NCBI GenBank assembly: GCA_030433215.1
Contig: JAUIMC010000001.1
Span: forward strand, 1-64,000
DNA: 64,000 bases
Direction: 5' to 3'
Origin: Alphaproteobacteria bacterium
GTDB taxonomy: Bacteria; Pseudomonadota; Alphaproteobacteria; Caulobacterales; Parvularculaceae
The notes below the pieces were generated by a model, which made no database searches, was not told the DNA's origin, and saw only the letters and a program-made list of their open reading frames with translations. A program made the translations under genes and the position numbers. Below, in pieces: positions 1-64,000 of this stretch (position 1 is the first letter of the stretch; each line of letters opens with the position of its first letter).

Positions 1-29
1 GAGGAGATTTCCGCCGCATTGAGTTCCAT
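1..29 (-). CDS. atpA: ATP synthase F1 subunit alpha, N-terminal fragment
   Basis: Only the first nine codons plus two bases lie in the window. The minus strand reads ATG at 29-27 and encodes MELNAAEIS, which matches the usual alpha-subunit N-terminus (M-x-x-x-AAEIS). It starts 5 bases after the atpH stop codon, the normal atpH-atpA order. The gene continues beyond base 1, so nothing can be said about the rest of the protein. Confidence 0.8.
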
Positions 30-34
30 GAGCG

Positions 35-625
35 TTAGGCCTTTTTCATTTCGGTCTTCAAACGATTGAGTTTTGTCTTCAGCGACGCGTCGACCATCTT
101 GGAGCCGATCTTGACCACAAGACCGCCCAGCAAGTCGGGATCGACGCGGGTGTTCAGGTTCACCGCCTTGCCGACCATGCGCTCGATCTCAAGGCGCAGG
201 GCCTTGACCTGATCGTCGGTCATGGGGGCGGCGGTCGCGGCCTCGGCGCTCACTTCGCCGCGTTCGTCGGCGGCGAGGGCGCAAAAGGCGCGGATCATGT
301 CTTCGAGCGCAAACAGGCGCCGGTTGCTGGCGACCAGCTTCAGGAAATTGGCGGTCAGCGCGGAATAGCCGGCGCGCTCGGCGAGCGCCGCCATGGCGCC
401 CAGCTGCTCGGCCCGGTCATAAAGAGGGCTCGCCAGAAAACCCTGCAGATCCGGGGCGCCGTCGATGGCGGCCTGAAGGTTTTTCAGATCTTCTTCGACT
501 TTCTCGATGGCGCCGGCTTCGCGGGCGAGATCGAAAAGCGCGCTCGCATAGCGCCCGGCGACGCCGGATACCGGGGCGGGATCGGCTGACGCGGCGCTGC
601 TGGCGGACGCTGTATTCGCAGACAC
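35..625 (-). CDS. atpH: ATP synthase F1 subunit delta
   Basis: Delta subunit of the F1Fo ATP synthase, the stator protein that ties the alpha3beta3 head to the b subunits. The 196-residue product contains the family N-terminal region (VAGRYASALFDLA at about 22-34) and the conserved C-terminal stretch with DPDLLGGLVVKIG. The frame stays open to 952, but the GTG at 625 is preferred: it is preceded by GAGGAG at suitable spacing, and everything upstream is low-complexity and unlike the family. The short Ala/Ser/Pro-rich N-terminal extension before the conserved region is typical of alphaproteobacterial delta subunits. It is the first gene of an atpHAGDC-type operon, with atpA following after 5 bases. 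Confidence 0.93.
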   Translation of the reverse strand: MSANTASASSAASADPAPVSGVAGRYASALFDLAREAGAIEKVEEDLKNLQAAIDGAPDLQGFLASPLYDRAEQLGAMAALAERAGYSALTANFLKLVASNRRLFALEDMIRAFCALAADERGEVSAEAATAAPMTDDQVKALRLEIERMVGKAVNLNTRVDPDLLGGLVVKIGSKMVDASLKTKLNRLKTEMKKA

Positions 626-1125
626 GGTCGCTGTTCGCTCCTCAAGGACGGCGCGCCGCGGGAATGCGACGCATAACGTGTTGAATTTACATACGAAAAG
701 AAGGCGACGCTCGCTTCCAAACGCGCCCTCTCCATAAGGTCGCGCGAGGCGATAGCATGGCCCCCGTCGCGAGGCAACAATCTCCGGTGCGGCGGAAACG
801 CATTCCGGCCCGCTTGTTTTCCCGGACCTGCCGGCGTCAGGAAAACCGGGCCCGCGCCAGGCGGACTGCCCCGCCCCCGAGACCGGCGGGCCGCTTCGCG
901 CGCCGCAGCCGCCTTGCCGATATGTACGCCATGAGACGCAAGGAGAAGGCAAAAGCCCAGTAAAGGCGCTGCGTCATTACTGATGGAACGGCGCAGATAA
1001 CAAACGTCTTATTTTTGCAGTCGCCAACACTTGAATGCACCCATAATGCAGGGGACACTCCCCCCGCGAGGGGTATCGCGCTTTTAAGAGCGCGCCGCCT
1101 GGAGGGTGAAATAAGGGAGGGCGGC
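626..1125. other. 500-bp divergent intergenic region
   Basis: This region separates atpH (minus) from the S9 peptidase (plus). It must hold the promoter of the ATP synthase operon. On the minus strand a weak sigma70-like candidate is TTGGAA at about 718-713 with TCGTAT about 18 bases downstream. A small arginine-rich frame on the plus strand (757-963) has no ribosome binding site or recognisable similarity, and I treat it as chance coding in GC-rich DNA. A purine-rich SD-like sequence at 1113-1121 belongs to the S9 peptidase. I see no RNA gene or repeat here. Confidence 0.5.
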
Positions 1126-3111
1126 ATGGTTCGGTTCATGCGTACGGTGTTTTTTATTGTTGCGGCGGCGGGCTGGGGGGCGAGCGCGCTCGCGCAAAAA
1201 GCCGATCCGGCGGTTTACGGCGCCCTGCCCGACATCACCGATGTGCGGATATCGCCCGACGGAAGCACCATCGCCTTCCTGCGCACGATCGGCGGCGACC
1301 GCGCCGTCGTTTTTTTCGAACTCGACAACCCCGACGCCCAGCCCGAGGGCCTCAGCCTCGGCGATGTCGACGCCCGCGGCATCGAGTGGGCCAATAACGA
1401 CAAATTGCTGCTGGAGATTTCTCAATCACGGGAAGTCAGCGCGAGCTCCGGCATGGAAACAATGGAGTTTTTCCGCTGGATCGCCCTCTCGAAATCGGAA
1501 ATGAAGTCGAGACCGCTGACCATGACGGAAACCGGCTATTTTATCGGCGACGGCGGGTCGCTGCTTTCGATTTTGCCCGACGATCCGGACAATGTGCTGA
1601 TGGCGCGCACCTCTTTGGCCGGCCAGTCGCGCGCCACCCAGCCATCGCGGTTCAGCAAGGAGCCCGAGCCCGTCTATTCCCTGTTTCGCGTCGATATCGA
1701 CAATGTCCGCTGGCGGCGGGTCGAGACCGGCAACGAACATACGCATGACTGGCTCATAAACGCCGATGGCGAGGCGGTGGCCCGCGTCGATTATGATCGC
1801 GATAAAGCCGAACGCCGGATCTATGCCCGGCCTGAAGGACAGTCCAATTTCAAACTGATCAAAACTTTTGAGGAAGCGCCGGGTGATGACCCCGTCATCT
1901 GGCTTTACGGCCTCACCGACAATCCCAATCGCGCTTACGGGCTCGCTTCTGTCGATGGCGTGCGGACCCTAGTGGAATTCGACCTCGCCAGCGGCGAGAT
2001 CTCAAAGGCGCCGCTCCAGGCATCAGACTACGGATTTTCCTCGACCGTTTACGATGAGCGCAAGGCGACGATCACCGGCGTTCGCTATACGGACGACATG
2101 CCGCGCACGCGCTATCTCAGCGAAGCGGATCAGGCGCTGCAGGAAAAACTCGAAAAAGCCATGCCCGACGCCGCCGTCATGATCCGTTCGCGTTCGGCTG
2201 ACAACTCACGCGCCGTCGTGCAAGCTCTTTATACGAACCGTCCCAGCCGGTACTTTCTCTATGACAACGGCGCCGGCACGCTCACCATGATCGCCGCAAC
2301 CTATGAGGCGCTGGACGGAACCATTGTCGCAAACAAGGAACAATACGACTATGTCGCGCCGGACGGCCTTGCCATTCCCGGTTATGTGACGACGCCGGCC
2401 GACGCGCCGAAGGCGTCGATGCCGCTGATCGTCATGCCCCATGGCGGACCCGAAGCGCGTTCGGACCAGGTTTTCGATACGTTTACATTTTTCTTCGCCG
2501 CAAACGGTTATCTGGTTTATGAGCCGAACTATCGCGGCTCCGAAGGTTATGGAGACGCGTTCCGCATGGCGGGTCATGGCGAATGGGGGCGGGCCATGCA
2601 GGACGACATCACCAACGGCGTCAAAAAACTGATTGCGGACGGCCTTGTAGATCCTGACCGCATCTGCATTGTCGGGGGCAGCTATGGCGGCTACGCCGCC
2701 CTCGCCGGCGCAACCCTGACTCCGGATCTTTATGCCTGCGCCATCAGCATCAACGGCGTCTCCAATCTGATCGGCATGCTGGGAACGGCTTCCGGCAGGG
2801 GACTCGCTGAAGACTACTGGAAGGTCCGGATCGGCGACCGCTTTCGCAACGAGGAAGAGTTAAACGCGGTGAGCCCTTCGGAAATCGCCGATCAGGCGGG
2901 CGCGCCGATCCTGCTCATCCACGCCAAGGACGATATCGTCGTGCCCATTGCTCAGAGCCTGCGCATGCGCGACGCGCTCGAAAGAGCCGGCAAGCCGCAC
3001 GACTATGTGGAGCTTGACGGCGAGGACCACTGGCTCTCCACCGGGGAGATGCGCACCGAGGTTTTAAGCCGGTCCATCGAGTTCATCGATGAGGCCATCG
3101 GCGCGGAGTAA
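1126..3111 (+). CDS. Exported S9-family (prolyl oligopeptidase-like) serine peptidase
   Basis: This predicted periplasmic alpha/beta-hydrolase peptidase cleaves oligopeptides, probably as an acylaminoacyl- or dipeptidyl-peptidase relative. The 661-residue protein has an N-terminal signal peptide (cleavage near ASALAQ), a long N-terminal beta-propeller-like region, and a C-terminal catalytic domain. The nucleophile motif GGSYGGYAA places Ser at residue 519. The catalytic Asp is in HAKDDIVVP (about 603) and the His in DGEDHWLS (635). ATG 1126 is chosen over the longer frame because AAGGGAGGG precedes it and a signal peptide follows directly. It is tail-to-tail with the PagL-like gene and monocistronic as far as the window shows. 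The exact substrate cannot be inferred. Confidence 0.9.
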   Translation: MVRFMRTVFFIVAAAGWGASALAQKADPAVYGALPDITDVRISPDGSTIAFLRTIGGDRAVVFFELDNPDAQPEGLSLGDVDARGIEWANNDKLLLEISQSREVSASSGMETMEFFRWIALSKSEMKSRPLTMTETGYFIGDGGSLLSILPDDPDNVLMARTSLAGQSRATQPSRFSKEPEPVYSLFRVDIDNVRWRRVETGNEHTHDWLINADGEAVARVDYDRDKAERRIYARPEGQSNFKLIKTFEEAPGDDPVIWLYGLTDNPNRAYGLASVDGVRTLVEFDLASGEISKAPLQASDYGFSSTVYDERKATITGVRYTDDMPRTRYLSEADQALQEKLEKAMPDAAVMIRSRSADNSRAVVQALYTNRPSRYFLYDNGAGTLTMIAATYEALDGTIVANKEQYDYVAPDGLAIPGYVTTPADAPKASMPLIVMPHGGPEARSDQVFDTFTFFFAANGYLVYEPNYRGSEGYGDAFRMAGHGEWGRAMQDDITNGVKKLIADGLVDPDRICIVGGSYGGYAALAGATLTPDLYACAISINGVSNLIGMLGTASGRGLAEDYWKVRIGDRFRNEEELNAVSPSEIADQAGAPILLIHAKDDIVVPIAQSLRMRDALERAGKPHDYVELDGEDHWLSTGEMRTEVLSRSIEFIDEAIGAE

Positions 3112-3127
3112 ACCGCGCCGGGCTTGT

Positions 3128-3679
3128 TCAGAGGCTGAGGCCGAGGCGCAGGCCCATCTGGTCGAGGCCTTCATTGTTCGAGCACAGTTCGGCGTTGGAG
3201 ATGTGGTTCCAGTGGAAGGACGCCGAGAGGCGATCCGTCAGCCGGTAACCCACATCGCCGGCGACCCGGAACAGGACGCGGCAACCGTAAAACACCGTAT
3301 TCGAAGCGCGGCCCGCATCGGCGACCGGATCGTACCGGTCGGTTTCGCCATTATGGACCGCGAGGCCGCCGCCCACGCTCACGAACCAGCGCGAGGCGAG
3401 ATCGATCTTCCAGTCGAGCCCGGCGTAAGCCTGGCTTGTGGCGTCGCTGTCGCTGGCGATGGTCGCGCCGACCACCGGCCGCGGCGCGCCGAGCACGGAG
3501 AGAAAGCGCGGGGAGGAAAACACCGCCTCGCCGTTGAAAGCGACGCCTTGCTCCTTGTCGGAGCCGAAACCGCAACAGCCTTGAGCGTATAAGCCCGCGC
3601 GCAGCTCTTCGATGGGATTGGCGGAAGCTGCGCCCGACAGCACAATGGCGGATGCGACGGCGACGGCGAATTTTTTCAT
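3128..3679 (-). CDS. PagL-like lipid A 3-O-deacylase / acyloxyacyl hydrolase family outer-membrane protein
   Basis: The 183-residue protein has a clear signal peptide (Met-Lys-Lys, hydrophobic core, cleavage near ASAN) and alternating amphipathic strands that suggest a small outer-membrane beta barrel. Near the C-terminus the segment FHWNHISNAELCSNNEG carries the His-x-Ser pattern and a following Glu that form the catalytic triad of PagL, which removes the 3-O acyl chain of lipid A. Length (about 180 residues) and layout fit PF09411-type proteins. The central region contains several Cys residues (GCCGFG, YGCR), unusual for a small barrel and possibly disulfide-bonded. It is convergent with the S9 peptidase. 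The family assignment is from motif recognition and the activity is inferred. Confidence 0.75.
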   Translation of the reverse strand: MKKFAVAVASAIVLSGAASANPIEELRAGLYAQGCCGFGSDKEQGVAFNGEAVFSSPRFLSVLGAPRPVVGATIASDSDATSQAYAGLDWKIDLASRWFVSVGGGLAVHNGETDRYDPVADAGRASNTVFYGCRVLFRVAGDVGYRLTDRLSASFHWNHISNAELCSNNEGLDQMGLRLGLSL

Positions 3680-3784
3680 GAAGACCCCTTAAGCGCCCCT
3701 AGATCGGCGGATTTGTCATTTACTCAATCCAGGGTTGTGCAACCCCCGTGCCAAACCATACAGCCCGATCCTAAAACGGTTCGA

Positions 3785-6004
3785 CTAGAGAAAGGAATAC
3801 GGATCGATATCGACGCTGAGCCGGACGGCGCCGGGTATCTTCACCTTTTTCAGCCAGTCGGCGAGATAAGCCTGCAAATGCACGGTTTTCTTCGTCTTCA
3901 CCAGAAGACGCATGCGCGCCATGCCGCGCAGGCGATAGATCGGCGCCCGCGCCGGGCCCAGAACCTCGATGCCCTCAGCGCCGGGCGCCGCCGCGCGCAA
4001 GGTTCTGGCGGTCGCCTCCACCGCCTTTTCGTCAAGAGATTTGAGGGTGATCGCCGCCAGCCTGCCATAAGGCGGAAAGCCGAGATCGCTGCGCCCCGCC
4101 GCCTCGGCCGCGAGAAAGGCGTCGCGATCGCCGGAGGCGAGCGCGGCCAGCACCGGCGCGTCAGGCTGATAGGTCTGGAGGAGCGCCCGGCCGGGTTTTT
4201 CCGCGCGGCCCGCCCGGCCCGTCACCTGGCTCAGGAGCTGGTAAGTGCGTTCAGCCGCCCGCAGATCGCCGCCGGCGAGGCCGAGATCGGCGTCGACCAC
4301 GCCGACCAGGGTGAGGTTCGGGAAATGGTGGCCCTTTGCGGCCACCTGTGTCGCAATGAGAATGTCGATCTCGCCCTCGCGCATGGCGTCCAGCACTTCG
4401 CGCATGCTCCGCGGCCCCGGCGCCGTGTCGGACGACAGCACCGCGATGCGCGCCGTCGGCCAGCGCTCTTTCGCCTCTTCCGCCACCCGCTCAACCCCCG
4501 GGCCACACGGCGCCAGCGCATCGACCGCGTTGCAGACGGGACAGGCCGCAGGCTTCACCATGGAAAAGCCGGTATGGTGACACACAAGCCGGTTCTCGAA
4601 GCGGTGTTCCACCAGCATCGTATCGGAGCCCGGCGCCGTCATCTTGTGGCCGCAGCGCCGGCACAGCGTCAGCGGCGCATAACCGCGGCGATTGAGAAAC
4701 AGGAGAGACTGTTCGCCTGCGGATAAATTCTGCGAGACCGCGTCCACGAGCACCGGCGACAGCCATTTGCCCGCTTCGGGCGCATCTTCGCGCATGTCGA
4801 TGAGCCTGATGTCAGGAAGCGCCGCATCGGCGAAGCGCGAAGAAAGACCCACCGCCTCGTAGCGGCCTTCATCCACATTGACGACGGTTTCGAGCGACGG
4901 CGTCGCAGAAGCCAGCACCACGGGAAACCCGCCGAGACTGCCGCGCGCGACGCTTAAATCGCGGGCGTGATAGATGACGCCTTCTTCCTGCTTATAGGCG
5001 TTGTCATGCTCTTCATCGACAACGATCAGGCGCAGCTTTTTAAACGGCAGGAACAATGCCGAGCGCGCGCCGACGACGAGCCGCGCCTGGCCTTCGGCGA
5101 CGCGCCGCCAGGTGCGCCGCCTTTGCGCCCCGGTGAGATCGGAATGCCAGGGCGCGGGCGCGGCGCCGAAACGCTCCTCCACCCGCGAAAGAAACGGCAG
5201 GGTCAGCGCGATCTCCGGCAACAGGATCAGCGCCTGCGCCTCCGGGTCCCGCCGCAGCGCCGCGGCCACCGCCTCGAAATAAACCTCCGTCTTGCCCGAG
5301 CCGGTGACGCCGTCGATCAGCACGGCCTTGTGCCCGCCCTCGCCGATCACCGCGCCGATCATGTCCGCCGCATAGCGCTGGTCTTCGGAAAGATCGTGGC
5401 CCGCGCAGACCAGATCGGGGGCCTCAAAAGGCGGATCGGGATCGACCTCGACCCTTTCGAGCGCGCCCGTTTCAGCGAGGCCGCGCACCACCGCCTCAGA
5501 GACGCCGGCGGCGCCCGCAAGCTCCGCGGCGGAAGCCGGCGCCGCGCCCGCCGCGGCAAGCACCGCCTTTCGCTGCGCCGTCAGCCGCAACCCCTCCGGC
5601 GCTTCGCCCTTCACATAGGCCGTCTGCATGCGCGGGCCCTCGAGGGCGTCGGAAACGCGCATCACCATGCGCAGGATCGCGCCCTTCGGAAACATCGTAT
5701 AGGCGGCTGTCCAGTCGACAAAATCCACTAGCTCGCGCGACAAGGGCGGCGCCTCGTAAACAGCCGAGATCGCCTTCATCTTTTCTGGCGGCAGATCGTC
5801 TCCCCCGGACGGCCAGACGACGCCCGTAACCTCGCGCGGCCCGAAAGGCGCGGCCACGAAAGCGCCCACAGGCGGCGCTGGCGCGGCGCACAGATAATCA
5901 TAGGGCTTTGGCAGGGGCAGCGGAAACAGGACGCCGATACGCGCCGTTTCACGCCCGTCCTCGCGCGGTTCGCCCTTTTCTTCTCTCGGTGACGCCTTAT
6001 TCAT
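3785..6004 (-). CDS. priA: Primosomal protein N' (replication restart helicase PriA)
   Basis: PriA reloads the replisome at stalled forks. The 739-residue product contains the N-terminal 3'-end-binding region (LFPLPLPKPYDYL), a Walker A motif in DGVTGSGKTEV, the DEEH box in VVDEEHDNAYKQEE, and the helicase motifs ATPSLETV and QVTGRAGRAEKPG. The zinc region is unusual: it keeps CRRC, one Cys in CHHTG and CPVC, but lacks the CPxC pair and one further Cys seen in E. coli PriA, so one of the two zinc sites looks degenerate. The frame extends to 7186, but that extension overlaps a real plus-strand gene. ATG 6004 starts the recognisable protein, although its SD is weak. Confidence 0.93.
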   Translation of the reverse strand: MNKASPREEKGEPREDGRETARIGVLFPLPLPKPYDYLCAAPAPPVGAFVAAPFGPREVTGVVWPSGGDDLPPEKMKAISAVYEAPPLSRELVDFVDWTAAYTMFPKGAILRMVMRVSDALEGPRMQTAYVKGEAPEGLRLTAQRKAVLAAAGAAPASAAELAGAAGVSEAVVRGLAETGALERVEVDPDPPFEAPDLVCAGHDLSEDQRYAADMIGAVIGEGGHKAVLIDGVTGSGKTEVYFEAVAAALRRDPEAQALILLPEIALTLPFLSRVEERFGAAPAPWHSDLTGAQRRRTWRRVAEGQARLVVGARSALFLPFKKLRLIVVDEEHDNAYKQEEGVIYHARDLSVARGSLGGFPVVLASATPSLETVVNVDEGRYEAVGLSSRFADAALPDIRLIDMREDAPEAGKWLSPVLVDAVSQNLSAGEQSLLFLNRRGYAPLTLCRRCGHKMTAPGSDTMLVEHRFENRLVCHHTGFSMVKPAACPVCNAVDALAPCGPGVERVAEEAKERWPTARIAVLSSDTAPGPRSMREVLDAMREGEIDILIATQVAAKGHHFPNLTLVGVVDADLGLAGGDLRAAERTYQLLSQVTGRAGRAEKPGRALLQTYQPDAPVLAALASGDRDAFLAAEAAGRSDLGFPPYGRLAAITLKSLDEKAVEATARTLRAAAPGAEGIEVLGPARAPIYRLRGMARMRLLVKTKKTVHLQAYLADWLKKVKIPGAVRLSVDIDPYSFL

Positions 6005-6082
6005 CTGGCCGCGCTTGATCCCGCCCGCAGTTTCGGCTGAATTACGGCTCCAGTCCAAGCAGTAATTTTCAGGCGAAGCGCC

Positions 6083-7111
6083 ATGCGTCTCATCCTCCTG
6101 TCGATCCTTGTTTTCGTCGCCGGCGCCGGCGGCGCTTGGGCGAAATACAGCTTCTGCAACAAATCGAGCTATGCGCTCTCCGCCGCGATCGGCTATGTGG
6201 ACGGCGACCGGCTGGCGACGCGCGGCTGGTGGCGCCTGCGCCCCGGCCAGTGCAAAGTGGTGCTCACCGAACAGGCCAAGCCCGGCCGCTATTTCGTTTA
6301 TGCGGAAGCCATCCCCGGACACAAGGGACCCTTGCGCACCTGGTCCGGCGACACCGCGCTGTGCGTCGAAAACAACGGCTTTTTCAACCTGCGCAATCAG
6401 GATGTCTGCCGCGACGACCCCATGCGCCAGCGCAAGTTCTTCAATGTCGAAGTCACCGAATCGGCGGCCGGCAACTGGCAGACCGACTTCACCGAGGCCT
6501 CGACTTACACCGTTTATTCCGCGGAAGTCGCAGGCGTTCAGCGCCTGCTCTCCGACATCGGCAATGACGCAGGCGCCGTCGACGGCGCCATGGGCCGCGA
6601 AACCCAGCGCGCGCTCGCCAATTACCGCAAGGAAAAAGGCCTGCCCGAGGGCTACAATATCGACGACGAGTTGATCGACGCGCTGATCGAGGACGCCAAT
6701 GCGCGCGAGGCCAAGCTCGGCTTTTTCTACTGCAACAAGACCAACAACGCCGTATGGTCCGCGATCGCACAGCCCGAGGACGAAGAGAGCTACCGCTCCA
6801 AGGGCTGGTGGAAGATCGAACCCGGCGATTGCGCCAAGATCATCAAGGGGTCGCTTGAGCAAGATCATTATTACGTATACGGACTGATCGAGGACCCGGC
6901 GGGCGACCGCTCCATCGCCGGCGGCGACAAGGCCTTTTGCGTGAACCTCGTCATGTTCAACACCGCCAACGACCTCGCCTGCGCCGACCAGGAGCTTGAA
7001 GAAGCCCAGTTCCGCCGCATCGAAATCGGCGGCGCGGAATCCGCGACCTTCGACTTCACGCCGGAGATGTTCGCCGCGCCGGCGCCCCCGGCTGCGACGC
7101 CGACGCAGTAA
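6083..7111 (+). CDS. Exported protein with two DUF1036 domains flanking a peptidoglycan-binding-like domain
   Basis: The 342-residue protein starts with a signal peptide (cleavage near GAWAK). Residues about 20-140 and 205-325 are two related copies of a Cys- and Trp-containing domain: each begins (Y/F)xxCNK(S/T) and contains RGWWRLRPGQC or KGWWKIEPGDC, the DUF1036 signature of alphaproteobacterial secreted proteins. Between them, about residues 150-190, lies a helical segment (VQRLLSDIGNDAGAVDGAMG) resembling peptidoglycan-binding domain 1. This suggests a periplasmic cell-wall-associated protein of unknown activity. It is divergent from priA and 50 bases upstream of the nucleotidase gene on the same strand. 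Confidence 0.8.
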   Translation: MRLILLSILVFVAGAGGAWAKYSFCNKSSYALSAAIGYVDGDRLATRGWWRLRPGQCKVVLTEQAKPGRYFVYAEAIPGHKGPLRTWSGDTALCVENNGFFNLRNQDVCRDDPMRQRKFFNVEVTESAAGNWQTDFTEASTYTVYSAEVAGVQRLLSDIGNDAGAVDGAMGRETQRALANYRKEKGLPEGYNIDDELIDALIEDANAREAKLGFFYCNKTNNAVWSAIAQPEDEESYRSKGWWKIEPGDCAKIIKGSLEQDHYYVYGLIEDPAGDRSIAGGDKAFCVNLVMFNTANDLACADQELEEAQFRRIEIGGAESATFDFTPEMFAAPAPPAATPTQ

Positions 7112-7161
7112 CCCGCACCCCCGCCGCCGACACCGGCCGGCGCAACCCTGAAGACCCCGCC

Positions 7162-7890
7162 ATGGCCGACGCGCGCCCTGATACACGCCCTGATCTCCGT
7201 CATGTCGAAAACTGGATCTTCGATCTCGACAACACGCTTTACCCCGCCGAATGCGCGCTCTTTTCGCAGATCGACGCGCGCATGACGGATTACGTCCGCA
7301 ACCGCCTCGCCATGCCCCATGACGAAGCGCGCCGCCTGCAAAAAGCCTATTATGTCGAATACGGGACGACCATGAGCGGGCTGATGCACAAGCACGATGT
7401 CTGTCCGGAAGATTTTCTCGCCTATGTCCACGACATCGACCTCAGCGTCATCCACGAAAACAAGCCGCTCGCGGCGGCGCTCGACGCGCTGCCCGGACGC
7501 AAATTCATCTTCACCAACGGCTCCGTCGCCCATGCGGAAAACGTCGCCGGCGCGCTCGGCGTTCTTTCCTGTTTCGACGAGATCTTCGACATCAAGGCGG
7601 CGGACTATGCGCCCAAGCCCCGGCGCGAGCCTTATGACAAGTTCCTTGCCTCCCACGGCGTCGCGCCCAAAAGCGCGATCATGTTCGAGGACATCGTGCA
7701 AAATCTCGAGGCGCCGCACGCGCTCGGCATGACCACCGTCCTCGTCCATTCCGACGCCGCCTGGCTCGACGACGAGCCTCATGAAAAAAGACCGGCCCGG
7801 CCGGGAGACTCCGGCGATCATGTGCATTATGTAACCGACGATCTCGCCGCCTTTCTCACCGGCGCCGATCTGACGACCTCCGCCGACTAA
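7162..7890 (+). CDS. HAD-superfamily pyrimidine 5'-nucleotidase
   Basis: The 242-residue cytoplasmic protein has the HAD motif I FDLDNTLYP (about residues 20-28), motif II in FIFTNGS, and motif IV in MFEDIVQNLEAPHALGM. This pattern is shared with the Ssm1/Sdt1-type pyrimidine 5'-nucleotidases that dephosphorylate UMP/CMP. It is followed after 27 bases by dapD on the same strand and may be cotranscribed with it. Alphaproteobacteria often show this nucleotidase-dapD neighbourhood. Substrate preference is inferred from family resemblance only. Confidence 0.85.
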   Translation: MADARPDTRPDLRHVENWIFDLDNTLYPAECALFSQIDARMTDYVRNRLAMPHDEARRLQKAYYVEYGTTMSGLMHKHDVCPEDFLAYVHDIDLSVIHENKPLAAALDALPGRKFIFTNGSVAHAENVAGALGVLSCFDEIFDIKAADYAPKPRREPYDKFLASHGVAPKSAIMFEDIVQNLEAPHALGMTTVLVHSDAAWLDDEPHEKRPARPGDSGDHVHYVTDDLAAFLTGADLTTSAD

Positions 7891-7917
7891 GCACCGAATA
7901 AAGAAAAAAGAGACATC

Positions 7918-8754
7918 ATGACCGATACGACTTCGCTCGAAACCGTCATCAATGACGCCTGGGAAAACCGCGCCGACATTTCCTTCGACACGAAGGGCGA
8001 AACCCGCGAGGCGGTGAACGCCGCGCTGGCGCTGCTCGACAGCGGCGAAGCGCGCGTCGCCGAACCGCACAAGGGCGGCAATCTGATCGACTGGCGCGTC
8101 AATCAGTGGCTGAAAAAAGCGGTGCTTTTGTCTTTCCGCCTCAACGACAACCGCGTCATGGAGGGCCCCAACGGGCCGTGGTTCGACAAGGTCGAAACGA
8201 AATTCGCCGGCTGGAGCGATGAAGACTTTCGCAAGGGCGGCTTTCGCGTGGTGCCGCCGGCGACGGCGCGCCGCGGCTCCTTCATTGCGCGCGGCGCCGT
8301 GCTGATGCCGTCTTACGTCAATATCGGCGCCTATGTGGATGAAGGCGCGATGATCGACACCTGGGCGACCGTGGGCTCCTGCGCGCAGATCGGCAAGAAC
8401 TGCCACATCTCCGGCGGCGCCGGGATCGGCGGGGTTCTCGAACCTTTGCAGGCGAACCCGGTCGTGATCGAGGACAATTGCTTCATCGGCGCGCGCGCCG
8501 AAGTCGCCGAAGGCGTGATCGTCCGGGAGGGCTCCGTCCTGTCCATGGGCGTTTATCTCGGCGCCTCGACGAAGATCGTCAATCGCGAGACCGGCGAAGT
8601 GACTTCCGGCGAAGTACCGCCTTATTCCGTCGTGGTTTCCGGCTCCATGCCGTCCGCGAAGGGCGGGCCCAATCTTTATTGCGCCGTCATCGTCAAGCAG
8701 GTCGACGAGAAGACCCGCTCGAAAACATCCGTGAACGATCTTTTGCGGGACTAG
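7918..8754 (+). CDS. dapD: 2,3,4,5-tetrahydropyridine-2,6-dicarboxylate N-succinyltransferase
   Basis: DapD succinylates tetrahydrodipicolinate in the succinylase branch of lysine/meso-diaminopimelate synthesis. The 278-residue product has the family length and the left-handed beta-helix hexapeptide region (about residues 120-240). Conserved stretches include [33 protein letters not shown] and [15 protein letters not shown] 7918 follows an AAGAGA purine tract. The gene is followed by a large inverted repeat (8764-8849). The next pathway gene, dapE, lies one gene downstream beyond an opposite-strand cupin gene. Confidence 0.96.
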
Positions 8755-8763
8755 ACTGCCGCC

Positions 8764-8849
8764 CCGCTCATTCCGGCGCAGGCCGGAATCTCGGGCCGCT
8801 GGCGCGGCGTTCGATTGCATGAGATCCCGGCCTGCGCCGGGATGAGCGG
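8764..8849. repeat. 86-bp palindromic repeat element downstream of dapD
   Basis: The 29-base arms at 8764-8792 and 8821-8849 are reverse complements with only two mismatches, separated by a 28-base loop. Each arm also contains a smaller palindrome (CCGGCGCAGGCCGG, or CCGGCCTGCGCCGG). The outer motif TCATTCC...GGAATC resembles the dispersed intergenic palindromes common in alphaproteobacteria. There is no T-run, so it is not a standard terminator, but the RNA would fold strongly and could protect the dapD 3' end. A second element of similar design lies at 10596-10675. Confidence 0.75.
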
Positions 8850-8879
8850 AAGACGGCGAACCTTCCGAACAATAGCGCT

Positions 8880-9344
8880 CTAATAAGGCTCGCCATTCTT
8901 GCGCATGACCGTCCAGGCGCTGTCTTCCTTGACCACCTTCATGTCGACATCCGGGTCAGTGTAGGTCGCCATCTCGTCCGGCGAACGCGTTCCCACTTCG
9001 AGAAACACCGCATCGGCGCCGGAGCGGTTGACGAGCATGTGGCCATTGGCGACGCCCGCCTTGAAACAGGCGGCGTCGCCCGCTTTCAGGACCGTCTCCC
9101 CGTCATCCTCCACCAGCACCGCCTCGCCTTCGAGCATATAGACGAACTCGTCTTCCTTGAGGTGCCAGTGCTGATGGGCCGAGGCCGCGCCGGGCGCGAG
9201 ACGGGTGAGGTTCACCCCGAACTGGTCGAGCCCGCCGAGATTGCCGAGCGCGATCTTCGAGCGGCCTTTACAATGATCGGCGAGCTTCCCCGGGTACAGA
9301 CAGGCGGTCCGGACCGGCGCGTTTTCAAGATCGACCTTCGGCAT
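8880..9344 (-). CDS. Single-domain cupin protein
   Basis: The 154-residue cytoplasmic protein has a double-stranded beta-helix core. Motif 1 is seen as SAHQHWHLKEDEFVYMLEG (two His, one Glu) and motif 2 as AGVANGHMLVNRSG (one His), which gives the usual metal site. ATG 9344 is chosen because GGGGAGGGC precedes it; the frame itself is open to 9377. It sits alone on the minus strand between dapD and dapE. Its substrate is unknown and the sequence is compatible with a small sugar or carboxylate-binding cupin rather than a large dioxygenase. Confidence 0.82.
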   Translation of the reverse strand: MPKVDLENAPVRTACLYPGKLADHCKGRSKIALGNLGGLDQFGVNLTRLAPGAASAHQHWHLKEDEFVYMLEGEAVLVEDDGETVLKAGDAACFKAGVANGHMLVNRSGADAVFLEVGTRSPDEMATYTDPDVDMKVVKEDSAWTVMRKNGEPY

Positions 9345-9403
9345 ACCGCCCTCCCCGCCGCCTGGCGCTTGTTTCAAATCATCGCCTAGTCTACCTCAAG
9401 CCC

Positions 9404-10570
9404 ATGAGCGAAATCGACAATCTTGCGCAATCCCCCGTAGCGCTCGCGCGCGCGCTGATCCGCCGGCCGTCCGTCACGCCCCTCGATGCGGGCGCCCTCG
9501 ACGTCCTGCAAACCGCACTGACGGCGCTCGGCTTTCGCGCAACGCGCCTTCCTTTCGAGGACATCGACAATCTCTACGCGGAGATCGGCGACGGAGGTCC
9601 GCATCTTTGTTTCGCCGGGCACACCGACGTCGTGCCGCCGGGCGACGAAGGCGACTGGAGCGCGCCGCCCTTTGACGCGATTGTCAGCGACGGCAATCTC
9701 TGGGGACGCGGCGCCGCCGACATGAAAGCCGCCATCGCCTCTTTCGCGAGCGCCGCCGCGCGCGCCGTGAAGGCCGGCAAGGTAAAAGGCAGACTCTCCT
9801 TCCTGATCACCGGCGACGAGGAAGGCAAAGCCGTCAACGGCACGGTGAAAATGCTGGAATGGCTGCGCGCGCAAGGGATCGACATCGATCATTGCCTGGT
9901 GGGCGAGCCTTCCAATCCCGACGCCATGGGCGACATGATCAAGGTCGGCCGGCGCGGCTCCATCAATTGCTGGCTCACCGTCACAGGCAAGCAGGGCCAT
10001 GTCGCCTATCCCCATCGCGCGAAAAACCCGGTTCCCGCGCTGATGCGCAAGCTCTTGCATTTAAGCGAAACGCCGCTCGACGAAGGCTATGAGCGGTTCC
10101 AGCCGTCCAATCTCGAAGTCACCAATATCCACATCGGCAACGAGGCGCACAATGTCATCCCCGCCAAGGCGACAGCGCGTTTCAACATCCGCTTCAATCC
10201 GACCTGGACGGGCGAGAGCATACAGGACTGGCTGCGCGATCAGATCGAGCCCATCGCACAGGAAACGGGCGCCCGCTACACGCTCGACTGCGTGGTTTCA
10301 GGGGAAGCCTTCCTGACGACGGATATGGACTTTCTCGGTCTCCTGTCGGCCTGCGTCGAGGAAAAAACCGGACGTAAGCCGGAGCTTTCAACCTCGGGCG
10401 GCACCTCGGACGCGCGCTTCATCAAGGACTATGCGCCGGTCGCCGAATTCGGGCTTGTGGGCGCCACCATGCACCAGACCGACGAGCATGTGGCCGTGGG
10501 CGATATCGAGCTTCTTGCCGACATCTATGAAGCAGTCATTACGAAGTACTTTGAAACCTTCGCGCAATAG
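9404..10570 (+). CDS. dapE: Succinyl-diaminopimelate desuccinylase
   Basis: This M20-family zinc hydrolase removes succinate from N-succinyl-LL-diaminopimelate. The 388-residue protein contains the first metal ligand motif in CFAGHTDVVPPGD, the ligand Asp in GRGAADMKAA, the catalytic/ligand Glu pair in ITGDEEGKAVNG, a dimerisation domain at about 180-290, and the C-terminal ligand His near ATMHQTDEHV. It starts 60 bases from the divergently oriented cupin gene and lacks a strong SD. It is followed by a palindromic element and is convergent with truA. Confidence 0.96.
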   Translation: MSEIDNLAQSPVALARALIRRPSVTPLDAGALDVLQTALTALGFRATRLPFEDIDNLYAEIGDGGPHLCFAGHTDVVPPGDEGDWSAPPFDAIVSDGNLWGRGAADMKAAIASFASAAARAVKAGKVKGRLSFLITGDEEGKAVNGTVKMLEWLRAQGIDIDHCLVGEPSNPDAMGDMIKVGRRGSINCWLTVTGKQGHVAYPHRAKNPVPALMRKLLHLSETPLDEGYERFQPSNLEVTNIHIGNEAHNVIPAKATARFNIRFNPTWTGESIQDWLRDQIEPIAQETGARYTLDCVVSGEAFLTTDMDFLGLLSACVEEKTGRKPELSTSGGTSDARFIKDYAPVAEFGLVGATMHQTDEHVAVGDIELLADIYEAVITKYFETFAQ

Positions 10571-10595
10571 GCGAGCCCCTAAAAAAAACGCTGAA

Positions 10596-10675
10596 TGTGT
10601 CATCGCCGGCTTTATGCCGGCGATCCAGTCTTCTCATTAAAACTGGATGCCCGGGACGCGCCCGGGCATGACACA
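10596..10675. repeat. 80-bp palindromic repeat element between dapE and truA
   Basis: Arms at 10596-10629 and 10642-10675 pair at their outer ends (TGTGTCAT with ATGACACA) and inner ends (ATCCAGT with ACTGGAT). The middles carry independent small palindromes (CGCCGGC...GCCGGCG and GCCCGGG...CCCGGGC). The 12-base loop is AT-rich. The TCAT-palindrome-ATCC design is shared with the element after dapD, so both probably belong to one dispersed repeat class. It lies between convergent genes and could serve as a bidirectional transcript-end structure. Confidence 0.7.
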
Positions 10676-10696
10676 GAGCGAGACCGCCAATGGCAT

Positions 10697-11434
10697 TCAG
10701 TACTCGGCGCGCACGAAATAAAGCCCTTCAGCCGGCGCCACCGGTCCGCAGCGCGCGCGGTCCGCGGCTTTCAGCGCGTCTTCTAGGTCGCGGGCGCGCC
10801 ATTTGCCCTTGCCGACCTCGACAAGCGAGCCCGTGATCGAGCGCACCTGGTGGTGCAGGAAAGACCGCGCTGCGCAGCGGATGAAAACATCCTCGCCCAG
10901 GCGTGAAACGGAAATCTCATTGAGCGTTTTCACCGGGCTGTCGGACTGGCAGGAGGCGGCGCGGAACGTCGTGAAATCATGCTTGCCGACAAGGTATTGC
11001 GCGGCCGCATGCATGGCCTCCGCATCGAGCTTTTGCGGCACGCGCCAGGCCCGGCCGGCATCAAGGGTCAGCGGCGCGCGGCGATTGACGATGCGATATT
11101 CATAAGCCCGGCCTTTGCAGGAAAAGCGCGCATGAAAGTCATCCGCCGCAAGTTCCGCATCAAGCACCGCAATCGGATGTGGCCGCAAATGCTGGTTGAT
11201 GGCGTCGCGCACCTTGTGGGCGGAGGTCGGCTTTTCGATCTCGATATGGGCCGTCATGGCCAGCGCATGGACGCCCGCATCGGTGCGCCCCGCCGCAAAG
11301 GCCGCCACATCCTCGCCGCAAAAAGCTTTTGCGGCGTCTTCCAGAATTTCCTGAACCGCCAGCCCGTTCTCCTGACGCTGCCAGCCGACGAAATTCGTGC
11401 CGTCAAATTCGAGCGTGAGCCTGTAGCGCGCCAT
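10697..11434 (-). CDS. truA: tRNA pseudouridine synthase A
   Basis: TruA makes pseudouridine at positions 38-40 of the tRNA anticodon stem-loop. The 245-residue product starts [18 protein letters not shown] and contains the catalytic motif [10 protein letters not shown] (Asp near residue 52). It also has the conserved [16 protein letters not shown] and the C-terminal [18 protein letters not shown]. Its start codon overlaps the fmt stop as ATGA, showing translational coupling in the def-fmt-truA operon. Confidence 0.96.
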
Positions 11435-12354
11435 CAGGAAAGCCGCGCGCCTATCTCGAGCCCGAAGCCGCGCAGGAACTCACCGGCGGTCTGGGCTTTC
11501 TTGCCGGCGCGCTGGAGGGCGACAAGCTCCACCGCGCCCTCGCCGCAGGCGACGACAAGCTTTTCATCCGTATCGAGAATGTCTCCGGCCGCGCCGCTTC
11601 CCTCGGCAAGGCGCGACATCAGCACTTTGACGCGCGCGCCTTCGCGCTCGAACCAGGCGCCCGGAAACGGCGCCAGGCCGCGAATATGCCGGTCGATGTC
11701 GGCGGCCGGCCGCGACCAGTCGATGCGCGCTTCGGCGGCGCTGATTTTTTCCGCGTAAACAACGCCTTCTCCCCCTTGCGGGGTTTCGGTGAGCGCGCCC
11801 CGCTCCAGGGCCGCCAGCGCCCGGGGACCGAGCTGCGCGGCGACGCCGGAAAGCTTGTCGTGAAGGCTGCCCGCCGTGTCGTCATCGGCGATGGTGACGG
11901 TTTCCGACAGCAGGATCGGGCCGGTGTCGAGGCCCGCCTCCATCTTCATCACCTGCACGCCGGTGACTTTGTCGCCGGCCATGATCGCCCGCTGAATCGG
12001 CGCGGCGCCGCGCCAGCGCGGCAACAGCGAAGCGTGAAGATTGAGGCACCCCAGGCGCGGCGCGTCGAGCACCGCTTGCGGCAGGATAAGCCCATAAGCG
12101 ACGACCACCGCGACATCGAGATCGAGCGCCCGGAAGGCGTCGCGTTCTTCTTGCGCCTTGAAATTTTCCGGCGTCCTGACCTCAAGCCCGAAACTTTCGG
12201 CGAGCTTGTGGACAGGCGAGGGCGTCAGCTTGTGGCCGCGGCCCGAAGGCCTTGGCGGCTGCGTGTAAACCGCCGCCACATCGTGGCCGGCCGCCGCCAG
12301 CTCCGCCAGAACGGGGACGGAAAATTCCGGCGTTCCCATGAAAGCGAGGCGCAT
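11434..12354 (-). CDS. fmt: Methionyl-tRNA formyltransferase
   Basis: This enzyme formylates initiator Met-tRNA using 10-formyl-THF. The 306-residue protein has the N-terminal formyltransferase fold ([16 protein letters not shown]), the [20 protein letters not shown] motif with the family Asn-His-Asp-type catalytic region ([15 protein letters not shown]), and a C-terminal OB-like domain. It is the second gene of def-fmt-truA, 30 bases after def and overlapping truA by one base of the ATGA junction. Confidence 0.96.
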
Positions 12355-12384
12355 CGGAAGGGCTCCGGCGTTGGGCGGCGCGGC

Positions 12385-12903
12385 TTAGGACGCGGCCGCG
12401 AGACGCTGTTCTTTTTTGAGTTTCTTCAGCACCCGTTCGCGTTTCAAGCGCGACAGGTGGTCGATGAACAGGACGCCCTCGAGATGGTCCATCTCGTGCT
12501 GAATGCAGGTGGCGAGAAGGTCGTCCGCCTCGAGGATCTGTTCGGCGCCGTCATAGTCGAGATATTTGACCCGGCAACGGGCCGGACGCTCCACCTCGTC
12601 GAAATATTCGGGCACGGACAAGCACCCTTCCTCATAGACATTCATGTCTTCGGAGGGGTCGAGAATTTCCGGATTGACGAAAAACTGCGGCGCCGGCTCT
12701 TCGTCCTTGCCCGCGAGATCCATGACGATGACGCGCAGCGGCACGCCCACCTGGATCGCGGCGAGGCCGATGCCCGGCGCGTCATACATGGTCTCCAGCA
12801 TGTCATCCATGAGCGCGCGCAGCTCGTCATCGACCGTCTCCACGGGCTTTGAAACCTGGCGAAGGCGGGGGTCGGGCGCTGTAATGATGGGTCGAATGCT
12901 CAT
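12385..12903 (-). CDS. def: Peptide deformylase
   Basis: Def removes the N-formyl group from nascent proteins. All three PDF motifs are present in the 172-residue product: [10 protein letters not shown] (motif 1), EEGCLSVP (motif 2, metal Cys) and [17 protein letters not shown] (motif 3, HExxH-like zinc ligands). ATG 12903 gives the usual [15 protein letters not shown]-terminus and is preceded by AGGTGA; a GTG at 12912 would add three residues. It is the first gene of the def-fmt-truA operon. Confidence 0.96.
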
Positions 12904-13075
12904 GGCTTTCACCTATGGCCGGCCCTGCCCGGCGTCAAGACGCGGGGGGCCCTTGGAAGGCGTCCTGGGCGCGCTTCCGGCCCGCGAAACATGGTTAATG
13001 CTAAACCCTCGCTTTTTATGGGATTTTCCCATAATGTGCCATTCTCAGGTGGTGTTTCGAGGTGGGGAATTGACC

Positions 13076-15031
13076 ATGCAGTGGCGTGCGCCGTCCGTGC
13101 AGAGCGATACGCCCGGATCGCCGGGAGAGGCGACCCCGGCCGAGACGGATCAGGCCGAAGGCGTTGCGGCCGAGGCCGGACAGACCGAAACCGGTCAGCC
13201 AGAACCGCTGATCAGCGGGCCCTTGCCTGCCCTTTGGGCGGGCGTCGGCGCCTTTCTGCTGATCTTCCTGATCGGCATGATGCTGATCATCCGGGGCCGC
13301 GTCACCAAAGCCAAGCCGCGCGCCGGCAAGGCCGAAAGCCGCGCCTATTTCGAACCGGCGGGCGAAAACGCCGAAATCACCTTCGACGAAGACGAAGATA
13401 CAGACGAAGCGCCCGAGCCGCCCGACACGCAGGAGCAGTGGCGCGACGACGAGGCCGGCGAGACCGAAATCACCATCCGGCACGGCCATGAAAGCGGCTC
13501 GCTGCACGAAGACGAACCCGCCCTTCAGGAAGAAGCAGAAGCCGCCGCGCCAGAGCCGGAAGAACCGGCAGACCTCGCCGCTCCAGAAAAACCCGAAAAG
13601 AAGAAAAGGCCCGCCTTCGCCGGCTTGTTCGGCAAGAGGAACAAGACAGAGTCCGAGCCGCCGCAACCCGACCCCGACTTTCCCGCTGATGACGGCGCGC
13701 CCGATGACGAGGCTTTCTATCCGGACGAGCCCGAAGCCGAGCTCGGCTTTTTCGCGCCGGAGCCGGAAAGCGCGGCGGAAGACGACGCAACGCCCCATGA
13801 CGAACCGCCCGCCTATGAGCCCGCGCCTGAAGAGGCGGCGCCCCAGCCGGTCGCGGCGGAGCCTCTTGCGCCCGCCCCCGCTTATGAGGCCGGGGACGAA
13901 CGCCTGCATCATGCCGAAGAAACCGCGCGCGCGGCGTTGAAACGCGCCGAAGACGCCGAAGCGCTGGCGCGCGATCTCCAGCGCGCCAATGACGAGGCGC
14001 AGCGCGTGATGAATGTGGACATCAAGAAACAGGAAGCCGCGCTCGACCAGCGCGCCGAAGCGATGGCCGAGATGGAGCGCCGCCTGACCGCGATGTCCGA
14101 CGATTTCCATCAGCGCCTCGAGACGGTGAACGCCGAGGCGGCGAAACTTTCCGACCGCGCGCCCGCACCTCAAGCCGCCGCTTTTCACGAAGCAGCCGCC
14201 GGCGTTTCCGAAGAACATTTCGCCGAGTTCGCCAACCTCATGGGCGAGCAGTTCGAGGCGTTGCGCGGCGAAGTCAAAGACGCCGTCGACAAGCTCACCA
14301 AGCGCCTGAACCATCTGCCTTCGTCGCCGGCCGTCGCAACCGCCACCGCCGCGCGCATCCAGCTTTCCGATCTTCTGAGCGACGCGCTCGCCCCGCAGCG
14401 CTACAAGCTTGGCTACAAGCTGCCCACCGGGCGCACGGCGGAAGCGGCCATCATGATGCCCGGCCCCATGGCGCCCATCGCCATCGACGCGCGCTTTCCG
14501 GCCGAGGCTTTCGACTCGTGGCAATTGTCGCGCAACGCCGGCACCGAGACCGAACTGCGCCGCGCGGTCCTGCGCAACATCGCCGATGTCGGCGAAAAGC
14601 TGATCGTCGCGGAAGAGACCGCCGACTGCGCCATGATGTTCGTGCCTTCAGAAAACATTCTTTCCGAACTGCACGCGCATTTTTCCGATCTCGTTCAGGA
14701 AAGCTATCGCGCCCGCGTCTTCATGGTCTCGCCGACCTCGCTGATGGCGACTCTCCACACGATCAGCGCGGTTATGGCCGGCGCGGGGCTGCGCGAGACA
14801 AGCTCCATGAGCTTCCTCGACGAGCTGCACGCCCTGCGCCAGCGCGTCGCGACGCTGGAAACCCTGCGCCAGAACGGCGCCGGCAAGGCGCCCGAAAAGG
14901 CTGAAAAACCGGCGGAAAAACAGCCAGAGGCCCCGGCCCCCGTGCAATATTCAGCGGTCTTCGACAGCCCGCCGACGCGCAAGCCCGGCGGCGAAAGCGG
15001 CGACGACAAGTCGCCCTTCCCCTTGCGGTAA
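13076..15031 (+). CDS. Membrane-anchored RmuC-family protein with degenerate nuclease motif
   Basis: The 651-residue protein has one transmembrane segment (about 49-72), a long acidic Pro/Glu-rich region (about 90-280), a coiled coil (about 280-350), and a C-terminal RmuC-like domain (about 400-600). The C-terminal match includes LRNIADVGEKLIVAEETADCAMMFVPSENI and the downstream FMVSPTSLMATLHTISAVM, equivalent to MFVPGEN and ASPTILIAMLKS in canonical RmuC. The presumed catalytic DxK of RmuC is DAR here (IAIDARFP) and the WGE and KPD motifs are absent, so it may lack nuclease activity. It is convergent with canonical rmuC, 9 bases apart. ATG 13076 follows GAGGTGGGG. Confidence 0.75.
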   Translation: MQWRAPSVQSDTPGSPGEATPAETDQAEGVAAEAGQTETGQPEPLISGPLPALWAGVGAFLLIFLIGMMLIIRGRVTKAKPRAGKAESRAYFEPAGENAEITFDEDEDTDEAPEPPDTQEQWRDDEAGETEITIRHGHESGSLHEDEPALQEEAEAAAPEPEEPADLAAPEKPEKKKRPAFAGLFGKRNKTESEPPQPDPDFPADDGAPDDEAFYPDEPEAELGFFAPEPESAAEDDATPHDEPPAYEPAPEEAAPQPVAAEPLAPAPAYEAGDERLHHAEETARAALKRAEDAEALARDLQRANDEAQRVMNVDIKKQEAALDQRAEAMAEMERRLTAMSDDFHQRLETVNAEAAKLSDRAPAPQAAAFHEAAAGVSEEHFAEFANLMGEQFEALRGEVKDAVDKLTKRLNHLPSSPAVATATAARIQLSDLLSDALAPQRYKLGYKLPTGRTAEAAIMMPGPMAPIAIDARFPAEAFDSWQLSRNAGTETELRRAVLRNIADVGEKLIVAEETADCAMMFVPSENILSELHAHFSDLVQESYRARVFMVSPTSLMATLHTISAVMAGAGLRETSSMSFLDELHALRQRVATLETLRQNGAGKAPEKAEKPAEKQPEAPAPVQYSAVFDSPPTRKPGGESGDDKSPFPLR

Positions 15032-15040
15032 ACTGAACGA

Positions 15041-16492
15041 TCAGGCCGCGTCTTCGCGCCCATCTTCATCAGAATCTTCGCCGGCCTCTTCATCCGCAGA
15101 CAGATCGTCTCGCAACTGACGGGGCGCGTCTTCCACCGGCGAGAGAAGATCGATCTCGGTTTCAACGCCCGGAATTTCATAATCGGCGAATTTGCGCGCG
15201 CGAGAGAGGACGCGCGATTCAAACCCGCCCACCGTGGCGTTGTATTTACCCAGCGCGGTAGAGAGCGCCTTGCCGAGCCCGCCGAGATTTTTGCTCATCA
15301 CCTGAAGACTGTCATAGAGATCTTTCGCCATGGCGGCGACGGCCTGCGCATGTTCGGTCATCTTTTCCTGGCGCCAGTTCAACGCCGCGGATTTCAGCAT
15401 GGCGATGAGGATCGTCGGCGAGGCGATAAGGATTTTGCGGTCGAACGCGTCCTGATAAAGCTGCGGGCGCGCCTCGAGCGCGGCGGAGAAATAATTCTCG
15501 CCGGGCACGAACATCACCACATAATCGAGGGAGTCGCGCAGCGAGGCGGCGTATTCCTTTTTCGCAAGGCTCTGGACGTGTTTCCAGAGATCGTCCGCAT
15601 GCCGCGCAAGATGGCCGGCGCGCGCCTCGTCCGTCTCCGCCTCGATGGCGTCGAGATAGGCGCCGAGCGAAACTTTTGAATCGACGGCGACTTTGCGCCC
15701 GCCGGGCAGGCTCACCACCATGTCCGGCTGCTTGCGTCGCTGTTCGGCGTCGTCATGGCTCGCCTGTTCGACAAAGTCGACATAGGCGTTCATGCCCGCG
15801 ATCTCGACCACATTGCGCAACTGCTCCTCGCCCCAGCGGCCGCGCGTCTTGGGGCCAGCGCGCAAGGCGGTCGCGAGCTTGTTCGCTTCGGCGCGCACGT
15901 CATGGGTCGATTTCGCAAGCTCGCCGATCTGGTTTGCGAGCGCGCCGCGCGATTCCGTCTGCTCCTTCTTCAGCTCATCGAGACCTTTCTGGTAGCGAGC
16001 CAAAGTCTCGCTGACAGGTTTCAACAAATCGTCGAGCGCTTTCTCGCGTTTGTCGTTGTCGCTTTGCGCGTTCTCGCGATAGCGTTGAAAGGTTTCCTGG
16101 GCGCGTTTCAGAAAGGCTTCATTGGCGCCCTCGAGCAGTTGCGCGGTCGTCGCCTTGAACTCCGTTTCCATGCGCGTCTTCAACTCGTTCAAGGCGCGCT
16201 CGCGTTCGGCGATCGTCGCCTTGCCGACCGCAACATCGCTTTGAAGCTGTTCGCGCAGGCGCTTTTCATGAGCGAGTTCGTCGCGCAATTCGTCGTAATT
16301 GCTCGTCTGGTGCTGCGCCGAGGCGAGCGCAATCTGCGTTTCGTGCAATTCCTCGCGAAGCCGCGCCGAACGCTTCAGGGCGCGGCGCGACTGCACGATG
16401 AAAAACACCGCGGCAATGAACAAAAAGAGCGCCAGCCAGAAGGCCGGGCCGTCGAGCGGGAACCCCGCGCGGGAGAGCGCATCCATGATCAT
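15041..16492 (-). CDS. rmuC: DNA recombination protein RmuC
   Basis: RmuC is a membrane-tethered protein with a PD-(D/E)xK-type core that limits inversions at short inverted repeats. The 483-residue product has an N-terminal transmembrane segment, a coiled coil (about 35-190), and the RmuC domain. That domain shows GRWGEEQLRNVVEIAGM, the QPDMVVSLPGG strand and AVDSKVSLGAYLDA (Asp-Ser-Lys near residue 270), then MFVPGENYFSAALEA and IASPTILIAML. The tail is acidic. It is convergent with the degenerate paralogue at 13076-15031. Confidence 0.92.
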   Translation of the reverse strand: MIMDALSRAGFPLDGPAFWLALFLFIAAVFFIVQSRRALKRSARLREELHETQIALASAQHQTSNYDELRDELAHEKRLREQLQSDVAVGKATIAERERALNELKTRMETEFKATTAQLLEGANEAFLKRAQETFQRYRENAQSDNDKREKALDDLLKPVSETLARYQKGLDELKKEQTESRGALANQIGELAKSTHDVRAEANKLATALRAGPKTRGRWGEEQLRNVVEIAGMNAYVDFVEQASHDDAEQRRKQPDMVVSLPGGRKVAVDSKVSLGAYLDAIEAETDEARAGHLARHADDLWKHVQSLAKKEYAASLRDSLDYVVMFVPGENYFSAALEARPQLYQDAFDRKILIASPTILIAMLKSAALNWRQEKMTEHAQAVAAMAKDLYDSLQVMSKNLGGLGKALSTALGKYNATVGGFESRVLSRARKFADYEIPGVETEIDLLSPVEDAPRQLRDDLSADEEAGEDSDEDGREDAA

Positions 16493-16617
16493 GGGCCCAA
16501 ACTAGCAGATTCGCGGGCGCGGCGGCGACCGGGCGCTTTCCCCAGAAAGCCCCGCCCCACACACAGAGCCCAGCCCCCGTAAGGCTTTCTTTAAGCATCG
16601 CGCCTAGTTTGCTGGCC

Positions 16618-17823
16618 ATGAATCTCGCCGTTTTCACCCGGGCCGACGGGGCCGTCGACCTGCGCCTCACTGCGCTGCAGGCGAAGGTCTGCGCCGTCGC
16701 GGTGATCCTGCCCCTGCTCGCGGTGGGGATTGTGCAAATCGTCTTCGCCAAGGACTACATCACGCCCGCGGGCCCGCCCATCGGCGGCGATTTCATCACT
16801 TTCTGGACGGCGGCGAAGGCGGCGGTCGCCGGCGAGGCGACGGCGATCTACGATGTCGAGACCTTCCGGGACTGGCTGGCGCGTCTTGCGCCGGGCGGCG
16901 AGGGCGCGCGCTTCACCTGGCAATATCCGCCCACCTATTTCCTGATCATCGGCCTTCTCGCCTTCCTGCCTTACTGGCTCGCCTATGCGGTCTGGACCGG
17001 CGGGGGCTTTGCCTGTTTCGCCGCCGCCGCGCGCGCGGCGGGCGTGCGCGGCCTGGCGCTGTTTCTCGTGATCGCGGCGCCCGCCGCCTTTCAGGCGGTC
17101 ATCACCGGCCAGAACGGTTTCCTGACGGCGACGCTCCTCCTTGGCGCCGTCCTGGCGCCCGACAAGCGCCCGCTCCTCGCGGGGGCCTGCGCGGCGGCGC
17201 TCACCGTCAAGCCGCAGCTGGGCCTGTTGATCCCCATCGCCTACGCCGCGGGCGGTCACTGGCGCGCCTTCGGCTACGCCGCGGCGGGCGCGGTTCTGTT
17301 CGCGGGCGCCAGCGTCGCCATTTTCGGCGTCGAGGCGTGGACGGCGTTTTTCGGCAGCGTCCTCAACGCTGGCGGCAATGTCGCGAGCGGCATCATGCCG
17401 CTTTACAAAATGCCCACGGTCTTCGCCGCCCTGTCGCTGGCGGGCCTTCCCGCGAGCCTCGCCCTCGCCTTTCATCTTCTCGGCGCCGGCGCCGCCGTGT
17501 GGGCGACATGGATGATCTGGCGGCGGAGCGACAACCGCGCGCTGAAAGCGTCGGTCGTGTGCGCCGGGGCGTTTCTCGTCGCGCCTTACGCCTATTACTA
17601 CGAGCTCGTCATCATGGCGGCGCCGATTGCGCTGCTCGCCATGAACGCCGCCGAAACGGGCTGGCGGCGATACGACCATATCATCCTGGCGGAGCTTTTC
17701 TTCCTGCCCATGCTGCTGCCCGGCGAAGCGACGCGCAGCGGCTTCAATCTCGCCTTCGTGGTGACGGTGCTGGCTTTTGTTTTCGTGTTGCGGCGGATGC
17801 AGCCGCAGAGCTGCGCGGCCTAA
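16618..17823 (+). CDS. GT87-family (DUF2029) polyprenyl-phosphate-dependent membrane glycosyltransferase
   Basis: The 401-residue protein has about 9-10 hydrophobic segments and the family's periplasmic motif near the N-terminus, [19 protein letters not shown] followed by YDVETF, with IGGDF supplying the Asp expected in mannosyltransferases of this fold. TWQYPPTYF and MPTVFAAL are further family-like stretches. It probably transfers a sugar from a lipid-linked donor on the periplasmic face; donor and acceptor are unknown. ATG 16618 is preferred over TTG 16609, but no good SD is visible. Its 3' end overlaps recR by four bases tail-to-tail. Confidence 0.85.
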
Positions 17824-18425
17824 TAAGGCCGGCGGGATTTCATCGCCGCGGCGAGCGTTCCCTCATCGAGATAATCAAGCTCGCCGCCCACGGGCACCCC
17901 TTGCGAAAGCCGCGTGACGCTGACGCCCGAGCTTTCGAGGTGATCGGTCAGATAATGCGCCGTGGTCTGACCATCGACCGTGGCGGCGAGCGCCAGGACG
18001 ATTTCCGATATGCCGCCCTCTTTCACCCGCGCGATCAGCGTGCCGAGATTGAGATCGTCAGGACCGATGCCGTCGAGCGGCGACAGGAGCCCGCCGAGCA
18101 CATGATAGCGGCCCTTGTGCGCGCCGGCGCGCTCGAGCGCCCAGAGATCGGCCACATCCTGCACCACGCACAGCACCGTCTGGTCGCGGTCATGATCGGC
18201 GCAGACGGCGCAGGGGTCGATCGAATCCCAGTTGCCGCAGACCGAGCAGGCCTTCACTTTATTGGCCGCCTCATCGAGGGCGAAGGCAAGCGGGCGCATC
18301 ACCGGATCGCGTTTTTTCAGGAGATAAAGCGCGGCGCGCTTGGCCGAGCGCGGCCCCAGCCCCGGCATTTTTGCGAGGAGATCAATCAGGCGCTGTAACT
18401 CGGGACCGATGGTTGCGGCGGGCAT
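17820..18425 (-). CDS. recR: Recombination mediator protein RecR
   Basis: RecR works with RecO/RecF to load RecA on gapped DNA. The 201-residue protein has the helix-hairpin-helix region ([17 protein letters not shown]), the four-Cys zinc finger [16 protein letters not shown] (about residues 58-73) and a Toprim domain with [12 protein letters not shown] and ending LDYLDEGTL. It is the usual downstream partner of dnaX-ybaB, but here a non-conserved gene lies between ybaB and recR. Confidence 0.97.
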
Positions 18426-18430
18426 GGCTG

Positions 18431-19147
18431 TTACTCAGATTGCTTCGCTTCAAGCTGTTCTAAAAGAAAATGACGATAGTCCCGCCATGGCAGGTAACGT
18501 CCGCGCCTAAACAAGTCACTAGCCAGCACTACTTTCGCCGCTTCATGGTAGCTCACCAATTCGTTGTCTACAGAGATCGATTGAACTTCATATTCGATCA
18601 GCATTTTTTCTAATGAGTCCGGCAATATAACTTGTTCACTGATACTGACGAGATGCGGAGTCTCCTCCCTGGGTAAGGTCGCCGCATCACTTATGGCGTT
18701 CAAAAGCATGCGGACTTCTCCGTCCGATGTCAGAGATAGGCGTCCGGTCAGCCTCCGTTCACTTAAATATGTCGGCAAAGCTCCAAGGCAATTACTCTGA
18801 CTATCGTGCCCGCCTTGTCCGATCCATGGGTTAGAATCTCCGTCTATAAAATAATATCCGTCGCTCTGCTCCAGAAAGAATACATATGTCTGGCCGACCT
18901 TTAGGTCGTCGTCAGCGCTTCCAATCTCCGCCAACTCGGGATTCCCATAAAGCTTCTCAGAAACATCGAGCGTTACGATATTTCCACAGCGCTCTCCCCG
19001 TTGATGCTTCTCCTCTATGCTCGTTACAGAGCCAACTATTACCGCGTCTACTCTCGGCAAATACTCATCAAGCACGATTACGCTGGGCATGGCGTGCGCC
19101 GCGGTAAAAAGCCCGAATATCATGAGAAAGAGAAACGCCCTCTTCAT
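18431..19147 (-). CDS. Exported protein of unknown function, atypical composition
   Basis: The 238-residue protein begins with a signal peptide ([19 protein letters not shown]). The mature N-terminal part ([40 protein letters not shown], then a Cys-containing loop) looks like the small beta-rich NTR/OB-type domains that read secretory X-x-G-x-V and end with a YxxFL strand. The C-terminal part is helical. I do not recognise a named family. Its GC content is visibly lower than its neighbours (about 48% by eye in sampled stretches against about 65%) and codon use differs, suggesting recent acquisition. It interrupts the conserved ybaB-recR junction with gaps of 3 and 5 bases. Confidence 0.7.
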
Positions 19148-19150
19148 CTG

Positions 19151-19471
19151 CTAAAAAGGCAGCTTCATGCCGGGCGGGAGGGGCATGCCGGCGGTGAGCT
19201 TTTTCATCTGCTCTTCGGTTTCCTTTTCGAGTTTGGCCTTGGCGTCGTTGATCGCCGCGGCGACGAGGTCTTCCAAAATCTCCGCCTCGTCCTCTTTCAT
19301 CAGGGAGCGCTCGATGGCGACGGCCTTCGCATAGCCCTTGCCGTTCAGGACGACCTTCACCATGCCGGCGCCGGCCTCGCCCGTCGCCTCGATGTCGGCG
19401 AGCTTTTCCTGCATTTCCTGCATCCTGGCCTGCATCTCGCCGGCCTGTTTCATGATCTCGTTCAAATCCAT
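19151..19471 (-). CDS. ybaB: YbaB/EbfC family nucleoid-associated protein
   Basis: Small DNA-binding dimer of the YbaB family. The 106-residue product has the diagnostic MNEIMKQAGEMQARMQEMQ-like N-terminal helix (here starting MDLNEIMKQA), the GxGMVKVVLNGKG strand and a C-terminal Met/Pro-rich tail (MPLPPGMKLPF). Its start overlaps the dnaX stop codon by one base (ATGA-type junction), as in many bacteria where dnaX, ybaB and recR are cotranscribed. Confidence 0.95.
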   Translation of the reverse strand: MDLNEIMKQAGEMQARMQEMQEKLADIEATGEAGAGMVKVVLNGKGYAKAVAIERSLMKEDEAEILEDLVAAAINDAKAKLEKETEEQMKKLTAGMPLPPGMKLPF

Positions 19472-21294
19472 TACGCTTTTCCTGTTTCCGTTCGTTTTGC
19501 GCTGTTGGCCGCGGCCGCTTCGGCGACGGCGTCGTCATCGGGGTCGACGGGCGCGTCTTCCTCCGCCTCGTCGGGGGCGGGCGCCGCAGGCGCTTCGGGC
19601 TCGCGGATCGCCGTCACTTTCGCATCGGGGAAGAGCTCCAGCGCCTTCATCACCATGGGGTGTTCCATCACCTCGCGCTCGCGTGCGCCGCGCACCGTCT
19701 CCTCGCCTTCATGTTCTGAGGTGACGGAAACGATCCACGCCTTGCCGGTCCACTCTTTAAGGCGCTGCGTCAACCGGTTCGCAAGATCCCGCGGCGCGTC
19801 GTCATGGAGACGCAGCTCGATCTTGCCCTCCCGGAAGGAGACGATGTGAACATAGGACTCAAGCTCGGTGCGCAGTTTCGCGTCGCGCTTTTCGCCCGCG
19901 AGGCGCACCACGTCGCCGAAGGCGCGCAGCCAGATTTGCGCTTCCGCCGGGCGCTGCGACAAGGGCGGGCTGATGTCGATGACCTGCGCGGAGGGCCTTT
20001 CCTCGCGCTGCGCGGTCACCGGCGCGCGCTCGGACGCCGCCGCTGAAGAGGCCGCCGGGGCGCTTACTCCGCCGCCGCTAGTGTTTTTTTTTAAGGCCTT
20101 GAGCGCTTCGTCCGGCGTCGGCAGGTCCGCCGCGAAGCACAGGCGGATAAGCGCCATTTCCCCCGCCGCCGCCGCGTCGGGCGCCATTTGCGTTTCCTGA
20201 AGCCCCTTCATGAGGAGCGACCAGACGCGGGTCAGCGCGTTCATTTCAAGATTGGCGGCGAGCGCCTTGGCGCGCTCGGCGTCGGCCTCGCCCGCGGGCC
20301 CGTGCGCCGCGGCCTCGGGCCCCGCCGCCTTGATGCGCGTCAGGAGGTGCGTGAGGTCGAGAAGGTCGCGCAGCACCTGCGCCGGTTCGGCGCCGCCGTC
20401 ATATTGCCCGCGGAAGTTTTCAAGCGCGGCCTTGGCGTCGCCCTTCATCGCGGCTTCGAGCAGCGTCCAGACGGACGAGCGGTCGGCAAGGCCCAGCATG
20501 TCGCGGATCATGTCGGCGGTGACCGCTTCCCCGCCCTGCGTCGTATGCTGAACAATCGCCTGGTCGAGAATGGAGAGCGCGTCGCGCACCGAGCCTTCGG
20601 CGGCGCGCGCGATCATCCATAGCCCATCGCGGTCGACGGAGACATTTTCCTTTCCAGCGATAGACACCAAATGATCAGTGAGCACTTCCGGATCGATGCG
20701 GCGCAAGTCGAAACGCTGGCAGCGCGACAGCACAGTGACAGGAAGTTTCCTGATCTCCGTCGTCGCGAAAATGAATTTCACATGGGGCGGCGGCTCTTCG
20801 AGCGTTTTCAACAGCGCATTGAACGCCGCCGTCGAGAGCATGTGGACTTCGTCGATGATGTAGACCTTGTAGCGCGCTTCCACCGGCGCATAGCGCACGC
20901 CCTCGATCAACTCGCGGATGTCGCCGACCCCGGTGCGGGAGGCGGCGTCCATTTCCATGACGTCCGGATGGCGGCTTTCGGCGATGGCGCGGCAGTGACG
21001 GCCTTCCGTCTCCATCTCGATCTGCGGGCCGTTGTCCTCGCCGTCCGGTCCCACATAATTGAGAGCGCGGGCGAGAATGCGGGCGGTCGTCGTCTTGCCG
21101 ACCCCGCGCACGCCGGTGAGGATATAGGCGTGGGCGATGCGGTTGGCGGCGAAGGCGTTTTTCAGCGTCTTCACCATGGCCTCGTGACCGATCAGGTCCT
21201 CGAAGGTCTGCGGGCGGTATTTGCGCGCCAGCACCTGATAGGCGCCGCCGCTCTTTTCCGCGCTGTCTTCTTTCTCGGCCATTGGTTCCGCCAT
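19471..21294 (-). CDS. dnaX: DNA polymerase III subunit gamma/tau, with candidate slippage site
   Basis: This is the clamp-loader ATPase of the replicative polymerase. The 607-residue tau-length product has ARKYRPQTFEDLIGHE, Walker A in GVRGVGKTTTARILARAL, the zinc region, DEVHMLSTAAFNALLKTLEEPP, and sensor/SRC-type motifs, followed by domains III and IV-V. An A9 tract on the coding strand (plus-strand 20084-20092) includes the heptamer A-AAA-AAC ending at codon 404. A -1 shift gives K-H then TAG (405 residues); loss of one A gives TAA after 409 residues. Both end just past domain III, where E. coli gamma also ends. Start ATG 21294; ATG 21282 is an alternative. Confidence 0.95.
   Translation of the reverse strand: MAEPMAEKEDSAEKSGGAYQVLARKYRPQTFEDLIGHEAMVKTLKNAFAANRIAHAYILTGVRGVGKTTTARILARALNYVGPDGEDNGPQIEMETEGRHCRAIAESRHPDVMEMDAASRTGVGDIRELIEGVRYAPVEARYKVYIIDEVHMLSTAAFNALLKTLEEPPPHVKFIFATTEIRKLPVTVLSRCQRFDLRRIDPEVLTDHLVSIAGKENVSVDRDGLWMIARAAEGSVRDALSILDQAIVQHTTQGGEAVTADMIRDMLGLADRSSVWTLLEAAMKGDAKAALENFRGQYDGGAEPAQVLRDLLDLTHLLTRIKAAGPEAAAHGPAGEADAERAKALAANLEMNALTRVWSLLMKGLQETQMAPDAAAAGEMALIRLCFAADLPTPDEALKALKKNTSGGGVSAPAASSAAASERAPVTAQREERPSAQVIDISPPLSQRPAEAQIWLRAFGDVVRLAGEKRDAKLRTELESYVHIVSFREGKIELRLHDDAPRDLANRLTQRLKEWTGKAWIVSVTSEHEGEETVRGAREREVMEHPMVMKALELFPDAKVTAIREPEAPAAPAPDEAEEDAPVDPDDDAVAEAAAANSAKRTETGKA
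20083..20095 (-). promoter_or_regulatory. dnaX: Candidate programmed frameshift or transcriptional slippage site in dnaX
   Basis: The coding strand reads CC TTA AAA AAA AAC ACT AGC. It contains nine consecutive A residues and the X-XXY-YYZ heptamer A-AAA-AAC in the zero frame. E. coli dnaX uses A-AAA-AAG for a -1 ribosomal shift and Thermus dnaX uses an A9 run for transcriptional slippage, both yielding gamma. Here a shift into either alternative frame meets a stop within about 8 codons. An AAGG lies immediately upstream and could act as an SD-like stimulator. Confidence 0.6.
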
Positions 21295-21331
21295 ACTTCC
21301 CGCCTGAATATGGCGGGGCGGCGCGCGCTTC

Positions 21332-21622
21332 TCAACCGTCTGTTTTCACCGTTTGTTTCCGGGTTTGCTTTTGGCGCTTCAAAAAGGCGGCGTCCTCTTC
21401 CGCGCGGTACTGGAAGACCTCGCCGAAGGGGACGCCGAAGACCGCGGCGATGCGGAACGCCGCCTCGAGGGAGGGAGCGTATTTGCCTTTTTCGATGGCG
21501 GCGACGGTCTGGCGCGTCATGCCAATGCGCGCGGCGAGATCGCCCTGGCTGATATCACCATGCTCGGCGCGCAGGACGCGAATGCGGTTGCTGATCGGCG
21601 TTTTCCCCATCTCAGCGGTCAC
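21332..21622 (-). CDS. XRE-family transcriptional regulator
   Basis: The 96-residue protein carries a single helix-turn-helix of the Cro/CI type (NRIRVLRAEHGDISQGDLAA, then RIGMTRQTVAAIEKGKYAPS). A short C-terminal tail FGVPFGEVFQYRAEED is typical of the small YozG-like regulators. The start may be GTG 21622, which overlaps the upstream membrane-protein stop as GTGA, or ATG 21610. It forms a two-gene unit with the membrane protein at 21619-22026 and probably binds the palindrome in front of that unit. The tail after residue 80 is Lys/Gln/Thr-rich and not conserved. Confidence 0.88.
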   Translation of the reverse strand: MTAEMGKTPISNRIRVLRAEHGDISQGDLAARIGMTRQTVAAIEKGKYAPSLEAAFRIAAVFGVPFGEVFQYRAEEDAAFLKRQKQTRKQTVKTDG

Positions 21623-22026
21623 GCGCTCCGGCGATAAAGGAAGACCTGGCAGAGCGCCTTGACGATTCCCGAGAGGGCGAGGCCCAAAAACAGGATATTG
21701 GCGAGGAGGTAATTTCCCTCGATCAACGCGGCGCCAAGGGCATAGAGGACGGCGCAGTGGAGAATGAAGCTCCCCGCCTCCTCGGCCTTCAGATCGATGC
21801 GCCGGTCGCGCTCATCCGCCGCCTCATTGGCCGATTTTGGCGCGACGATGGCGACGGCGATATGGGCGACGATCAGCACCACGACGAAGGTGACGATGGA
21901 GAAGAACATCATGCGCGTGGTCCCGGCCCCGAAGCTCCCCGCCTCGTAAAGCGACCAGGCATAGCCGCCGAAAATCAGGATCAGCGCCGCCAGCACCAGC
22001 CAGGCGCTCGTTTCCTTGAAGGTCAT
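21619..22026 (-). CDS. Four-helix integral membrane protein paired with an XRE regulator
   Basis: The 135-residue protein has four predicted transmembrane segments (about 8-26, 38-62, 86-106, 109-129) and a charged cytoplasmic loop (ANEAADERDRRIDLKAEEAG). It matches the general type of small DUF2178-like proteins commonly encoded next to a YozG-like XRE regulator; the function is unknown. ATG 22026 is preceded by GGAGAGAG. Stop and regulator start overlap (GTGA). The unit is driven from the AT-rich palindromic region 22054-22090. Confidence 0.75.
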   Translation of the reverse strand: MTFKETSAWLVLAALILIFGGYAWSLYEAGSFGAGTTRMMFFSIVTFVVVLIVAHIAVAIVAPKSANEAADERDRRIDLKAEEAGSFILHCAVLYALGAALIEGNYLLANILFLGLALSGIVKALCQVFLYRRSA

Positions 22027-22053
22027 CTCTCTCTCCTCTGCATGGCTTGTCGC

Positions 22054-22093
22054 ACATAATGTTAGATATATTTTACATTATGTAAAATACAAG
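22054..22093 (-). promoter_or_regulatory. Candidate operator/promoter of the membrane protein-XRE pair
   Basis: A perfect 21-base palindrome at 22069-22089 reads TATTTTACAT-T-ATGTAAAATA. Its core ACATTATGT (22075-22083) recurs inverted as ACATAATGT at 22054-22062, 21 bases away, or two helical turns. The sequence is strikingly AT-rich for this genome and lies about 30-65 bases upstream of the start codon. On the minus strand TTGTAT (22093-22088) and TATATC 16 bases further on could be -35/-10 elements, so a bound regulator would block RNA polymerase. Autoregulation by the XRE protein is inferred. Confidence 0.6.
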
Positions 22094-22176
22094 TCCCATA
22101 CCCGAATTCCCGGCAAGGGCCCCGCAAAGACGCGCCGCCCGGAGAAAGAATTGACTTTTCAAGGAAAAACAAAGGT

Positions 22177-22267
22177 GGAAGGCTGAAACGACCCGCGCGG
22201 AAACTCGTTGTGGCTGCTTCCTTCCGGACCTGACCAGGTTGGCGAGAAGCGCGTCCGCCAGCCTTCC
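22177..22267 (-). ncRNA. ffs: Signal recognition particle RNA, small bacterial type (4.5S)
   Basis: The minus strand carries the invariant SRP domain IV sequence GGTCAGGTCCGGAAGGAAGC (tip loop GGAA, then the asymmetric loop AGCAGCC), read as its complement around 22212-22238. The 5' end GGAAGGCTG (22267-22259) pairs perfectly with the 3' end CAGCCTTCC (22185-22177), which closes the long helix. The RNA binds Ffh for co-translational membrane targeting. Its position upstream of dnaX-ybaB-recR is common in alphaproteobacteria. Exact ends are inferred from the pairing and may be a few bases longer. Confidence 0.95.
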
Positions 22268-22274
22268 GAGGGCG

Positions 22275-22303
22275 TATATCGCTGCGCAGCTTCGTGAATG
22301 CAA
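22275..22303 (-). promoter_or_regulatory. ffs: Sigma70-type promoter of the SRP RNA gene
   Basis: On the minus strand TTGCAT (22303-22298) and GATATA (22280-22275) are separated by exactly 17 bases. The -10 ends 7 bases before the inferred RNA start at 22267. Position and spacing are those of a strong housekeeping promoter. Confidence 0.65.
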
Positions 22304-22424
22304 GGGGCCGCCTTGTGATCCCGCGTGATCGCGGCCCCATGCTAGGAGGCGGCGGTCCCGGTGCTTGGCCAGGGCTGTCCGCGCCGCGGACCAATGCCGG
22401 GGCGCTTCAAGGGGAGAGACATCC

Positions 22425-22928
22425 ATGAAACGACTTTCCGCACTATTCCCGTGGGCCGGCGGGCTCTTCATCTCGGCGATCTTTGTCGACTCGCTGCGTT
22501 TCAAGTTCACCGGCCATCCCACGCCGCGCCACATCTTCACGACCTTGCGCGAGTGGTCAGGGATCGAGCTTTTCTATCCGGCGGGACCGTGGATCATCGG
22601 GCTCGGGGAATTGCTGGCCTCGGTGCTGTTGATCGCCCTGCCGGTGATATTGCTTTTATCGCGCCGCAAGGCCTTCATCGCCCCGTCGCAGTTTCTCGGG
22701 GCGGCTGTCGCCATCGCCATCATGAGCGGCGCCATCGTCTTTCACCTGTTCACGCCGCTGGGCATCGAAACGCCGACGGAATGGGCGGACGGTTCCCCCA
22801 CGGCCTTCTCTCCGGCGCTGTTTTACGCCGCCTGCGTAAGCTGGCTTTGCGCCGCGCTCATTCTCTTCCTTCACCGCGCCGTCGTGGGTGTTTTCCTCAG
22901 CCGCCCGAAGCTGGCGAGCAGCGCATAA
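22425..22928 (+). CDS. DoxX-like four-helix membrane protein
   Basis: The 167-residue protein has four hydrophobic helices (about 10-28, 52-80, 88-110, 128-152) and the segment FVDSLRFKFTGHP near the N-terminus, a DoxX-like signature where helix 1 leads into a short loop. It is preceded by GGGGAGAG and begins ATG 22425; the longer frame upstream overlaps the ffs promoter region and is not used. It is followed after 16 bases by nudC. DoxX proteins take part in thiol/quinone redox balance in some bacteria, but no specific role can be assigned here. Confidence 0.65.
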   Translation: MKRLSALFPWAGGLFISAIFVDSLRFKFTGHPTPRHIFTTLREWSGIELFYPAGPWIIGLGELLASVLLIALPVILLLSRRKAFIAPSQFLGAAVAIAIMSGAIVFHLFTPLGIETPTEWADGSPTAFSPALFYAACVSWLCAALILFLHRAVVGVFLSRPKLASSA

Positions 22929-22944
22929 CGCTTGCGCGGCGCCC

Positions 22945-23877
22945 ATGCCCTTGCCACAACTGGCGCCCATGAAAGAGGGCGACAATCCGAACTGGTTCGC
23001 GAACAGCCCCCTGTCGCGAGTCAATATCGAGAAAGATCAGCACGCGTTCGTCAAAGCGCGTCTCGCCGATGAGACGAGCCTTCTTCTTCCCCTGTGGCGC
23101 GGCGATCCGCTGATCAAGGACGGCGCGCCGGCGTTCCTGACAATCGCCGCGCTGTCGGCATTGCCCAAGGACGCGCCGCTCATTCTTCTCGGCCTGATCG
23201 AGGGGCGCGCCTATTTCGCGATCGACATTTCGGCCGCGGCGGATAGCGCCGAGACCGCGCCTTTCGCGGAGCTCGGCGGCTACATTCCATTACGCAACGC
23301 CGCCGGGCTTCTCGCGCGCGACGACCTCGCGATTGTGGGCCAGGCGCGCTGGTTTTTCGAATGGCGAAGGAAGCACCGTTTCTGCGCCAATTGCGGCGGC
23401 GAAACCGTGTTCGATCCCGGCGGCGCGAAAGCCGTCTGCCTTCAATGCGAAGCCGAACATTTCCCGCGCCTCAACCCCGTTTCCATCGTGCTCGCAACCC
23501 ATGACGGCGCCTGCCTTTTGGGGCGCGGACACCAGTTCCCGCCGGGTTTTGTGTCGGCGCTCGCCGGTTTCGTCGAGGCGGGGGAAACGCCGGAGGAATG
23601 CGCGCGGCGCGAGCTTTTCGAGGAAGCGGGCGTCACCATCGACAATGTGCGCTATCTCTTCTCGCAGCCCTGGCCGTTCACCTGTTCCCTGATGATGGGC
23701 TTTCACGCCGAGGCGCGCGGCCGCGAGATTACGGTGGACACGGATGAACTCGCCGAAGCGGGCTGGTATGACCGGAAAGACGTGGAGGCGGTTCTGAAAG
23801 GCGAAGAGCGCGGCTTCGTCCTGCCGCCGCCTTTCACGATTGCGCGCCAGCTCATCGAAAGCTGGGTGAAGGACTAG
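22945..23877 (+). CDS. nudC: NAD(+)/NADH diphosphatase (Nudix)
   Basis: NudC hydrolyses NADH or NAD-capped RNA to the mononucleotides. The 310-residue product contains the zinc ribbon FCANCGGETVF...CLQCEAEHFPR (about residues 150-185). After this comes the Nudix box GFVEAGETPEECARRELFEEAGV, shown here across its G-x5-E-x7-RE-x2-EE-x-G pattern, and the SQPWPFTCSLMMGF motif typical of NADH pyrophosphatases. Two starts are possible (ATG 22945 or 22969), neither with a strong SD. It is convergent with pheA. Confidence 0.93.
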   Translation: MPLPQLAPMKEGDNPNWFANSPLSRVNIEKDQHAFVKARLADETSLLLPLWRGDPLIKDGAPAFLTIAALSALPKDAPLILLGLIEGRAYFAIDISAAADSAETAPFAELGGYIPLRNAAGLLARDDLAIVGQARWFFEWRRKHRFCANCGGETVFDPGGAKAVCLQCEAEHFPRLNPVSIVLATHDGACLLGRGHQFPPGFVSALAGFVEAGETPEECARRELFEEAGVTIDNVRYLFSQPWPFTCSLMMGFHAEARGREITVDTDELAEAGWYDRKDVEAVLKGEERGFVLPPPFTIARQLIESWVKD

Positions 23878-23880
23878 CCC

Positions 23881-24738
23881 CTATGCGTCCCGCTCGCGCC
23901 CCTTTTTGTAAACGCCAAGAATTTTCAGCGAAGACGAGAAAAAGCTGAGCTCTTCCAGCGCGAGCCGCATGGGCTCTTCGGCCGGATGGCCTTCGGCGTC
24001 GGCGTAGAACATGGTCGCCGAGAAGGATCCGCCGAGCTGATAGCTTTCCAGCTTGGTCATGTTGACGCCGTTGGTGGCGAAACCGCCCAGCGCCTTGTAA
24101 AGCGCGGCGGGAATGTTGCGGACCTCAAAAATGAAACTCGTCACCACCGGGCCGTCTTCGGGCGACGCGTCCATGGGCTCGCTCGCCATTTCGAGAAAGC
24201 GCGTTGTGTTGTGGGGCGCGTCCTCGATATTCTTTTTGAGGATCGTCAGGCCGTAAAGCTCGGCCGCGAGCACCGAGGCGACCACCGCCTCTTCCATGTG
24301 CCCCGATTCCGAAAGACGGCGCGCGGCGCCCGCCGTGTCCCCGGCGGTTTCCGGGCGGATCTTGTGGGCGTGGAGAAACTCGCGCACCTGGGCGAGCGCC
24401 ACCGGGTGCGACCGGGCGACCTTGATGTCCTCGAATTTCGCGCCAGGCTTGGCCATCAGATGGTGTTCAACGGGCAGGAAATATTCGGCGATGATATGAA
24501 GGCCCGCCCGGGGCAGGAGGTGATGGATGTCGCCCACACGGCCCGCTAGGGAGTTTTCCACCGGCAGCATCGCCCGCTCCGCCCGGCCCTCGGTCACGGC
24601 CTCGACGGCCTCCTCGAAGGCGCCGCAGGGCAAGGGCTCGAAATCAGGCGCATAGCGGCGGCAGGCGAGCTCGGAAAAGGCGCCCGGCTCGCCCTGATAG
24701 GCGATGCGCTTGGGCTTGGCGGCGGTCTTTTCCGTCAT
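23881..24738 (-). CDS. pheA: Prephenate dehydratase
   Basis: This enzyme converts prephenate to phenylpyruvate for phenylalanine synthesis. The 285-residue monofunctional type has the N-terminal RIAYQGEPGAFSELACRRY, the motif AMLPVENSLAGRV, the catalytic TRF in NTTRFLEMAS (about residue 178), and a C-terminal ACT domain with the family ESYQLGGSF region that senses phenylalanine (GVNMTKLESYQLGGSF). It is divergent from the cytochrome c gene. It is the canonical comparison for the membrane-bound prephenate-dehydratase-like protein at 52423-54327. Confidence 0.96.
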   Translation of the reverse strand: MTEKTAAKPKRIAYQGEPGAFSELACRRYAPDFEPLPCGAFEEAVEAVTEGRAERAMLPVENSLAGRVGDIHHLLPRAGLHIIAEYFLPVEHHLMAKPGAKFEDIKVARSHPVALAQVREFLHAHKIRPETAGDTAGAARRLSESGHMEEAVVASVLAAELYGLTILKKNIEDAPHNTTRFLEMASEPMDASPEDGPVVTSFIFEVRNIPAALYKALGGFATNGVNMTKLESYQLGGSFSATMFYADAEGHPAEEPMRLALEELSFFSSSLKILGVYKKGRERDA

Positions 24739-24998
24739 GATCGTTTTCCCTGACTGCTCCCGAAGGGCCGCCGGCGCTTATGCACAATGGGACGGGGGGC
24801 AGCAAGCGCCCCGATCAAGCCCGCGCCATGGCCGGGAGCCGGCCCGGCCCAACTCCACCTGCTCAGTCTCCTGCCGCGCGAAAAGGCCGCGCTCGCCGCG
24901 CCGAGGGGCCGCATTGCGCGGGCCCGAGAAGACCGGTAAGAACCGCCCGACTTTTCTTGCCGCCCCGATATGCGGGCTTTAATCACCGGGATGTTCCC

Positions 24999-25634
24999 AT
25001 GAAAGATCCGCTTTTTAGCAACAAGATCGCGGCGGCCGTGCTGACGGCTCTCCTGCTGATTTTCGGCCTGCCGCAGCTCACCAAGGCGCTTTTCGGCGGC
25101 GGCGGCCATCATGGCGGCGATGAAGAACTGCATCTCGCTTATGGCGGCGAGCTGGAATTCGGCGGCGACGCGGCCCCGGCCGAAGCCGAACCGGAAGTCG
25201 ATCTCGGCACGCTCCTCGCCAACGCCAGCGCCTCCGCCGGCGAGCGCCGCGCGGCGCTGTGCAAATCCTGCCACACCTTCGAGGAAGGCGGCGCCAACGG
25301 CACCGGCCCCAATCTCTGGGGCGTCGTCGGCCGCGAACTCGCAAGCCACGCCGGCTTCAACTACACCAACGCCCTGAAAGAAGCCGGCGGCGTGTGGACA
25401 TACGAACGCCTCGATCATTATCTGGAAAACTCCCAGAATTATGTGCCCGGCACGGCGATGGTTCAGCGCTTCCCGCGCGACGATCAGCGCGCCGACATTC
25501 TCGCCTATCTCGGCTCGCTCTCCGCCGACCCGGTCCCCTTCCCCGAGCCGGCCCCGGCCGCCGAGGAAGAAGCCCCGGCGGAAGAAGAGCACGCCGCCCT
25601 TGACGGCGAAGGCTCAAAAAAAAACGCTCATTAG
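24999..25634 (+). CDS. Membrane-anchored mono-haem cytochrome c (N-terminal part of a split tri-haem peroxidase?)
   Basis: The 211-residue product has an uncleaved N-terminal transmembrane anchor (about 9-27), a Gly/His/acidic linker, and a class I cytochrome c domain. The haem motif is CKSCH (about residue 88) and the distal Met lies in PGTAMVQRF. The tail is Pro/Glu/Ala-rich. It ends GSKKNAH at a stop just after an A9 run (25616-25624). A -1 shift on A-AAA-AAC in that run would continue straight into the peroxidase frame. As a separate protein it resembles CycM-type electron carriers. ATG 24999 (or ATG 24990) starts it. Confidence 0.85.
   Translation: MKDPLFSNKIAAAVLTALLLIFGLPQLTKALFGGGGHHGGDEELHLAYGGELEFGGDAAPAEAEPEVDLGTLLANASASAGERRAALCKSCHTFEEGGANGTGPNLWGVVGRELASHAGFNYTNALKEAGGVWTYERLDHYLENSQNYVPGTAMVQRFPRDDQRADILAYLGSLSADPVPFPEPAPAAEEEAPAEEEHAALDGEGSKKNAH
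25616..25625 (+). promoter_or_regulatory. A9 tract with A-AAA-AAC heptamer at a frame junction
   Basis: Zero frame reads TCA AAA AAA AAC GCT CAT TAG. A -1 shift re-reads as AAA CGC TCA TTA GAT GAC and enters the peroxidase frame with no stop codon. The heptamer fits the ribosomal slippage consensus X-XXY-YYZ, and nine A residues can also cause transcriptional slippage, a genuine one-base deletion, or a sequencing error. Confidence 0.55.
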
Positions 25635-26554
25635 ATGACGACCTCGCCCTCTATTATGAGGGCGTAGAGCCGGTTCCGGCCGCCGTCGACGTCAATGAAA
25701 GGCTCGCCCTGCTCGGCGAGGCGCTCTATCACGACACGCTTCTTTCCGGCGACGGCACAGTTTCCTGCGCGACCTGTCACGGGCTCGAGACGGGCGGCGT
25801 CGACAGGCTGCCGGTCTCTACGGGCGTCAAAGGCCAGCAGGGGCCGATCAACGCGCCGACGGTCTACAACTCCGGCTATAACTTCGTACAGTTCTGGGAC
25901 GGGCGCGCCGCGGACCTTGAGGAACAGGCCGCCGGTCCCGTTGAAAACCCGCTGGAGATGGGCGATGCATGGCCGGAGGTCGTGGAAAAAGTCGCCGCCA
26001 GCGAGAAATACCGCCCGGCTTTTGACGAGCTTTTCGGCGGCGACGTCAGCGTCGAAACGATCACCGAAGCGATCGCCGAATTCGAGCGCACGCTGGTCAC
26101 GCCGAACGCGCCCTTCGACAAATATCTGAAAGGCGACAAGACGGCGCTGACGGAAGAAGAAAAGCGCGGCGCCTTGCTGTTTGCCGAAGTCGGCTGCACG
26201 AGTTGCCATTCCGGCGCCTATTTCGGCGGCGAGAATTATCAGAAAATCGCGGAAAGCTATTTCGCGGATCGCGGCGGGGAAATCCAGGAGGCCGATCTCG
26301 GCCGCTACAACGTCACCGGCAATGACGCGCATATGCACATGTTCAAGACGCCGATCCTGCGCAATGTCGAAGTGACCTGGCCCTATTTCCATGACGGGTC
26401 GGCGCCGGATCTGAAAACGGCGGTTGAGACCATGGCGGAGCACCAGCTCGGCCTCGAACTGCCGGAAGCCGACGCGACGGCCATCACCGCGTTTTTGCAA
26501 ACGCTGACCGGCGAGTATCAGGGCCAGCCGCTCGATGAAATGAGCGCCAACTAA
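25634..26554 (+). CDS. Di-haem cytochrome c peroxidase (MauG/CcpA family), no own start codon in frame
   Basis: This frame encodes about 306 residues of a periplasmic di-haem peroxidase that reduces hydrogen peroxide. It has LGEALYHDTLLSGDGTVSCATCHG (first haem; quoted here as SCATCHG with the SGDGTVSC lead), WDGRAADLEEQAAGP, and the second haem motif CTSCHSG, ending with FLQTLTGEY. The frame has no ATG or GTG before the internal ATG at 25958, and no signal peptide. It joins the upstream cytochrome c frame only through the A9 tract. The joined product would be a TM anchor, one haem domain, then two haems, as in E. coli YhjA. Confidence 0.8.
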   Translation, partial: DDDLALYYEGVEPVPAAVDVNERLALLGEALYHDTLLSGDGTVSCATCHGLETGGVDRLPVSTGVKGQQGPINAPTVYNSGYNFVQFWDGRAADLEEQAAGPVENPLEMGDAWPEVVEKVAASEKYRPAFDELFGGDVSVETITEAIAEFERTLVTPNAPFDKYLKGDKTALTEEEKRGALLFAEVGCTSCHSGAYFGGENYQKIAESYFADRGGEIQEADLGRYNVTGNDAHMHMFKTPILRNVEVTWPYFHDGSAPDLKTAVETMAEHQLGLELPEADATAITAFLQTLTGEYQGQPLDEMSAN

Positions 26555-26573
26555 ACAGCGCCCCGCACGGCGT

Positions 26574-26897
26574 TCAGCGCAGCGTCACCGCCGTCCCATT
26601 GCAGGAGACGAGCAGCATCGACCCCTTCTGGGTGTCCACCGCCTCGTAATCGATATCGACGCCGACAATGGCGTCGGCGCCGAGCGCGGCGGCCTCGGCT
26701 TCCATGTCGGCCATGGCGTGCTCGCGCGCCTCGCGCAGCGCCTTCTGGTAACCGCCAGACCGCCCGCCGATAATGTCGCGGATCCCGGCGAACAGATCGC
26801 GGAAAATATTGACGCCGAGAATGGCTTCCCCCGCGACGACGCCGAGGCTTTGATGGACCTCGCGCCCGGGCGCTGTATCGGTTGTCGTGACGATCAT
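26574..26897 (-). CDS. YbjQ/UPF0145 family protein
   Basis: The 107-residue protein matches the YbjQ (DUF74, heavy-metal-binding-domain-like) family. Features include [19 protein letters not shown], the [26 protein letters not shown] core and the [13 protein letters not shown] motif. These small proteins form pentameric rings, and their role is unknown. ATG 26897 follows AAGGGAGA; the frame is open 10 codons further. It is convergent with the peroxidase gene. Confidence 0.9.
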
Positions 26898-27022
26898 GAA
26901 AATCTCCCTTTGCCGATCTAACGACATAGGGCGCGGCGCCTAGCCTTCAAGCTTTGACGGGACGGCGGGCGATGAAACGCCGGTTCTGGACGACCGGATG
27001 TTGGGCGATCAGCGCCGGGCGA

Positions 27023-27460
27023 TCAAAAGAGGCCGAGAAATTTCTTGCGGCGCTTGTGCTTCTTGAAATGCGCCCTGCCTTCTTTCGACTCGAGAAAGGC
27101 GGCGTAGTCGATCTCCGGGCGCTCGGTGCGCATGGCGGTGGCGCGAAGCCCGCGAATGAGATCGTCCCCCGCGGCGGAAAAGGCTGTCGCCGCCACGAAA
27201 TCCTCCGGCTCTGACGGCAGCGCCGCATCGGCCTTTTTCTTCTTGCCCGCAAAGAGCTTTTCTTTCTTCGAGAGATTTTCGCGCAGCGCCGAAAACGCCG
27301 CCGAAGCCGGCGCGTCGAAATTTTCCGGCAGGAAGGCCGCGTCTTTGGGCGAATAATCCGCGCGCGGCGGCACCGGAATATTGTCGATGCCGCGTCCGGT
27401 AAGCGTGCGCGACGTGCCTTGTTCGAAGCCGGACCAGATCTGTTTCAGGCGATCACTCAT
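27023..27460 (-). CDS. Small conserved-looking protein cotranscribed with the Ntn hydrolase
   Basis: I do not recognise this 145-residue cytoplasmic protein. It is mostly helical by composition, with a Pro-rich N-terminal region (NIPVPPRADYSP), a Lys-rich middle (KEKLFAGKKKKAD), a helical block around FVAATAFSAAGDDLIRGLRA, and a very basic C-terminus (HFKKHKRRKKF) that could bind nucleic acid or an acidic partner. ATG 27460 follows GGAGAGCAAG. It starts 10 bases after the stop of the proteasome-like gene at 27470-28753, so the two are almost surely one operon. Confidence 0.65.
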   Translation of the reverse strand: MSDRLKQIWSGFEQGTSRTLTGRGIDNIPVPPRADYSPKDAAFLPENFDAPASAAFSALRENLSKKEKLFAGKKKKADAALPSEPEDFVAATAFSAAGDDLIRGLRATAMRTERPEIDYAAFLESKEGRAHFKKHKRRKKFLGLF

Positions 27461-27469
27461 CTTGCTCTC

Positions 27470-28753
27470 CTAAAGCTCCGCCTTTTCGCGCTTCCACTCG
27501 AGCCCGCCATTGCGCGTGATGACCGCGACATCGATGGGCCCGCCCACGGTCTCGACCGAATGCATCACCTTCTGCTGGAAGGAATTGAGTTTGATGAGCG
27601 AAGCCGCCGTTTCGCCCAACTCTTTCTTCGGCAGGGAATTGATGGCGCGCAGGATCGGGCGCGTGTGCACCGCATACTGATAATTATCAACGGAGCGGAA
27701 AAACTCGTTCACGGCAACGGCGAGATTGTTGCTCGAATAATCGCGGAAGATGGCGTTCTTCTGGGCGTCGCTCAAATTCGGCGTGCGCCCCACAATGTCG
27801 GCGACGAGGCCGCGCGACAGCTTCAAAGTTTCCGAATAGACGAACATCCTCAGATACTGGTCCATGCCGGTCAGGAATGTCCGGATCATGCGGTCCTGCG
27901 CGAAAGGCTGGAAAACCGGCCCTGAATCGGCGCCGATATCGGCCTGGCGGTCGCGCTTGCGTTTCAAAATGCCCAGCACCACCGACGAGGCGAGATAGGA
28001 GCGCATGGACGGAAACTTCTCCTTCGCGCCAAAGCCCGCAAAGACGACGCCGGTGAAATGTTCGAAAAAGGCGTCCTTGACCACCGCGAAGACCGCAATG
28101 TCGCGCAGGCGGCCCGTGGTCTCCTCGGTCACCGAGAGCCCGGGATGTTCGTTCTTCAAAGAGCCGACAAGGCTCTGGATGAGCTGGTCGATCTCGCCGC
28201 CATAACGCCGGCGCACCTGCTCGGCCATGCCCTTGGGAAAACACGGAAGATCGCCGCGCGGAGAATCGTCCGGGCAGCGCTGGTAATCCGCATGCATCTC
28301 GCCCACGACAAACTCGAAAATCGAGGAGATGTGGTCGCGCGCGCCGCCGCGATGGGCCTGCTGGAATTGGAGAACCTGGTAATCGAATTCCTCGGCGAGC
28401 ACCGCATAGACGACGGCGACGACCTTGAAGAATTCCGTGTCCTGATGGTCCGCCGGGAAAAGGTCCGGATTGCCGGAGATGAACTCCATGAAATCGTCGG
28501 CGTAAGCGGCAACCGTGTCGAGCGGGCGCCCGCGCGACTGCTCGCGATAGAGCGAGATCACCGTCTCCCACGGCGTCGACATGATTTCGGCGTTGTTATA
28601 GATCATCACCGCGACGGGCTGGTTCTCGACCAGCGGGAACAGCTTGTCGGCGGAATTATAGGTCTTGAGGTAGCGGTCCCCGGATATGGTGACGGCGCTG
28701 TCCGCAGCCATCGCCACCGCCTGACGGTTCATCAACACGACTTCGGACGTCAT
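27470..28753 (-). CDS. Proteasome-like Ntn-hydrolase family protein, uncharacterised
   Basis: The 427-residue protein begins Met-Thr-Ser-Glu. After Met removal Thr would be N-terminal, as in HslV and proteasome beta subunits. The following strand VVLMNRQAVAMAADSAVTIS and KLFPLVENQPVAVMIYN are the Ntn-hydrolase sandwich pattern (strand, AADS turn, Lys in the equivalent of the proteasome Lys33 region). A long helical insertion (about 90-370) separates them from a C-terminal strand GGPIDVAVITRNGGLEW. It differs from HslV, which is encoded separately at 49131-49676. The peptidase activity is inferred, and the substrate is unknown. It is followed by the 145-residue partner gene. Confidence 0.72.
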   Translation of the reverse strand: MTSEVVLMNRQAVAMAADSAVTISGDRYLKTYNSADKLFPLVENQPVAVMIYNNAEIMSTPWETVISLYREQSRGRPLDTVAAYADDFMEFISGNPDLFPADHQDTEFFKVVAVVYAVLAEEFDYQVLQFQQAHRGGARDHISSIFEFVVGEMHADYQRCPDDSPRGDLPCFPKGMAEQVRRRYGGEIDQLIQSLVGSLKNEHPGLSVTEETTGRLRDIAVFAVVKDAFFEHFTGVVFAGFGAKEKFPSMRSYLASSVVLGILKRKRDRQADIGADSGPVFQPFAQDRMIRTFLTGMDQYLRMFVYSETLKLSRGLVADIVGRTPNLSDAQKNAIFRDYSSNNLAVAVNEFFRSVDNYQYAVHTRPILRAINSLPKKELGETAASLIKLNSFQQKVMHSVETVGGPIDVAVITRNGGLEWKREKAEL

Positions 28754-29017
28754 CTGCCCCTCACGACTTCCCCCGAGCCCGCCTTCGCGGCAGGCCCCTC
28801 ACCACGCGCCCCGAAAGGCGCGAGCGCGGATGTTAACGGGAAATTCACCAATTGGAAACGGGCGGGACGCCGCCGGATTCCGGGGCCGCAGGGGGTTCAG
28901 CGCGCCGGAACAAGGCCTTGGGCGGTTACCGTCCTATTAGGCAAAGCCCCTGAAAAATTAGACAAAATTTTCATGTCTGAAGCCGAAGGTGAAACCTGAC
29001 GGACGGAGTCTGCGGTC

Positions 29018-29155
29018 ATGACACCTGACACTTTTACAAGCTTCAGCCTTATCGAATGGCTGATTTTCGGTTTCATCGGCGCAAATCTGGCCATCGCCGG
29101 GATTTGCCTCGTCCATAACGGCTTCAAGCGGCTGAGCCCGCCCACCGAAGAATAA
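29018..29155 (+). CDS. Small single-pass membrane protein (45 residues)
   Basis: This short frame has an ATG at 29018 with GGAG 10 bases upstream and ends at TAA 29155. The product has one strongly hydrophobic segment (WLIFGFIGANLAIAGICLV, about residues 14-32), a positively charged following residue stretch (HNGFKR) and an acidic end. Composition and length suit a real membrane microprotein. It lies alone between the Ntn hydrolase (minus) and the SIMPL gene, with which it is convergent. There is no homology known to me. Confidence 0.45.
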   Translation: MTPDTFTSFSLIEWLIFGFIGANLAIAGICLVHNGFKRLSPPTEE

Positions 29156-29159
29156 GCCC

Positions 29160-29912
29160 CTATTCGATCTCGAACGCCGCAACGATTTTCGCCTCAATCT
29201 CGATCGGCTGAGGATCGAGATTGAGGTCGATGTTTGGCTTAACGGTTCTCTTCTGGGCCGTTACGACGATTATGGGCGGCGAGTTCAGAGTACCCCTTCC
29301 ACCGTCATAGCCGGTATCGCGAAACCCTTCTCCATACTGGATGCGGATCGGACCGATAAGCGAAGCATTGGCTGCGCTTGCGATTTTTTCAGCGCGCTGG
29401 CGCGCATCCTTTACCGCGGCGTCAAGAGCGTTCTCCTGCGCCTGTTTGCGGTCCTTCAGGGAGTAGCCTTGCAATTCTACGCTCTCGGCGCCGAGTTGCG
29501 ATAACAAGGACAGGGCCGAACCCGAAGACTTCGCCGGAGAGCCTTCAACGCGCAAGCTAAGCGCCCCGAAATATCCGATAATCGGACATTGCATTTCCAT
29601 TCGATAATCGGCGGCGTCCAGACATACCGCATCGTGGATCGGCGTGATTTCCGCGACCGCAGCGTCAATGCTCAAATGCGTCAGCCCTTCAAGCAGCGAC
29701 AGGGTTTCGCGGATTTCAGAAAGACGCTCGGATACTTCCGCGAGCGCTTCATCCTGATTTTCGCGCCGCGCCCTTATGCCGGCGTTTATGGAGAACACTT
29801 CCGGCTGGAATTCCAGCGCCGCCTCGCCGGTGACGATAATCTGATCGGGCTGCGCATTCGGCAGGCACCCGGCAGCGAAAAGCGCAAGCAAGCTCGAATA
29901 AAATAGTTTCAT
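29160..29912 (-). CDS. SIMPL (DUF541) domain lipoprotein
   Basis: The 250-residue protein has a lipoprotein signal (LLALFAAGC, Cys at about 16) and a SIMPL-domain body. It starts IIVTGEAALEFQPEVFSINAGI, has the ARQRAEKIASAANASLIG helix and ends with a strand AKIVAAFEIE. Two internal Cys residues (VCLDAADYRMEMQC) may form a disulfide. SIMPL proteins are periplasmic or outer-membrane associated proteins linked to stress resistance; the function is not settled. ATG 29912 follows GGGAGGGCG. Confidence 0.88.
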   Translation of the reverse strand: MKLFYSSLLALFAAGCLPNAQPDQIIVTGEAALEFQPEVFSINAGIRARRENQDEALAEVSERLSEIRETLSLLEGLTHLSIDAAVAEITPIHDAVCLDAADYRMEMQCPIIGYFGALSLRVEGSPAKSSGSALSLLSQLGAESVELQGYSLKDRKQAQENALDAAVKDARQRAEKIASAANASLIGPIRIQYGEGFRDTGYDGGRGTLNSPPIIVVTAQKRTVKPNIDLNLDPQPIEIEAKIVAAFEIE

Positions 29913-29948
29913 GACGCCCTCCCAATATTTTGGGAGAACTGTTGCGCT

Positions 29949-31421
29949 CTAATCCTGATCTGGCAAGGGAGAATAAACGGACGCCTGGAAGCCATAGGCC
30001 TCGCGCATGTCCGATATCTCTTTCAGTCTGGCCTCAAGGGGCGACCAGTCGTCGTCATCGGCGATGGACGCCCAGAGCGCCTCGACCTTGTCGATCAGCA
30101 TGGTGACGGGGCGCGCGCGGCCAAAAAAGGCGTGCTCAAGGCGCTCCGGCCTTTCCGGCGCAAACGCCGTCAGCCGGTCGCGCAAGGGCTTGAACTTCGC
30201 CTGCGCATATAATTCCGCCGCCGGACTTTTGCCGGCGCGGGTCTCGGAGGCCGGCCCGCAGAACCAGTCGAAGAACACCTGCTCGTAAGGCGCGCCGGTT
30301 TCGGTCATCCATTTCAGGAGATCGGCGACGAAATCGAAATCGCCGCCGCCCGCATCGCTTTCTTGCGTGCGCGCCAGTCCGAGACGCCGGAAAAACGCCT
30401 CCGCCATCGCCTTTTCGTAGGCCGTGGAAAAAGTCTGCAGCGCCTTGTTGAGCGCATCGGACGGCGCGATGCGCGCCAGGGCGCCGCCGAGCTGGGCAAG
30501 GTTCCAGGCGCCCGCTTCCGCCTGCCGCCCGAAGGCGTAAAGCCCGGTCTGATCGAAATAGGCGGCGGTGAAAGACGGGTCGGCGACCGGCGCGAACCGC
30601 CACGGCCCATAGTCGAAACTCTCGCCCGTCACGTTCATATTGTCGGTGTTCAAGACGCCATGGACAAAGCCCGCCGCCATCCACTGCGCGCAAAGACGCG
30701 CCGTACGCTGAACGACGCTTTCGAAAAACGCGGCGGCCCGCGCCTCTCCGGTCTCGGTCAAGAGATGCGGATAGAAATGCTCGACGCAGTAATCGACGAG
30801 CGTAGAGATGGCGCCGTCGTCCTTTTCATAAGCGAGACGCTGAAACGCCCCGAAACGCACATGGGAATGGGACAACCGCACCATCACCGCCGAGCGCGCC
30901 GGCGAGGGTTCGTCCTGGCGGTGAAGCTCTTCGCCGGTCTCGATCAGGCTGAAGGTCTTGGAGGTGTAAACGCCGAGCGCCTCCAGCATCTCCGTCGCCA
31001 GCACCTCGCGCACCCCGCCCTTGAGGGTCAGCCGACCGTCGCCGAACCGCGAATAGGGCGTCTGGCCCGAGCCCTTGGTGCCGAGATCGAGAAGCCGGCC
31101 CTCGCCGTCGCGCAGCTGCGCGAAAAGAAAGCCGCGCCCGTCGCCAATGTCCGGATTGTAGCTGCGGAACTGATGGCCGTGATAACGCACCGCCAAGGGC
31201 TGCTTCAAATTGTCCGGCAGGGGCTCGAAGCGGCCGAAATGGGCGATCCATTCCGCCTCGGAAAGCCCGCCCAGCCCGGTTTTCTGCGCCCAGCGCTGAT
31301 TGCGGTAGCGGACGATATGCTTGGGAAAGGCCGCCGGCGCCACCGCGTCGTAGAAGGGCGCGCCGTCCTCCCGCCCGAGACGGTCAAATAGCGGGGCCGG
31401 TTTATAATTTTCTTCCGTCAA
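29949..31421 (-). CDS. selO: Protein adenylyltransferase SelO
   Basis: This pseudokinase-fold enzyme transfers AMP to protein Ser/Thr/Tyr residues. The 490-residue length and the sequence LAVRYHGHQFRSYNPDIGDGRG, DLGTKGSGQTPYSRFGDGRL, TLKGGVREVLATEMLEALG and FVHGVLNTDNMNVTGESFDYGPW (inverted ATP-binding features, Asp-Asn of the metal site) are those of the YdiU/SelO family. The start appears to be TTG 31421, preceded by AAGGTCC. It is divergent from ilvA, with about 100 bases between them. Confidence 0.95.
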   Translation of the reverse strand: MTEENYKPAPLFDRLGREDGAPFYDAVAPAAFPKHIVRYRNQRWAQKTGLGGLSEAEWIAHFGRFEPLPDNLKQPLAVRYHGHQFRSYNPDIGDGRGFLFAQLRDGEGRLLDLGTKGSGQTPYSRFGDGRLTLKGGVREVLATEMLEALGVYTSKTFSLIETGEELHRQDEPSPARSAVMVRLSHSHVRFGAFQRLAYEKDDGAISTLVDYCVEHFYPHLLTETGEARAAAFFESVVQRTARLCAQWMAAGFVHGVLNTDNMNVTGESFDYGPWRFAPVADPSFTAAYFDQTGLYAFGRQAEAGAWNLAQLGGALARIAPSDALNKALQTFSTAYEKAMAEAFFRRLGLARTQESDAGGGDFDFVADLLKWMTETGAPYEQVFFDWFCGPASETRAGKSPAAELYAQAKFKPLRDRLTAFAPERPERLEHAFFGRARPVTMLIDKVEALWASIADDDDWSPLEARLKEISDMREAYGFQASVYSPLPDQD

Positions 31422-31520
31422 TCTGGACCTTCTTAAACATTTGCGCCAATAGTCGGCGCTGTTCGCGGGCGCGAAAGCCCGCGCTCCCCATCCCTAACAC
31501 GCTGAAACAGAGATTGAACC

Positions 31521-32741
31521 ATGGACGCCGCCCGCCTGCCCGCCGCTCAAGATGTTCGCGCCGCCGCCGAACGGATCGCGGGCCGAATTAAGCGCACGCC
31601 GCTCGTCCATGCGGAAAAGCTCTCGGCCTTCACCGGAGCCGATATCTGGCTGAAGCTGGAAAACCTTCAATATACCGGCGCCTTCAAAGAGCGCGGCGCG
31701 CTGAACAAGCTCCTCGTAATGAGCGAGGCGGACAAAAAGCGCGGCGTCATCGCCGCCTCCGCCGGCAATCACGCGCAAGGGCTCGCGCGCCACGCCGGCG
31801 CGCTGGGCGTGCCGGCCGTCATCGTCATGCCGGTGACGACCCCGGACGTCAAAGTCCGCCAGACCCGCGCGCTGGGCGCCGAAGTGGTGCTCACCGGTCA
31901 CGATTTCGACGAGGCCAAGGCCGAAGCGGCGAAAATCGAAAAGGAGCGCGGGCTCACCTTTGTCCATCCGTTCGACGACGCCGACGTCATCGCCGGGCAA
32001 GGCACAATCGCCATTGAAATGCTCGAGGACGGGCCCGCCTTCGACGCCATGATCGTTCCCATCGGGGGCGGCGGACTGATCGCCGGCATGGCGCTGGCGG
32101 TGAAGGACGCCGCGCCCGAGACGAAAGTCATCGGCGTCCAGACCGAGCTCTTCCCCTCGATGCTGAACGCCATCGACGGCGGCCATCGCGATGCGGGCGG
32201 CTCGACCCTCGCCGAAGGCATCGCCGTCAAGGACGCCGGCGCCCTGACGCGCGAGATCGTGCGCGACACGGTGGACGACATCGTGCTCGTCGACGAACGC
32301 ACCCTCGAACGCGCGCTTTCCATGGTGATGATGGAGCAAAAACTTCTGGTCGAGGGCGCAGGCGCGGCGGGGCTCGCCGCGATCCTCGCCGACCCGGCGC
32401 GCTTCAAGGGCAAGACCGTCGGCCTCGTCCTGTGCGGCGGCAATATCGACGCGCGCCTTCTGTCCATGATCCTGATGCGCGATCTCGCGCGCTCCGGCCG
32501 GCTGGCGCGCCTCAGGGTGCAACTGCTCGACATGCCCGGCCAACTCGTCCGTGTAGCGAGCATCATTGCCGAGAATGACGGCAACGTCACCGATGTGGGC
32601 CACCACCGGACCTATTCCGACCTGCCCGCGAAAATGACCTGCATGGACGTCACCGTCGACACGCAAGGCCAGGAGCATCTGGGCCGGATCATCCAGAATC
32701 TGCGCGCGGAAGGCTACGAGGTCGAAATCGCGTCCTACTGA
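31521..32741 (+). CDS. ilvA: Threonine ammonia-lyase
   Basis: PLP-dependent enzyme converting threonine to 2-oxobutanoate. The 406-residue protein carries the PLP-binding YTGAFKERGALNKL (Lys near 57), AASAGNHAQGLARHA, the Gly-rich PIGGGGLIAGM, and a C-terminal ACT domain (about 325-400, LDMPGQLVRVASIIAENDGN). This matches the shorter biodegradative/ilvA-type with one ACT domain. It is isolated, with its own upstream region shared with selO. Confidence 0.94.
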   Translation: MDAARLPAAQDVRAAAERIAGRIKRTPLVHAEKLSAFTGADIWLKLENLQYTGAFKERGALNKLLVMSEADKKRGVIAASAGNHAQGLARHAGALGVPAVIVMPVTTPDVKVRQTRALGAEVVLTGHDFDEAKAEAAKIEKERGLTFVHPFDDADVIAGQGTIAIEMLEDGPAFDAMIVPIGGGGLIAGMALAVKDAAPETKVIGVQTELFPSMLNAIDGGHRDAGGSTLAEGIAVKDAGALTREIVRDTVDDIVLVDERTLERALSMVMMEQKLLVEGAGAAGLAAILADPARFKGKTVGLVLCGGNIDARLLSMILMRDLARSGRLARLRVQLLDMPGQLVRVASIIAENDGNVTDVGHHRTYSDLPAKMTCMDVTVDTQGQEHLGRIIQNLRAEGYEVEIASY

Positions 32742-32860
32742 CGGGCGCGCTTTCCTTAATTGCGACAGTTGTATGAAAGATTTCGCGCAACTCTCGCGGT
32801 GCAGCACGGACTAAATCCGCCGCCTTGACCTTTTCTTGCAGCCGGGAACACAGCTTTTCG

Positions 32861-32888
32861 TTGAATCTGTTCACGGCGCCCTTATTTT
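32861..32888 (+). promoter_or_regulatory. Candidate promoter of the nfeD-slipin operon
   Basis: TTGAAT at 32861-32866 and TATTTT at 32883-32888 are 16 bases apart, about 30 bases upstream of the nfeD start codon. This is pattern-based only. Confidence 0.3.
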
Positions 32889-32916
32889 AAAGGGCGAGGA
32901 TAGGGGCGAGGGCGAT

Positions 32917-34473
32917 ATGACGAAATCCGCGCGGCTTTGGAGCTTCACGGCGCTGTTTGTCTTTGCGGCGGGGCTTTTGTGCTTCAACGCTTTCGCGCAG
33001 CCCGCCGAAACGGGCGCGCGGTCCGGGGTGATCCTGACCCTCGACGGCGCGGTGACGCCGCCCGCCGCGCAATATCTCGAACGCGAGATCATGGCCGCGT
33101 CCGAGGCCGGCAAGGAAATCGTCATCATCGAGATCGACACGCCCGGCGGGCTGATGACGTCGATGAAAACCATCATCAAGGCGATCCTCGCTTCGGAAAC
33201 CCCGGTTGCGACCTATGTCTCCCCGCAAGGGGCCCGCTCGGCGAGCGCCGGGCTTTACATCATGTATTCCGCGCATGTCTCCGCCATGGCGCCGGCGACC
33301 AACACCGGCGCGGCGACCCCGGTGGAAATCGGCGGGACGCCGTCCGACGAAAGCCCGTTCGACGAGAACGACCCGGGGATCGAGAAAGCCCCTGAGAAAA
33401 CCGACAATCCGCAACCCGCCGAAGGCGGCGCCGAGGCGGAAGACACGCAAGACGCCGAAACCCGCGCGCGCGCCGCAGCGCGCGAAGCCGACCGCGACGT
33501 CGCGCAAGAGGATAACGAAGCGCTTGCCGAGGACGCAGACTCCGCGCCGATTTCCAGCAATGACGCCCTGCGCGCCAAGGCGATCAACGACGCCGTCGCC
33601 TATATCCGCGCGCTCGCCGAGGAACGCGGGCGCAACGCCGACTGGGCGGAAAGCGCCGTACGCGACGCCGTCTCCGTCACCGCGAACGAAGCCCTGCGCC
33701 TCAATGTCGTGGACATCGTCGCGGCCGATCTCGACGATCTCCTCAAGCAGATGCACGGGCGCACCGTGACGACCGCGGCGGGCGAGGTCACGCTCAACAC
33801 CGAGAATGTTCAGCTTGAGCGCGCCGAGGCGACCCTCGTCGAGCGCATCCTCAGCTTCATCGCCGACCCCAATGTGGCGGTCATCCTGATGTCGCTCGCC
33901 ACCACCGGCATCATCATCGAGATGTGGAACCCGGGCTCGATCTTCCCCGGCGCCGTTGGCCTCGTCTGCCTCATTCTCGGCTTTTATTCCTTCCAGGTCC
34001 TGCCCTTTAACTGGCTCGGTCTGGCCCTGATGGGCGCCGGCGCCCTGTTCATGCTGGTGGAGGCCTATACGCCCACCTTCGGGCTCATAGGCCTTGTCGG
34101 GCTTTTATTGTTCGGTTTCGGCCTGTTCGTGGTCTTCCCCGAAGGCTTCAAGGTTTCGGCGGCCGTCATCGGCGCCATCCTCGCCATCGCCGGCGGCTTC
34201 CTCGCGCTCGTCCTGTTCGCGGTGGTCGGCTCACGCAGCCACGGACCGCTGATCGGCGCGGAAGCCATCCGCAAGCGCGAAGGCGTCGTCGACGACTGGA
34301 ATGGCGGCGAAGGCTGGGTCGTGGTCGAGGGCGAGCGCTGGCGCGCCCGGTCCGACAAGCCGCTTTCGAAAGGCGACCGGGTGCGCGTTGTCGAGGTGGA
34401 CGGGCTCGTCCTCGTCGTGAAACAGGCCAAGGCCGGCGGACTTTTGGGCAGCCTGCAGCCGAAAGAGGCGTGA
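32917..34473 (+). CDS. nfeD: NfeD-family membrane-bound serine protease (ClpP class) with acidic insertion
   Basis: The 518-residue protein has a signal peptide, a ClpP-like protease domain, a transmembrane bundle (about 320-430) and a C-terminal OB-fold NfeD domain. Visible motifs are DTPGGLMTSMKTI, the nucleophile Ser in GARSASAGLYI and the catalytic Lys region KAINDAVAYIRALAEERGRN. Between the Ser and Lys regions lies a long acidic insert (about 140-210, Glu/Asp/Ala-rich) not seen in minimal members. It is followed after 4 bases by a short NfeD-like gene and then the stomatin-like partner. The ATG 32917 context has GGGCGAGG. Confidence 0.92.
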   Translation: MTKSARLWSFTALFVFAAGLLCFNAFAQPAETGARSGVILTLDGAVTPPAAQYLEREIMAASEAGKEIVIIEIDTPGGLMTSMKTIIKAILASETPVATYVSPQGARSASAGLYIMYSAHVSAMAPATNTGAATPVEIGGTPSDESPFDENDPGIEKAPEKTDNPQPAEGGAEAEDTQDAETRARAAAREADRDVAQEDNEALAEDADSAPISSNDALRAKAINDAVAYIRALAEERGRNADWAESAVRDAVSVTANEALRLNVVDIVAADLDDLLKQMHGRTVTTAAGEVTLNTENVQLERAEATLVERILSFIADPNVAVILMSLATTGIIIEMWNPGSIFPGAVGLVCLILGFYSFQVLPFNWLGLALMGAGALFMLVEAYTPTFGLIGLVGLLLFGFGLFVVFPEGFKVSAAVIGAILAIAGGFLALVLFAVVGSRSHGPLIGAEAIRKREGVVDDWNGGEGWVVVEGERWRARSDKPLSKGDRVRVVEVDGLVLVVKQAKAGGLLGSLQPKEA

Positions 34474-34477
34474 ACGG

Positions 34478-34804
34478 ATGATCGAGCTCGACGGCCTGCC
34501 GGAGCATCCGGTCCGCTTTGCGGCGATCCTCCTGCTTGCAGGGTTCGCCGCCGTTTCCGTCGCCAAGATCTACGGCCTTTTCTTCATGCGCTGGAAGAGC
34601 CCCTTCCGCATCGGCCAGTCCATGAACGTGCAGCACGCCGAAGTCGTCGAATGGACGCAAGGCCCCGGCGGGGGCGAGGGTTATGTCAACGCCGGCGGGG
34701 AGCTTTGGCGCGCCGCCTCCAAAGACCCGCTGAAACCCGGCGACGCCGTAACGGTCGGCGCCGTCAACGGACTGACATTGTCCGTGAAGAGAAAATCCGT
34801 CTAA
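34478..34804 (+). CDS. Short NfeD-domain membrane protein
   Basis: The 108-residue protein has one transmembrane segment (about 13-37) and a C-terminal OB-fold like that at the end of full-length NfeD. Compare [23 protein letters not shown] with GEGWVVVEGERWRARSDKPLSKGD at the end of the upstream gene. It probably works with the NfeD protease and slipin in a membrane quality-control complex. It is in the same operon, 4 bases after nfeD. Confidence 0.8.
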
Positions 34805-34844
34805 GACGCGAAAGCGCTTTCCCGAAGAGCAGAGGAGAAATCAC

Positions 34845-35594
34845 ATGCCCGGAATAGGTTTTTTAGGAGCGATCTTCCTTGCGCTCTTTGTCATCATTCC
34901 CGCCATCATCAAGGTGCTGCGCGAGTATGAGCGCGGGGTCATCTTCACCCTCGGCCGCGTCGGCCGGAAGGCGGCGGGCCCCGGCCTCATTCTCCTGATC
35001 CCCATCGTCCAGACCATGCGCAAGGTCGACATGCGCACCTTCGTTCACGACGTGCCGACCCAGGACGTGATCTCCCGCGACAACGTCTCCGTGAAGGTCA
35101 ATGCGGTCATCTATTACCGGGTGGTCGATTCCGTGCGCGCCGTCGTTCAGGTGGAAAACTACATGGCGGCGACAAGCCAGCTCGCCCAGACCACCCTGCG
35201 CTCGGTGCTCGGCAAGCACGATCTCGACGAGATGCTGCAGGAGCGCGACAAGCTCAACAAGGACATCCAGGAGATCCTCGACAGCCAGACCGAGGCCTGG
35301 GGCATCAAGGTCGCCAATGTGGAGATCAAGCATGTGGACGTGGACTCGTCGATGATCCGCGCCATCGCCAAACAGGCCGAGGCCGAACGAGAGCGGCGCG
35401 CCAAGATCATTCTCGCCGAAGGCGAATTCCAGGCGGCGGCGAAGCTGTCCGAAGCCGCGGAAGTGCTCGCCACCTCGCCGGGGGCCATGCAGCTTCGCTA
35501 TCTGAACTCGCTGCAGGAGATCGCCGGCGACCAGACCAACACCATCGTCTTCCCCTTCTCCATCAACGAGATCGTGGACCGCATGCGCTCGTAA
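34845..35594 (+). CDS. Slipin / stomatin-like SPFH (band 7) membrane protein
   Basis: The 249-residue protein has an N-terminal membrane hairpin ([16 protein letters not shown]) followed by the SPFH domain. Family matches include [29 protein letters not shown] and [14 protein letters not shown]. The helical C-terminus contains [20 protein letters not shown]. It is the natural partner of NfeD, which clips the stomatin C-terminus in archaea. ATG 34845 follows AGAGGAGAAA. A strong terminator follows at 35619-35650. Confidence 0.95.
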
Positions 35595-35618
35595 TCCCGG
35601 CCCCGCTGGTTTAGGACA

Positions 35619-35650
35619 GGCGCGCCCCGGCCGGGCGCGCCGTTTCTTTT
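35619..35650 (+). terminator. Rho-independent terminator of the nfeD-slipin operon
   Basis: A 9-bp stem GGCGCGCCC / GGGCGCGCC (35619-35627 and 35633-35641) with a 5-base loop is followed by GTTTCTTTT. It ends the operon just before the next gene. Confidence 0.7.
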
Positions 35651-35655
35651 ATCCG

Positions 35656-35922
35656 ATGACGAACGAACCGATTGATAACATTCAGAAATTGGACGCCTGC
35701 GGCTATCGCTGCCCGATGCCGGTGATCCGCATGGAGGCGCGGCTGCGGCGCATGGCGCCCGGCGAACAGCTGCTCGTCAGGGCGGACGATCCCGTCGCCG
35801 CCCTCGATATTCCTCATTTCTGCCGCGAGGCGGGGCACGAGGCGCGCCGGCGCCCCGACGAACAGGGCCACGACGCCCCGATTTGCGTCTTTCTGGTCAC
35901 GCGGGGGCCGAATCCGGCCTGA
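35656..35922 (+). CDS. TusA-family sulfurtransferase
   Basis: The 88-residue protein has the TusA signature LDACGYRCPMPVIRMEARLR with the active-site Cys of the CPxP motif (about residue 20), the VRADDPVAALDIPHFC strand-helix unit, and a second Cys near the C-terminus. Family members pass sulfur to tRNA thiolation, molybdenum cofactor or respiratory systems. No SD is obvious at ATG 35656, which directly follows the terminator. It is a monocistronic gene. Confidence 0.85.
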   Translation: MTNEPIDNIQKLDACGYRCPMPVIRMEARLRRMAPGEQLLVRADDPVAALDIPHFCREAGHEARRRPDEQGHDAPICVFLVTRGPNPA

Positions 35923-36009
35923 ATCTTTTCCCCTTCCGGCCCGGGGGCGCCCTTTTGCTTTCATAAATGGTAAAGGTTAATGTGGAGGGACGCTCCGAGC
36001 CGTGCTTTA

Positions 36010-36112
36010 ATGCGGGCTCGGACGCTTGGTGAAGCGTCGAACCGGGGCCGCGAAGGCGGGACGCCAAAGTCGCGAAAGCCGGCTCGGGGGAGTCTGTAGG
36101 GGAAGCGGGGAT
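36010..36112 (+). promoter_or_regulatory. GC-rich structured 5' leader of the Sel1 gene
   Basis: The segment contains GGCCGCGAAGGCGGGACGCC followed by AAAGTCGCGAAAGCCGGC. This resembles the core of GEMM (cyclic-di-GMP-I) riboswitches, in which a CGAAAG-type hairpin is followed by GGGACGCAAAGCC, but several consensus positions do not match. It lies directly upstream of the GGAAGCGGGG ribosome binding site of the Sel1-repeat gene. It could be a structured leader of another kind. Confidence 0.25.
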
Positions 36113-37420
36113 ATGAAAAGAGATCCGAAAATGCTGTTTGGGAAAGCCCGTCGTTTTATCGGCGGCATGGCGGCCGCGTCCGTCCTGGCGCTCGCCGCCG
36201 CTTCGCCGGCGCATGCCACGTTCGAGGCCGGCCTCGAAGCCTACAAGAACGGACAATATTCGCAGGCGCTCGACATCTGGCGGCGCTTTGCGGTGGCCGG
36301 CGACATTCGCTCGAAAAAAGTCCTCGGCGATGTTTATTCCGGCAAGCCGCTCGAAGCGGCCCGCGGGTCAGCCGCGCCGCTGGAGGAAATACCGGTCGAC
36401 AACGTTCAGTCGCTTCTCTGGTACACCCTCGCGGCCTATCACGATTTCTCCGCATACCAACTGCCCACCGCCGACGAGGTGAATGCGCAGATCCTCGCCG
36501 AAGGACGCCTCACGGAAATCCGCTTCCGCATGAGCTCGCGCGACGTCGACAAGGCCGAAGACATGATCGCGCGGACCTTTGAGGCGGGCAGCGCTTACGA
36601 CATCTATCGCCTCGGCGAGATGTATCAGAAAGGCGCCGGGGTCGAGAAAAACAACGCCAAGGCGCTTGAGATGTACGCCCTCGCCAAGGAACGCGGCGTC
36701 GGCGAAGCGAGCGCGGCGTACGAATTCCTCGAGCCCCTGATGAACAAGAAGGAAGTCGAAAGAGCGCTTGACCAGGTGGCCGATTGGCAGCCGCCGCTGC
36801 CGCCCGAGCACACCGGCAAGACGCGCCAGCAGGAAGAGCTTGAACGCCTCAAGAAAGAGCTTGAGGAAATCCGCATGGCGGACGCGCTGGAAGCGGTCTC
36901 CGACATCGATGTCGAGCTCATTCAGCGCTCGCTCAACGCGCTCGGCTATCGCGCCGGCGTGGTCGACAACAAGCTCGGCCCCTCGACCCGCGAAGCCATC
37001 CGCCGATTCCAATATGCGCAGGTCGCCCGCGACCGCGATATGAGCGAAGATGAAAAACAGGCGGTGGTCACCGGCGTCCTGACGCCGCGCCAGACCGTCG
37101 ATCTCTTCGGCGACGCCGCCAAGGCGAAACATCCGATGTCGCAATATGTCTACGGCATCATGCATGTGCGCGGCATCGGCGTGGAGCAGGACGGCCAGCA
37201 GGCGGTGAAATGGCTGAGCGATGCGGCGGAGCAAAATCTCGCCATCGCGCATTACGCGCTCGGCGTCGTTTATCGCGACGGCACGACGGGCCTCAACGAA
37301 GTGGCGCCGGACGAAAGAAAGTCCGCCTTCCACCTCGCGCGCGCTTCCGCGCTTGGGTACAAGCCGGCCAATGACGCGCTGCGCCGGCTGAGCTTCGAAT
37401 ATACGCGTGACATTCAGTAA
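36113..37420 (+). CDS. Exported Sel1-repeat protein with peptidoglycan-binding domain
   Basis: The 435-residue protein has a signal peptide (cleavage near SPAHA) and TPR-like/Sel1 helical repeats. These include LEAYKNGQYSQALDIWRRF, IYRLGEMYQKGAGVEKNNAKA, and QYVYGIMHVRGIGVEQDGQQ with AHYALGVVYRDGT near the end. A coiled segment and a peptidoglycan-binding domain (VELIQRSLNALGYRAGVVDN, about 285-330) separate the repeats. Cell-envelope scaffold proteins of alphaproteobacteria (PodJ/ExoR-like) share this design, but no specific function can be given. ATG 36113 follows GGAAGCGGGG. The beta-helix gene starts 14 bases after its stop. Confidence 0.8.
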   Translation: MKRDPKMLFGKARRFIGGMAAASVLALAAASPAHATFEAGLEAYKNGQYSQALDIWRRFAVAGDIRSKKVLGDVYSGKPLEAARGSAAPLEEIPVDNVQSLLWYTLAAYHDFSAYQLPTADEVNAQILAEGRLTEIRFRMSSRDVDKAEDMIARTFEAGSAYDIYRLGEMYQKGAGVEKNNAKALEMYALAKERGVGEASAAYEFLEPLMNKKEVERALDQVADWQPPLPPEHTGKTRQQEELERLKKELEEIRMADALEAVSDIDVELIQRSLNALGYRAGVVDNKLGPSTREAIRRFQYAQVARDRDMSEDEKQAVVTGVLTPRQTVDLFGDAAKAKHPMSQYVYGIMHVRGIGVEQDGQQAVKWLSDAAEQNLAIAHYALGVVYRDGTTGLNEVAPDERKSAFHLARASALGYKPANDALRRLSFEYTRDIQ

Positions 37421-37434
37421 TGGGGGGTCTTGAG

Positions 37435-38499
37435 ATGAACCGCATGAAGTTGAATCACCTGGCCCCTGCTTTCGCCGCCGGCCTTCTGGCGGCGACGCTG
37501 GCCGCGACAAGCGTGCAGGCGCAGTCGCTCGGCGGCTTCCCGATCCGCGAACCGGACGCCGGCACGTCGAGCTCCGGCTCCTCCGGTTCGTCGGCCAAAA
37601 AAGGCCCGATGCAGATCATCGTCGACGTCAACGGCCCGGGTCCTTACAAAACCATTTCCGCAGCGATCGACGATGTCGCCGAAGGCGGCGTCGTTTACGT
37701 GATGCACGGCGTCTACAATGAGAGCCTCAGCCTCAATAAATCCGTGTTCATCCAGGGCGACCGCGGCCCCGGCTCGGGCGTTGAAATTTCCGCGCCCATG
37801 AATGCGCCCTGCCTTACCTTCAAGCCGAAGGAAGGCACGGCCCACGCCGTCGTCGCGAATGTCCAGTTCAAGGCGAAAATCAATTCCGGCGCGTCGGCCT
37901 GCGTCGACATCGACCAGGGCGTGTTCACGCTCAAGGAAAGCGATGTCCTGGGCTCGGGCGTGCGTCCGGCGGTGAAAATCAGCGGCGGCACGGTGATGCT
38001 CGAAAAGAACCGCATCTCCGCGGGCTCGGAAGGCGTCTTCGTCGCACAACCGCATTCCCTGTCGCAGAGCTTCATCATCGACAACAAGATTCTGCAAAAC
38101 AAAGTGGGCGTCGACATCGCCTCGGGCAGCCGCGCCGACGTGGTCGTCGCCGGCAACGAGATTTTCGACAATCTCGACTCGGGCGTGAAGTCGTCCGGCT
38201 ATGGCTCGGCCAAGCTGATCGGCAACAAGATCCGCAACAACAAGGGCTCGGGCGTCATCCTCGACAAATACGCCAAGCTCTCGCTGGTGCGTTACAACGA
38301 GATCGCCCAGAACTCCGGCGACGGCGTCGCCATTCCCTTCGGCGTCAACGGCGTCATCGAAGACAACGACATTGTCGGCAATGACGGGCTGTCGATCTTC
38401 GTGCGCGACGGCCTTGAGCCGAAGATCACCAACAACACCATCGAAAACAACAAAGGCGACCGCTGCACCAAGCGAGACAAGCGCAAGGGCCGCTGCTAG
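37435..38499 (+). CDS. Exported right-handed parallel beta-helix protein
   Basis: The 354-residue protein has a signal peptide (cleavage near SVQAQ), a Ser/Gly linker, then repeating short strands with Asn ladders typical of pectate-lyase-like beta helices. Examples are FIIDNKILQNKVGVDI, VVVAGNEIFDNLDSGV, LIGNKIRNNKGSGVI, VRYNEIAQNSGDGVAI and IEDNDIVGNDG. The catalytic acids of pectin enzymes are not evident, so a binding or structural role is as likely as a hydrolase. It is cotranscribed with the Sel1 gene and ends before a strong terminator. The start is at ATG 37435 rather than the frame start at 37420. Confidence 0.82.
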   Translation: MNRMKLNHLAPAFAAGLLAATLAATSVQAQSLGGFPIREPDAGTSSSGSSGSSAKKGPMQIIVDVNGPGPYKTISAAIDDVAEGGVVYVMHGVYNESLSLNKSVFIQGDRGPGSGVEISAPMNAPCLTFKPKEGTAHAVVANVQFKAKINSGASACVDIDQGVFTLKESDVLGSGVRPAVKISGGTVMLEKNRISAGSEGVFVAQPHSLSQSFIIDNKILQNKVGVDIASGSRADVVVAGNEIFDNLDSGVKSSGYGSAKLIGNKIRNNKGSGVILDKYAKLSLVRYNEIAQNSGDGVAIPFGVNGVIEDNDIVGNDGLSIFVRDGLEPKITNNTIENNKGDRCTKRDKRKGRC

Positions 38500-38518
38500 G
38501 GTCCGCCTTCCCCTGAAC

Positions 38519-38546
38519 AAAAAACCCCGCTCCGGCGGGGTTTTTT
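38519..38546 (+). terminator. Rho-independent terminator after the beta-helix gene
   Basis: Stem ACCCCGC / GCGGGGT with a TCCG-type loop, flanked by A-run and T6 (38541-38546). This is a textbook intrinsic terminator and may work in both directions. Confidence 0.9.
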
Positions 38547-38575
38547 AATCGCACTAAAAAGGAAAACCCACGACG

Positions 38576-38923
38576 ATGAGCGAGTTGCCGCCCTGTCCGC
38601 AATGCGGGTCGTCCCTGACTTACGAAGATTCCGGCCTCCTGGTCTGTCCGGAATGCGCCCATGAATGGAGCCCCGGCGAGGCGTCCGCCGAGACAACCAA
38701 CGGGGCCGCGTCCGGCATTGTCGACGCCAATGGCAATGCGCTCGCCGACGGCGATACGGTCACAGTCATCAAGGATCTCAAGATCAAGGGCTCTTCACAG
38801 GTCGTCAAAGTCGGCACCAAGGTGAAAAACATTCGCCTTGTCGGCGGTGATCACGACATCGACTGCCGCATCGACGGCGTCGGCGCCATGAAGCTGAAAT
38901 CGCAATTCGTGAAAAAGAGCTGA
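38576..38923 (+). CDS. phnA: PhnA/YjdM family zinc-ribbon protein
   Basis: The 115-residue protein has an N-terminal zinc ribbon ([10 protein letters not shown]...[10 protein letters not shown]) and the C-terminal beta domain ([20 protein letters not shown], then [21 protein letters not shown] and the ending [10 protein letters not shown]). This is the widely conserved PhnA family. Despite its name there is no phosphonate gene cluster here, and its function is unknown. ATG 38576 follows AAAGGAAAACCC. Confidence 0.93.
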
Positions 38924-38973
38924 GCCGTCGCAATAAGGCGTGCTTGCGCCGGTGCCGCCCAAAAGACGAAGCG

Positions 38974-39058
38974 TGGTGCCCCCCGCCGGAATCGAACCGG
39001 CACTCCCGAAGGAACTGGATTTTGAATCCAGCGCGTCTACCAGTTCCGCCAGAGGGGC
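38974..39058 (-). tRNA. tRNA-Leu, anticodon CAA
   Basis: The minus strand folds as a class II tRNA. The acceptor stem GCCCCTC (39058-39052) pairs with GGGGGGC. The anticodon stem CTGGA/TCCAG encloses the loop TTCAAAA, giving anticodon CAA. The T arm holds GGTTCGATTCC. A long variable arm (TTCCTTCGGGA) and encoded CCA at 38974-38976 are present. Total length is 85 bases, normal for leucine tRNA. Confidence 0.97.
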
Positions 39059-39193
39059 CAATATCGCGGTCGACGTGAGGGCGGCATATTAGGTGGCGCG
39101 AAAGCGCGGTCAATGGCTCCCGAAAGATTTGTTAAGCCCTGCCTAGGTATCATCCGCAAAATCCTCTAGACGGACTTTCAAAGGCGGAGATTT

Positions 39194-39886
39194 GTGCGAC
39201 AGATGAGCGGGGACGGTCCGGAGCGGCATGAAAAGATGCGCGGCGCGACGCGCGTTCTCCATGACATCCTCGCCGATCTGACCCGCGCGGCGCCGGAAAA
39301 CGCCGCCCCCCCGCCCGAAGACGCCCCGACCGCAACGCCAACCGCAGCCTTAGGCGACGTCGTCGACCGGCTCGACGAACGCGCCTTCGGCTTTCTGCTC
39401 TTGCTGCTCGCTTTGCCCTGCTGCCTGCCCTTCGTTTACCTTCTACCGCAGATCGTCGCCCTGCCCATGCTGGCGCTCGCGGGGCAGATGGCCATGGGGA
39501 CGCGCCATCCCTGGCTGCCGAAAAAGCTCCATGACCGGCGCTTCGAGATCGCCGACTTTTCGAGCGTTCTTTCCCGCGCGGAAAAATATATGGGCTGGCT
39601 GGAACGCATCGCGACCCCGCGCTTTCGCCCCGTCACCAGCCCCCTGGCGCTGCGCATCATCGGCGGGCTCCTCCTGCTTCCCATCGCCTCGATCCTGACC
39701 CCGCTTCCCGGCACCAACACCATCCCCGGGATCGGCGTCGCCATCGCCGCGCTCGGGATTATCGAGCGCGACGGCGTTCTGGTGATCGGCGGCCTGCTGA
39801 TCGGCTTTATCTGGGTGTTCCTGCTGGTCTTTGTGGGGGCGGAGACCCTTCACCTGATCAAGGACTGGCTGACCGCCCGCGTCTAA
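39194..39886 (+). CDS. exoD: ExoD-family exopolysaccharide-synthesis-related membrane protein
   Basis: The 230-residue protein matches ExoD: a cytoplasmic N-terminal region (VLHDILADL), LGDVVDRLDERAFGFLLLLL, the polar-hydrophobic segment PCCLPFVYLLPQIVALPM, GRHPWLPKKLHDR-like (here GTRHPWLPKKLHDRR) and three or four C-terminal membrane helices with LTPLPGTNTIPGIGVAI. In Rhizobium it is associated with exopolysaccharide and alkali resistance. GTG 39194 is preferred because GGAG lies 5 bases upstream; ATG 39203 is too far from it. Confidence 0.88.
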   Translation: MRQMSGDGPERHEKMRGATRVLHDILADLTRAAPENAAPPPEDAPTATPTAALGDVVDRLDERAFGFLLLLLALPCCLPFVYLLPQIVALPMLALAGQMAMGTRHPWLPKKLHDRRFEIADFSSVLSRAEKYMGWLERIATPRFRPVTSPLALRIIGGLLLLPIASILTPLPGTNTIPGIGVAIAALGIIERDGVLVIGGLLIGFIWVFLLVFVGAETLHLIKDWLTARV

Positions 39887-39961
39887 GCCCTATGCGAGCC
39901 ATGGCGGATGTGACGATCCGTCTTGAGGCCCGGTTGCGCCATCGAGGCTATAACATCAGGC

Positions 39962-40513
39962 ATGATCAAGGCTGTGTTCCACCGGACGAGCTTTACCGAG
40001 CGCACGCTGGGCCTCGCATTCCTGGCGAGCGGCGCCATGCTCGCCGGAGCGCATCTTTTTGAAAAAGTCGGCGGCTTCGTCCCTTGCATCCTGTGCCTCA
40101 ACCAGCGCGAAGCGCACTGGACGGCGCTCGCCGTTGCGGCGGCGGGCCTTCTCGCCTCGCGTCTGTTTCGCTCGAAGCTCGGCGCGGCGGCGGGGGTGGG
40201 CGCAGCCGCCCTTGTCTATGCGGTCAGCGCAGGGCTCGCCTTCTATCATACGGGCGTCGAATATGGGTACTGGCCGGGGCCGGCGATCTGCGCCGGCGGC
40301 GGCGTCGACGCCATCGATCTCGACAATCTTTCGGAGTCCCTGACCCGCAAAAGCGACGCGCCGTCCTGCGACGATGTGCAGTGGCGGTTTCTCGGCGTTT
40401 CCATGGCGGGCTATAACATGCTGGCGTCGGCGGGCCTCTTCGCGCTGACCCTGTTCGCGGCGCTGACGGAAACGCGCGCGGCGAAACGCACGAGAAACGG
40501 AGCCGCAGCATGA
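39962..40513 (+). CDS. dsbB: Disulfide bond formation protein B
   Basis: This quinone-linked inner-membrane protein reoxidises DsbA. The 183-residue product has four membrane helices and the first periplasmic Cys pair (FVPCILCLNQREAHW) in the C-x-x-C form. The second pair is in the loop with AICAGGG and DAPSCDDVQWRFLGVSMAGYN. The C-terminus overlaps coq7 by four bases (ATGA). The coq7 neighbour fits a shared link with quinone metabolism. Confidence 0.93.
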   Translation: MIKAVFHRTSFTERTLGLAFLASGAMLAGAHLFEKVGGFVPCILCLNQREAHWTALAVAAAGLLASRLFRSKLGAAAGVGAAALVYAVSAGLAFYHTGVEYGYWPGPAICAGGGVDAIDLDNLSESLTRKSDAPSCDDVQWRFLGVSMAGYNMLASAGLFALTLFAALTETRAAKRTRNGAAA

Positions 40514-41073
40514 CGGACTCTCAAAAACCCGGGCCGCAAAAACCGGGCCCCCGCGCGGGCCGCATCGCGGAAATGCTGCGCGTCGATCACGCCGGGGAAT
40601 ACGGCGCCGTCGCCATCTATCGCGGCCAGCGCGCCGTCTTCGACGGTCTGAAACACAAAGCCGGCACGGCCGCGCTCCTGAAAGAGATGGAAGAGGGCGA
40701 AGCGCATCACCTGTCGACCTTCGACAAGCTGCTGGCGGAGCGCAAGGTGCGCCCCACCCTGCTCGCGCCGTTCTGGAACGCCGCCGGCTTCGGGCTCGGC
40801 GCGGCGACGGCGCTGATGGGTGAGAAAGCCGCCATGGCCTGCACCGCCGCGGTCGAGGATGTGATCGAAAAGCACTACGCCGAACAGATCGACGAACTTG
40901 GAGAGGATGAACCCGCGCTCGCCGAAACCGTGCGCGAATTCCGCGAGGACGAGCTCGAGCACAAGCACACGGCCGAGACTCATGGCGCGGAAGAGGCGCC
41001 GGGCTACCGGCTGTTGTCCTCCGCGATCCGGCTCGGCTGCCGCGCCGCCATCCGCATCGCCGAAAAGGTCTGA
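40510..41073 (+). CDS. coq7: Demethoxyubiquinone hydroxylase (Coq7-type)
   Basis: Di-iron enzyme that hydroxylates demethoxyubiquinone at C6 in ubiquinone synthesis. The 187-residue protein has the ferritin-like ligands in LRVDHAGEYGAVAIYRGQ, KEMEEGEAHHLSTFDKLL and VREFREDELEHKHTAETH, i.e. two ExxH pairs. Its length matches the bacterial/mitochondrial Coq7 type. Its start overlaps dsbB (ATGA), suggesting coupling. Confidence 0.95.
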   Translation: MTDSQKPGPQKPGPRAGRIAEMLRVDHAGEYGAVAIYRGQRAVFDGLKHKAGTAALLKEMEEGEAHHLSTFDKLLAERKVRPTLLAPFWNAAGFGLGAATALMGEKAAMACTAAVEDVIEKHYAEQIDELGEDEPALAETVREFREDELEHKHTAETHGAEEAPGYRLLSSAIRLGCRAAIRIAEKV

Positions 41074-41142
41074 GCGCCGCTCTTTGCGCCTCCAGCCCGC
41101 AAGGCTATCCTACGCGCCAACAAAGCGATCCAGGGAGTTCTC

Positions 41143-42996
41143 ATGAGAAATAAGACGATCCTGCGCCGGGCGGGCGCCCTCGCCGCCGTTTCGGCGCTGG
41201 CCCTCGCCGCGGCCTGCAGCCAGGGCCCGGCTGAAACGCCTGAGACAGGCGCGCCCACGGTCGAAGAGGCCGACGAGTTCATCACCGGCGTCGAAGATTG
41301 GTATCGGGATTTCGGCGAATATTCCGCGCGCATCAATTGGGTGAACGCCACCTATATTAATTACGACACCGATTGGCTCGCCTCGCGCGTCGCCGCCGAA
41401 GGCACCGAGATGGGCGTCAAATTCGCCAATGAAGCCAAGCGCTTCAACGATCTCGACCTGCCGGCCGAGATGCGCCGCAAGATCGAGTTCATCAAGCTCG
41501 GCCTCAACCTGCCGGCGCCGGAAAAGCCGGGCGCGGCGAAAGAGCTGGCGCAGATCAACACCCGCATGGCCTCGACCTACGCCACCGGCAAGATCGAACT
41601 CGACGGCGAAACCGTCGCCCGCGTCGATCTGGAAGAGATGATGGGAACGGTGCGCGACCCGGCCAAGCTCGAAGAAATCTGGGTGAAGTGGCGCGAAATC
41701 CCGGTCGCCGAAAACGATGACGGCACGACCATGAAAGAGGATTACGCCCGCATGGCCGAGATCGCCAATGCCGGAGCGAAAGAACTCGGCTTTGACGATG
41801 TCGGCGCCATGTGGCGGGCACGCTACGATCTTCCGCCTGCGGAGTTTGCCGCGGAAACAGACCGCCTTTGGGAGCAGGTGAAGCCGCTTTACGATCAGCT
41901 TCACTGCCATGTGCGCGCCAAGCTGAACGAGCAATATGGCGACGCCGTCGTCCCGCAGGGCGAACCGATCCGCGCCGATCTTCTCGGCAATATGTGGGCG
42001 CAAAGCTGGGCCAATATCTACGATCTCGTCGCGCCCGCGGACGCCGATCCCGGCTATGATCTGACGGCTCTTTTGAAGGCGCAGAATTACGACGCGACCC
42101 GCATGGTCAAGACCGGCGAGGCGTTCTTCTCGTCGCTCGGATTCGAGCCGCTGCCCGAAACCTTCTGGGAACGCTCGCAGATCACCAAGCCGGAAGACCG
42201 CGAAGTCGTCTGCCACGCCTCGGCGTGGGATCTCGACAGCCAGGACGACATCCGCATCAAGATGTGCACCAAGGTGAACTCGGACGACTTCCAGACCGTC
42301 CATCACGAGCTCGGGCACAATTACTATCAGCGCGCCTACAAGGATCAGCCGCCGCTCTTTCAGGGCGGCGCCAATGGCGGCTTTCACGAGGCGATCGGCG
42401 ACATGGTCGCGCTTTCGATCACGCCCGATTACCTCAAAGAGATCGGCCTTCTCGAAGAAACGCCCGACGCCTCGAAAGACATCGGGCTCCTGATGGCGCA
42501 GGCGCTGGAGAAAATCTCCTTCATGCCCTTCGGCCTGCTGATGGACAAATGGCGCTGGGAAGTTTTCAACGGCGAGCTGACGCCGGAAACCTATAATGAC
42601 GGCTGGTGGGAGCTGCGCGAACAATATCAGGGCATCCGCCCGCCGGAGACGCGCGACGCCCGTTATTTCGATCCGGGCGGGAAATATCACATCCCCGGCA
42701 ATGTCTCCTATACGCGCTATTTCATCGCCCACATCCTGCAGTTCCAGTTCCACAAGGCCGCCTGCGAACAGGCCGGCTGGACGGGGCCGCTGCACCGCTG
42801 TTCGGTCTACGGATCGAAGGCAGTCGGCGAGAAGTTCAACGCCATGCTGGAAATGGGCGCCTCGAAGCCATGGCCCGAAGCGCTCGACGCCTTCACCGGC
42901 ACGTCCAAAATGGACGGCGAGGCGGTGGTCGAATATTTCGCGCCGCTTATGGAATGGCTCGAAGAGCAGAATGAAGGCCGCACCTGCGGCTGGTAA
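41143..42996 (+). CDS. M2-family zinc peptidyl-dipeptidase (ACE-like), predicted lipoprotein
   Basis: The 617-residue protein starts with a lipoprotein signal (LALAAACSQ, Cys about 24). It carries the M2 catalytic motif VHHELGHNYY (HExxH at 388-392) and the third zinc ligand Glu416 in GGFHEAIGDMVALS. Further ACE-like sequence includes AWDLDSQDDIRIKMCTKVNSDD and KYHIPGNVSYTRYFIAHIL. It likely removes C-terminal dipeptides from peptides in the periplasm or at the outer membrane. It stands alone and is followed by a strong terminator at 43019-43047. Confidence 0.94.
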   Translation: MRNKTILRRAGALAAVSALALAAACSQGPAETPETGAPTVEEADEFITGVEDWYRDFGEYSARINWVNATYINYDTDWLASRVAAEGTEMGVKFANEAKRFNDLDLPAEMRRKIEFIKLGLNLPAPEKPGAAKELAQINTRMASTYATGKIELDGETVARVDLEEMMGTVRDPAKLEEIWVKWREIPVAENDDGTTMKEDYARMAEIANAGAKELGFDDVGAMWRARYDLPPAEFAAETDRLWEQVKPLYDQLHCHVRAKLNEQYGDAVVPQGEPIRADLLGNMWAQSWANIYDLVAPADADPGYDLTALLKAQNYDATRMVKTGEAFFSSLGFEPLPETFWERSQITKPEDREVVCHASAWDLDSQDDIRIKMCTKVNSDDFQTVHHELGHNYYQRAYKDQPPLFQGGANGGFHEAIGDMVALSITPDYLKEIGLLEETPDASKDIGLLMAQALEKISFMPFGLLMDKWRWEVFNGELTPETYNDGWWELREQYQGIRPPETRDARYFDPGGKYHIPGNVSYTRYFIAHILQFQFHKAACEQAGWTGPLHRCSVYGSKAVGEKFNAMLEMGASKPWPEALDAFTGTSKMDGEAVVEYFAPLMEWLEEQNEGRTCGW

Positions 42997-43018
42997 GCGC
43001 TGCTCTGATCAAAAAAAG

Positions 43019-43047
43019 AAAAGCCCTGGCAAGCCGGGGCTTTTTTA
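43019..43047 (+). terminator. Rho-independent terminator after the M2 peptidase gene
   Basis: Stem AAAAGCCCTGG / CCGGGGCTTTTTT (one mismatch) around a CAAG loop, ending in T6. The opposite-strand hisE stop codon lies within the T-run, so the terminator also marks the end of the his operon in the other direction. Confidence 0.88.
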
Positions 43048-43377
43048 TTTGCGCGCGGCTTTTTCGTCGTGGCCAGAGGTCCCTTCGCGCGCGGAAAGCG
43101 CGGCGGCGACGTCGTCCAGCGAAACGCCCTGCTCCGCAAGCATCACCAGCAGATGATAAAGAACGTCGGCGGCTTCAGCGGTGAGGTGTTTCCTGTCGCC
43201 TGAGACGGCGGCGAGCGCAGCCTCCACCGCTTCCTCGCCGAATTTCTTGGCGCATTTCTGCGCGCCGCCAGCAAGCAGGGAGGCGGTGTAAGACTGATCG
43301 GCGCCTGCGCCCTTGCGCGCGGCGATGGTCGCTTCGAGGCGCTTCAGAACCGCGCCGATCTCGCTTGCGTCGCTCAT
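43045..43377 (-). CDS. hisE: Phosphoribosyl-ATP pyrophosphatase
   Basis: Second step of histidine synthesis (PR-ATP to PR-AMP). The 110-residue MazG-fold protein has the metal-binding motif KKFGEEAVEAALAAVSGD (ExxE with a following Glu/Asp), then EAADVLYHLLVMLAEQGVSLDD. It lies 12 bases after hisF as the last gene of hisH-hisA-(CYTH-CHAD)-hisF-hisE. The extended N-terminus (MSDASEIGAVLKRLEATIAA) is normal for proteobacteria. Confidence 0.96.
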   Translation of the reverse strand: MSDASEIGAVLKRLEATIAARKGAGADQSYTASLLAGGAQKCAKKFGEEAVEAALAAVSGDRKHLTAEAADVLYHLLVMLAEQGVSLDDVAAALSAREGTSGHDEKAARK

Positions 43378-43389
43378 TCGTTTTGTCCT

Positions 43390-44160
43390 TTACGCCGCCG
43401 ACTTTGAAAACCGCATGGGAAGCCCCGCCTTCGCCATGGCTTCCTTGGCTTCCAGTATCGAGATTTCCCCGAAATGGAAAATCGAGGCGGCGAGCACCGC
43501 GGAGGCCTTGCCTTCTTTTGCGGCTTCAACGAGATGCTCCACCGATCCGGCGCCGCCCGAGGCGATCACCGGCACGTCGACGGCTTCGGCGACGGCGCGG
43601 GTCAGCGCGATGTCGTAGCCGGTCTTGACGCCGTCGCAGTCCATGGAGGTCAGAAGGATCTCCCCCGCGCCGCGCTTCACCACTTCTTTCGCGAAGTCGA
43701 CAGCGTTGATCCCCGTGGCGTTACGCCCGCCATGAGTGAAGATTTCCCAATGATCTCCAACGCGTTTCGCATCGATGGCGACGACGACGCATTGCGCGCC
43801 GAAACGCTCCGCCGCCGCGTTGATGAGATCGGGATTTTTCACCGCCGCCGTGTTGATCGCCACCTTGTCGGCGCCGGCCAATAACAGCGCGCGGAAATCG
43901 TCGAGCGAGGCGACGCCGCCGCCCACGGTCAAAGGCATGAAACAATGCTCTGCGACATTGGACACCTTGTCGAGCAGGATGCCCCGGCCCTCATGGCTGG
44001 CGGAAATGTCGAGAAAACAAAGCTCGTCAGCGCCCGCTGCGTCATAGGCTTTCGCCGCGTCGGCGGGATCGCCCGCATCGCGCAGATTGACGAAATTAAC
44101 GCCCTTGACCACGCGGCCGTCCTTGACGTCGAGACAGGGGATGATCCGTATATTGAGCAT
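43390..44160 (-). CDS. hisF: Imidazole glycerol phosphate synthase, cyclase subunit
   Basis: TIM-barrel partner of HisH that makes IGP and AICAR. The 256-residue product begins [23 protein letters not shown] (catalytic Asp near 11), has [11 protein letters not shown], the phosphate-binding GGGVASLDD, and [15 protein letters not shown] (second catalytic Asp near 130), then [13 protein letters not shown]. Start ATG 44160. Upstream at 44201 ends the CYTH-CHAD gene, with a 40-base gap. Confidence 0.97.
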
Positions 44161-44200
44161 TAGGCGTCTTTATGAGTGGCGGTTGCGGCGGAGATAGAGG

Positions 44201-45772
44201 CTATTCGCGCCAGAAGGGCGTCGTCTTTTCGAACGCATCCCAGGCCGCGTCAATCTTTTTGGCCGCCTCGCGCGCTTCCGCCGCCTTGTAGCCGGAAATG
44301 AAGCCGGCGGCGCGCATCAGCCCTTCGCCGCCTTTGCCGTTAGCGCCTTCGCTCTTCGCGGCGCGGTCGGCGAGCCCCTGCGCCACCACCGCATCGTTCA
44401 CGGCGCCGAAGGCGTCCTGTAATTCGGACAGCGCCGACATATAGGCCTTGCGATGGGTCTTCGGATAAAGCCCGCGGAAAAGCTGGATCGGGTAGCGCAG
44501 CTTTTTGAGCGCGATGCGCAAAGGGTGGCGCGCGGCGAGATCCGTAACGCCGATGGCGGTGCCGGCGGTCCGGCGCGCCTTGCGCAGGGCCCGGTCGAGA
44601 ACCTTCGGCGCGAAGTCCCGGGCTGGGAGAAAGAGCTGCTTCTTAGCGCCATCGCGCCAGCCCATCAGGGTTCCCGCGGCCATCACGTCGATCAGGAAGC
44701 CGGTGAACTCGGACCCGCTGACCGCCGCCACCGCGTCCTGCCAAGCCGCCGCCCGGGCGGTCTCGGCCCGGGCCTTGAGGGCGCGCAGCCCCTCCGGCGC
44801 ATAGGCGCCCTCGCCCGCCGCCGGCAGGGTTTCCTCAAGGAAGACGTCCCAGTCCCGAGCGGGCCCGAGCGCGCTTGCGATCAGCTTCGCCCGCGCCGCC
44901 AAGCGCGCGATCTCGTCCGTGCCCACATAGCGCCGGAAGATCCGCTCGATGGCGCGCAGGCGCCGGAGCGCGACGCGCGTCTGATGAACGCCTTCCGCCC
45001 GGCGATAGTCGATCAGCGCAGGCTGGAGCTCTGAAAGGCGCGCCGCAATCTGCGTCAGAGACGCCCCGAGGACGTCCGCAGCAATCATTTCGGGATCGAC
45101 ATTGTCCTTTTCGCGCTTTGGTGTTGGGTTCGCAGGATCCTGCAGCGCCAGCGCCGTCTCGAGCTTGGTCCCGCCGGACAATCTCAGGGGCGCGTTGTCC
45201 GTCAGGAGGCGCGCGAAATCGAAGACAGAGGCCGGATCGCCCTCCAGAAGCTCCAGCTCGACCTCCGCCAGGGGCCCGGCGAAGATGCGGCCCTCCCCGT
45301 CCCGGCTTTCGGCCTGGCCGAGATCGACGGCGATTTCGATTTTCGCGTTCTTGTAAGCGATTTCCGCCGCCCAGCGGTCCACCGCCGTCCCGGCGACGGG
45401 GATAAGCTTCGGGATCAGGCCTTCGACCAGATCGTCGATCACCGTGTCGCCTACCGGAGCCGGGAAATCCTCGGCCCGGGCAATGGAAACTTCATATTCC
45501 AGGCGCGATGCGGAGCCGCCATTCTTCGCCTTCACCGCCTGGATGTAGTCAGCCGCCTCCTCGCGCAGCCTTAGGCTAAGCCCCCGCTTCGCGAGCGCGC
45601 CGTCTTCAGTGTCGAAATAGGTGGAGGAAAGCCGCTCCCAGACGCCATGGGGCGCAATCGCCGCAAACAAACGGCTCGCGGGCAGCGCCGCCACATCCGC
45701 GGGGGCGCCGACAAACTTCAACTCAAACTCGGTCCGCCCCGCGCCCATGGCCCCGCGGTCCTCATACACCAC
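44201..45772 (-). CDS. CYTH-CHAD domain protein (triphosphate tunnel metalloenzyme type)
   Basis: The 523-residue protein has an N-terminal CYTH domain with the ExExK signature (EFELKF, about residues 15-20) and YFDTEDGALAKRGLSLRLR. The tunnel residues continue to about residue 200. A CHAD domain follows (about 235-515) with VHQTRVALRRLRAIERIFRRY and KLRYPIQLFRGLYP, whose conserved His and Arg/Lys bind polyphosphate. It is likely an inorganic triphosphatase or polyphosphate-binding protein. It is inserted between hisA (45 bases upstream) and hisF on the same strand and is read in the his operon. Confidence 0.92.
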   Translation of the reverse strand: MVYEDRGAMGAGRTEFELKFVGAPADVAALPASRLFAAIAPHGVWERLSSTYFDTEDGALAKRGLSLRLREEAADYIQAVKAKNGGSASRLEYEVSIARAEDFPAPVGDTVIDDLVEGLIPKLIPVAGTAVDRWAAEIAYKNAKIEIAVDLGQAESRDGEGRIFAGPLAEVELELLEGDPASVFDFARLLTDNAPLRLSGGTKLETALALQDPANPTPKREKDNVDPEMIAADVLGASLTQIAARLSELQPALIDYRRAEGVHQTRVALRRLRAIERIFRRYVGTDEIARLAARAKLIASALGPARDWDVFLEETLPAAGEGAYAPEGLRALKARAETARAAAWQDAVAAVSGSEFTGFLIDVMAAGTLMGWRDGAKKQLFLPARDFAPKVLDRALRKARRTAGTAIGVTDLAARHPLRIALKKLRYPIQLFRGLYPKTHRKAYMSALSELQDAFGAVNDAVVAQGLADRAAKSEGANGKGGEGLMRAAGFISGYKAAEAREAAKKIDAAWDAFEKTTPFWRE

Positions 45773-45817
45773 AACAAGATCACTTTACTGGACTTAGAGT
45801 TTAAAGGCCAATTGGCC

Positions 45818-46549
45818 CTACCCGGCCAGCGTCAGGGCCTCGGCGGCGTCGATCCGGCCATCGTAAAGCGCGCGGCCGATGATGACGCCCTCGATATTGT
45901 CATGGGCGGCTTTGAGCGCCTTGATGTCTTCGACGCCGGCGACCCCGCCCGACGCGATCACCGGTATGGCCGCCGCTTCGGCGAGCTCGGCGGTCGCTTC
46001 CACATTGACCCCGGCCAGCGCGCCGTCGCGGCTGATGTCCGTATAGACGACCGCGGCAAGCCCCTGGTCCTCATAGCGTTTTACCAGGCTCGCCGGGGTT
46101 TCGGCGCTGTCGCCATCCCAGCCCTCGGTTTTCACCCGGCCATCCCGGGCGTCGACGCCAAGGACGATGCGGCCCGGATAGGTGCGGCAGGCTTCGATGA
46201 CGAAATCAGGGTCGCTGACGGCGGCCGTACCGAGGATCACGCGGGTCATACCGGCCTCAAGCCAGCGCTCTACCGCGGCCATATTGCGGACCCCGCCGCC
46301 AAGCTGGGCCTTGACGCCCACACGGGCGAGGATCGCGTCGACGGCTTCTCCATTCACCGCAGCGCCCGCAAACGCCCCATCAAGGTCGACAATATGAACC
46401 CAGCCGAAGCCCGACGCCTCAAACGCAGCGGCCTGAGAGGCTGGGTCTTCATTATAGACTGTCGACTTCTCCATTTGGCCCTGAAACAGCCGCACGCATT
46501 CGCCGCCCTTGAGGTCGATGGCGGGATACAAAGTAAGACGTCGACTCAT
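45818..46549 (-). CDS. hisA: Phosphoribosylformimino-5-aminoimidazole carboxamide ribotide isomerase
   Basis: Amadori isomerase of histidine synthesis. The 243-residue TIM barrel shows LYPAIDLKGGECVRL (catalytic Asp near 8), QLGGGVRNMAAVERWLEAGM, the second catalytic Asp in YTDISRDGALAG, and VIASGGVAGVEDIKAL. ATG 46549 overlaps the hisH stop (ATGA), so it is preferred over ATG 46561, which would add four residues. Confidence 0.97.
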   Translation of the reverse strand: MSRRLTLYPAIDLKGGECVRLFQGQMEKSTVYNEDPASQAAAFEASGFGWVHIVDLDGAFAGAAVNGEAVDAILARVGVKAQLGGGVRNMAAVERWLEAGMTRVILGTAAVSDPDFVIEACRTYPGRIVLGVDARDGRVKTEGWDGDSAETPASLVKRYEDQGLAAVVYTDISRDGALAGVNVEATAELAEAAAIPVIASGGVAGVEDIKALKAAHDNIEGVIIGRALYDGRIDAAEALTLAG

Positions 46550-47190
46550 GACGGGGACCATTCAAGAAAGGCGCTCAGGAAGGCGAGACCGGCCTTTTGG
46601 GACTTCTCCGGGTGGAACTGCGCGCCCACCAGATTGTCCCGGCCGATCAGCGCCGGCACAGGCCGGCCGTGATGGGTAACGCCATAAAGATGCGCATCAT
46701 TTTCGGGTTCGAAATAAAAGGAATGGGCGAAATAGAAAACCTCGCCATCGAGGCCGTCGAAGACCGGATGATGCTCGATGGTCTCGACCTTGTTCCAGCC
46801 CATATGCGGCGCGCGAAACTCTTCGGAATGGGGCAGGGTGACAACTTCGCCGGGGATCCAGCCGAGCCCTTCGGAGCCGCCGAATTCAAGCCCGCGATTG
46901 GCGAGAAGCTGCATCCCGACGCAAATGCCGAGAAACGGCCGGCCCTCGACGAGCGCCACATGCTCCACGGCCTCTATGACGCCGTCGCGGGCGGCAAGCC
47001 CCGCCATGCAGGCGGCGAAGGCGCCGACGCCGGGCAGAATTACCCGGTCGGCCTTGCAGATCACGTCCGGATCGTCGGTCACGGAAACATGCCGGGCGAG
47101 GCCGGCTTCGCGCGCGGCCCGCTCCACCGCCTTTTCGACGGAGCGCAGGTTCCCGGACCCGTAATCAATGATCGCCAGCGTTTCAGCCAT
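46546..47190 (-). CDS. hisH: Imidazole glycerol phosphate synthase, glutaminase subunit
   Basis: Class I glutamine amidotransferase that feeds ammonia to HisF. The 214-residue protein starts LAIIDYGSGNLRSVEKAV, has the oxyanion PGVGAF, the nucleophile Cys in FLGICVGMQLL (about residue 86) and the His-Glu pair in GAQFHPEKSQKAG. ATG 47190 is used; the frame is open to 47250 without conserved sequence. It is the first gene of the hisH-A-(CYTH-CHAD)-F-E operon. Confidence 0.97.
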   Translation of the reverse strand: MAETLAIIDYGSGNLRSVEKAVERAAREAGLARHVSVTDDPDVICKADRVILPGVGAFAACMAGLAARDGVIEAVEHVALVEGRPFLGICVGMQLLANRGLEFGGSEGLGWIPGEVVTLPHSEEFRAPHMGWNKVETIEHHPVFDGLDGEVFYFAHSFYFEPENDAHLYGVTHHGRPVPALIGRDNLVGAQFHPEKSQKAGLAFLSAFLEWSPS

Positions 47191-47252
47191 GGCGGAGGCT
47201 TGTACCCGCGCCGCGCGCCAAAACAAGGGGAAGGCAAGGGCGGGGCGCAAAG

Positions 47253-47287
47253 AAAAAACCGCGCGGGGGGAAGGGACCCCGCGCGGC
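47253..47287 (-). terminator. Rho-independent terminator downstream of the small Cys-protein genes
   Basis: A perfect 10-bp stem CCGCGCGGGG / CCCCGCGCGG (47260-47269 and 47278-47287), followed on the minus strand by T6. It closes the transcript of the two small exported proteins before hisH. Confidence 0.88.
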
Positions 47288-47319
47288 TCTTTAAGCAGCC
47301 GGTTGTGGCAACCGGACGC

Positions 47320-47574
47320 TTATGCTTCGGGGAAACAGGCCTCGACCGCGCCGCGCGCGTTATCGCTCAGCCCCTCAAGATCTTCCGGCGAGGCGACGGC
47401 CAGGAGCTCCTCCGTGGCGGCGGCGTCCGCGGTTTCGGCAAGGCAGGCGCAGCCCGAGGCGTCGCTTCCGTTCTCCGCCGCGTAAGCCTCGCAATGGCCT
47501 TCGAGATCGCCGGCGTAAGCGGGCGCCAGGGCAAGCCCCGCCGAAAGGGCGAGCGTCAGTGCGATTGTCTTCAT
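47320..47574 (-). CDS. Small exported four-cysteine protein, copy 1
   Basis: The 84-residue precursor has a signal peptide (MKTIALTLALSAGLALAPAYA). The mature part has CEAYAAENGSDASGCACLAE and a C-terminal Cys (EACFPEA), giving four cysteines in the pattern C-x(13)-C-x-C...C. It is related to the next gene (47598-47861) by the shared DASGCACL motif and general layout, so the two are tandem duplicates. I do not recognise the family; a disulfide-stabilised periplasmic helix bundle is plausible. ATG 47574 is preceded by GGAGGAAACC. Confidence 0.7.
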   Translation of the reverse strand: MKTIALTLALSAGLALAPAYAGDLEGHCEAYAAENGSDASGCACLAETADAAATEELLAVASPEDLEGLSDNARGAVEACFPEA

Positions 47575-47597
47575 TTTGGTTTCCTCCGTTTGGACCC

Positions 47598-47861
47598 TTA
47601 GCGGGTGCATTTATCCATGGCGGCTTTCGCGGCATCCGAGGCGGCGTCGTAGCGCGCGGCCGGATCGACGATTTCGGCGAGCTCGAGAAATTCATCAGCG
47701 AGATCATTCGCGATGATTTCCTCTTCGAGGCAGGCGCAGCCAGAGGCGTCGCGCCCGTCCGCCTCCAGCGTGGCGACGCAGGCGTCGGCCCATTCGCCGG
47801 CGCTCGCCGCACTCGTCATCGCCATCGCCGCGGCGATGGCGCATGCAGTTTTCACGATCAT
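47598..47861 (-). CDS. Small exported four-cysteine protein, copy 2
   Basis: The 87-residue precursor has a signal peptide (MIVKTACAIAAAMAMTSAASA). The mature region has DACVATLEADGRDASGCACL followed by an acidic helical region and a final Cys (MDKCTR), the same four-Cys layout as its neighbour. It lies 23 bases upstream of copy 1 on the same strand, and both share the terminator at 47253-47287. The function is unknown. Confidence 0.7.
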   Translation of the reverse strand: MIVKTACAIAAAMAMTSAASAGEWADACVATLEADGRDASGCACLEEEIIANDLADEFLELAEIVDPAARYDAASDAAKAAMDKCTR

Positions 47862-48005
47862 GAAAGACCCCTGTTGCCTGACGCTTCAAAAACCCGGATC
47901 GCCCGGGCGGTACGCAACAATCAGCGCCTTTAAAGACGCCCAACGAAGCGTGATCTGAGCCGGAAGCGCGGCGCCGGTCAACCGAGCGAACTGCTAATTT
48001 TCGGA

Positions 48006-48112
48006 GCCCTGCGGGGGCGTGAAACCCCGTGAAGGGCAGGGCCGGGGGCAGGAACATTCGCCGCCCCCAACTGTTCTTTAGGCAGTAGTGAATTTCGCCC
48101 GCCGGGGCGAAA
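48006..48112 (+). promoter_or_regulatory. Highly structured leader upstream of the small membrane protein gene
   Basis: Three consecutive hairpins can form on the plus strand: GCCCTGC / GCAGGGC (48006-48012 with 48036-48042, enclosing a GGGG/CCCC inner stem), GGGGGC / GCCCCC (48044-48049 with 48063-48068), and TTTCGCCC / GGGCGAAA (48093-48100 with 48105-48112). The last hairpin ends directly at the AGGAGAAGG ribosome binding site of the gene at 48124. It could be a regulatory leader or a small RNA; no known riboswitch class is recognised. Confidence 0.4.
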
Positions 48113-48123
48113 GGAGAAGGACA

Positions 48124-48354
48124 ATGTCTTTAGAAACGCATGAGAAAACCCGCCGGGATCCGAACGAAGCGGAAAACACGGCCGATGAAGTGCGCGTTTC
48201 AGACCGTGAAACAGCCGACGGGCAGCCCGAAGCCCTCACAACGGAAGAAGTCCGGCAAGGCCACACCGGGGACCATGTCCGTTATATTCTGATGGCCTCG
48301 CTCGCAGGCGCGGTTTTCGTGATGGCGATCCTCGTCGCCTATTTCTTCAACTAG
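48124..48354 (+). CDS. Small C-terminally anchored membrane protein
   Basis: The 76-residue protein has a highly charged cytoplasmic part (THEKTRRDPNEAENTADEVR and further Glu/Asp/Arg) and a single C-terminal transmembrane helix (YILMASLAGAVFVMAILVAYFF). The end FN* leaves almost nothing outside. This tail-anchored design occurs in small uncharacterised alphaproteobacterial proteins. ATG 48124 follows AAAGGAGAAGGAC, a very strong SD. It lies opposite to hisB, tail-to-tail, and is preceded by a structured leader. Confidence 0.7.
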   Translation: MSLETHEKTRRDPNEAENTADEVRVSDRETADGQPEALTTEEVRQGHTGDHVRYILMASLAGAVFVMAILVAYFFN

Positions 48355-48386
48355 GCCTGTCTCTTTAACGAGGATAATCGCGGGGC

Positions 48387-48980
48387 TTAACTTCCCAGCG
48401 ATCCTTTTGTCGAAGGCGCGCCGCCGTCGCTGCGCGGATCAACTTCCAGCGCTTCGCGGAAGGCGCGCGCCGTCGCCTTGAAACAGCTTTCGATGATGTG
48501 GTGGGTATTCTCGCCATAGAGATTTTCCACATGCAGACACAGGCCTGCATTGGTGGCGAAAGCGTGGAACCATTCTTTGAAAAGTTCGGTGTCCATGTCG
48601 CCGACCTTGGGCCGCGCGAAATTCACGCGCCAGATCAGGTAAGGCCGCTTCGATATGTCGATGGCGGCGCGCGACAGGGTTTCGTCCATGGGAATGTAAG
48701 CCGCGCCGAAGCGGCGGATGCCGGCGCAATCGCCGAGGGCTTTGGCCACCGCCATGCCCATCACGATGCCCACATCCTCGACCGTGTGGTGCATGTCGAT
48801 GTGAAGATCGCCCTCGGCCCGAACCTTGAGGTCGATCATCGAGTGCTTGGCGAACCCTTCCAGCATGTGGTCGAAGAAACCGACGCCGGTTTCGACGTCG
48901 TAATCCCCGGCGCCATCAAGATCGAGAGAGACGAAGATTTCCGTCTCCCGCGTCTTCCGCTCAACCGTCGCCGCTCGCAT
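48387..48980 (-). CDS. hisB: Imidazoleglycerol-phosphate dehydratase
   Basis: Dehydratase of histidine synthesis. The 197-residue monofunctional enzyme has [20 protein letters not shown], the metal-ligand [14 protein letters not shown] and the second repeat [19 protein letters not shown], i.e. the paired HHxxE motifs that bind two Mn ions. It is separate from the hisH-A-F-E operon by about 1.2 kb of small genes. It starts 150 bases from the divergent hslV. Confidence 0.97.
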
Positions 48981-49130
48981 TCCTGTCTCCTTTGACGCCC
49001 GGCGCCGGCGATGGCATTGACCATGCCAGAATCTCGCGGGCGCCCGCCGCCATTACTATATAAGCCGCCGCGCCGTCTATGGAACGGCGCGGGAAAGCTG
49101 AAGCAAGACGCTGAAAATAGAGCAAAAATC

Positions 49131-49676
49131 ATGAGCAATGTGTCAATGCACGGAACCACCATCCTCGCCGTCCGCAAAAACGGCATGATCTGCGTCGGCG
49201 GGGACGGGCAGGTGAGCCTCGGCCACACCGTGGTGAAGGGCGACGCCCGCAAGGTCCGCCGCCTCGCCGGGGGCAGGGTAATCGCCGGCTTCGCCGGGGC
49301 GACCGCCGACGCCTTCACGCTGCTGGAACGGCTTGAAGCCAAGCTCGAGCAATATCCCGATCAGCTGATGCGGGCGAGCGTGGAGCTCGCCAAGGACTGG
49401 CGCACCGACCGGTATCTGCGCCGGCTGGAAGCCATGATGATCGTCGCCGACAAAGACGTGACGCTGACGCTCTCCGGCGCGGGGGACGTCCTGGAGCCTG
49501 AATTCGGCGTCTCCGGCATCGGATCGGGCGGCGATTACGCCCGCTCGGCGGCGCGCGCGCTGATCGCGGAAACCGAGCTTTCCGCAGAAGAAATCGTCAG
49601 GAAATCTATGGCGATCGCAGCGTCGGTCTGCGTCTACACCAATGACTCCCTCACGCTGGAGACGATTTCATCCTAG
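49131..49676 (+). CDS. hslV: ATP-dependent protease subunit HslV
   Basis: Threonine peptidase core of the HslVU (ClpYQ) protease. The 181-residue product has an 8-residue propeptide and the mature start [10 protein letters not shown] (nucleophile Thr9), then [21 protein letters not shown] with the catalytic Lys. [14 protein letters not shown] and a C-terminus SLTLETIS follow. ATG 49131 directly precedes the family start. Its usual partner hslU does not follow immediately: a CTERM gene with a terminator lies between. Confidence 0.97.
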
Positions 49677-50005
49677 GGCCGGGCAGGGATGCGTAACCGA
49701 CGGCGGAAGCGGGCCGTGACGTAACCGAAAAGACACAGCCAAAATAAATCTTACAGGCTCGTAAGGTCGTGAACCCGATAGCTGTCCCGCATCCATACTC
49801 GTTAAAATACGCACCGCCGAATTAACGCCTTGATAATCAACGGCTTATCTTCGTGGCAGCCATAACCCCCTGATCTTTGTGACAAAAGCGGCGCTCAAGG
49901 CACATCCCAAGGTTGTGTTGCGGTGCAAAAAACACGATTGACTAAATTCGCTTGTTTCACCTTGATACGATTATCCAGTGCACTCGAGTTTTGTCCGGGG
50001 GACAT
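49677..50005 (+). other. 329-bp intergenic region before the CTERM gene
   Basis: The region is AT-richer than its surroundings and has no convincing frame. TTGACT at 49938-49943 could be a -35 element for the CTERM gene, but a good -10 at the right spacing is not evident. I looked for a sigma54 (-24 GG / -12 GC) promoter as reported for other CTERM genes and found none that fit. No repeat or RNA is recognised. Confidence 0.4.
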
Positions 50006-50731
50006 ATGAAAACTTATCTAGCGATCGCTGCAGCGGCCCTTGTTGGCGTGTCGACTGCAAATGCGAGTTCGATTTCCACGCGTGATTACACCGACTATGT
50101 CGGCGGCGGTTACGCAGCTGGCTATTACGAGTTCGAAGAAGACGGCTACACCATGACCGTCACGGCCGGCATCTATGACGACGCCGCCGACCCGAACGTT
50201 CAGGAAGGCGGGAATGGCGTCTATCCCCGTATCTACAGCGGCGCCGGCATGGGCGCGTCTCACGACACGGACGGCGAGCACACGGTCGACGGCTGGTTGG
50301 CTGAAGTCCTTATTCTCAGCTTCGACAAGGCTGTCACCCTCACCGATCTGGTGTTTAATTACATCAACGATTACGGCGTGTTCGACTTCTTCATCGACTC
50401 CGATGACGATGGCACGCTCGATGAGCGCGTCCTTATCGATTCACCGCTCAGCGGCAGCTATGACAGCGTCTCGCTGAGCGATCTCGTTTCCCTGGATCTT
50501 CTGACCGGCAAGCTCTTCGGCGTCGGCACCAGCTACACCGCAGAAGTCTGCACCTGGTGGTGGGGCGGCAGATGCAAAGATTACTCCAAGGTTAAATCCG
50601 AATGGAAACTGAAATATGTGAAGTTCGAGGAGCCGCCGGAAATTCCTGAAGTGCCGCTTCCGGCTGCATTCCCGCTGTTCCTTGCCGGTCTTGCTGGCTT
50701 CGGTTTCGCAAGCCGCAAGAAGAAGGCTTAA
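50006..50731 (+). CDS. VPLPA-CTERM sorting domain exported protein
   Basis: The 241-residue protein has a signal peptide (cleavage near STANAS), a beta-rich Tyr/Gly/Asp-rich body, a Cys/Trp loop (CTWWWGGRCKDY), and a C-terminal sorting region VPLPAAFPLFLAGLAGFGFA followed by SRKKKA. That tail, VPLPA plus hydrophobic helix plus basic end, is the substrate signal of exosortase systems in Gram-negative bacteria. The protein is probably exported and processed with an exopolysaccharide matrix. No exosortase gene lies in the window. It has its own terminator and lies between hslV and hslU. Confidence 0.88.
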   Translation: MKTYLAIAAAALVGVSTANASSISTRDYTDYVGGGYAAGYYEFEEDGYTMTVTAGIYDDAADPNVQEGGNGVYPRIYSGAGMGASHDTDGEHTVDGWLAEVLILSFDKAVTLTDLVFNYINDYGVFDFFIDSDDDGTLDERVLIDSPLSGSYDSVSLSDLVSLDLLTGKLFGVGTSYTAEVCTWWWGGRCKDYSKVKSEWKLKYVKFEEPPEIPEVPLPAAFPLFLAGLAGFGFASRKKKA

Positions 50732-50763
50732 CGACGGCTTCGCATCCCAGGCTATGGGGGGTT

Positions 50764-50793
50764 AAAGGGCGCTCTTAGGAGCGCCCTTTTTAT
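50764..50793 (+). terminator. Rho-independent terminator of the CTERM gene
   Basis: Perfect 8-bp stem GGGCGCTC / GAGCGCCC (50767-50774 and 50779-50786) with a TTAG loop, followed by T5. It would stop transcription before hslU. Confidence 0.92.
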
Positions 50794-50893
50794 ATGCCGC
50801 CCTTGAGGCTTGATCTCTTCACTCGGGATTGAGATTTCCGCAGGAAAGCCTATGTGAAGGCGGTCCCGCATACTGCCGCAACCCCGCGTTTCA

Positions 50894-52201
50894 ATGTCTG
50901 ATTATTCTCCCCGCGAAATCGTCTCCGAACTCGATCGTTTCATCGTCGGTCAGAAATCCGCCAAGCGCGCCGTTGCGATTGCGCTTCGCAACCGCTGGCG
51001 CCGCCGGCGCGTCGAGGGCGCGTTGCGCGAGGAAATCACCCCGAAAAACATTTTGATGATCGGGCCCACCGGCGTCGGCAAAACCGAGATCTCGCGCCGC
51101 CTTGCGAAACTCGCCGGCGCGCCGTTCCTGAAAGTCGAAGCGACGAAATTCACCGAGGTCGGCTATGTGGGCCGCGACGTCGATTCCATCGTGCGCGATC
51201 TCGTGGAAATCGCCATCGGCATGGTGCGCGACAAGAAACGCGAAGACGTCAAAAGCGCGGCCCAGGCGGCGGCGGAAGAACGCGTCCTCGACGCGCTGGT
51301 GGGCGAGCGCGGCGCGGAAACGACGCGCGAAGCGTTCCGCAAGAAACTGCGCAATGGCGAGTTGGACGACCGCGAAGTCGATCTCGAGCTGCGCGACGCG
51401 CAATCGTCCTCGCCGATGTTCGAAGTGCCCGGCATGCCCGGCGCGCAGATGGGCATGATCAATCTCTCCGACATGCTCGGCAAAGCCTTTCAGGGACCGA
51501 AGACCACGCGCCGCGTAAAAATTCGCGACGCCTACGAGCCGCTGCTCGCCGAAGAAGCCGATCAGCTGATGGACGACGAAGCCATCGGCCGCGAGGCCGT
51601 GGAGCTCGTTCAGAATGACGGCATCGTTTTTCTCGACGAGATCGACAAGATCGCACGCTCTTCCGACCGGGCGAGCGCCGACATTTCCCGCGAAGGCGTG
51701 CAGCGCGATCTCCTGCCGCTGATCGAGGGCGCCACCGTCGCCACCAAGCATGGGCCGGTCAAAACCGACCATATGCTGTTCATCGCGTCGGGTGCCTTTC
51801 ACCTGTCAAAACCATCGGATCTGCTGCCGGAGCTGCAAGGGCGCCTGCCGATCCGGGTGGAGCTCGACGCGCTCTCCCGCGACGATCTGCGGCGCATTCT
51901 GACCGAGCCCGAGGCGAGCCTCATCAAGCAGTATTCCGCGCTCCTGGAGACCGAGGCGGTGACCCTCGACTTCACCGAAGACGCCATCGACGCGCTCGCC
52001 GACGCCGCCGCGGAAGTGAACGCCGGGGTCGAAAATATCGGCGCCCGCCGCCTCGCGACGATCATGGAGACGGTGCTCGACGAGATTTCCTTCGCGGCCA
52101 CGGACCGGAGCGGGGAGACCGTGACCATCGACCGGGCCTATGTTGAGGGTCAGCTCGGCGAAATCACCAAGAACGCCGATTTGTCCAAATATATCCTGTA
52201 G
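50894..52201 (+). CDS. hslU: ATP-dependent protease ATPase subunit HslU
   Basis: AAA+ unfoldase of HslVU. The 435-residue protein has [21 protein letters not shown], Walker A in [18 protein letters not shown], the pore motif GYVGRDV, Walker B in [11 protein letters not shown], and the C-terminus [20 protein letters not shown], whose last residues insert into HslV. It is about 1.2 kb from hslV, unlike the usual adjacent pair. The SD is weak and the start is fixed by homology. Confidence 0.97.
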
Positions 52202-52339
52202 ATAGGCACATCCCAAGCCATCCCTGGGGCGAGGGCGCCGCGCGGCGTTTTTGCATCAGCGGCGAAGATTCCGGCCGTCCAGGGCCCCGCGCCCGCCGCA
52301 AAAGCCGCCGAAAGGCCCGGAAGCCCTCGAAATCGCCCC

Positions 52340-52362
52340 AAGCCCCCGCAAAAGCGGGCTTT
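52340..52362 (+). terminator. Possible terminator after hslU
   Basis: AAGCCC-CC-GC and GCGGGCTT can pair across an AAAA loop with two bulged C residues, followed by a short TT tract only. It is weak but is the only candidate in the 220-base gap to the next gene. Confidence 0.35.
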
Positions 52363-52422
52363 CACGATCGTTAATGACAGGTTAATCTATCGCCCTTGAG
52401 GGAGTAGAGCGGGGAAATAGCC

Positions 52423-54327
52423 ATGGCAGACGGCGCAGCGCGGCCTTGGAAACGGCGGACCATGATGTCCTATGCCGAGGACGCGGACCCTCGTTTTTCC
52501 TCCAAAGAACCGGAAGCCGAGGGCAAGGGCAAGAAAAAGCCCTTCAGCGGAAAAGCGAAAAAACCCGCCCGCATCGCCTTCACCGGCGAGGAGTGGGGCT
52601 TTGGCTATCAGGCGACAAAAGAATTTCTCGACCGCGCCCGCCATCGCGGCACCGTGCCCGACGCGGGGTTCGGCGCCATGGAAATGCGCGTCGAGCGCGA
52701 GTTCGACGAGGCGAGCAAGAACAACGCTTTCGATTATCTGAACGCCGACACCCAGCCCCTGCGCACGAAAGAGCAGGCGCTGATGGCGGTGCAGCAGAAC
52801 ACCGCCGATTTCGCCATTGTGCCGTTCTACAATCCCTATTCCGGTTACGATTACGAATCCTTGCGCGCCGTCGCCAGCCTGTCGCGGCTGCGCGGCGTGC
52901 AGCAGATCGAAGCAAGCGATCATTACTGCCTCGCCGTGCATGAATCGCAGCTCTTCGACATCATGCAATCAGCCCATCCGGGATCGGCGTTTTCCGCGCT
53001 TCAGCGGCGCATGAGAAAATCCTGGGGCGGCGTCGACGCCGGCAGCGGCAACATGCCGGGCGGCGAGTCGGGCTATGACGGCGAAGCGCCGCGCGCGGGC
53101 CTGCCTATCGACATGGCCGATCAGAAATTGATCCGTGACCGGATCGATGTGGTGTTCGCCGGCCCGGAAGCGGCGCGCCGCTGCAAATCGAAACTTGACG
53201 GCCTGCGCTCGCTCGGCATCGAAACCCGCGAGATTCCGATGATGATCGAGCCGCATCGCGAACTCGCGAAGCTGGCCCGCTCAAACATTTCGAGCAATCG
53301 CCAGACAACCACCATGTATGACGCCAATAGCGGCGAAATCAGGCTGAATTCGGTGCTGGGCGCAGACACCCAGAATTCATCGCTCTTCGCCATGGTGCTG
53401 CCTTACGAAGTCGCGATGCGCTCATCCGACTACCAGATCATCGATCATAATTTCGAGCAGAGCGATCCGCAGAAAACCCGATTCATGGTGGTCGAGAACA
53501 ATCCCGACCACACGCTTTACGAAGACCGGTACCGCACGACCGACGCAAAGACGTCTTATTGGACGAACCGGCTGGCGACCATCGCCAATCCGAGCATCAC
53601 CGCGGCCATTCCGGCGGGCGTCATGCGCTTTCTCGGCATGGCGGTGGGCGCGCTTTCCATTGTGCTGCTCGTCTTCGGCATTTACGGGCTCAGCGCCTCC
53701 GTCGCATCGTTCGATCTTCCGCGCGGTTTCGCCTGGCTGTCCTCGCTGACGACAACAGGCATGCTGGCGCTTGGCGCCGCCGCGGCGGTCGCCGCCTTCG
53801 TCATGCTGTCTTCGCACGCCACCGGCTCGCGCGGAGTGCGGGTGATGTTCCTGTTCCGCCGCGACAAGACCGCCGCCTCCATCGGCGACGTCGAAAACTA
53901 TCTGCGCAATTACGGCGTGCGCCACACCGTGGTGCGCGTCGACGAAGACAGCGAGCGCGACTCGCCAGCCTCGATCGTGCTCGATGTCGAGTTCGATCCG
54001 GCCGACTTCAAATATGGATTGTTCGCGATGATGACGCGGCGCCTGCGCGGCTCCGTCGTCAACGGCGCGGTCAAGAAAACCTTCCAGCGCTGGAAGAACC
54101 GCGGCGTCACCATTCTCGCCGCCATGCCTTTCGAGCCGGAGCATGCGCAACTGCCCAAGCACAAGCCGCGCCGCTGGTGGAACGAGGCGGTGGGCGACTG
54201 GTTCGCGGACGCCACCGAAACCTGGTTCATCCGCATCTCGCGCATTATGTTTTTCTATCTGCTGCCGGCCGCCGCGGTCATCGCGCTCTGCGTCTATTTT
54301 CTCAATGGCGGGACCCTGAGCCAGTAG
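52423..54327 (+). CDS. Membrane protein with prephenate-dehydratase-like and ACT-like regions
   Basis: The 634-residue protein has an unusual architecture. Residues about 48-370 look like a divergent prephenate dehydratase: RIAFTGEEWGFGYQATKEFL (compare IAYQGEPGAFSE in pheA), TADFAIVPFYNPYSGYDYES (compare MLPVENSLAG), and KTRFMVVEN with the catalytic TRF triplet. Two transmembrane helices follow (about 400-424 and 443-463), then an ACT-like segment (about 470-545, VMFLFRRDKTAASIGDVENY), and a final transmembrane helix (about 606-628). ATG 52423 follows GCGGGGAAATAG. True pheA is at 23881-24738, so this is a paralogue with a different, unknown role. Confidence 0.7.
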   Translation: MADGAARPWKRRTMMSYAEDADPRFSSKEPEAEGKGKKKPFSGKAKKPARIAFTGEEWGFGYQATKEFLDRARHRGTVPDAGFGAMEMRVEREFDEASKNNAFDYLNADTQPLRTKEQALMAVQQNTADFAIVPFYNPYSGYDYESLRAVASLSRLRGVQQIEASDHYCLAVHESQLFDIMQSAHPGSAFSALQRRMRKSWGGVDAGSGNMPGGESGYDGEAPRAGLPIDMADQKLIRDRIDVVFAGPEAARRCKSKLDGLRSLGIETREIPMMIEPHRELAKLARSNISSNRQTTTMYDANSGEIRLNSVLGADTQNSSLFAMVLPYEVAMRSSDYQIIDHNFEQSDPQKTRFMVVENNPDHTLYEDRYRTTDAKTSYWTNRLATIANPSITAAIPAGVMRFLGMAVGALSIVLLVFGIYGLSASVASFDLPRGFAWLSSLTTTGMLALGAAAAVAAFVMLSSHATGSRGVRVMFLFRRDKTAASIGDVENYLRNYGVRHTVVRVDEDSERDSPASIVLDVEFDPADFKYGLFAMMTRRLRGSVVNGAVKKTFQRWKNRGVTILAAMPFEPEHAQLPKHKPRRWWNEAVGDWFADATETWFIRISRIMFFYLLPAAAVIALCVYFLNGGTLSQ

Positions 54328-54353
54328 GGACCGCCGCAGACCGCCAGCAAGGG

Positions 54354-54950
54354 TCAGCGTTTCAGAAATACGTAAAACGCCCCGGCGCCGCCATGGCGCT
54401 GATGGGCGGGGGCGGCCCGGGAAACGAATTTCCGCACCGCGTCTTCCCCGATCCAGTGCGCAAGCCGCGCCCGCAAGACCCCGCGCCCGGCGCCGGCCCG
54501 GTCGACATCCCGCGTAAAGTCAGGCGCGCCCTTGCCGGTAATGACAAGCAGGCAGCGCGCGCCCCGCGCATGGCCCTGGGCGATGAAACGGTGAAGGACG
54601 CCCCTAGCGGTGCGCTGGGTGTGGCCGTGGAGGTCGAGGGTCGCATCGATGGGCAGCCGGCCCCGGGCCGCCAGCTTGTCGAGGCGGGGATCGCCCGCGG
54701 TAAAGGGGTGCTGGACCCTGGGGGAGAGGCCTTCCTTATGGGAAATCGCAACGCCCCCGGCCTTCGGCGCCGCCAAGTCGCGACCATGGCGGCGCGGCGG
54801 CGTCACCCCGATAGGCGGCCCCGCCTTTGTTTCCGGGTCCGAAACGAGACTTTCCGGCCTTGGCTTATTCTTGTGCGCCGGGACCACGTCGCGGGTCGCC
54901 CGGCGCCACAGCGCCTCTTCATCGGAGCTGAGGCGGCGTTTGCGGCTCAC
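54354..54950 (-). CDS. Smr/MutS2 C-terminal domain protein
   Basis: The 198-residue protein has a basic, Pro-rich disordered N-terminal half (RKRRLSSDEEALWRRATRDV, then long linker) and a C-terminal Smr domain with LDLHGHTQRTARGVLHRFI and LLVITGKGAPD. In stand-alone bacterial Smr proteins these mark the nuclease domain that can nick or cut DNA/RNA. The AHQRHGGAGAFYVFLKR ending is also typical. It overlaps mltA by four bases (ATGA) on the minus strand. Confidence 0.92.
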   Translation of the reverse strand: MSRKRRLSSDEEALWRRATRDVVPAHKNKPRPESLVSDPETKAGPPIGVTPPRRHGRDLAAPKAGGVAISHKEGLSPRVQHPFTAGDPRLDKLAARGRLPIDATLDLHGHTQRTARGVLHRFIAQGHARGARCLLVITGKGAPDFTRDVDRAGAGRGVLRARLAHWIGEDAVRKFVSRAAPAHQRHGGAGAFYVFLKR

Positions 54951-56308
54951 GAGGGCAGATCTCCGGCTTTTTCCGGCAGACGCTCTGCGAGCCGGCGGGG
55001 CAGGAGGACAACCATCGCCCCTTTCGCGTTCATGGGCCCGGCGATCGCCGCAGCGTCATCGCCTGCGCCCCAGAAGACATCGCCCCTGACAGGCCCCCTG
55101 ATGGCCCCGCCCGTATCCTGCGCGATGAGGAGGCGCCGGATAGGCTTGTCGCCGGCGCCGCTCACGGGCTCGATATCGACCCACACCGGCGCGCCGAGCG
55201 TGTGATAGCGCCGGTCGACGGCAAGCGAGCGCCCGGGCGTCAGCGGCGCGCCTTGCGCACCCAGGGGACCGAGCTCCGGCGCGACCGTTTCCAGTTCACG
55301 GAAGAAAACATAGGAGGCATTCTCGTCTCTCAGATCCGCCGCCGCGCCCGGCTCCGCCGAGACGAGCCATTCGCGGATCGACTGCATGGTGATCTCTTCG
55401 AGCGGCATCACCCCGCGCTCGACCATGACCCGGCCGATGGCCGTATAGGGGTGGCCGTTCTGGCCGGCGTAACCGACGCGCATAACGCCGCCATCTTCGA
55501 AGACGAGACGGCCCGAGCCTTGTATCTGCAAAAAGAACAGATCATTGGGGTCGAGCCAGGCGAGCGCCTCGCCCTTGGCGCCAGCGCTGATGTCACCGCG
55601 CGCTTCATAGGGTTGGAGCCGCCCGCTCTCGACGCGGCCCGCGATCCGTTCGCCCTTCAGCTCATCACGGAAGAGACCAAGATCGACTTCCACAAGATCA
55701 TCCGGACGCGGAAGAACAGGCGCCGTATGCGCATCGGACCGGTTGCGCGAGGCTTGATAAACCGGCTCGAAATAGCCGGTGAATGTTCCTTCGCGCTCGA
55801 TGCGCGGCCCGGCGCGATGGGCGCGGCCCTCGGGCAGCGGCTGGCGCACAGAAAAGATCTCAACAGGCTGGAAATGGAATTCAAAGAAAGACCGCAAGGC
55901 GCCGCGCCGGTTCGCGGGGTCAGCATAGGCGCTGACGATCAGCGCCCGCGCTTCGGCGCAAGGGCGCAGCCAGTCCTCCACGGCGCCGGAGAAGGTCACC
56001 GCCGGATCGGAAAGGCCTAAACTTTCCATTGGGTTAGCCGGAGCATTCGCATCCCGCGCTTCAAAAACCGCACAGGACCGCACAAAGGCTTCAAGGGCGA
56101 GGCTCGGATCATCCTGGCGCCAGCCGATAATGTCGTCAAAGTCGATAAAGCGATAAGCCGGCGCGGGCGGCGCAAACTCATCGTCGGAAAATTCGCGCGC
56201 GTAATAGGGCGGGATGACGCCGGTGAAAACCAGCGCGGTCGCAATCGCCGCAACCAAAACAGCGCCCGCCAGAAACAGACGCAGGAGCGTTCCTTTTGAA
56301 GCTGTCAT
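54947..56308 (-). CDS. mltA: Membrane-bound lytic murein transglycosylase A
   Basis: MltA cleaves peptidoglycan glycan strands with 1,6-anhydro product. The 453-residue protein has an N-terminal membrane anchor (LRLFLAGAVLVAAIATALVF), then GTFTGYFEPVYQASRN, DLFFLQIQGSGRLVFEDG, the active-site region VGYAGQNGHPYTAIGR, and the 3D-domain end LLIAQDTGGAIRGPVRGDVFWG with the catalytic Asp. It is upstream of smr and overlaps it by 4 bases. The Tim44-like gene precedes it, as commonly seen in alphaproteobacteria. Confidence 0.95.
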   Translation of the reverse strand: MTASKGTLLRLFLAGAVLVAAIATALVFTGVIPPYYAREFSDDEFAPPAPAYRFIDFDDIIGWRQDDPSLALEAFVRSCAVFEARDANAPANPMESLGLSDPAVTFSGAVEDWLRPCAEARALIVSAYADPANRRGALRSFFEFHFQPVEIFSVRQPLPEGRAHRAGPRIEREGTFTGYFEPVYQASRNRSDAHTAPVLPRPDDLVEVDLGLFRDELKGERIAGRVESGRLQPYEARGDISAGAKGEALAWLDPNDLFFLQIQGSGRLVFEDGGVMRVGYAGQNGHPYTAIGRVMVERGVMPLEEITMQSIREWLVSAEPGAAADLRDENASYVFFRELETVAPELGPLGAQGAPLTPGRSLAVDRRYHTLGAPVWVDIEPVSGAGDKPIRRLLIAQDTGGAIRGPVRGDVFWGAGDDAAAIAGPMNAKGAMVVLLPRRLAERLPEKAGDLPS

Positions 56309-56354
56309 GAAAGGACCACGGCCCGGCGCTCCCCTGTTGCGGCGCCGGAAAGTT

Positions 56355-56999
56355 TTATTCGCCGCCGCCGGTCGCTACAAGCGTCCAGTTGGGATCGCCG
56401 CTCGCGCGCTTGCGCGAAAAGGTCCAGCGGTCCTTGACGAGATCGATGCGGTTGGGATCGCCTTCGACAACCTCGCCGTCACGGTCGCGGGTGACGCGCA
56501 CCTGGTCGGACTTGAATTCCACGACCGCATTCATGGCGCCGTCCTCGACCGAACTGTCGATGATCGCCGCATGTTCGATGCCGACGAATTTGAGATCGCT
56601 CTGATAGCCGGCCGCATCGCGCTCTGAGACCGCGGTCTTGAATGCGCCGTATACGGAATCGCTGAGATAGGGGCGGATCGATTTGAGGTCGCCCGACGCG
56701 AAGGATTCGACGATCATTTCATAGGCGCCGCGGGCGCCGGCGAGGAACGCCGCCTCGTCGAAGGCTGGATCGGCGTCGCGCAGGACCCGGGCGTTGGTGG
56801 AGACGGGCTTGGGCGCAGACTCTTCCGGCATGGCCGTTTCGTCGTCTGCCGGGTTGTCCGACGCCTGCGAGCGCGCCCTTTCGCGGACGGCTTCGAGATC
56901 GTGACGCTGCTCATGGCCGGTGCGCGCGCCCAGCACCGAAATCAGCCGGAAAATCACGAACGCCGCTACGCCTGCGAAGAAAAGAAGCACTGGATCCAT
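56355..56999 (-). CDS. Tim44-like (TimA) domain membrane-anchored protein
   Basis: The 214-residue protein has one N-terminal membrane helix (VLLFFAGVAAFVIFRLISVL), a charged linker, and a C-terminal Tim44/TimA domain. The domain shows DPAFDEAAFLAGARGAYEMI, SFASGDLKSIRPYLSDSVY and a final DRWTFSRKRASGDPNWTLVATG. It is the bacterial relative of the mitochondrial import adaptor and is often found with secB and mltA in alphaproteobacteria. It probably acts at the inner membrane with secretion or folding machinery. It is divergent from fxsA. Confidence 0.93.
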   Translation of the reverse strand: MDPVLLFFAGVAAFVIFRLISVLGARTGHEQRHDLEAVRERARSQASDNPADDETAMPEESAPKPVSTNARVLRDADPAFDEAAFLAGARGAYEMIVESFASGDLKSIRPYLSDSVYGAFKTAVSERDAAGYQSDLKFVGIEHAAIIDSSVEDGAMNAVVEFKSDQVRVTRDRDGEVVEGDPNRIDLVKDRWTFSRKRASGDPNWTLVATGGGE

Positions 57000-57083
57000 A
57001 AGGGCGAATATCGCTCCAAAACCTTAATATTGCTCAAGCACGTTCTATATAGGACCTATCACATAGAATACACCCGGGGACCC

Positions 57084-57491
57084 ATGCTGTTCGCCCTTAT
57101 CGCCCTGTTTATCCTCGGCCCGATCGCCGAAATTTACGTGCTTTTGACCGCCGCCCAGGCTTTCGGGGTGCTGCCGGTGATCGCCATGTGCCTCCTCACG
57201 GCCTTTCTGGGGGGCTTTATCATCCGCTGGCAGGGGCTCCGGGCCCTTCATGCGGCCCGCGCGGACCTCGAGACCGGCCGGCTGCCGGTGGATTCCGCCG
57301 TCGACGGGGCGCTCCTGATCGTCGCCGCGCCCTTCCTGATGACCCCCGGCTTCCTCACCGATGCGGCGGGCTTCATTCTCCTCGTCCCGCCGGTGCGGCG
57401 AATAATCGCCCGGATGGCTCTGAAGGCCGTGCGCGGGCATATCGTGCGCCGCGAGGAGGAAGTGCGGCGCGACGACGACTATCTGCGCTGA
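57084..57491 (+). CDS. fxsA: FxsA-family membrane protein
   Basis: The 135-residue protein has the FxsA pattern: N-terminal helix FALIALFILGPIAEIYVLL, a second helix with LLTAFLGGFIIRWQG, the conserved DGALLIVAAPFLMTPGFLTD-type segment, and a basic C-terminus. In E. coli FxsA it sequesters phage F exclusion factor, and a general role is not known. It is directly upstream of secB (107 bases) on the same strand. ATG 57084 follows GGGGACCC. Confidence 0.92.
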   Translation: MLFALIALFILGPIAEIYVLLTAAQAFGVLPVIAMCLLTAFLGGFIIRWQGLRALHAARADLETGRLPVDSAVDGALLIVAAPFLMTPGFLTDAAGFILLVPPVRRIIARMALKAVRGHIVRREEEVRRDDDYLR

Positions 57492-57551
57492 CGAGGGCCA
57501 TCGCCGGCCGGGCCGCGGGTCAGCCGGGTTGCAGCCGTGGGACGGTGCGTG

Positions 57552-57571
57552 TAAGGAGCGCGCTCCTTTTT
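57552..57571 (+). terminator. Palindromic terminator-like hairpin between fxsA and secB
   Basis: AAGGAGCG-CGCTCCTT (57553-57568) is a perfect palindrome that can form a 6-bp stem with a CGCG loop, followed by a T-run to 57571. It probably ends fxsA transcripts or attenuates readthrough into secB. Confidence 0.45.
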
Positions 57572-57597
57572 CCGCAAATCCTTTACGGGACGATCTC

Positions 57598-58143
57598 ATG
57601 TCCGATACGCCGACCCCGCCCGATTCCGCCCCGCAAGGCGGCAACCCGCAAGACGCGCCGTCGCTGACCGTGCTGGCGCAATATCTGAAGGACCTTTCCT
57701 TCGAGAATCCCCGCGCGCCGGGCGTCTATCAGTCGAACGCCCAGCCCAAGATCGAAGTCAATGTGGACGTGCAGGGACGGGCCCTCAACGCCAGCCAGTA
57801 CGAGGTCGAGCTTTCGGTTTCCGCCCGCGCCAATCGCGACAACGCGGAAGTCATGTTCGTGGTGGAAGCGGCCTATGCCGGCGTTTTCGAGATCACCGGC
57901 GTGCCGCGCGAGCAGCTTGAAATGGTGATGCTGGTGGAATGCCCGCGGCTCTTGTTCCCGTTCATGCGCCAGATCGTCGCCGACGCGACGCGCAACGGGA
58001 ACTTCCCGCCGCTAATGCTCGAGCCGATCGACTTCATGAGCATTTATGTCGCCAACGCCCAGCGCCGCGCTCAGGAAGGCTCTCCCGCCGCTGGCGCGGA
58101 GAACGGCGCCGCGCAGACCACCCCGCCCGAAGGCCAGGCGTAA
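57598..58143 (+). CDS. secB: Protein-export chaperone SecB
   Basis: SecB keeps preproteins unfolded and delivers them to SecA. The 181-residue protein has the family core LTVLAQYLKDLSFENPRAPGV, IEVNVDVQGRALN, EVELSVSARANRD, AAYAGVFEITGVPREQLEMV, ECPRLLFPFMRQIVADATRNGNFPPLMLEPIDF, quoted in short pieces. An acidic/Ala C-terminal tail and a Pro/Gln-rich N-terminal extension are typical of alphaproteobacteria. ATG 57598 is used. It is convergent with dnaQ. Confidence 0.97.
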   Translation: MSDTPTPPDSAPQGGNPQDAPSLTVLAQYLKDLSFENPRAPGVYQSNAQPKIEVNVDVQGRALNASQYEVELSVSARANRDNAEVMFVVEAAYAGVFEITGVPREQLEMVMLVECPRLLFPFMRQIVADATRNGNFPPLMLEPIDFMSIYVANAQRRAQEGSPAAGAENGAAQTTPPEGQA

Positions 58144-58149
58144 ACAGGC

Positions 58150-58869
58150 TTACCCGGCCGCCGCTTTCTTCCAGACCGCGTCGTCGCCAAGCTCGGCGAC
58201 GAACGCCTCATGGGCCGCGCGCTCCGCATCCGTCACGAGAGAGGGCAACGCTTGCGGCCGCTGGCGCGCCGGCGCGCGCCCGCCATTGACGCGGCCTTCG
58301 CCGCCCGAGGCGCTGTCTTCCCGCTTGAAATCAAGACCGGCCTGAAGGCCGCCGGTCAGTTCGATATAGACCGTCGCTAGAAGCTTTGAGTCGAGCAGCG
58401 CCCCGTGGCCGTCGCGCTCGCGGATCGAGGTGTCGATCGAAAAGCGCGCGCAGAGCGCGTCAAGGCTCGCCGGAGCGCCCGGAAATTTCCGCCGCGCCAG
58501 ATGCAGCGTGTCGACGATATTGTCCTTGGGGAGGAGGCGCAGCCCCGCCGCGCCGAGTTCGGCGTTCAGGAAGGGCAGGTCGAAGCCGATGCCGTTATGG
58601 GCGACGAGCTGCGCGTCGCCGACGAACTCCAAGAACGCCTCGGCGACGCACGGATCCTTGAACAACGGCTTGTCGCGCAGGAATTCCGCGGAGAGCCCGT
58701 GCACCTCGTAAGCGCCCATGGGCATGTCGCGTTCGGGGTTCACATAGGTGTGGAAATTGCGTCCGGTCACCGCGCCGTTGACCATTTCCACGCCGCCGAT
58801 CTCAACGATCCGGTGGCCTTCGGAAAACTTAAATCCCGTCGTCTCGAGGTCGAAAACGATCTGCCTCAT
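58150..58869 (-). CDS. dnaQ: DNA polymerase III subunit epsilon
   Basis: Proofreading 3'-5' exonuclease of the replicase. The 239-residue DnaQ has ExoI VFDLETTGF (Asp and Glu), ExoII GFDLPFLNAEL (HNGIGFD), and ExoIII HGALLDSKLLATVYIELTGG with the DEDDh His. The C-terminal region (HEAFVAELGDDAVWKK) resembles the alpha-subunit contact tail. It is convergent with secB, and 43 bases from the end of cckA. Confidence 0.97.
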   Translation of the reverse strand: MRQIVFDLETTGFKFSEGHRIVEIGGVEMVNGAVTGRNFHTYVNPERDMPMGAYEVHGLSAEFLRDKPLFKDPCVAEAFLEFVGDAQLVAHNGIGFDLPFLNAELGAAGLRLLPKDNIVDTLHLARRKFPGAPASLDALCARFSIDTSIRERDGHGALLDSKLLATVYIELTGGLQAGLDFKREDSASGGEGRVNGGRAPARQRPQALPSLVTDAERAAHEAFVAELGDDAVWKKAAAG

Positions 58870-58912
58870 GCCGCCTCAATACCGGCGCGCCGCCCAGCGC
58901 GCCGCCTCCTGT

Positions 58913-61633
58913 TCAGTCTTGATCTTCCGCAGACGGATAAAGCGCCTGCTTCACTTCCGCCGCGATCCCCTGCAGCGTGAAAGGCTTCTGGATATAGCCC
59001 GCGCCGTCGATGAGATCGAGCTGATCGCGCACCGCCGCCTCCGCATAAGCCGACATGAAAATCACTTTCGATTTAAGCCCCAGCGTTTCGCGCGCCTGCT
59101 TGACCATGCTGGGCCCGTCGATGTCCGGCATCATCACGTCGGAAATAACGAGATCGAAATCCATGTCTTCTTCCAACAGCTCAAGCGCCTCTTCGGCGTC
59201 GGCGGCCTCGGCGACTTCATACCCGCAATCGGTCAGCGTCGCGACCACGAAATTGCGCACCGGATCCTCATCCTCGACGATAAGAACGCGGCCCGCGCCG
59301 GTGAGATCCTGAGGCTCTGCGGGGCGGGGCGAGGGCGCCGCCTTTTTGGTTGTTTCCGCTTCCGGCTCTGCGGGCTTTTCCTGATCATAGGCCGGCAGAT
59401 ACATCTCGAAACTCGCGCCCTTGCCCTTCTCGCTTTTCAGGTTGATGGCGCCGTCGAGCTGGCGAATGATCCCGTAAACCGTCGACAGGCCGAGGCCGGT
59501 GCCCTTGCCGGTGTCTTTTGTCGTGAAGAACGGGTCGAAGACTTTTCCGGCAATGTCCTCTGGAATGCCCGGGCCGGTGTCGGAGACTTCAATGAGCACG
59601 TAATCCTGATTGAGAAGCCCCGGCACGTCGCGGGTCTTCACTTCGTCCGCGGTAATGCATTGCGTGCGGATGGTCAGCGTGCCGCCTTTCGCGCCCATGG
59701 CGTCGCGCGCATTGACCGCAAGGTTCATGATCGCCGTTTCAAGCTGGTGACGGTCGACCCGCACGGTCGGCAGGCCGCGCCCGTTCACGAGCTCGAGCTT
59801 GACCTTTTCGCCGATGGTGCGCGTCAGGAAGCGTGAGAAATCGCGCAGGATTTCGGTGATCGACAGGACTTCTTTTTTGAGCGTCTGTTTGCGCGAGAAA
59901 GCGAGAAGCTGTTTCGTGGTGTTCGCCGCGCGCTGGGCGTTTTCGCGGATCTGGATGAGGTCCGCATAGGCCGGATCGCCGGCGGGATGTTTCAGCATCA
60001 GCCTTTCGCAATGGCCGATCACCACCTGGAGATAATTGTTGAAGTCGTGCGCGACCTTGCTTGCGAGCTCGCCGATGCCGCGCAGCTTCTGGTCCTGCGC
60101 ATATTCCTCTTCCATCTGTTTGCGGTCGGTGACGTCGACCGAATAGAGGAGGGTGCGCCGGACCCCATAGGAGCCGCGCTTTCTGCGCACGGGGCGGGCG
60201 AACAGCGCATAGGTGCGCGCGTGAACGCCGGTCCCGACGGTGGTCTCGATGCCTTTCGGGGCGCCGCCTGCGCGGGTCTTGCGGCGGATTTCATCGGCCA
60301 GTTCCTCGAGCGTCGCCTGGGTCACGGATTTGACCAGCGGCGCGTTTTTCTTCTGCGCGCCGAAAGCGTCGGTGAAGGCCTTGTTGGCCTCGATGATGCG
60401 GCCTTCGCGATTGATCTCGCCTTCGACGATCGCCACGCCGAAGGGCGATTCCGAGATGTCGCCGGAGAGCGCCACATCTTCGGTTTCATCGGCGGCGTCG
60501 TCGATCATCATCTCGACGCAGGCGAAGCCTTCGCCGACGCCGCCGCGGCGGAAGGCGACGAAACTCGCCTCGGCGGGATCGGCGTTTTTCCGGCGCACCT
60601 GCGCGCTCAGCGGTTCGCGGTCGATGCGCCAGAGCCCGCTGACAATATCGCCAGTCTCGCCGAGAACGATGTCGTCAATGGTCTGCAATTGCCCGCGCGC
60701 GGCGCCGAGCTTGTCCCGCGCCGCGGCGTTGGCCCAGGCGATCTGGCCAGATTTCTCGAGCGCAAAGACCGCCTGCGGGAAATCCGCATAGGCCGCGGCG
60801 AGACTGTCATGTTCTTTTTCGTCCACCGGCAATTCGCGCAGGCGCCAGGTGACATGCTCGTCGGAGCCGCGAATGGGCCTGACGCTGACTTCAAACCGGC
60901 GGCGCTGGCCCCCGCCCGCAAGCCCCATGGTCTGATAGATGATCTCCTCGCCCGCCTCGGCGCTTTTTGCAGCCTTGCACAGGCGGAAGACCTTCGTCGC
61001 TTCGGCGCCTTGCTGGGCGAACAGACGGTCGATGCGCGGCGGCAGGCCGGCGGGGCCCATGACGCCGGCGGACCGGGCGAGCTGGAAATAGGCGCGGTTG
61101 GCGTAGGTGACCACGCCGTCGCGGCGGGCGACGAGCCGCGCGTCCTGGTCGGAATCGAGCACCCGTTCCGCAAGGCCCAGGGCGCCGAGGATCTCCGCGC
61201 CGGCGAGCTCCACCGCCTCAGCCGGCTTCTTGCCGGTCGCCCGGCGCAGCATCACCCCGGCGACGAGGACCGGGGAAAACATTTTCATGGCGGCCCCCGT
61301 GAGGAACACCGCGATCAGGAGGGCGAGCCCTCCGGCAAGGATGATCCCAGCGCCCCCGGAATCGCGCGCCGACAGGATCACATAGATGATCGCGGCGACG
61401 GCGGTGAAAACCCCCGCCCAGAGGAGCCAGAAAGTCGCCGCATTGAAAAAGCCGCCGCCGGGCGCCTTGTCGCGCTTGCCTGCTTTCGCCGCGGCGTCGT
61501 CCATCATCGCGACGATTTCATCAGGTGTGTGCGGGCGCGGCGGCGCAGCCGTCTCGCCATGGCCAGAGCCATGATCAGGCGCGTCTTTGGAGACATCGTC
61601 TCGCAAGGATTTGGCGGGCTCTGCGCCGGACAA
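58913..61633 (-). CDS. cckA: Hybrid histidine kinase CckA
   Basis: The 906-residue membrane kinase controls the CckA-ChpT-CtrA phosphorelay that governs cell cycle and motility in alphaproteobacteria. It has two transmembrane helices (about 65-110), PAS-like regions (about 170-490), a HisKA helix with the conserved [14 protein letters not shown] (His529), and an HATPase_c domain ([44 protein letters not shown]). A receiver domain (about 780-900) carries the phospho-acceptor Asp832 in [12 protein letters not shown]. The start is TTG 61633, preceded by GGAGAGAGCC; the protein N-terminus is long, charged and disordered. Confidence 0.95.
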
Positions 61634-61861
61634 GGGGCTCTCTCCGAAAAGGGTGATTCGAACCCCCGACTATGGCGCGGTTCGAAGGCCCACGCCACCA
61701 TCGCGGGACGCCGGTTTTCCCGCATCGGGCGCATTTCTGTTCGGCTTTGCGCCATTCGCCCTTTCTGCGGCGCGCCCCGCCGCATTATGATTTTGTCAGC
61801 ATTGCCCGGCGCAGCGGGACGCCCCAGCTCGCCAGAACCATAACCGGCGGAGAACAGCGCG

Positions 61862-62788
61862 ATGAGCAAGAAACTCGGACTGGTCCTCGGCTCCGGCGCG
61901 GCCCGGGGCTGGGCCCATATCGGCGTCTTGAGGGCGCTTGAGGAAATCGGCGCCAGGCCGCACGCCATTGCCGGCTGTTCCGTCGGGGCGCTGGTGGGCG
62001 GGGCGCATCTTCTTGGCGCGCTCGACGAATTCGAGCGCTGGGCCCGCACCTTAAAGCCGCTCTCCGCGATGCAGAGCTTCGCCTTCAAGCTGCACAAGGG
62101 CGGCTTTATCGACGTCGCGCCCGCCTTCGAGGCCTTCAAGGACTATGACAAGGCGATCGAGGATCTCGATGTGAAGTTCGGCGCCGTCGCCGCCGATCTT
62201 TCCACCGGCGAGGAGGTTGAGATCACGTCCGGCTCGGTCATCGACGCGGCGCGCGCCTCAAGCGCCATTCCGGTTGTGTTCCACGCCGTCGAGAGGCGCG
62301 GCAAATGGCTGGTCGACGGCGCGCTCGCCAATCCGGCGCCGGTCTCGCTCGCGCGCAAGCTCGGGGCCGAGGCCGTCATCTGCGTCGACCTCAACGCCGT
62401 CCCGCGCGTGCTCGACCGTTTCGACCCGCCAGCGGAAAGACTGCCGGCGCCGATTGAGATACCCGAGCCCCATCCGGACACCATGACCGGCGCCGTGACA
62501 CGGCTCATCGACGATACGCGCAAAGCCATCGACTATCAGTTCGCCATGGCGAAAGCCCGCGCCGGGGCGCGCCCGCATCTGTTCGAGACCGCCTATGCGG
62601 CCGCTGACATTTTCCAGATGCATCTGGCGCGCGCGCGCGCCGTCGCCGAACCGCCTGACATACTTGTGAAGCCGGATATGCGCGACGCCATGCCCACGGC
62701 CTTTGACCGCGCCGATGAATTCATCGAGGAAGGATACCGCGCCCTGATGAATGAGCGCGAGGCAATCGAGCGACTATTGAGCGGATGA
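61862..62788 (+). CDS. Patatin-like phospholipase family protein (RssA type)
   Basis: The 308-residue protein starts with the oxyanion motif LVLGSGAARGWAHIG and has the nucleophile elbow GCSVGAL (Ser in G-x-S-x-G, about residue 41). The catalytic Asp is in LVDGALANPAPV (about 150). This is the RssA-like patatin group that hydrolyses phospholipid acyl chains. It is followed by an overlapping SDR gene (ATGA at 62785). It begins 228 bases from the divergent cckA. Confidence 0.92.
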   Translation: MSKKLGLVLGSGAARGWAHIGVLRALEEIGARPHAIAGCSVGALVGGAHLLGALDEFERWARTLKPLSAMQSFAFKLHKGGFIDVAPAFEAFKDYDKAIEDLDVKFGAVAADLSTGEEVEITSGSVIDAARASSAIPVVFHAVERRGKWLVDGALANPAPVSLARKLGAEAVICVDLNAVPRVLDRFDPPAERLPAPIEIPEPHPDTMTGAVTRLIDDTRKAIDYQFAMAKARAGARPHLFETAYAAADIFQMHLARARAVAEPPDILVKPDMRDAMPTAFDRADEFIEEGYRALMNEREAIERLLSG

Positions 62789-63474
62789 CGGAAGGCCCTT
62801 TCGACGCCCTGGTGATCGGCGCATCCGGCGGCATCGGCGCCGCTGTCTCAGCGGCTTTGCGCAACGACCCGAATTGCCGGCGCCTCGTCACGCTTTCCCG
62901 CCGCGAAGACGGGCTCGATCTCAGTGATGAACAAAGCGTCGCCGCAGCGTCGGAAAAGATCGACGCGGGGGAGGGCCTCGGCCTCATCTTCAACGCATCG
63001 GGCATATTGGAAACAAACGGCGCGGGGCCGGAAAAAGCCTTCAAGGAAATTGACGCCGGCGCCATGGCGCGCGCCTTCGCCGTCAACGCCGTCGGAACAG
63101 CGCTCGCTTTCAAATATTTTCTGCCCTTTCTGAAACGCGAAGGGCGCACGGCCTTCGCGACGCTGTCGGCGCGGGTCGGCTCCATTGGCGACAACCGGCT
63201 CGGCGGCTGGATGAGCTATCGCGCCTCGAAAGCCGCGCTCAACCAGATCGTCAGATGCGCCGCCATCGAGGAAACGCGGCGCAACAGGCAAAGCGTCATC
63301 GCCGCCCTGCATCCCGGCACCATCGAAACGCCGCTGACGCAAAAATATGCGCGCGGGCGCTACACTGCGACGCGCGATGAGGCGGCGCGCAACCTTCTTT
63401 CCGTCATCGCCTCCCTGACGCCGGAACAATCCGGCGGGTTTTTCGATTACGCCGGCGAGGAAATCGCCTGGTGA
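62785..63474 (+). CDS. Short-chain dehydrogenase/reductase family protein
   Basis: The 229-residue protein has an N-terminal Rossmann motif VIGASGGIGAAVSAAL, the NAG equivalent NASGIL, and the catalytic Ser-Tyr-Lys (SARVGSIGDN..., SYRASKAALNQ). Its length and the SxxxYxxxK spacing fit the C-factor/CsgA-like SDRs. The substrate is unknown. It overlaps both neighbours by four bases, so the three genes are translationally coupled. Confidence 0.9.
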   Translation: MTEGPFDALVIGASGGIGAAVSAALRNDPNCRRLVTLSRREDGLDLSDEQSVAAASEKIDAGEGLGLIFNASGILETNGAGPEKAFKEIDAGAMARAFAVNAVGTALAFKYFLPFLKREGRTAFATLSARVGSIGDNRLGGWMSYRASKAALNQIVRCAAIEETRRNRQSVIAALHPGTIETPLTQKYARGRYTATRDEAARNLLSVIASLTPEQSGGFFDYAGEEIAW

Positions 63475-64000
63475 GCGGAAAACGCGCGATCCTCATCATG
63501 GGCGACCAGCTTTCGCGCGGGGTTTCGAGCCTGAAAGACGCGCGCAAGACAAAAGACGTGATCGTCATGGGCGAGCTCATGGACGAGACGACGAGCGTCA
63601 AGCACCACAAGAAGAAACTCATTCTCGTTCTGTCGGCCATGCGCCATTTCGCCGAAGAGCTGAAAAAGGACGGCTACAAGGTCGATTACCGAAAGCTCGA
63701 CGATGATGACGACATCCGTTCTTTTTCCGATCTTGCGAAAGCGGCGATTGAAAAACATGGCGCGGAAGAGCTGATCGTCACCGAGCCGAGCGAACGGCGC
63801 GTCCGGCACGAAGCCGAAGGCTGGAAGATGAGCCTTTCCGTTCCTGTCGAGATCCGTCCCGATGACCGCTTCATCGCCAGCCATGAGGAATTCGAGGCCT
63901 GGGCGGACGGGCGCAAGCAACTGCGCATGGAATATTTTTATCGCGAGATGCGCCGCAAAACCGGGCTTTTAATGGACGGCGACAAGCCCGCAGGCGGGGC
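63471..64000 (+). CDS. Deoxyribodipyrimidine photolyase-related protein, N-terminal part
   Basis: About 176 residues are present before the window ends. The N-terminus VSGKRAILIMGDQLSRGVSSL, followed by IVMGELMDETTSVKHHKKKLILVLSAMRHFA and ELIVTEPSERRVRHEAEGWK, is characteristic of the photolyase-related (6-4)/FeS-BCP group rather than CPD photolyases. GTG 63471 overlaps the SDR stop (GTGA). The C-terminal FAD-binding and iron-sulfur region lies beyond the window, so activity cannot be judged. Confidence 0.85.
   Translation, partial: MSGKRAILIMGDQLSRGVSSLKDARKTKDVIVMGELMDETTSVKHHKKKLILVLSAMRHFAEELKKDGYKVDYRKLDDDDDIRSFSDLAKAAIEKHGAEELIVTEPSERRVRHEAEGWKMSLSVPVEIRPDDRFIASHEEFEAWADGRKQLRMEYFYREMRRKTGLLMDGDKPAGG

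Follow-up and report, generated by a model that had tools for sequence, protein, structure and literature searches.

Polymerase slippage on dnaX makes the gamma subunit in Thermus thermophilus (PMC1088944, PMC5009743). In tssM1 of Citrobacter rodentium, transcriptional frameshifting takes place at a run of eleven A's, and both lengths of the protein are required (PMC4256274). Few cases of conserved recoding are known from non-mobile chromosomal genes, their number being one that "is small" in the words of PMC5009743, and a single non-mobile candidate with a run of nine A's, mapW, appears among the seven conserved cases of PMC1088944. Among the best-ranked literature matches, judged by title and the start of the abstract, none described recoding in a gene for a cytochrome or a peroxidase, and the words "cytochrome" and "peroxidase" are absent from the main text of a survey of 1106 genomes (PMC3711429). 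With respect to domain layout, the closest described enzymes are the non-classical tri-haem quinol peroxidases E. coli YhjA/Ccp and Aggregatibacter QPO, in which a transmembrane anchor is followed by a mono-haem domain and a di-haem peroxidase (PMC10301912). In the following paragraphs we describe a locus in which such a layout appears to be encoded in two reading frames.

The window (the whole stretch of 64,000 nucleotides that was analysed, from an alphaproteobacterium of the family Parvularculaceae) contains on its forward strand a zero-frame ORF (24999..25634) encoding a membrane-anchored mono-haem cytochrome c of the CycM/c552/cy type, 211 aa in length, with a single CxxCH motif and a hydrophobic N-terminus as read from the sequence. 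The protein ends in GSKKNAH (codons TCA AAA AAA AAC GCT CAT TAG), with the TAG at 25632-25634. A second forward-strand ORF, in the -1 frame and lacking a start codon (25604..26554, stop at 26552-26554), has 316 open codons with two CxxCH motifs and encodes a di-haem cytochrome c peroxidase domain. The overlap of these two ORFs holds a run of nine A's (A9; 25616..25624, forward strand), which reads TCA AAA AAA AAC in the zero frame, is the proposed slippage site, and provides the zero-frame heptamers A_AAA_AAA (25616-25622) and A_AAA_AAC (25619-25625). A -1 shift on this run fuses the cytochrome and peroxidase frames with no stop between them, the predicted fusion being 518 aa long with three haems and its post-shift part lying at about 25625-26551; the third (+1) frame reaches a stop four codons past the run. 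The earlier note had placed the end of the cytochrome frame just past A9 and had joined the two frames by a -1 shift without a stop, and our reading of the frames agrees with it on both points.

This arrangement resembles that of T. thermophilus dnaX in its nine sense-strand A's, in its two predicted products with a common N-terminus, and in the stops that lie near in the frames yielding the short product (PMC1088944, PMC5009743). It differs in that slippage in T. thermophilus leads to the short product, whereas at this locus it would be needed for the long one, the extra part of which is a whole separate enzyme. C. rodentium tssM1 likewise has its poly-A just before a stop, slippage adding a C-terminal domain to give two lengths, but there, as described in PMC4256274, a prematurely interrupted gene is rescued, while here an independent catalytic domain stands behind a conserved respiratory cytochrome.

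The earliest ATG, GTG or TTG of the peroxidase frame is residue 119 (25958), and its first haem motif is residue 55. The earlier note was right that this frame has no early start, though its "residue ~109" is residue 119 of the open frame. A start at residue 119 would lose the first haem site and leave no export signal. A peroxidase with a start of its own was ruled out in the window genome, no ATG, GTG or TTG preceding that residue, as was a restart at the ATG beside the zero-frame stop, since that ATG belongs to the zero frame and not to the peroxidase frame. The codons CTG, ATT, ATC and ATA are represented ahead of the first haem by one CTG, at residue 36. Because there is no start before the first haem in this genome, the peroxidase is most simply reached by way of the cytochrome. 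Two codons at the junction are uncommon in the 43 mechanical ORFs of the window: TTA, which the zero-frame stop forces on the -1 frame, makes up 2% of Leu codons, and TCA, which precedes the A run, makes up 5.5% of Ser codons.

The same split, with A9 and a zero-frame TAG, is present in Marinicaulis flavus SY-3-19, a name which NCBI now files under Hyphococcus luteus; this was the best of 292 relatives in genome contigs, 80 of which were kept. The A9 run lies at 5010-5018 of the retrieved locus (L015), the cytochrome is 210 aa in length and also ends in GSKKNAH followed by the stop, and the proteins are 80% (peroxidase) and 85-87% (cytochrome) identical to those of the window. The peroxidase frame has 316 open codons in both species, with no indel or stop in either, and the zero-frame stop is kept in both despite forcing TTA on the peroxidase frame. 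An alignment of homologues was among the checks proposed in the earlier note; it finds the frames likewise split and the A run kept, which disfavours the one-base deletion or error private to this genome that the note had also entertained. The conservation of the split rests on one species pair, that is, on two of the 62 family genomes with the window genome included. A GTG (residue 21) and an ATG (residue 34) precede the first haem in the M. flavus peroxidase frame and are both missing from the window; no export signal was seen by eye after these two M. flavus codons. A 31-nt block is identical in the window and M. flavus, and it was not used alone as proof since 469 of 2000 codon shuffles reach the same length, which makes it unexceptional.

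Between the two species the peroxidase frame has a dN of 0.137 and a dS of 0.723 by NG86 (0.132 and 1.30 by YN00). The dN/dS of 0.19 (NG86; bootstrap 0.12-0.26) is similar in both halves and reveals purifying selection; the other two frames of the region (300 and 301 codons, stops dropped) have the reversed substitution pattern. The low dN/dS leads us to conclude that translation of the peroxidase frame, and selection on it, have gone on since the divergence of the two species.

The cytochrome ORF matches Pfam Cytochrom_C (E 1.1e-9), and the solved structures nearest to it, among them PDB 9fks_o (E 1.5e-25) and 3m97, cytochrome c-552 (E 3.6e-23), are those of respiratory cytochromes c. We take CycM to be the appropriate name for this cytochrome type; CycM is the electron donor to an aa3 oxidase. 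Like CycM, c552 and cytochrome cy, the zero-frame product combines a class I cytochrome c domain with an N-terminal hydrophobic anchor; unlike the window and M. flavus, the other loci of this cytochrome among the 20 read have no A9 recoding site or peroxidase. A cytochrome match at E 1e-5 exists in all 28 congeneric genomes, and a close one (63-100% identity) in 27 of them, the window genome being counted in; one of these 27 matches is partial, and the best match in the remaining genome (G005) is only 44% identical. The window genome itself has only one other match, 45% identical and in a 159-codon frame.

Twenty congeneric cytochrome loci, those of the window genome and M. flavus among them, were read in detail. 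A prephenate dehydratase gene lies upstream of the cytochrome in every one, and just two of the 20, those of the window genome and M. flavus, have A9 with a peroxidase behind the cytochrome. In the other 18, no peroxidase is found in the flank (at least 443 bases), and the longest A run is six over the range scanned, which was the last 150 bases of the cytochrome plus 30. The gene following the peroxidase in the window is ybjQ-like (Pfam YbjQ_1). Nine of the 18 peroxidase-free loci have a ybjQ-like gene downstream of the cytochrome (it was not found in the other nine), its match starting at most 22 bases from the cytochrome stop in seven of the nine, the distances in the remaining two being 59 and 105 bases. 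A close peroxidase at E 1e-60 is found in two of 62 family genomes. At E 1e-20 the count is four of 28 genus genomes, two of these matches being distant (42-43%) and on contigs apart from their cytochrome. Since none of the 18 other loci has a peroxidase or a long A run, the simplest account is the insertion of a peroxidase gene downstream of a CycM-type cytochrome gene that was already resident.

The peroxidase frame matches Pfam CCP_MauG (E 1.1e-58) and the structures PDB 1iqc (E 1.3e-84) and 9qdt (E 4.8e-82), and it is 47% identical to E. coli YhjA over 288 residues. W250, Q260 and E270, named as functional residues of YhjA (PMC10301912), are matched in the aligned window peroxidase, and the haem residues are kept. 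The SIGHKW of 1iqc is replaced by STGVKG in the window, as compared with SIGVGG in YhjA, and this points to an enzyme of the YhjA kind, for which reductive activation would be unnecessary. In a peroxidase tree whose 39 rows comprise the window, YhjA and 37 of the fetched loci (four long branches flagged), the window and M. flavus form a branch of their own (100/99), which falls outside the 13-row clade that holds YhjA (99/97) and outside a clade of Myxococcota di-haem enzymes (95/92); its exact deeper place is not fixed by the tree. The mono-haem domain gave no significant alignment with that of YhjA (best E 0.037). The window fusion has its layout in common with YhjA and QPO, but its mono-haem domain is unrelated in sequence and it is encoded in two frames. 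The "exactly this domain order" by which the earlier note had likened the locus to YhjA holds for the layout and does not extend to homology of the mono-haem domain; on these alignments, the likeness is one of layout only, reached through a separate fusion.

We consider it very probable that recoding at A9, by polymerase or ribosome, yields two proteins, the 211-aa cytochrome in free form and a tri-haem fusion of 518 aa. A di-haem peroxidase gene lacking both a start and an export signal would have been inserted behind a cycM-type gene, and its product would be made solely as an extension at the C-terminus of the cytochrome, reached when RNA polymerase (the likelier) or the ribosome slips on A9. 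Messages that are unslipped or shifted in the opposite direction would meet a stop after another three to four codons, which leaves the ordinary membrane cytochrome in its free form, and messages or ribosomes in the -1 frame would give the membrane-tethered tri-haem peroxidase, whose mono-haem domain could pass respiratory-chain electrons to the di-haem centre. We infer from sequence the occurrence of slippage, the making of both products, the identity of the slipping machine and the path of the electrons. The earlier note had also proposed a slippage fusion, possibly with a short free cytochrome alongside, and the conserved split, A9 and stop, along with purifying selection, support it. The free form is probably required, given that the genome holds no close second copy of the cytochrome and that at the 18 other loci the cytochrome stands without a peroxidase.

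A9 sites number six in the 3.75 Mb of the window genome, where about 1.7 are expected from base composition, and five in M. flavus; compared by sight, the only ones recurring in both genomes are the cytochrome-peroxidase junction and dnaX. The window dnaX (tau; 19471..21294, minus strand) has its A9 at 20084-20092, in the same codon phase as that of the junction. In eight of the 28 congeneric genomes dnaX was compared, and in all eight (the window genome included) the run is exactly nine and the tau frame is open past it. Beyond the run, the -1 frame has a stop within 1-3 codons and the +1 frame within 5-9 codons in every one of the eight; against the background, a -1 stop within three codons has a chance of 0.08 and a +1 stop within ten a chance of 0.27, values that do not multiply across genomes related to one another. 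The next base varies among C, G and T in the eight, and no special fold follows the run in the window (z 0.03). Judged by these features, dnaX here is a slippage layout of the T. thermophilus type in an alphaproteobacterial genus. Another A9 site of the window genome, at 302790-302798 of contig C24 (G000; L121), lies in a 302-codon open frame and is absent from the A9 contexts of M. flavus. A 23-base near-match to the junction with two mismatches in a further genome (G006:C6:5479-5501; L116) was taken as chance, there being no cytochrome match in that locus.

As to which machine slips, we regard the polymerase as somewhat the likelier, the two acting together being allowed. The same two products could arise by -1 ribosomal frameshifting at A_AAA_AAA/A_AAA_AAC, aided by a downstream RNA structure; this we rate as possible though rather doubtful, and it overlaps with the reading preferred above, our confidence in which covers either machine. 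Slippery X_XXY_YYZ heptamers are indeed present in the zero frame, and a three-way junction of 71 nt, a candidate stimulator, is predicted at 25628..25698 (forward strand), 5 nt after A_AAA_AAA. In IS911, frameshifting is known to be stimulated by a three-way junction (work cited in PMC4066793). The 76-nt fold has an energy of -33 kcal/mol (z -4.3), that of M. flavus -35 kcal/mol (z -4.3), and 51 of the 52 junction pair cells hold across the two species. However, two-sided covariation is lacking, and three of the eight substitutions fall on paired bases (Fisher p 0.10), the stems not being clearly avoided. Among 635 forward-strand tiles taken every 100 nt, the one at 25625 is the lowest, but its borders had been placed to suit the fold: neighbours offset by 5 nt have z values of -3.8 and -2.3, 100-nt folds -3.0 and -2.5, and folds taking in the upstream side -2.4 and -1.2. 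On the reverse strand three of 635 tiles have still lower values, and one of the three is complementary to the 25625 tile. The RNA junction was rejected as proof of ribosomal frameshifting, its striking energy needing well-placed borders and covariation being absent. The most extreme tile of the scan, at 47225-47300 on the minus strand (z -7.6), looks like an ordinary intrinsic terminator, and the second strongest reverse-strand tile is at 41725-41800 (minus strand; z -5.0).

Both homologues shift in the -1 direction, which by the rule given in PMC3711429, that a single shift direction points to the ribosome, would favour frameshifting, with n=2. On the other side, no conserved upstream Shine-Dalgarno-like element was seen by eye, the GAAGG of the window being GACGG in M. 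flavus, and the run is nine long though a ribosomal site needs seven. The retention of A9 in dnaX with a varying next base, and with no special fold in the window, also suits polymerase slippage. Lysine tRNAs would bear on the ribosomal route, but no tRNA-Lys was found among 39 tRNA matches, the search evidently having missed it, and a tRNA pattern was likewise empty.

An ordinary in-frame fusion gene, the homopolymer of which is undercounted in both assemblies, is unlikely. Homopolymer length is a classic error, but two separate assemblies agree on nine, all eight genomes have a dnaX run called at exactly nine and followed by an open tau frame, and in such a gene the zero-frame stop and the rare codons forced by it would be pointless. 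We give equally little credence to phase variation, in which the length of the A run changes by replication slippage and the fusion is switched on and off across the population: A9 runs are likely hypermutable (PMC1088944), yet the run is exactly nine in both species and in dnaX of all eight genomes, as expected for selection on length. That the peroxidase is a decaying pseudogene behind a working cytochrome would agree with the lack of a start codon before residue 119, but is most improbable given a dN/dS of 0.19 with dS of 0.7-1.3, the absence of indels and stops in either species, and the retention of haem and active-site residues.

If the dual-product reading is true, a respiratory electron carrier doubles as the anchor of a peroxidase, in a ratio set by slippage. 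Automatic annotation would probably misjudge such a peroxidase, taking it for a broken gene or giving it a wrong start codon, and dnaX of the same genus offers a ready comparison for A9 recoding. We put forward tentatively, as an idea that we hold a little short of evenly balanced, that this lineage has turned a respiratory cytochrome into a dual-output gene through RNA polymerase slippage at A9. That slippage would set the ratio in which free carrier and peroxidase tethered to the carrier are made, and the downstream RNA junction or growth conditions would perhaps tune it, in a genus that appears to use A9 in dnaX as well. An out-of-frame insertion would then have created a new architecture while the old product was retained, which suggests a route by which a fusion enzyme may evolve without loss of the parent protein.
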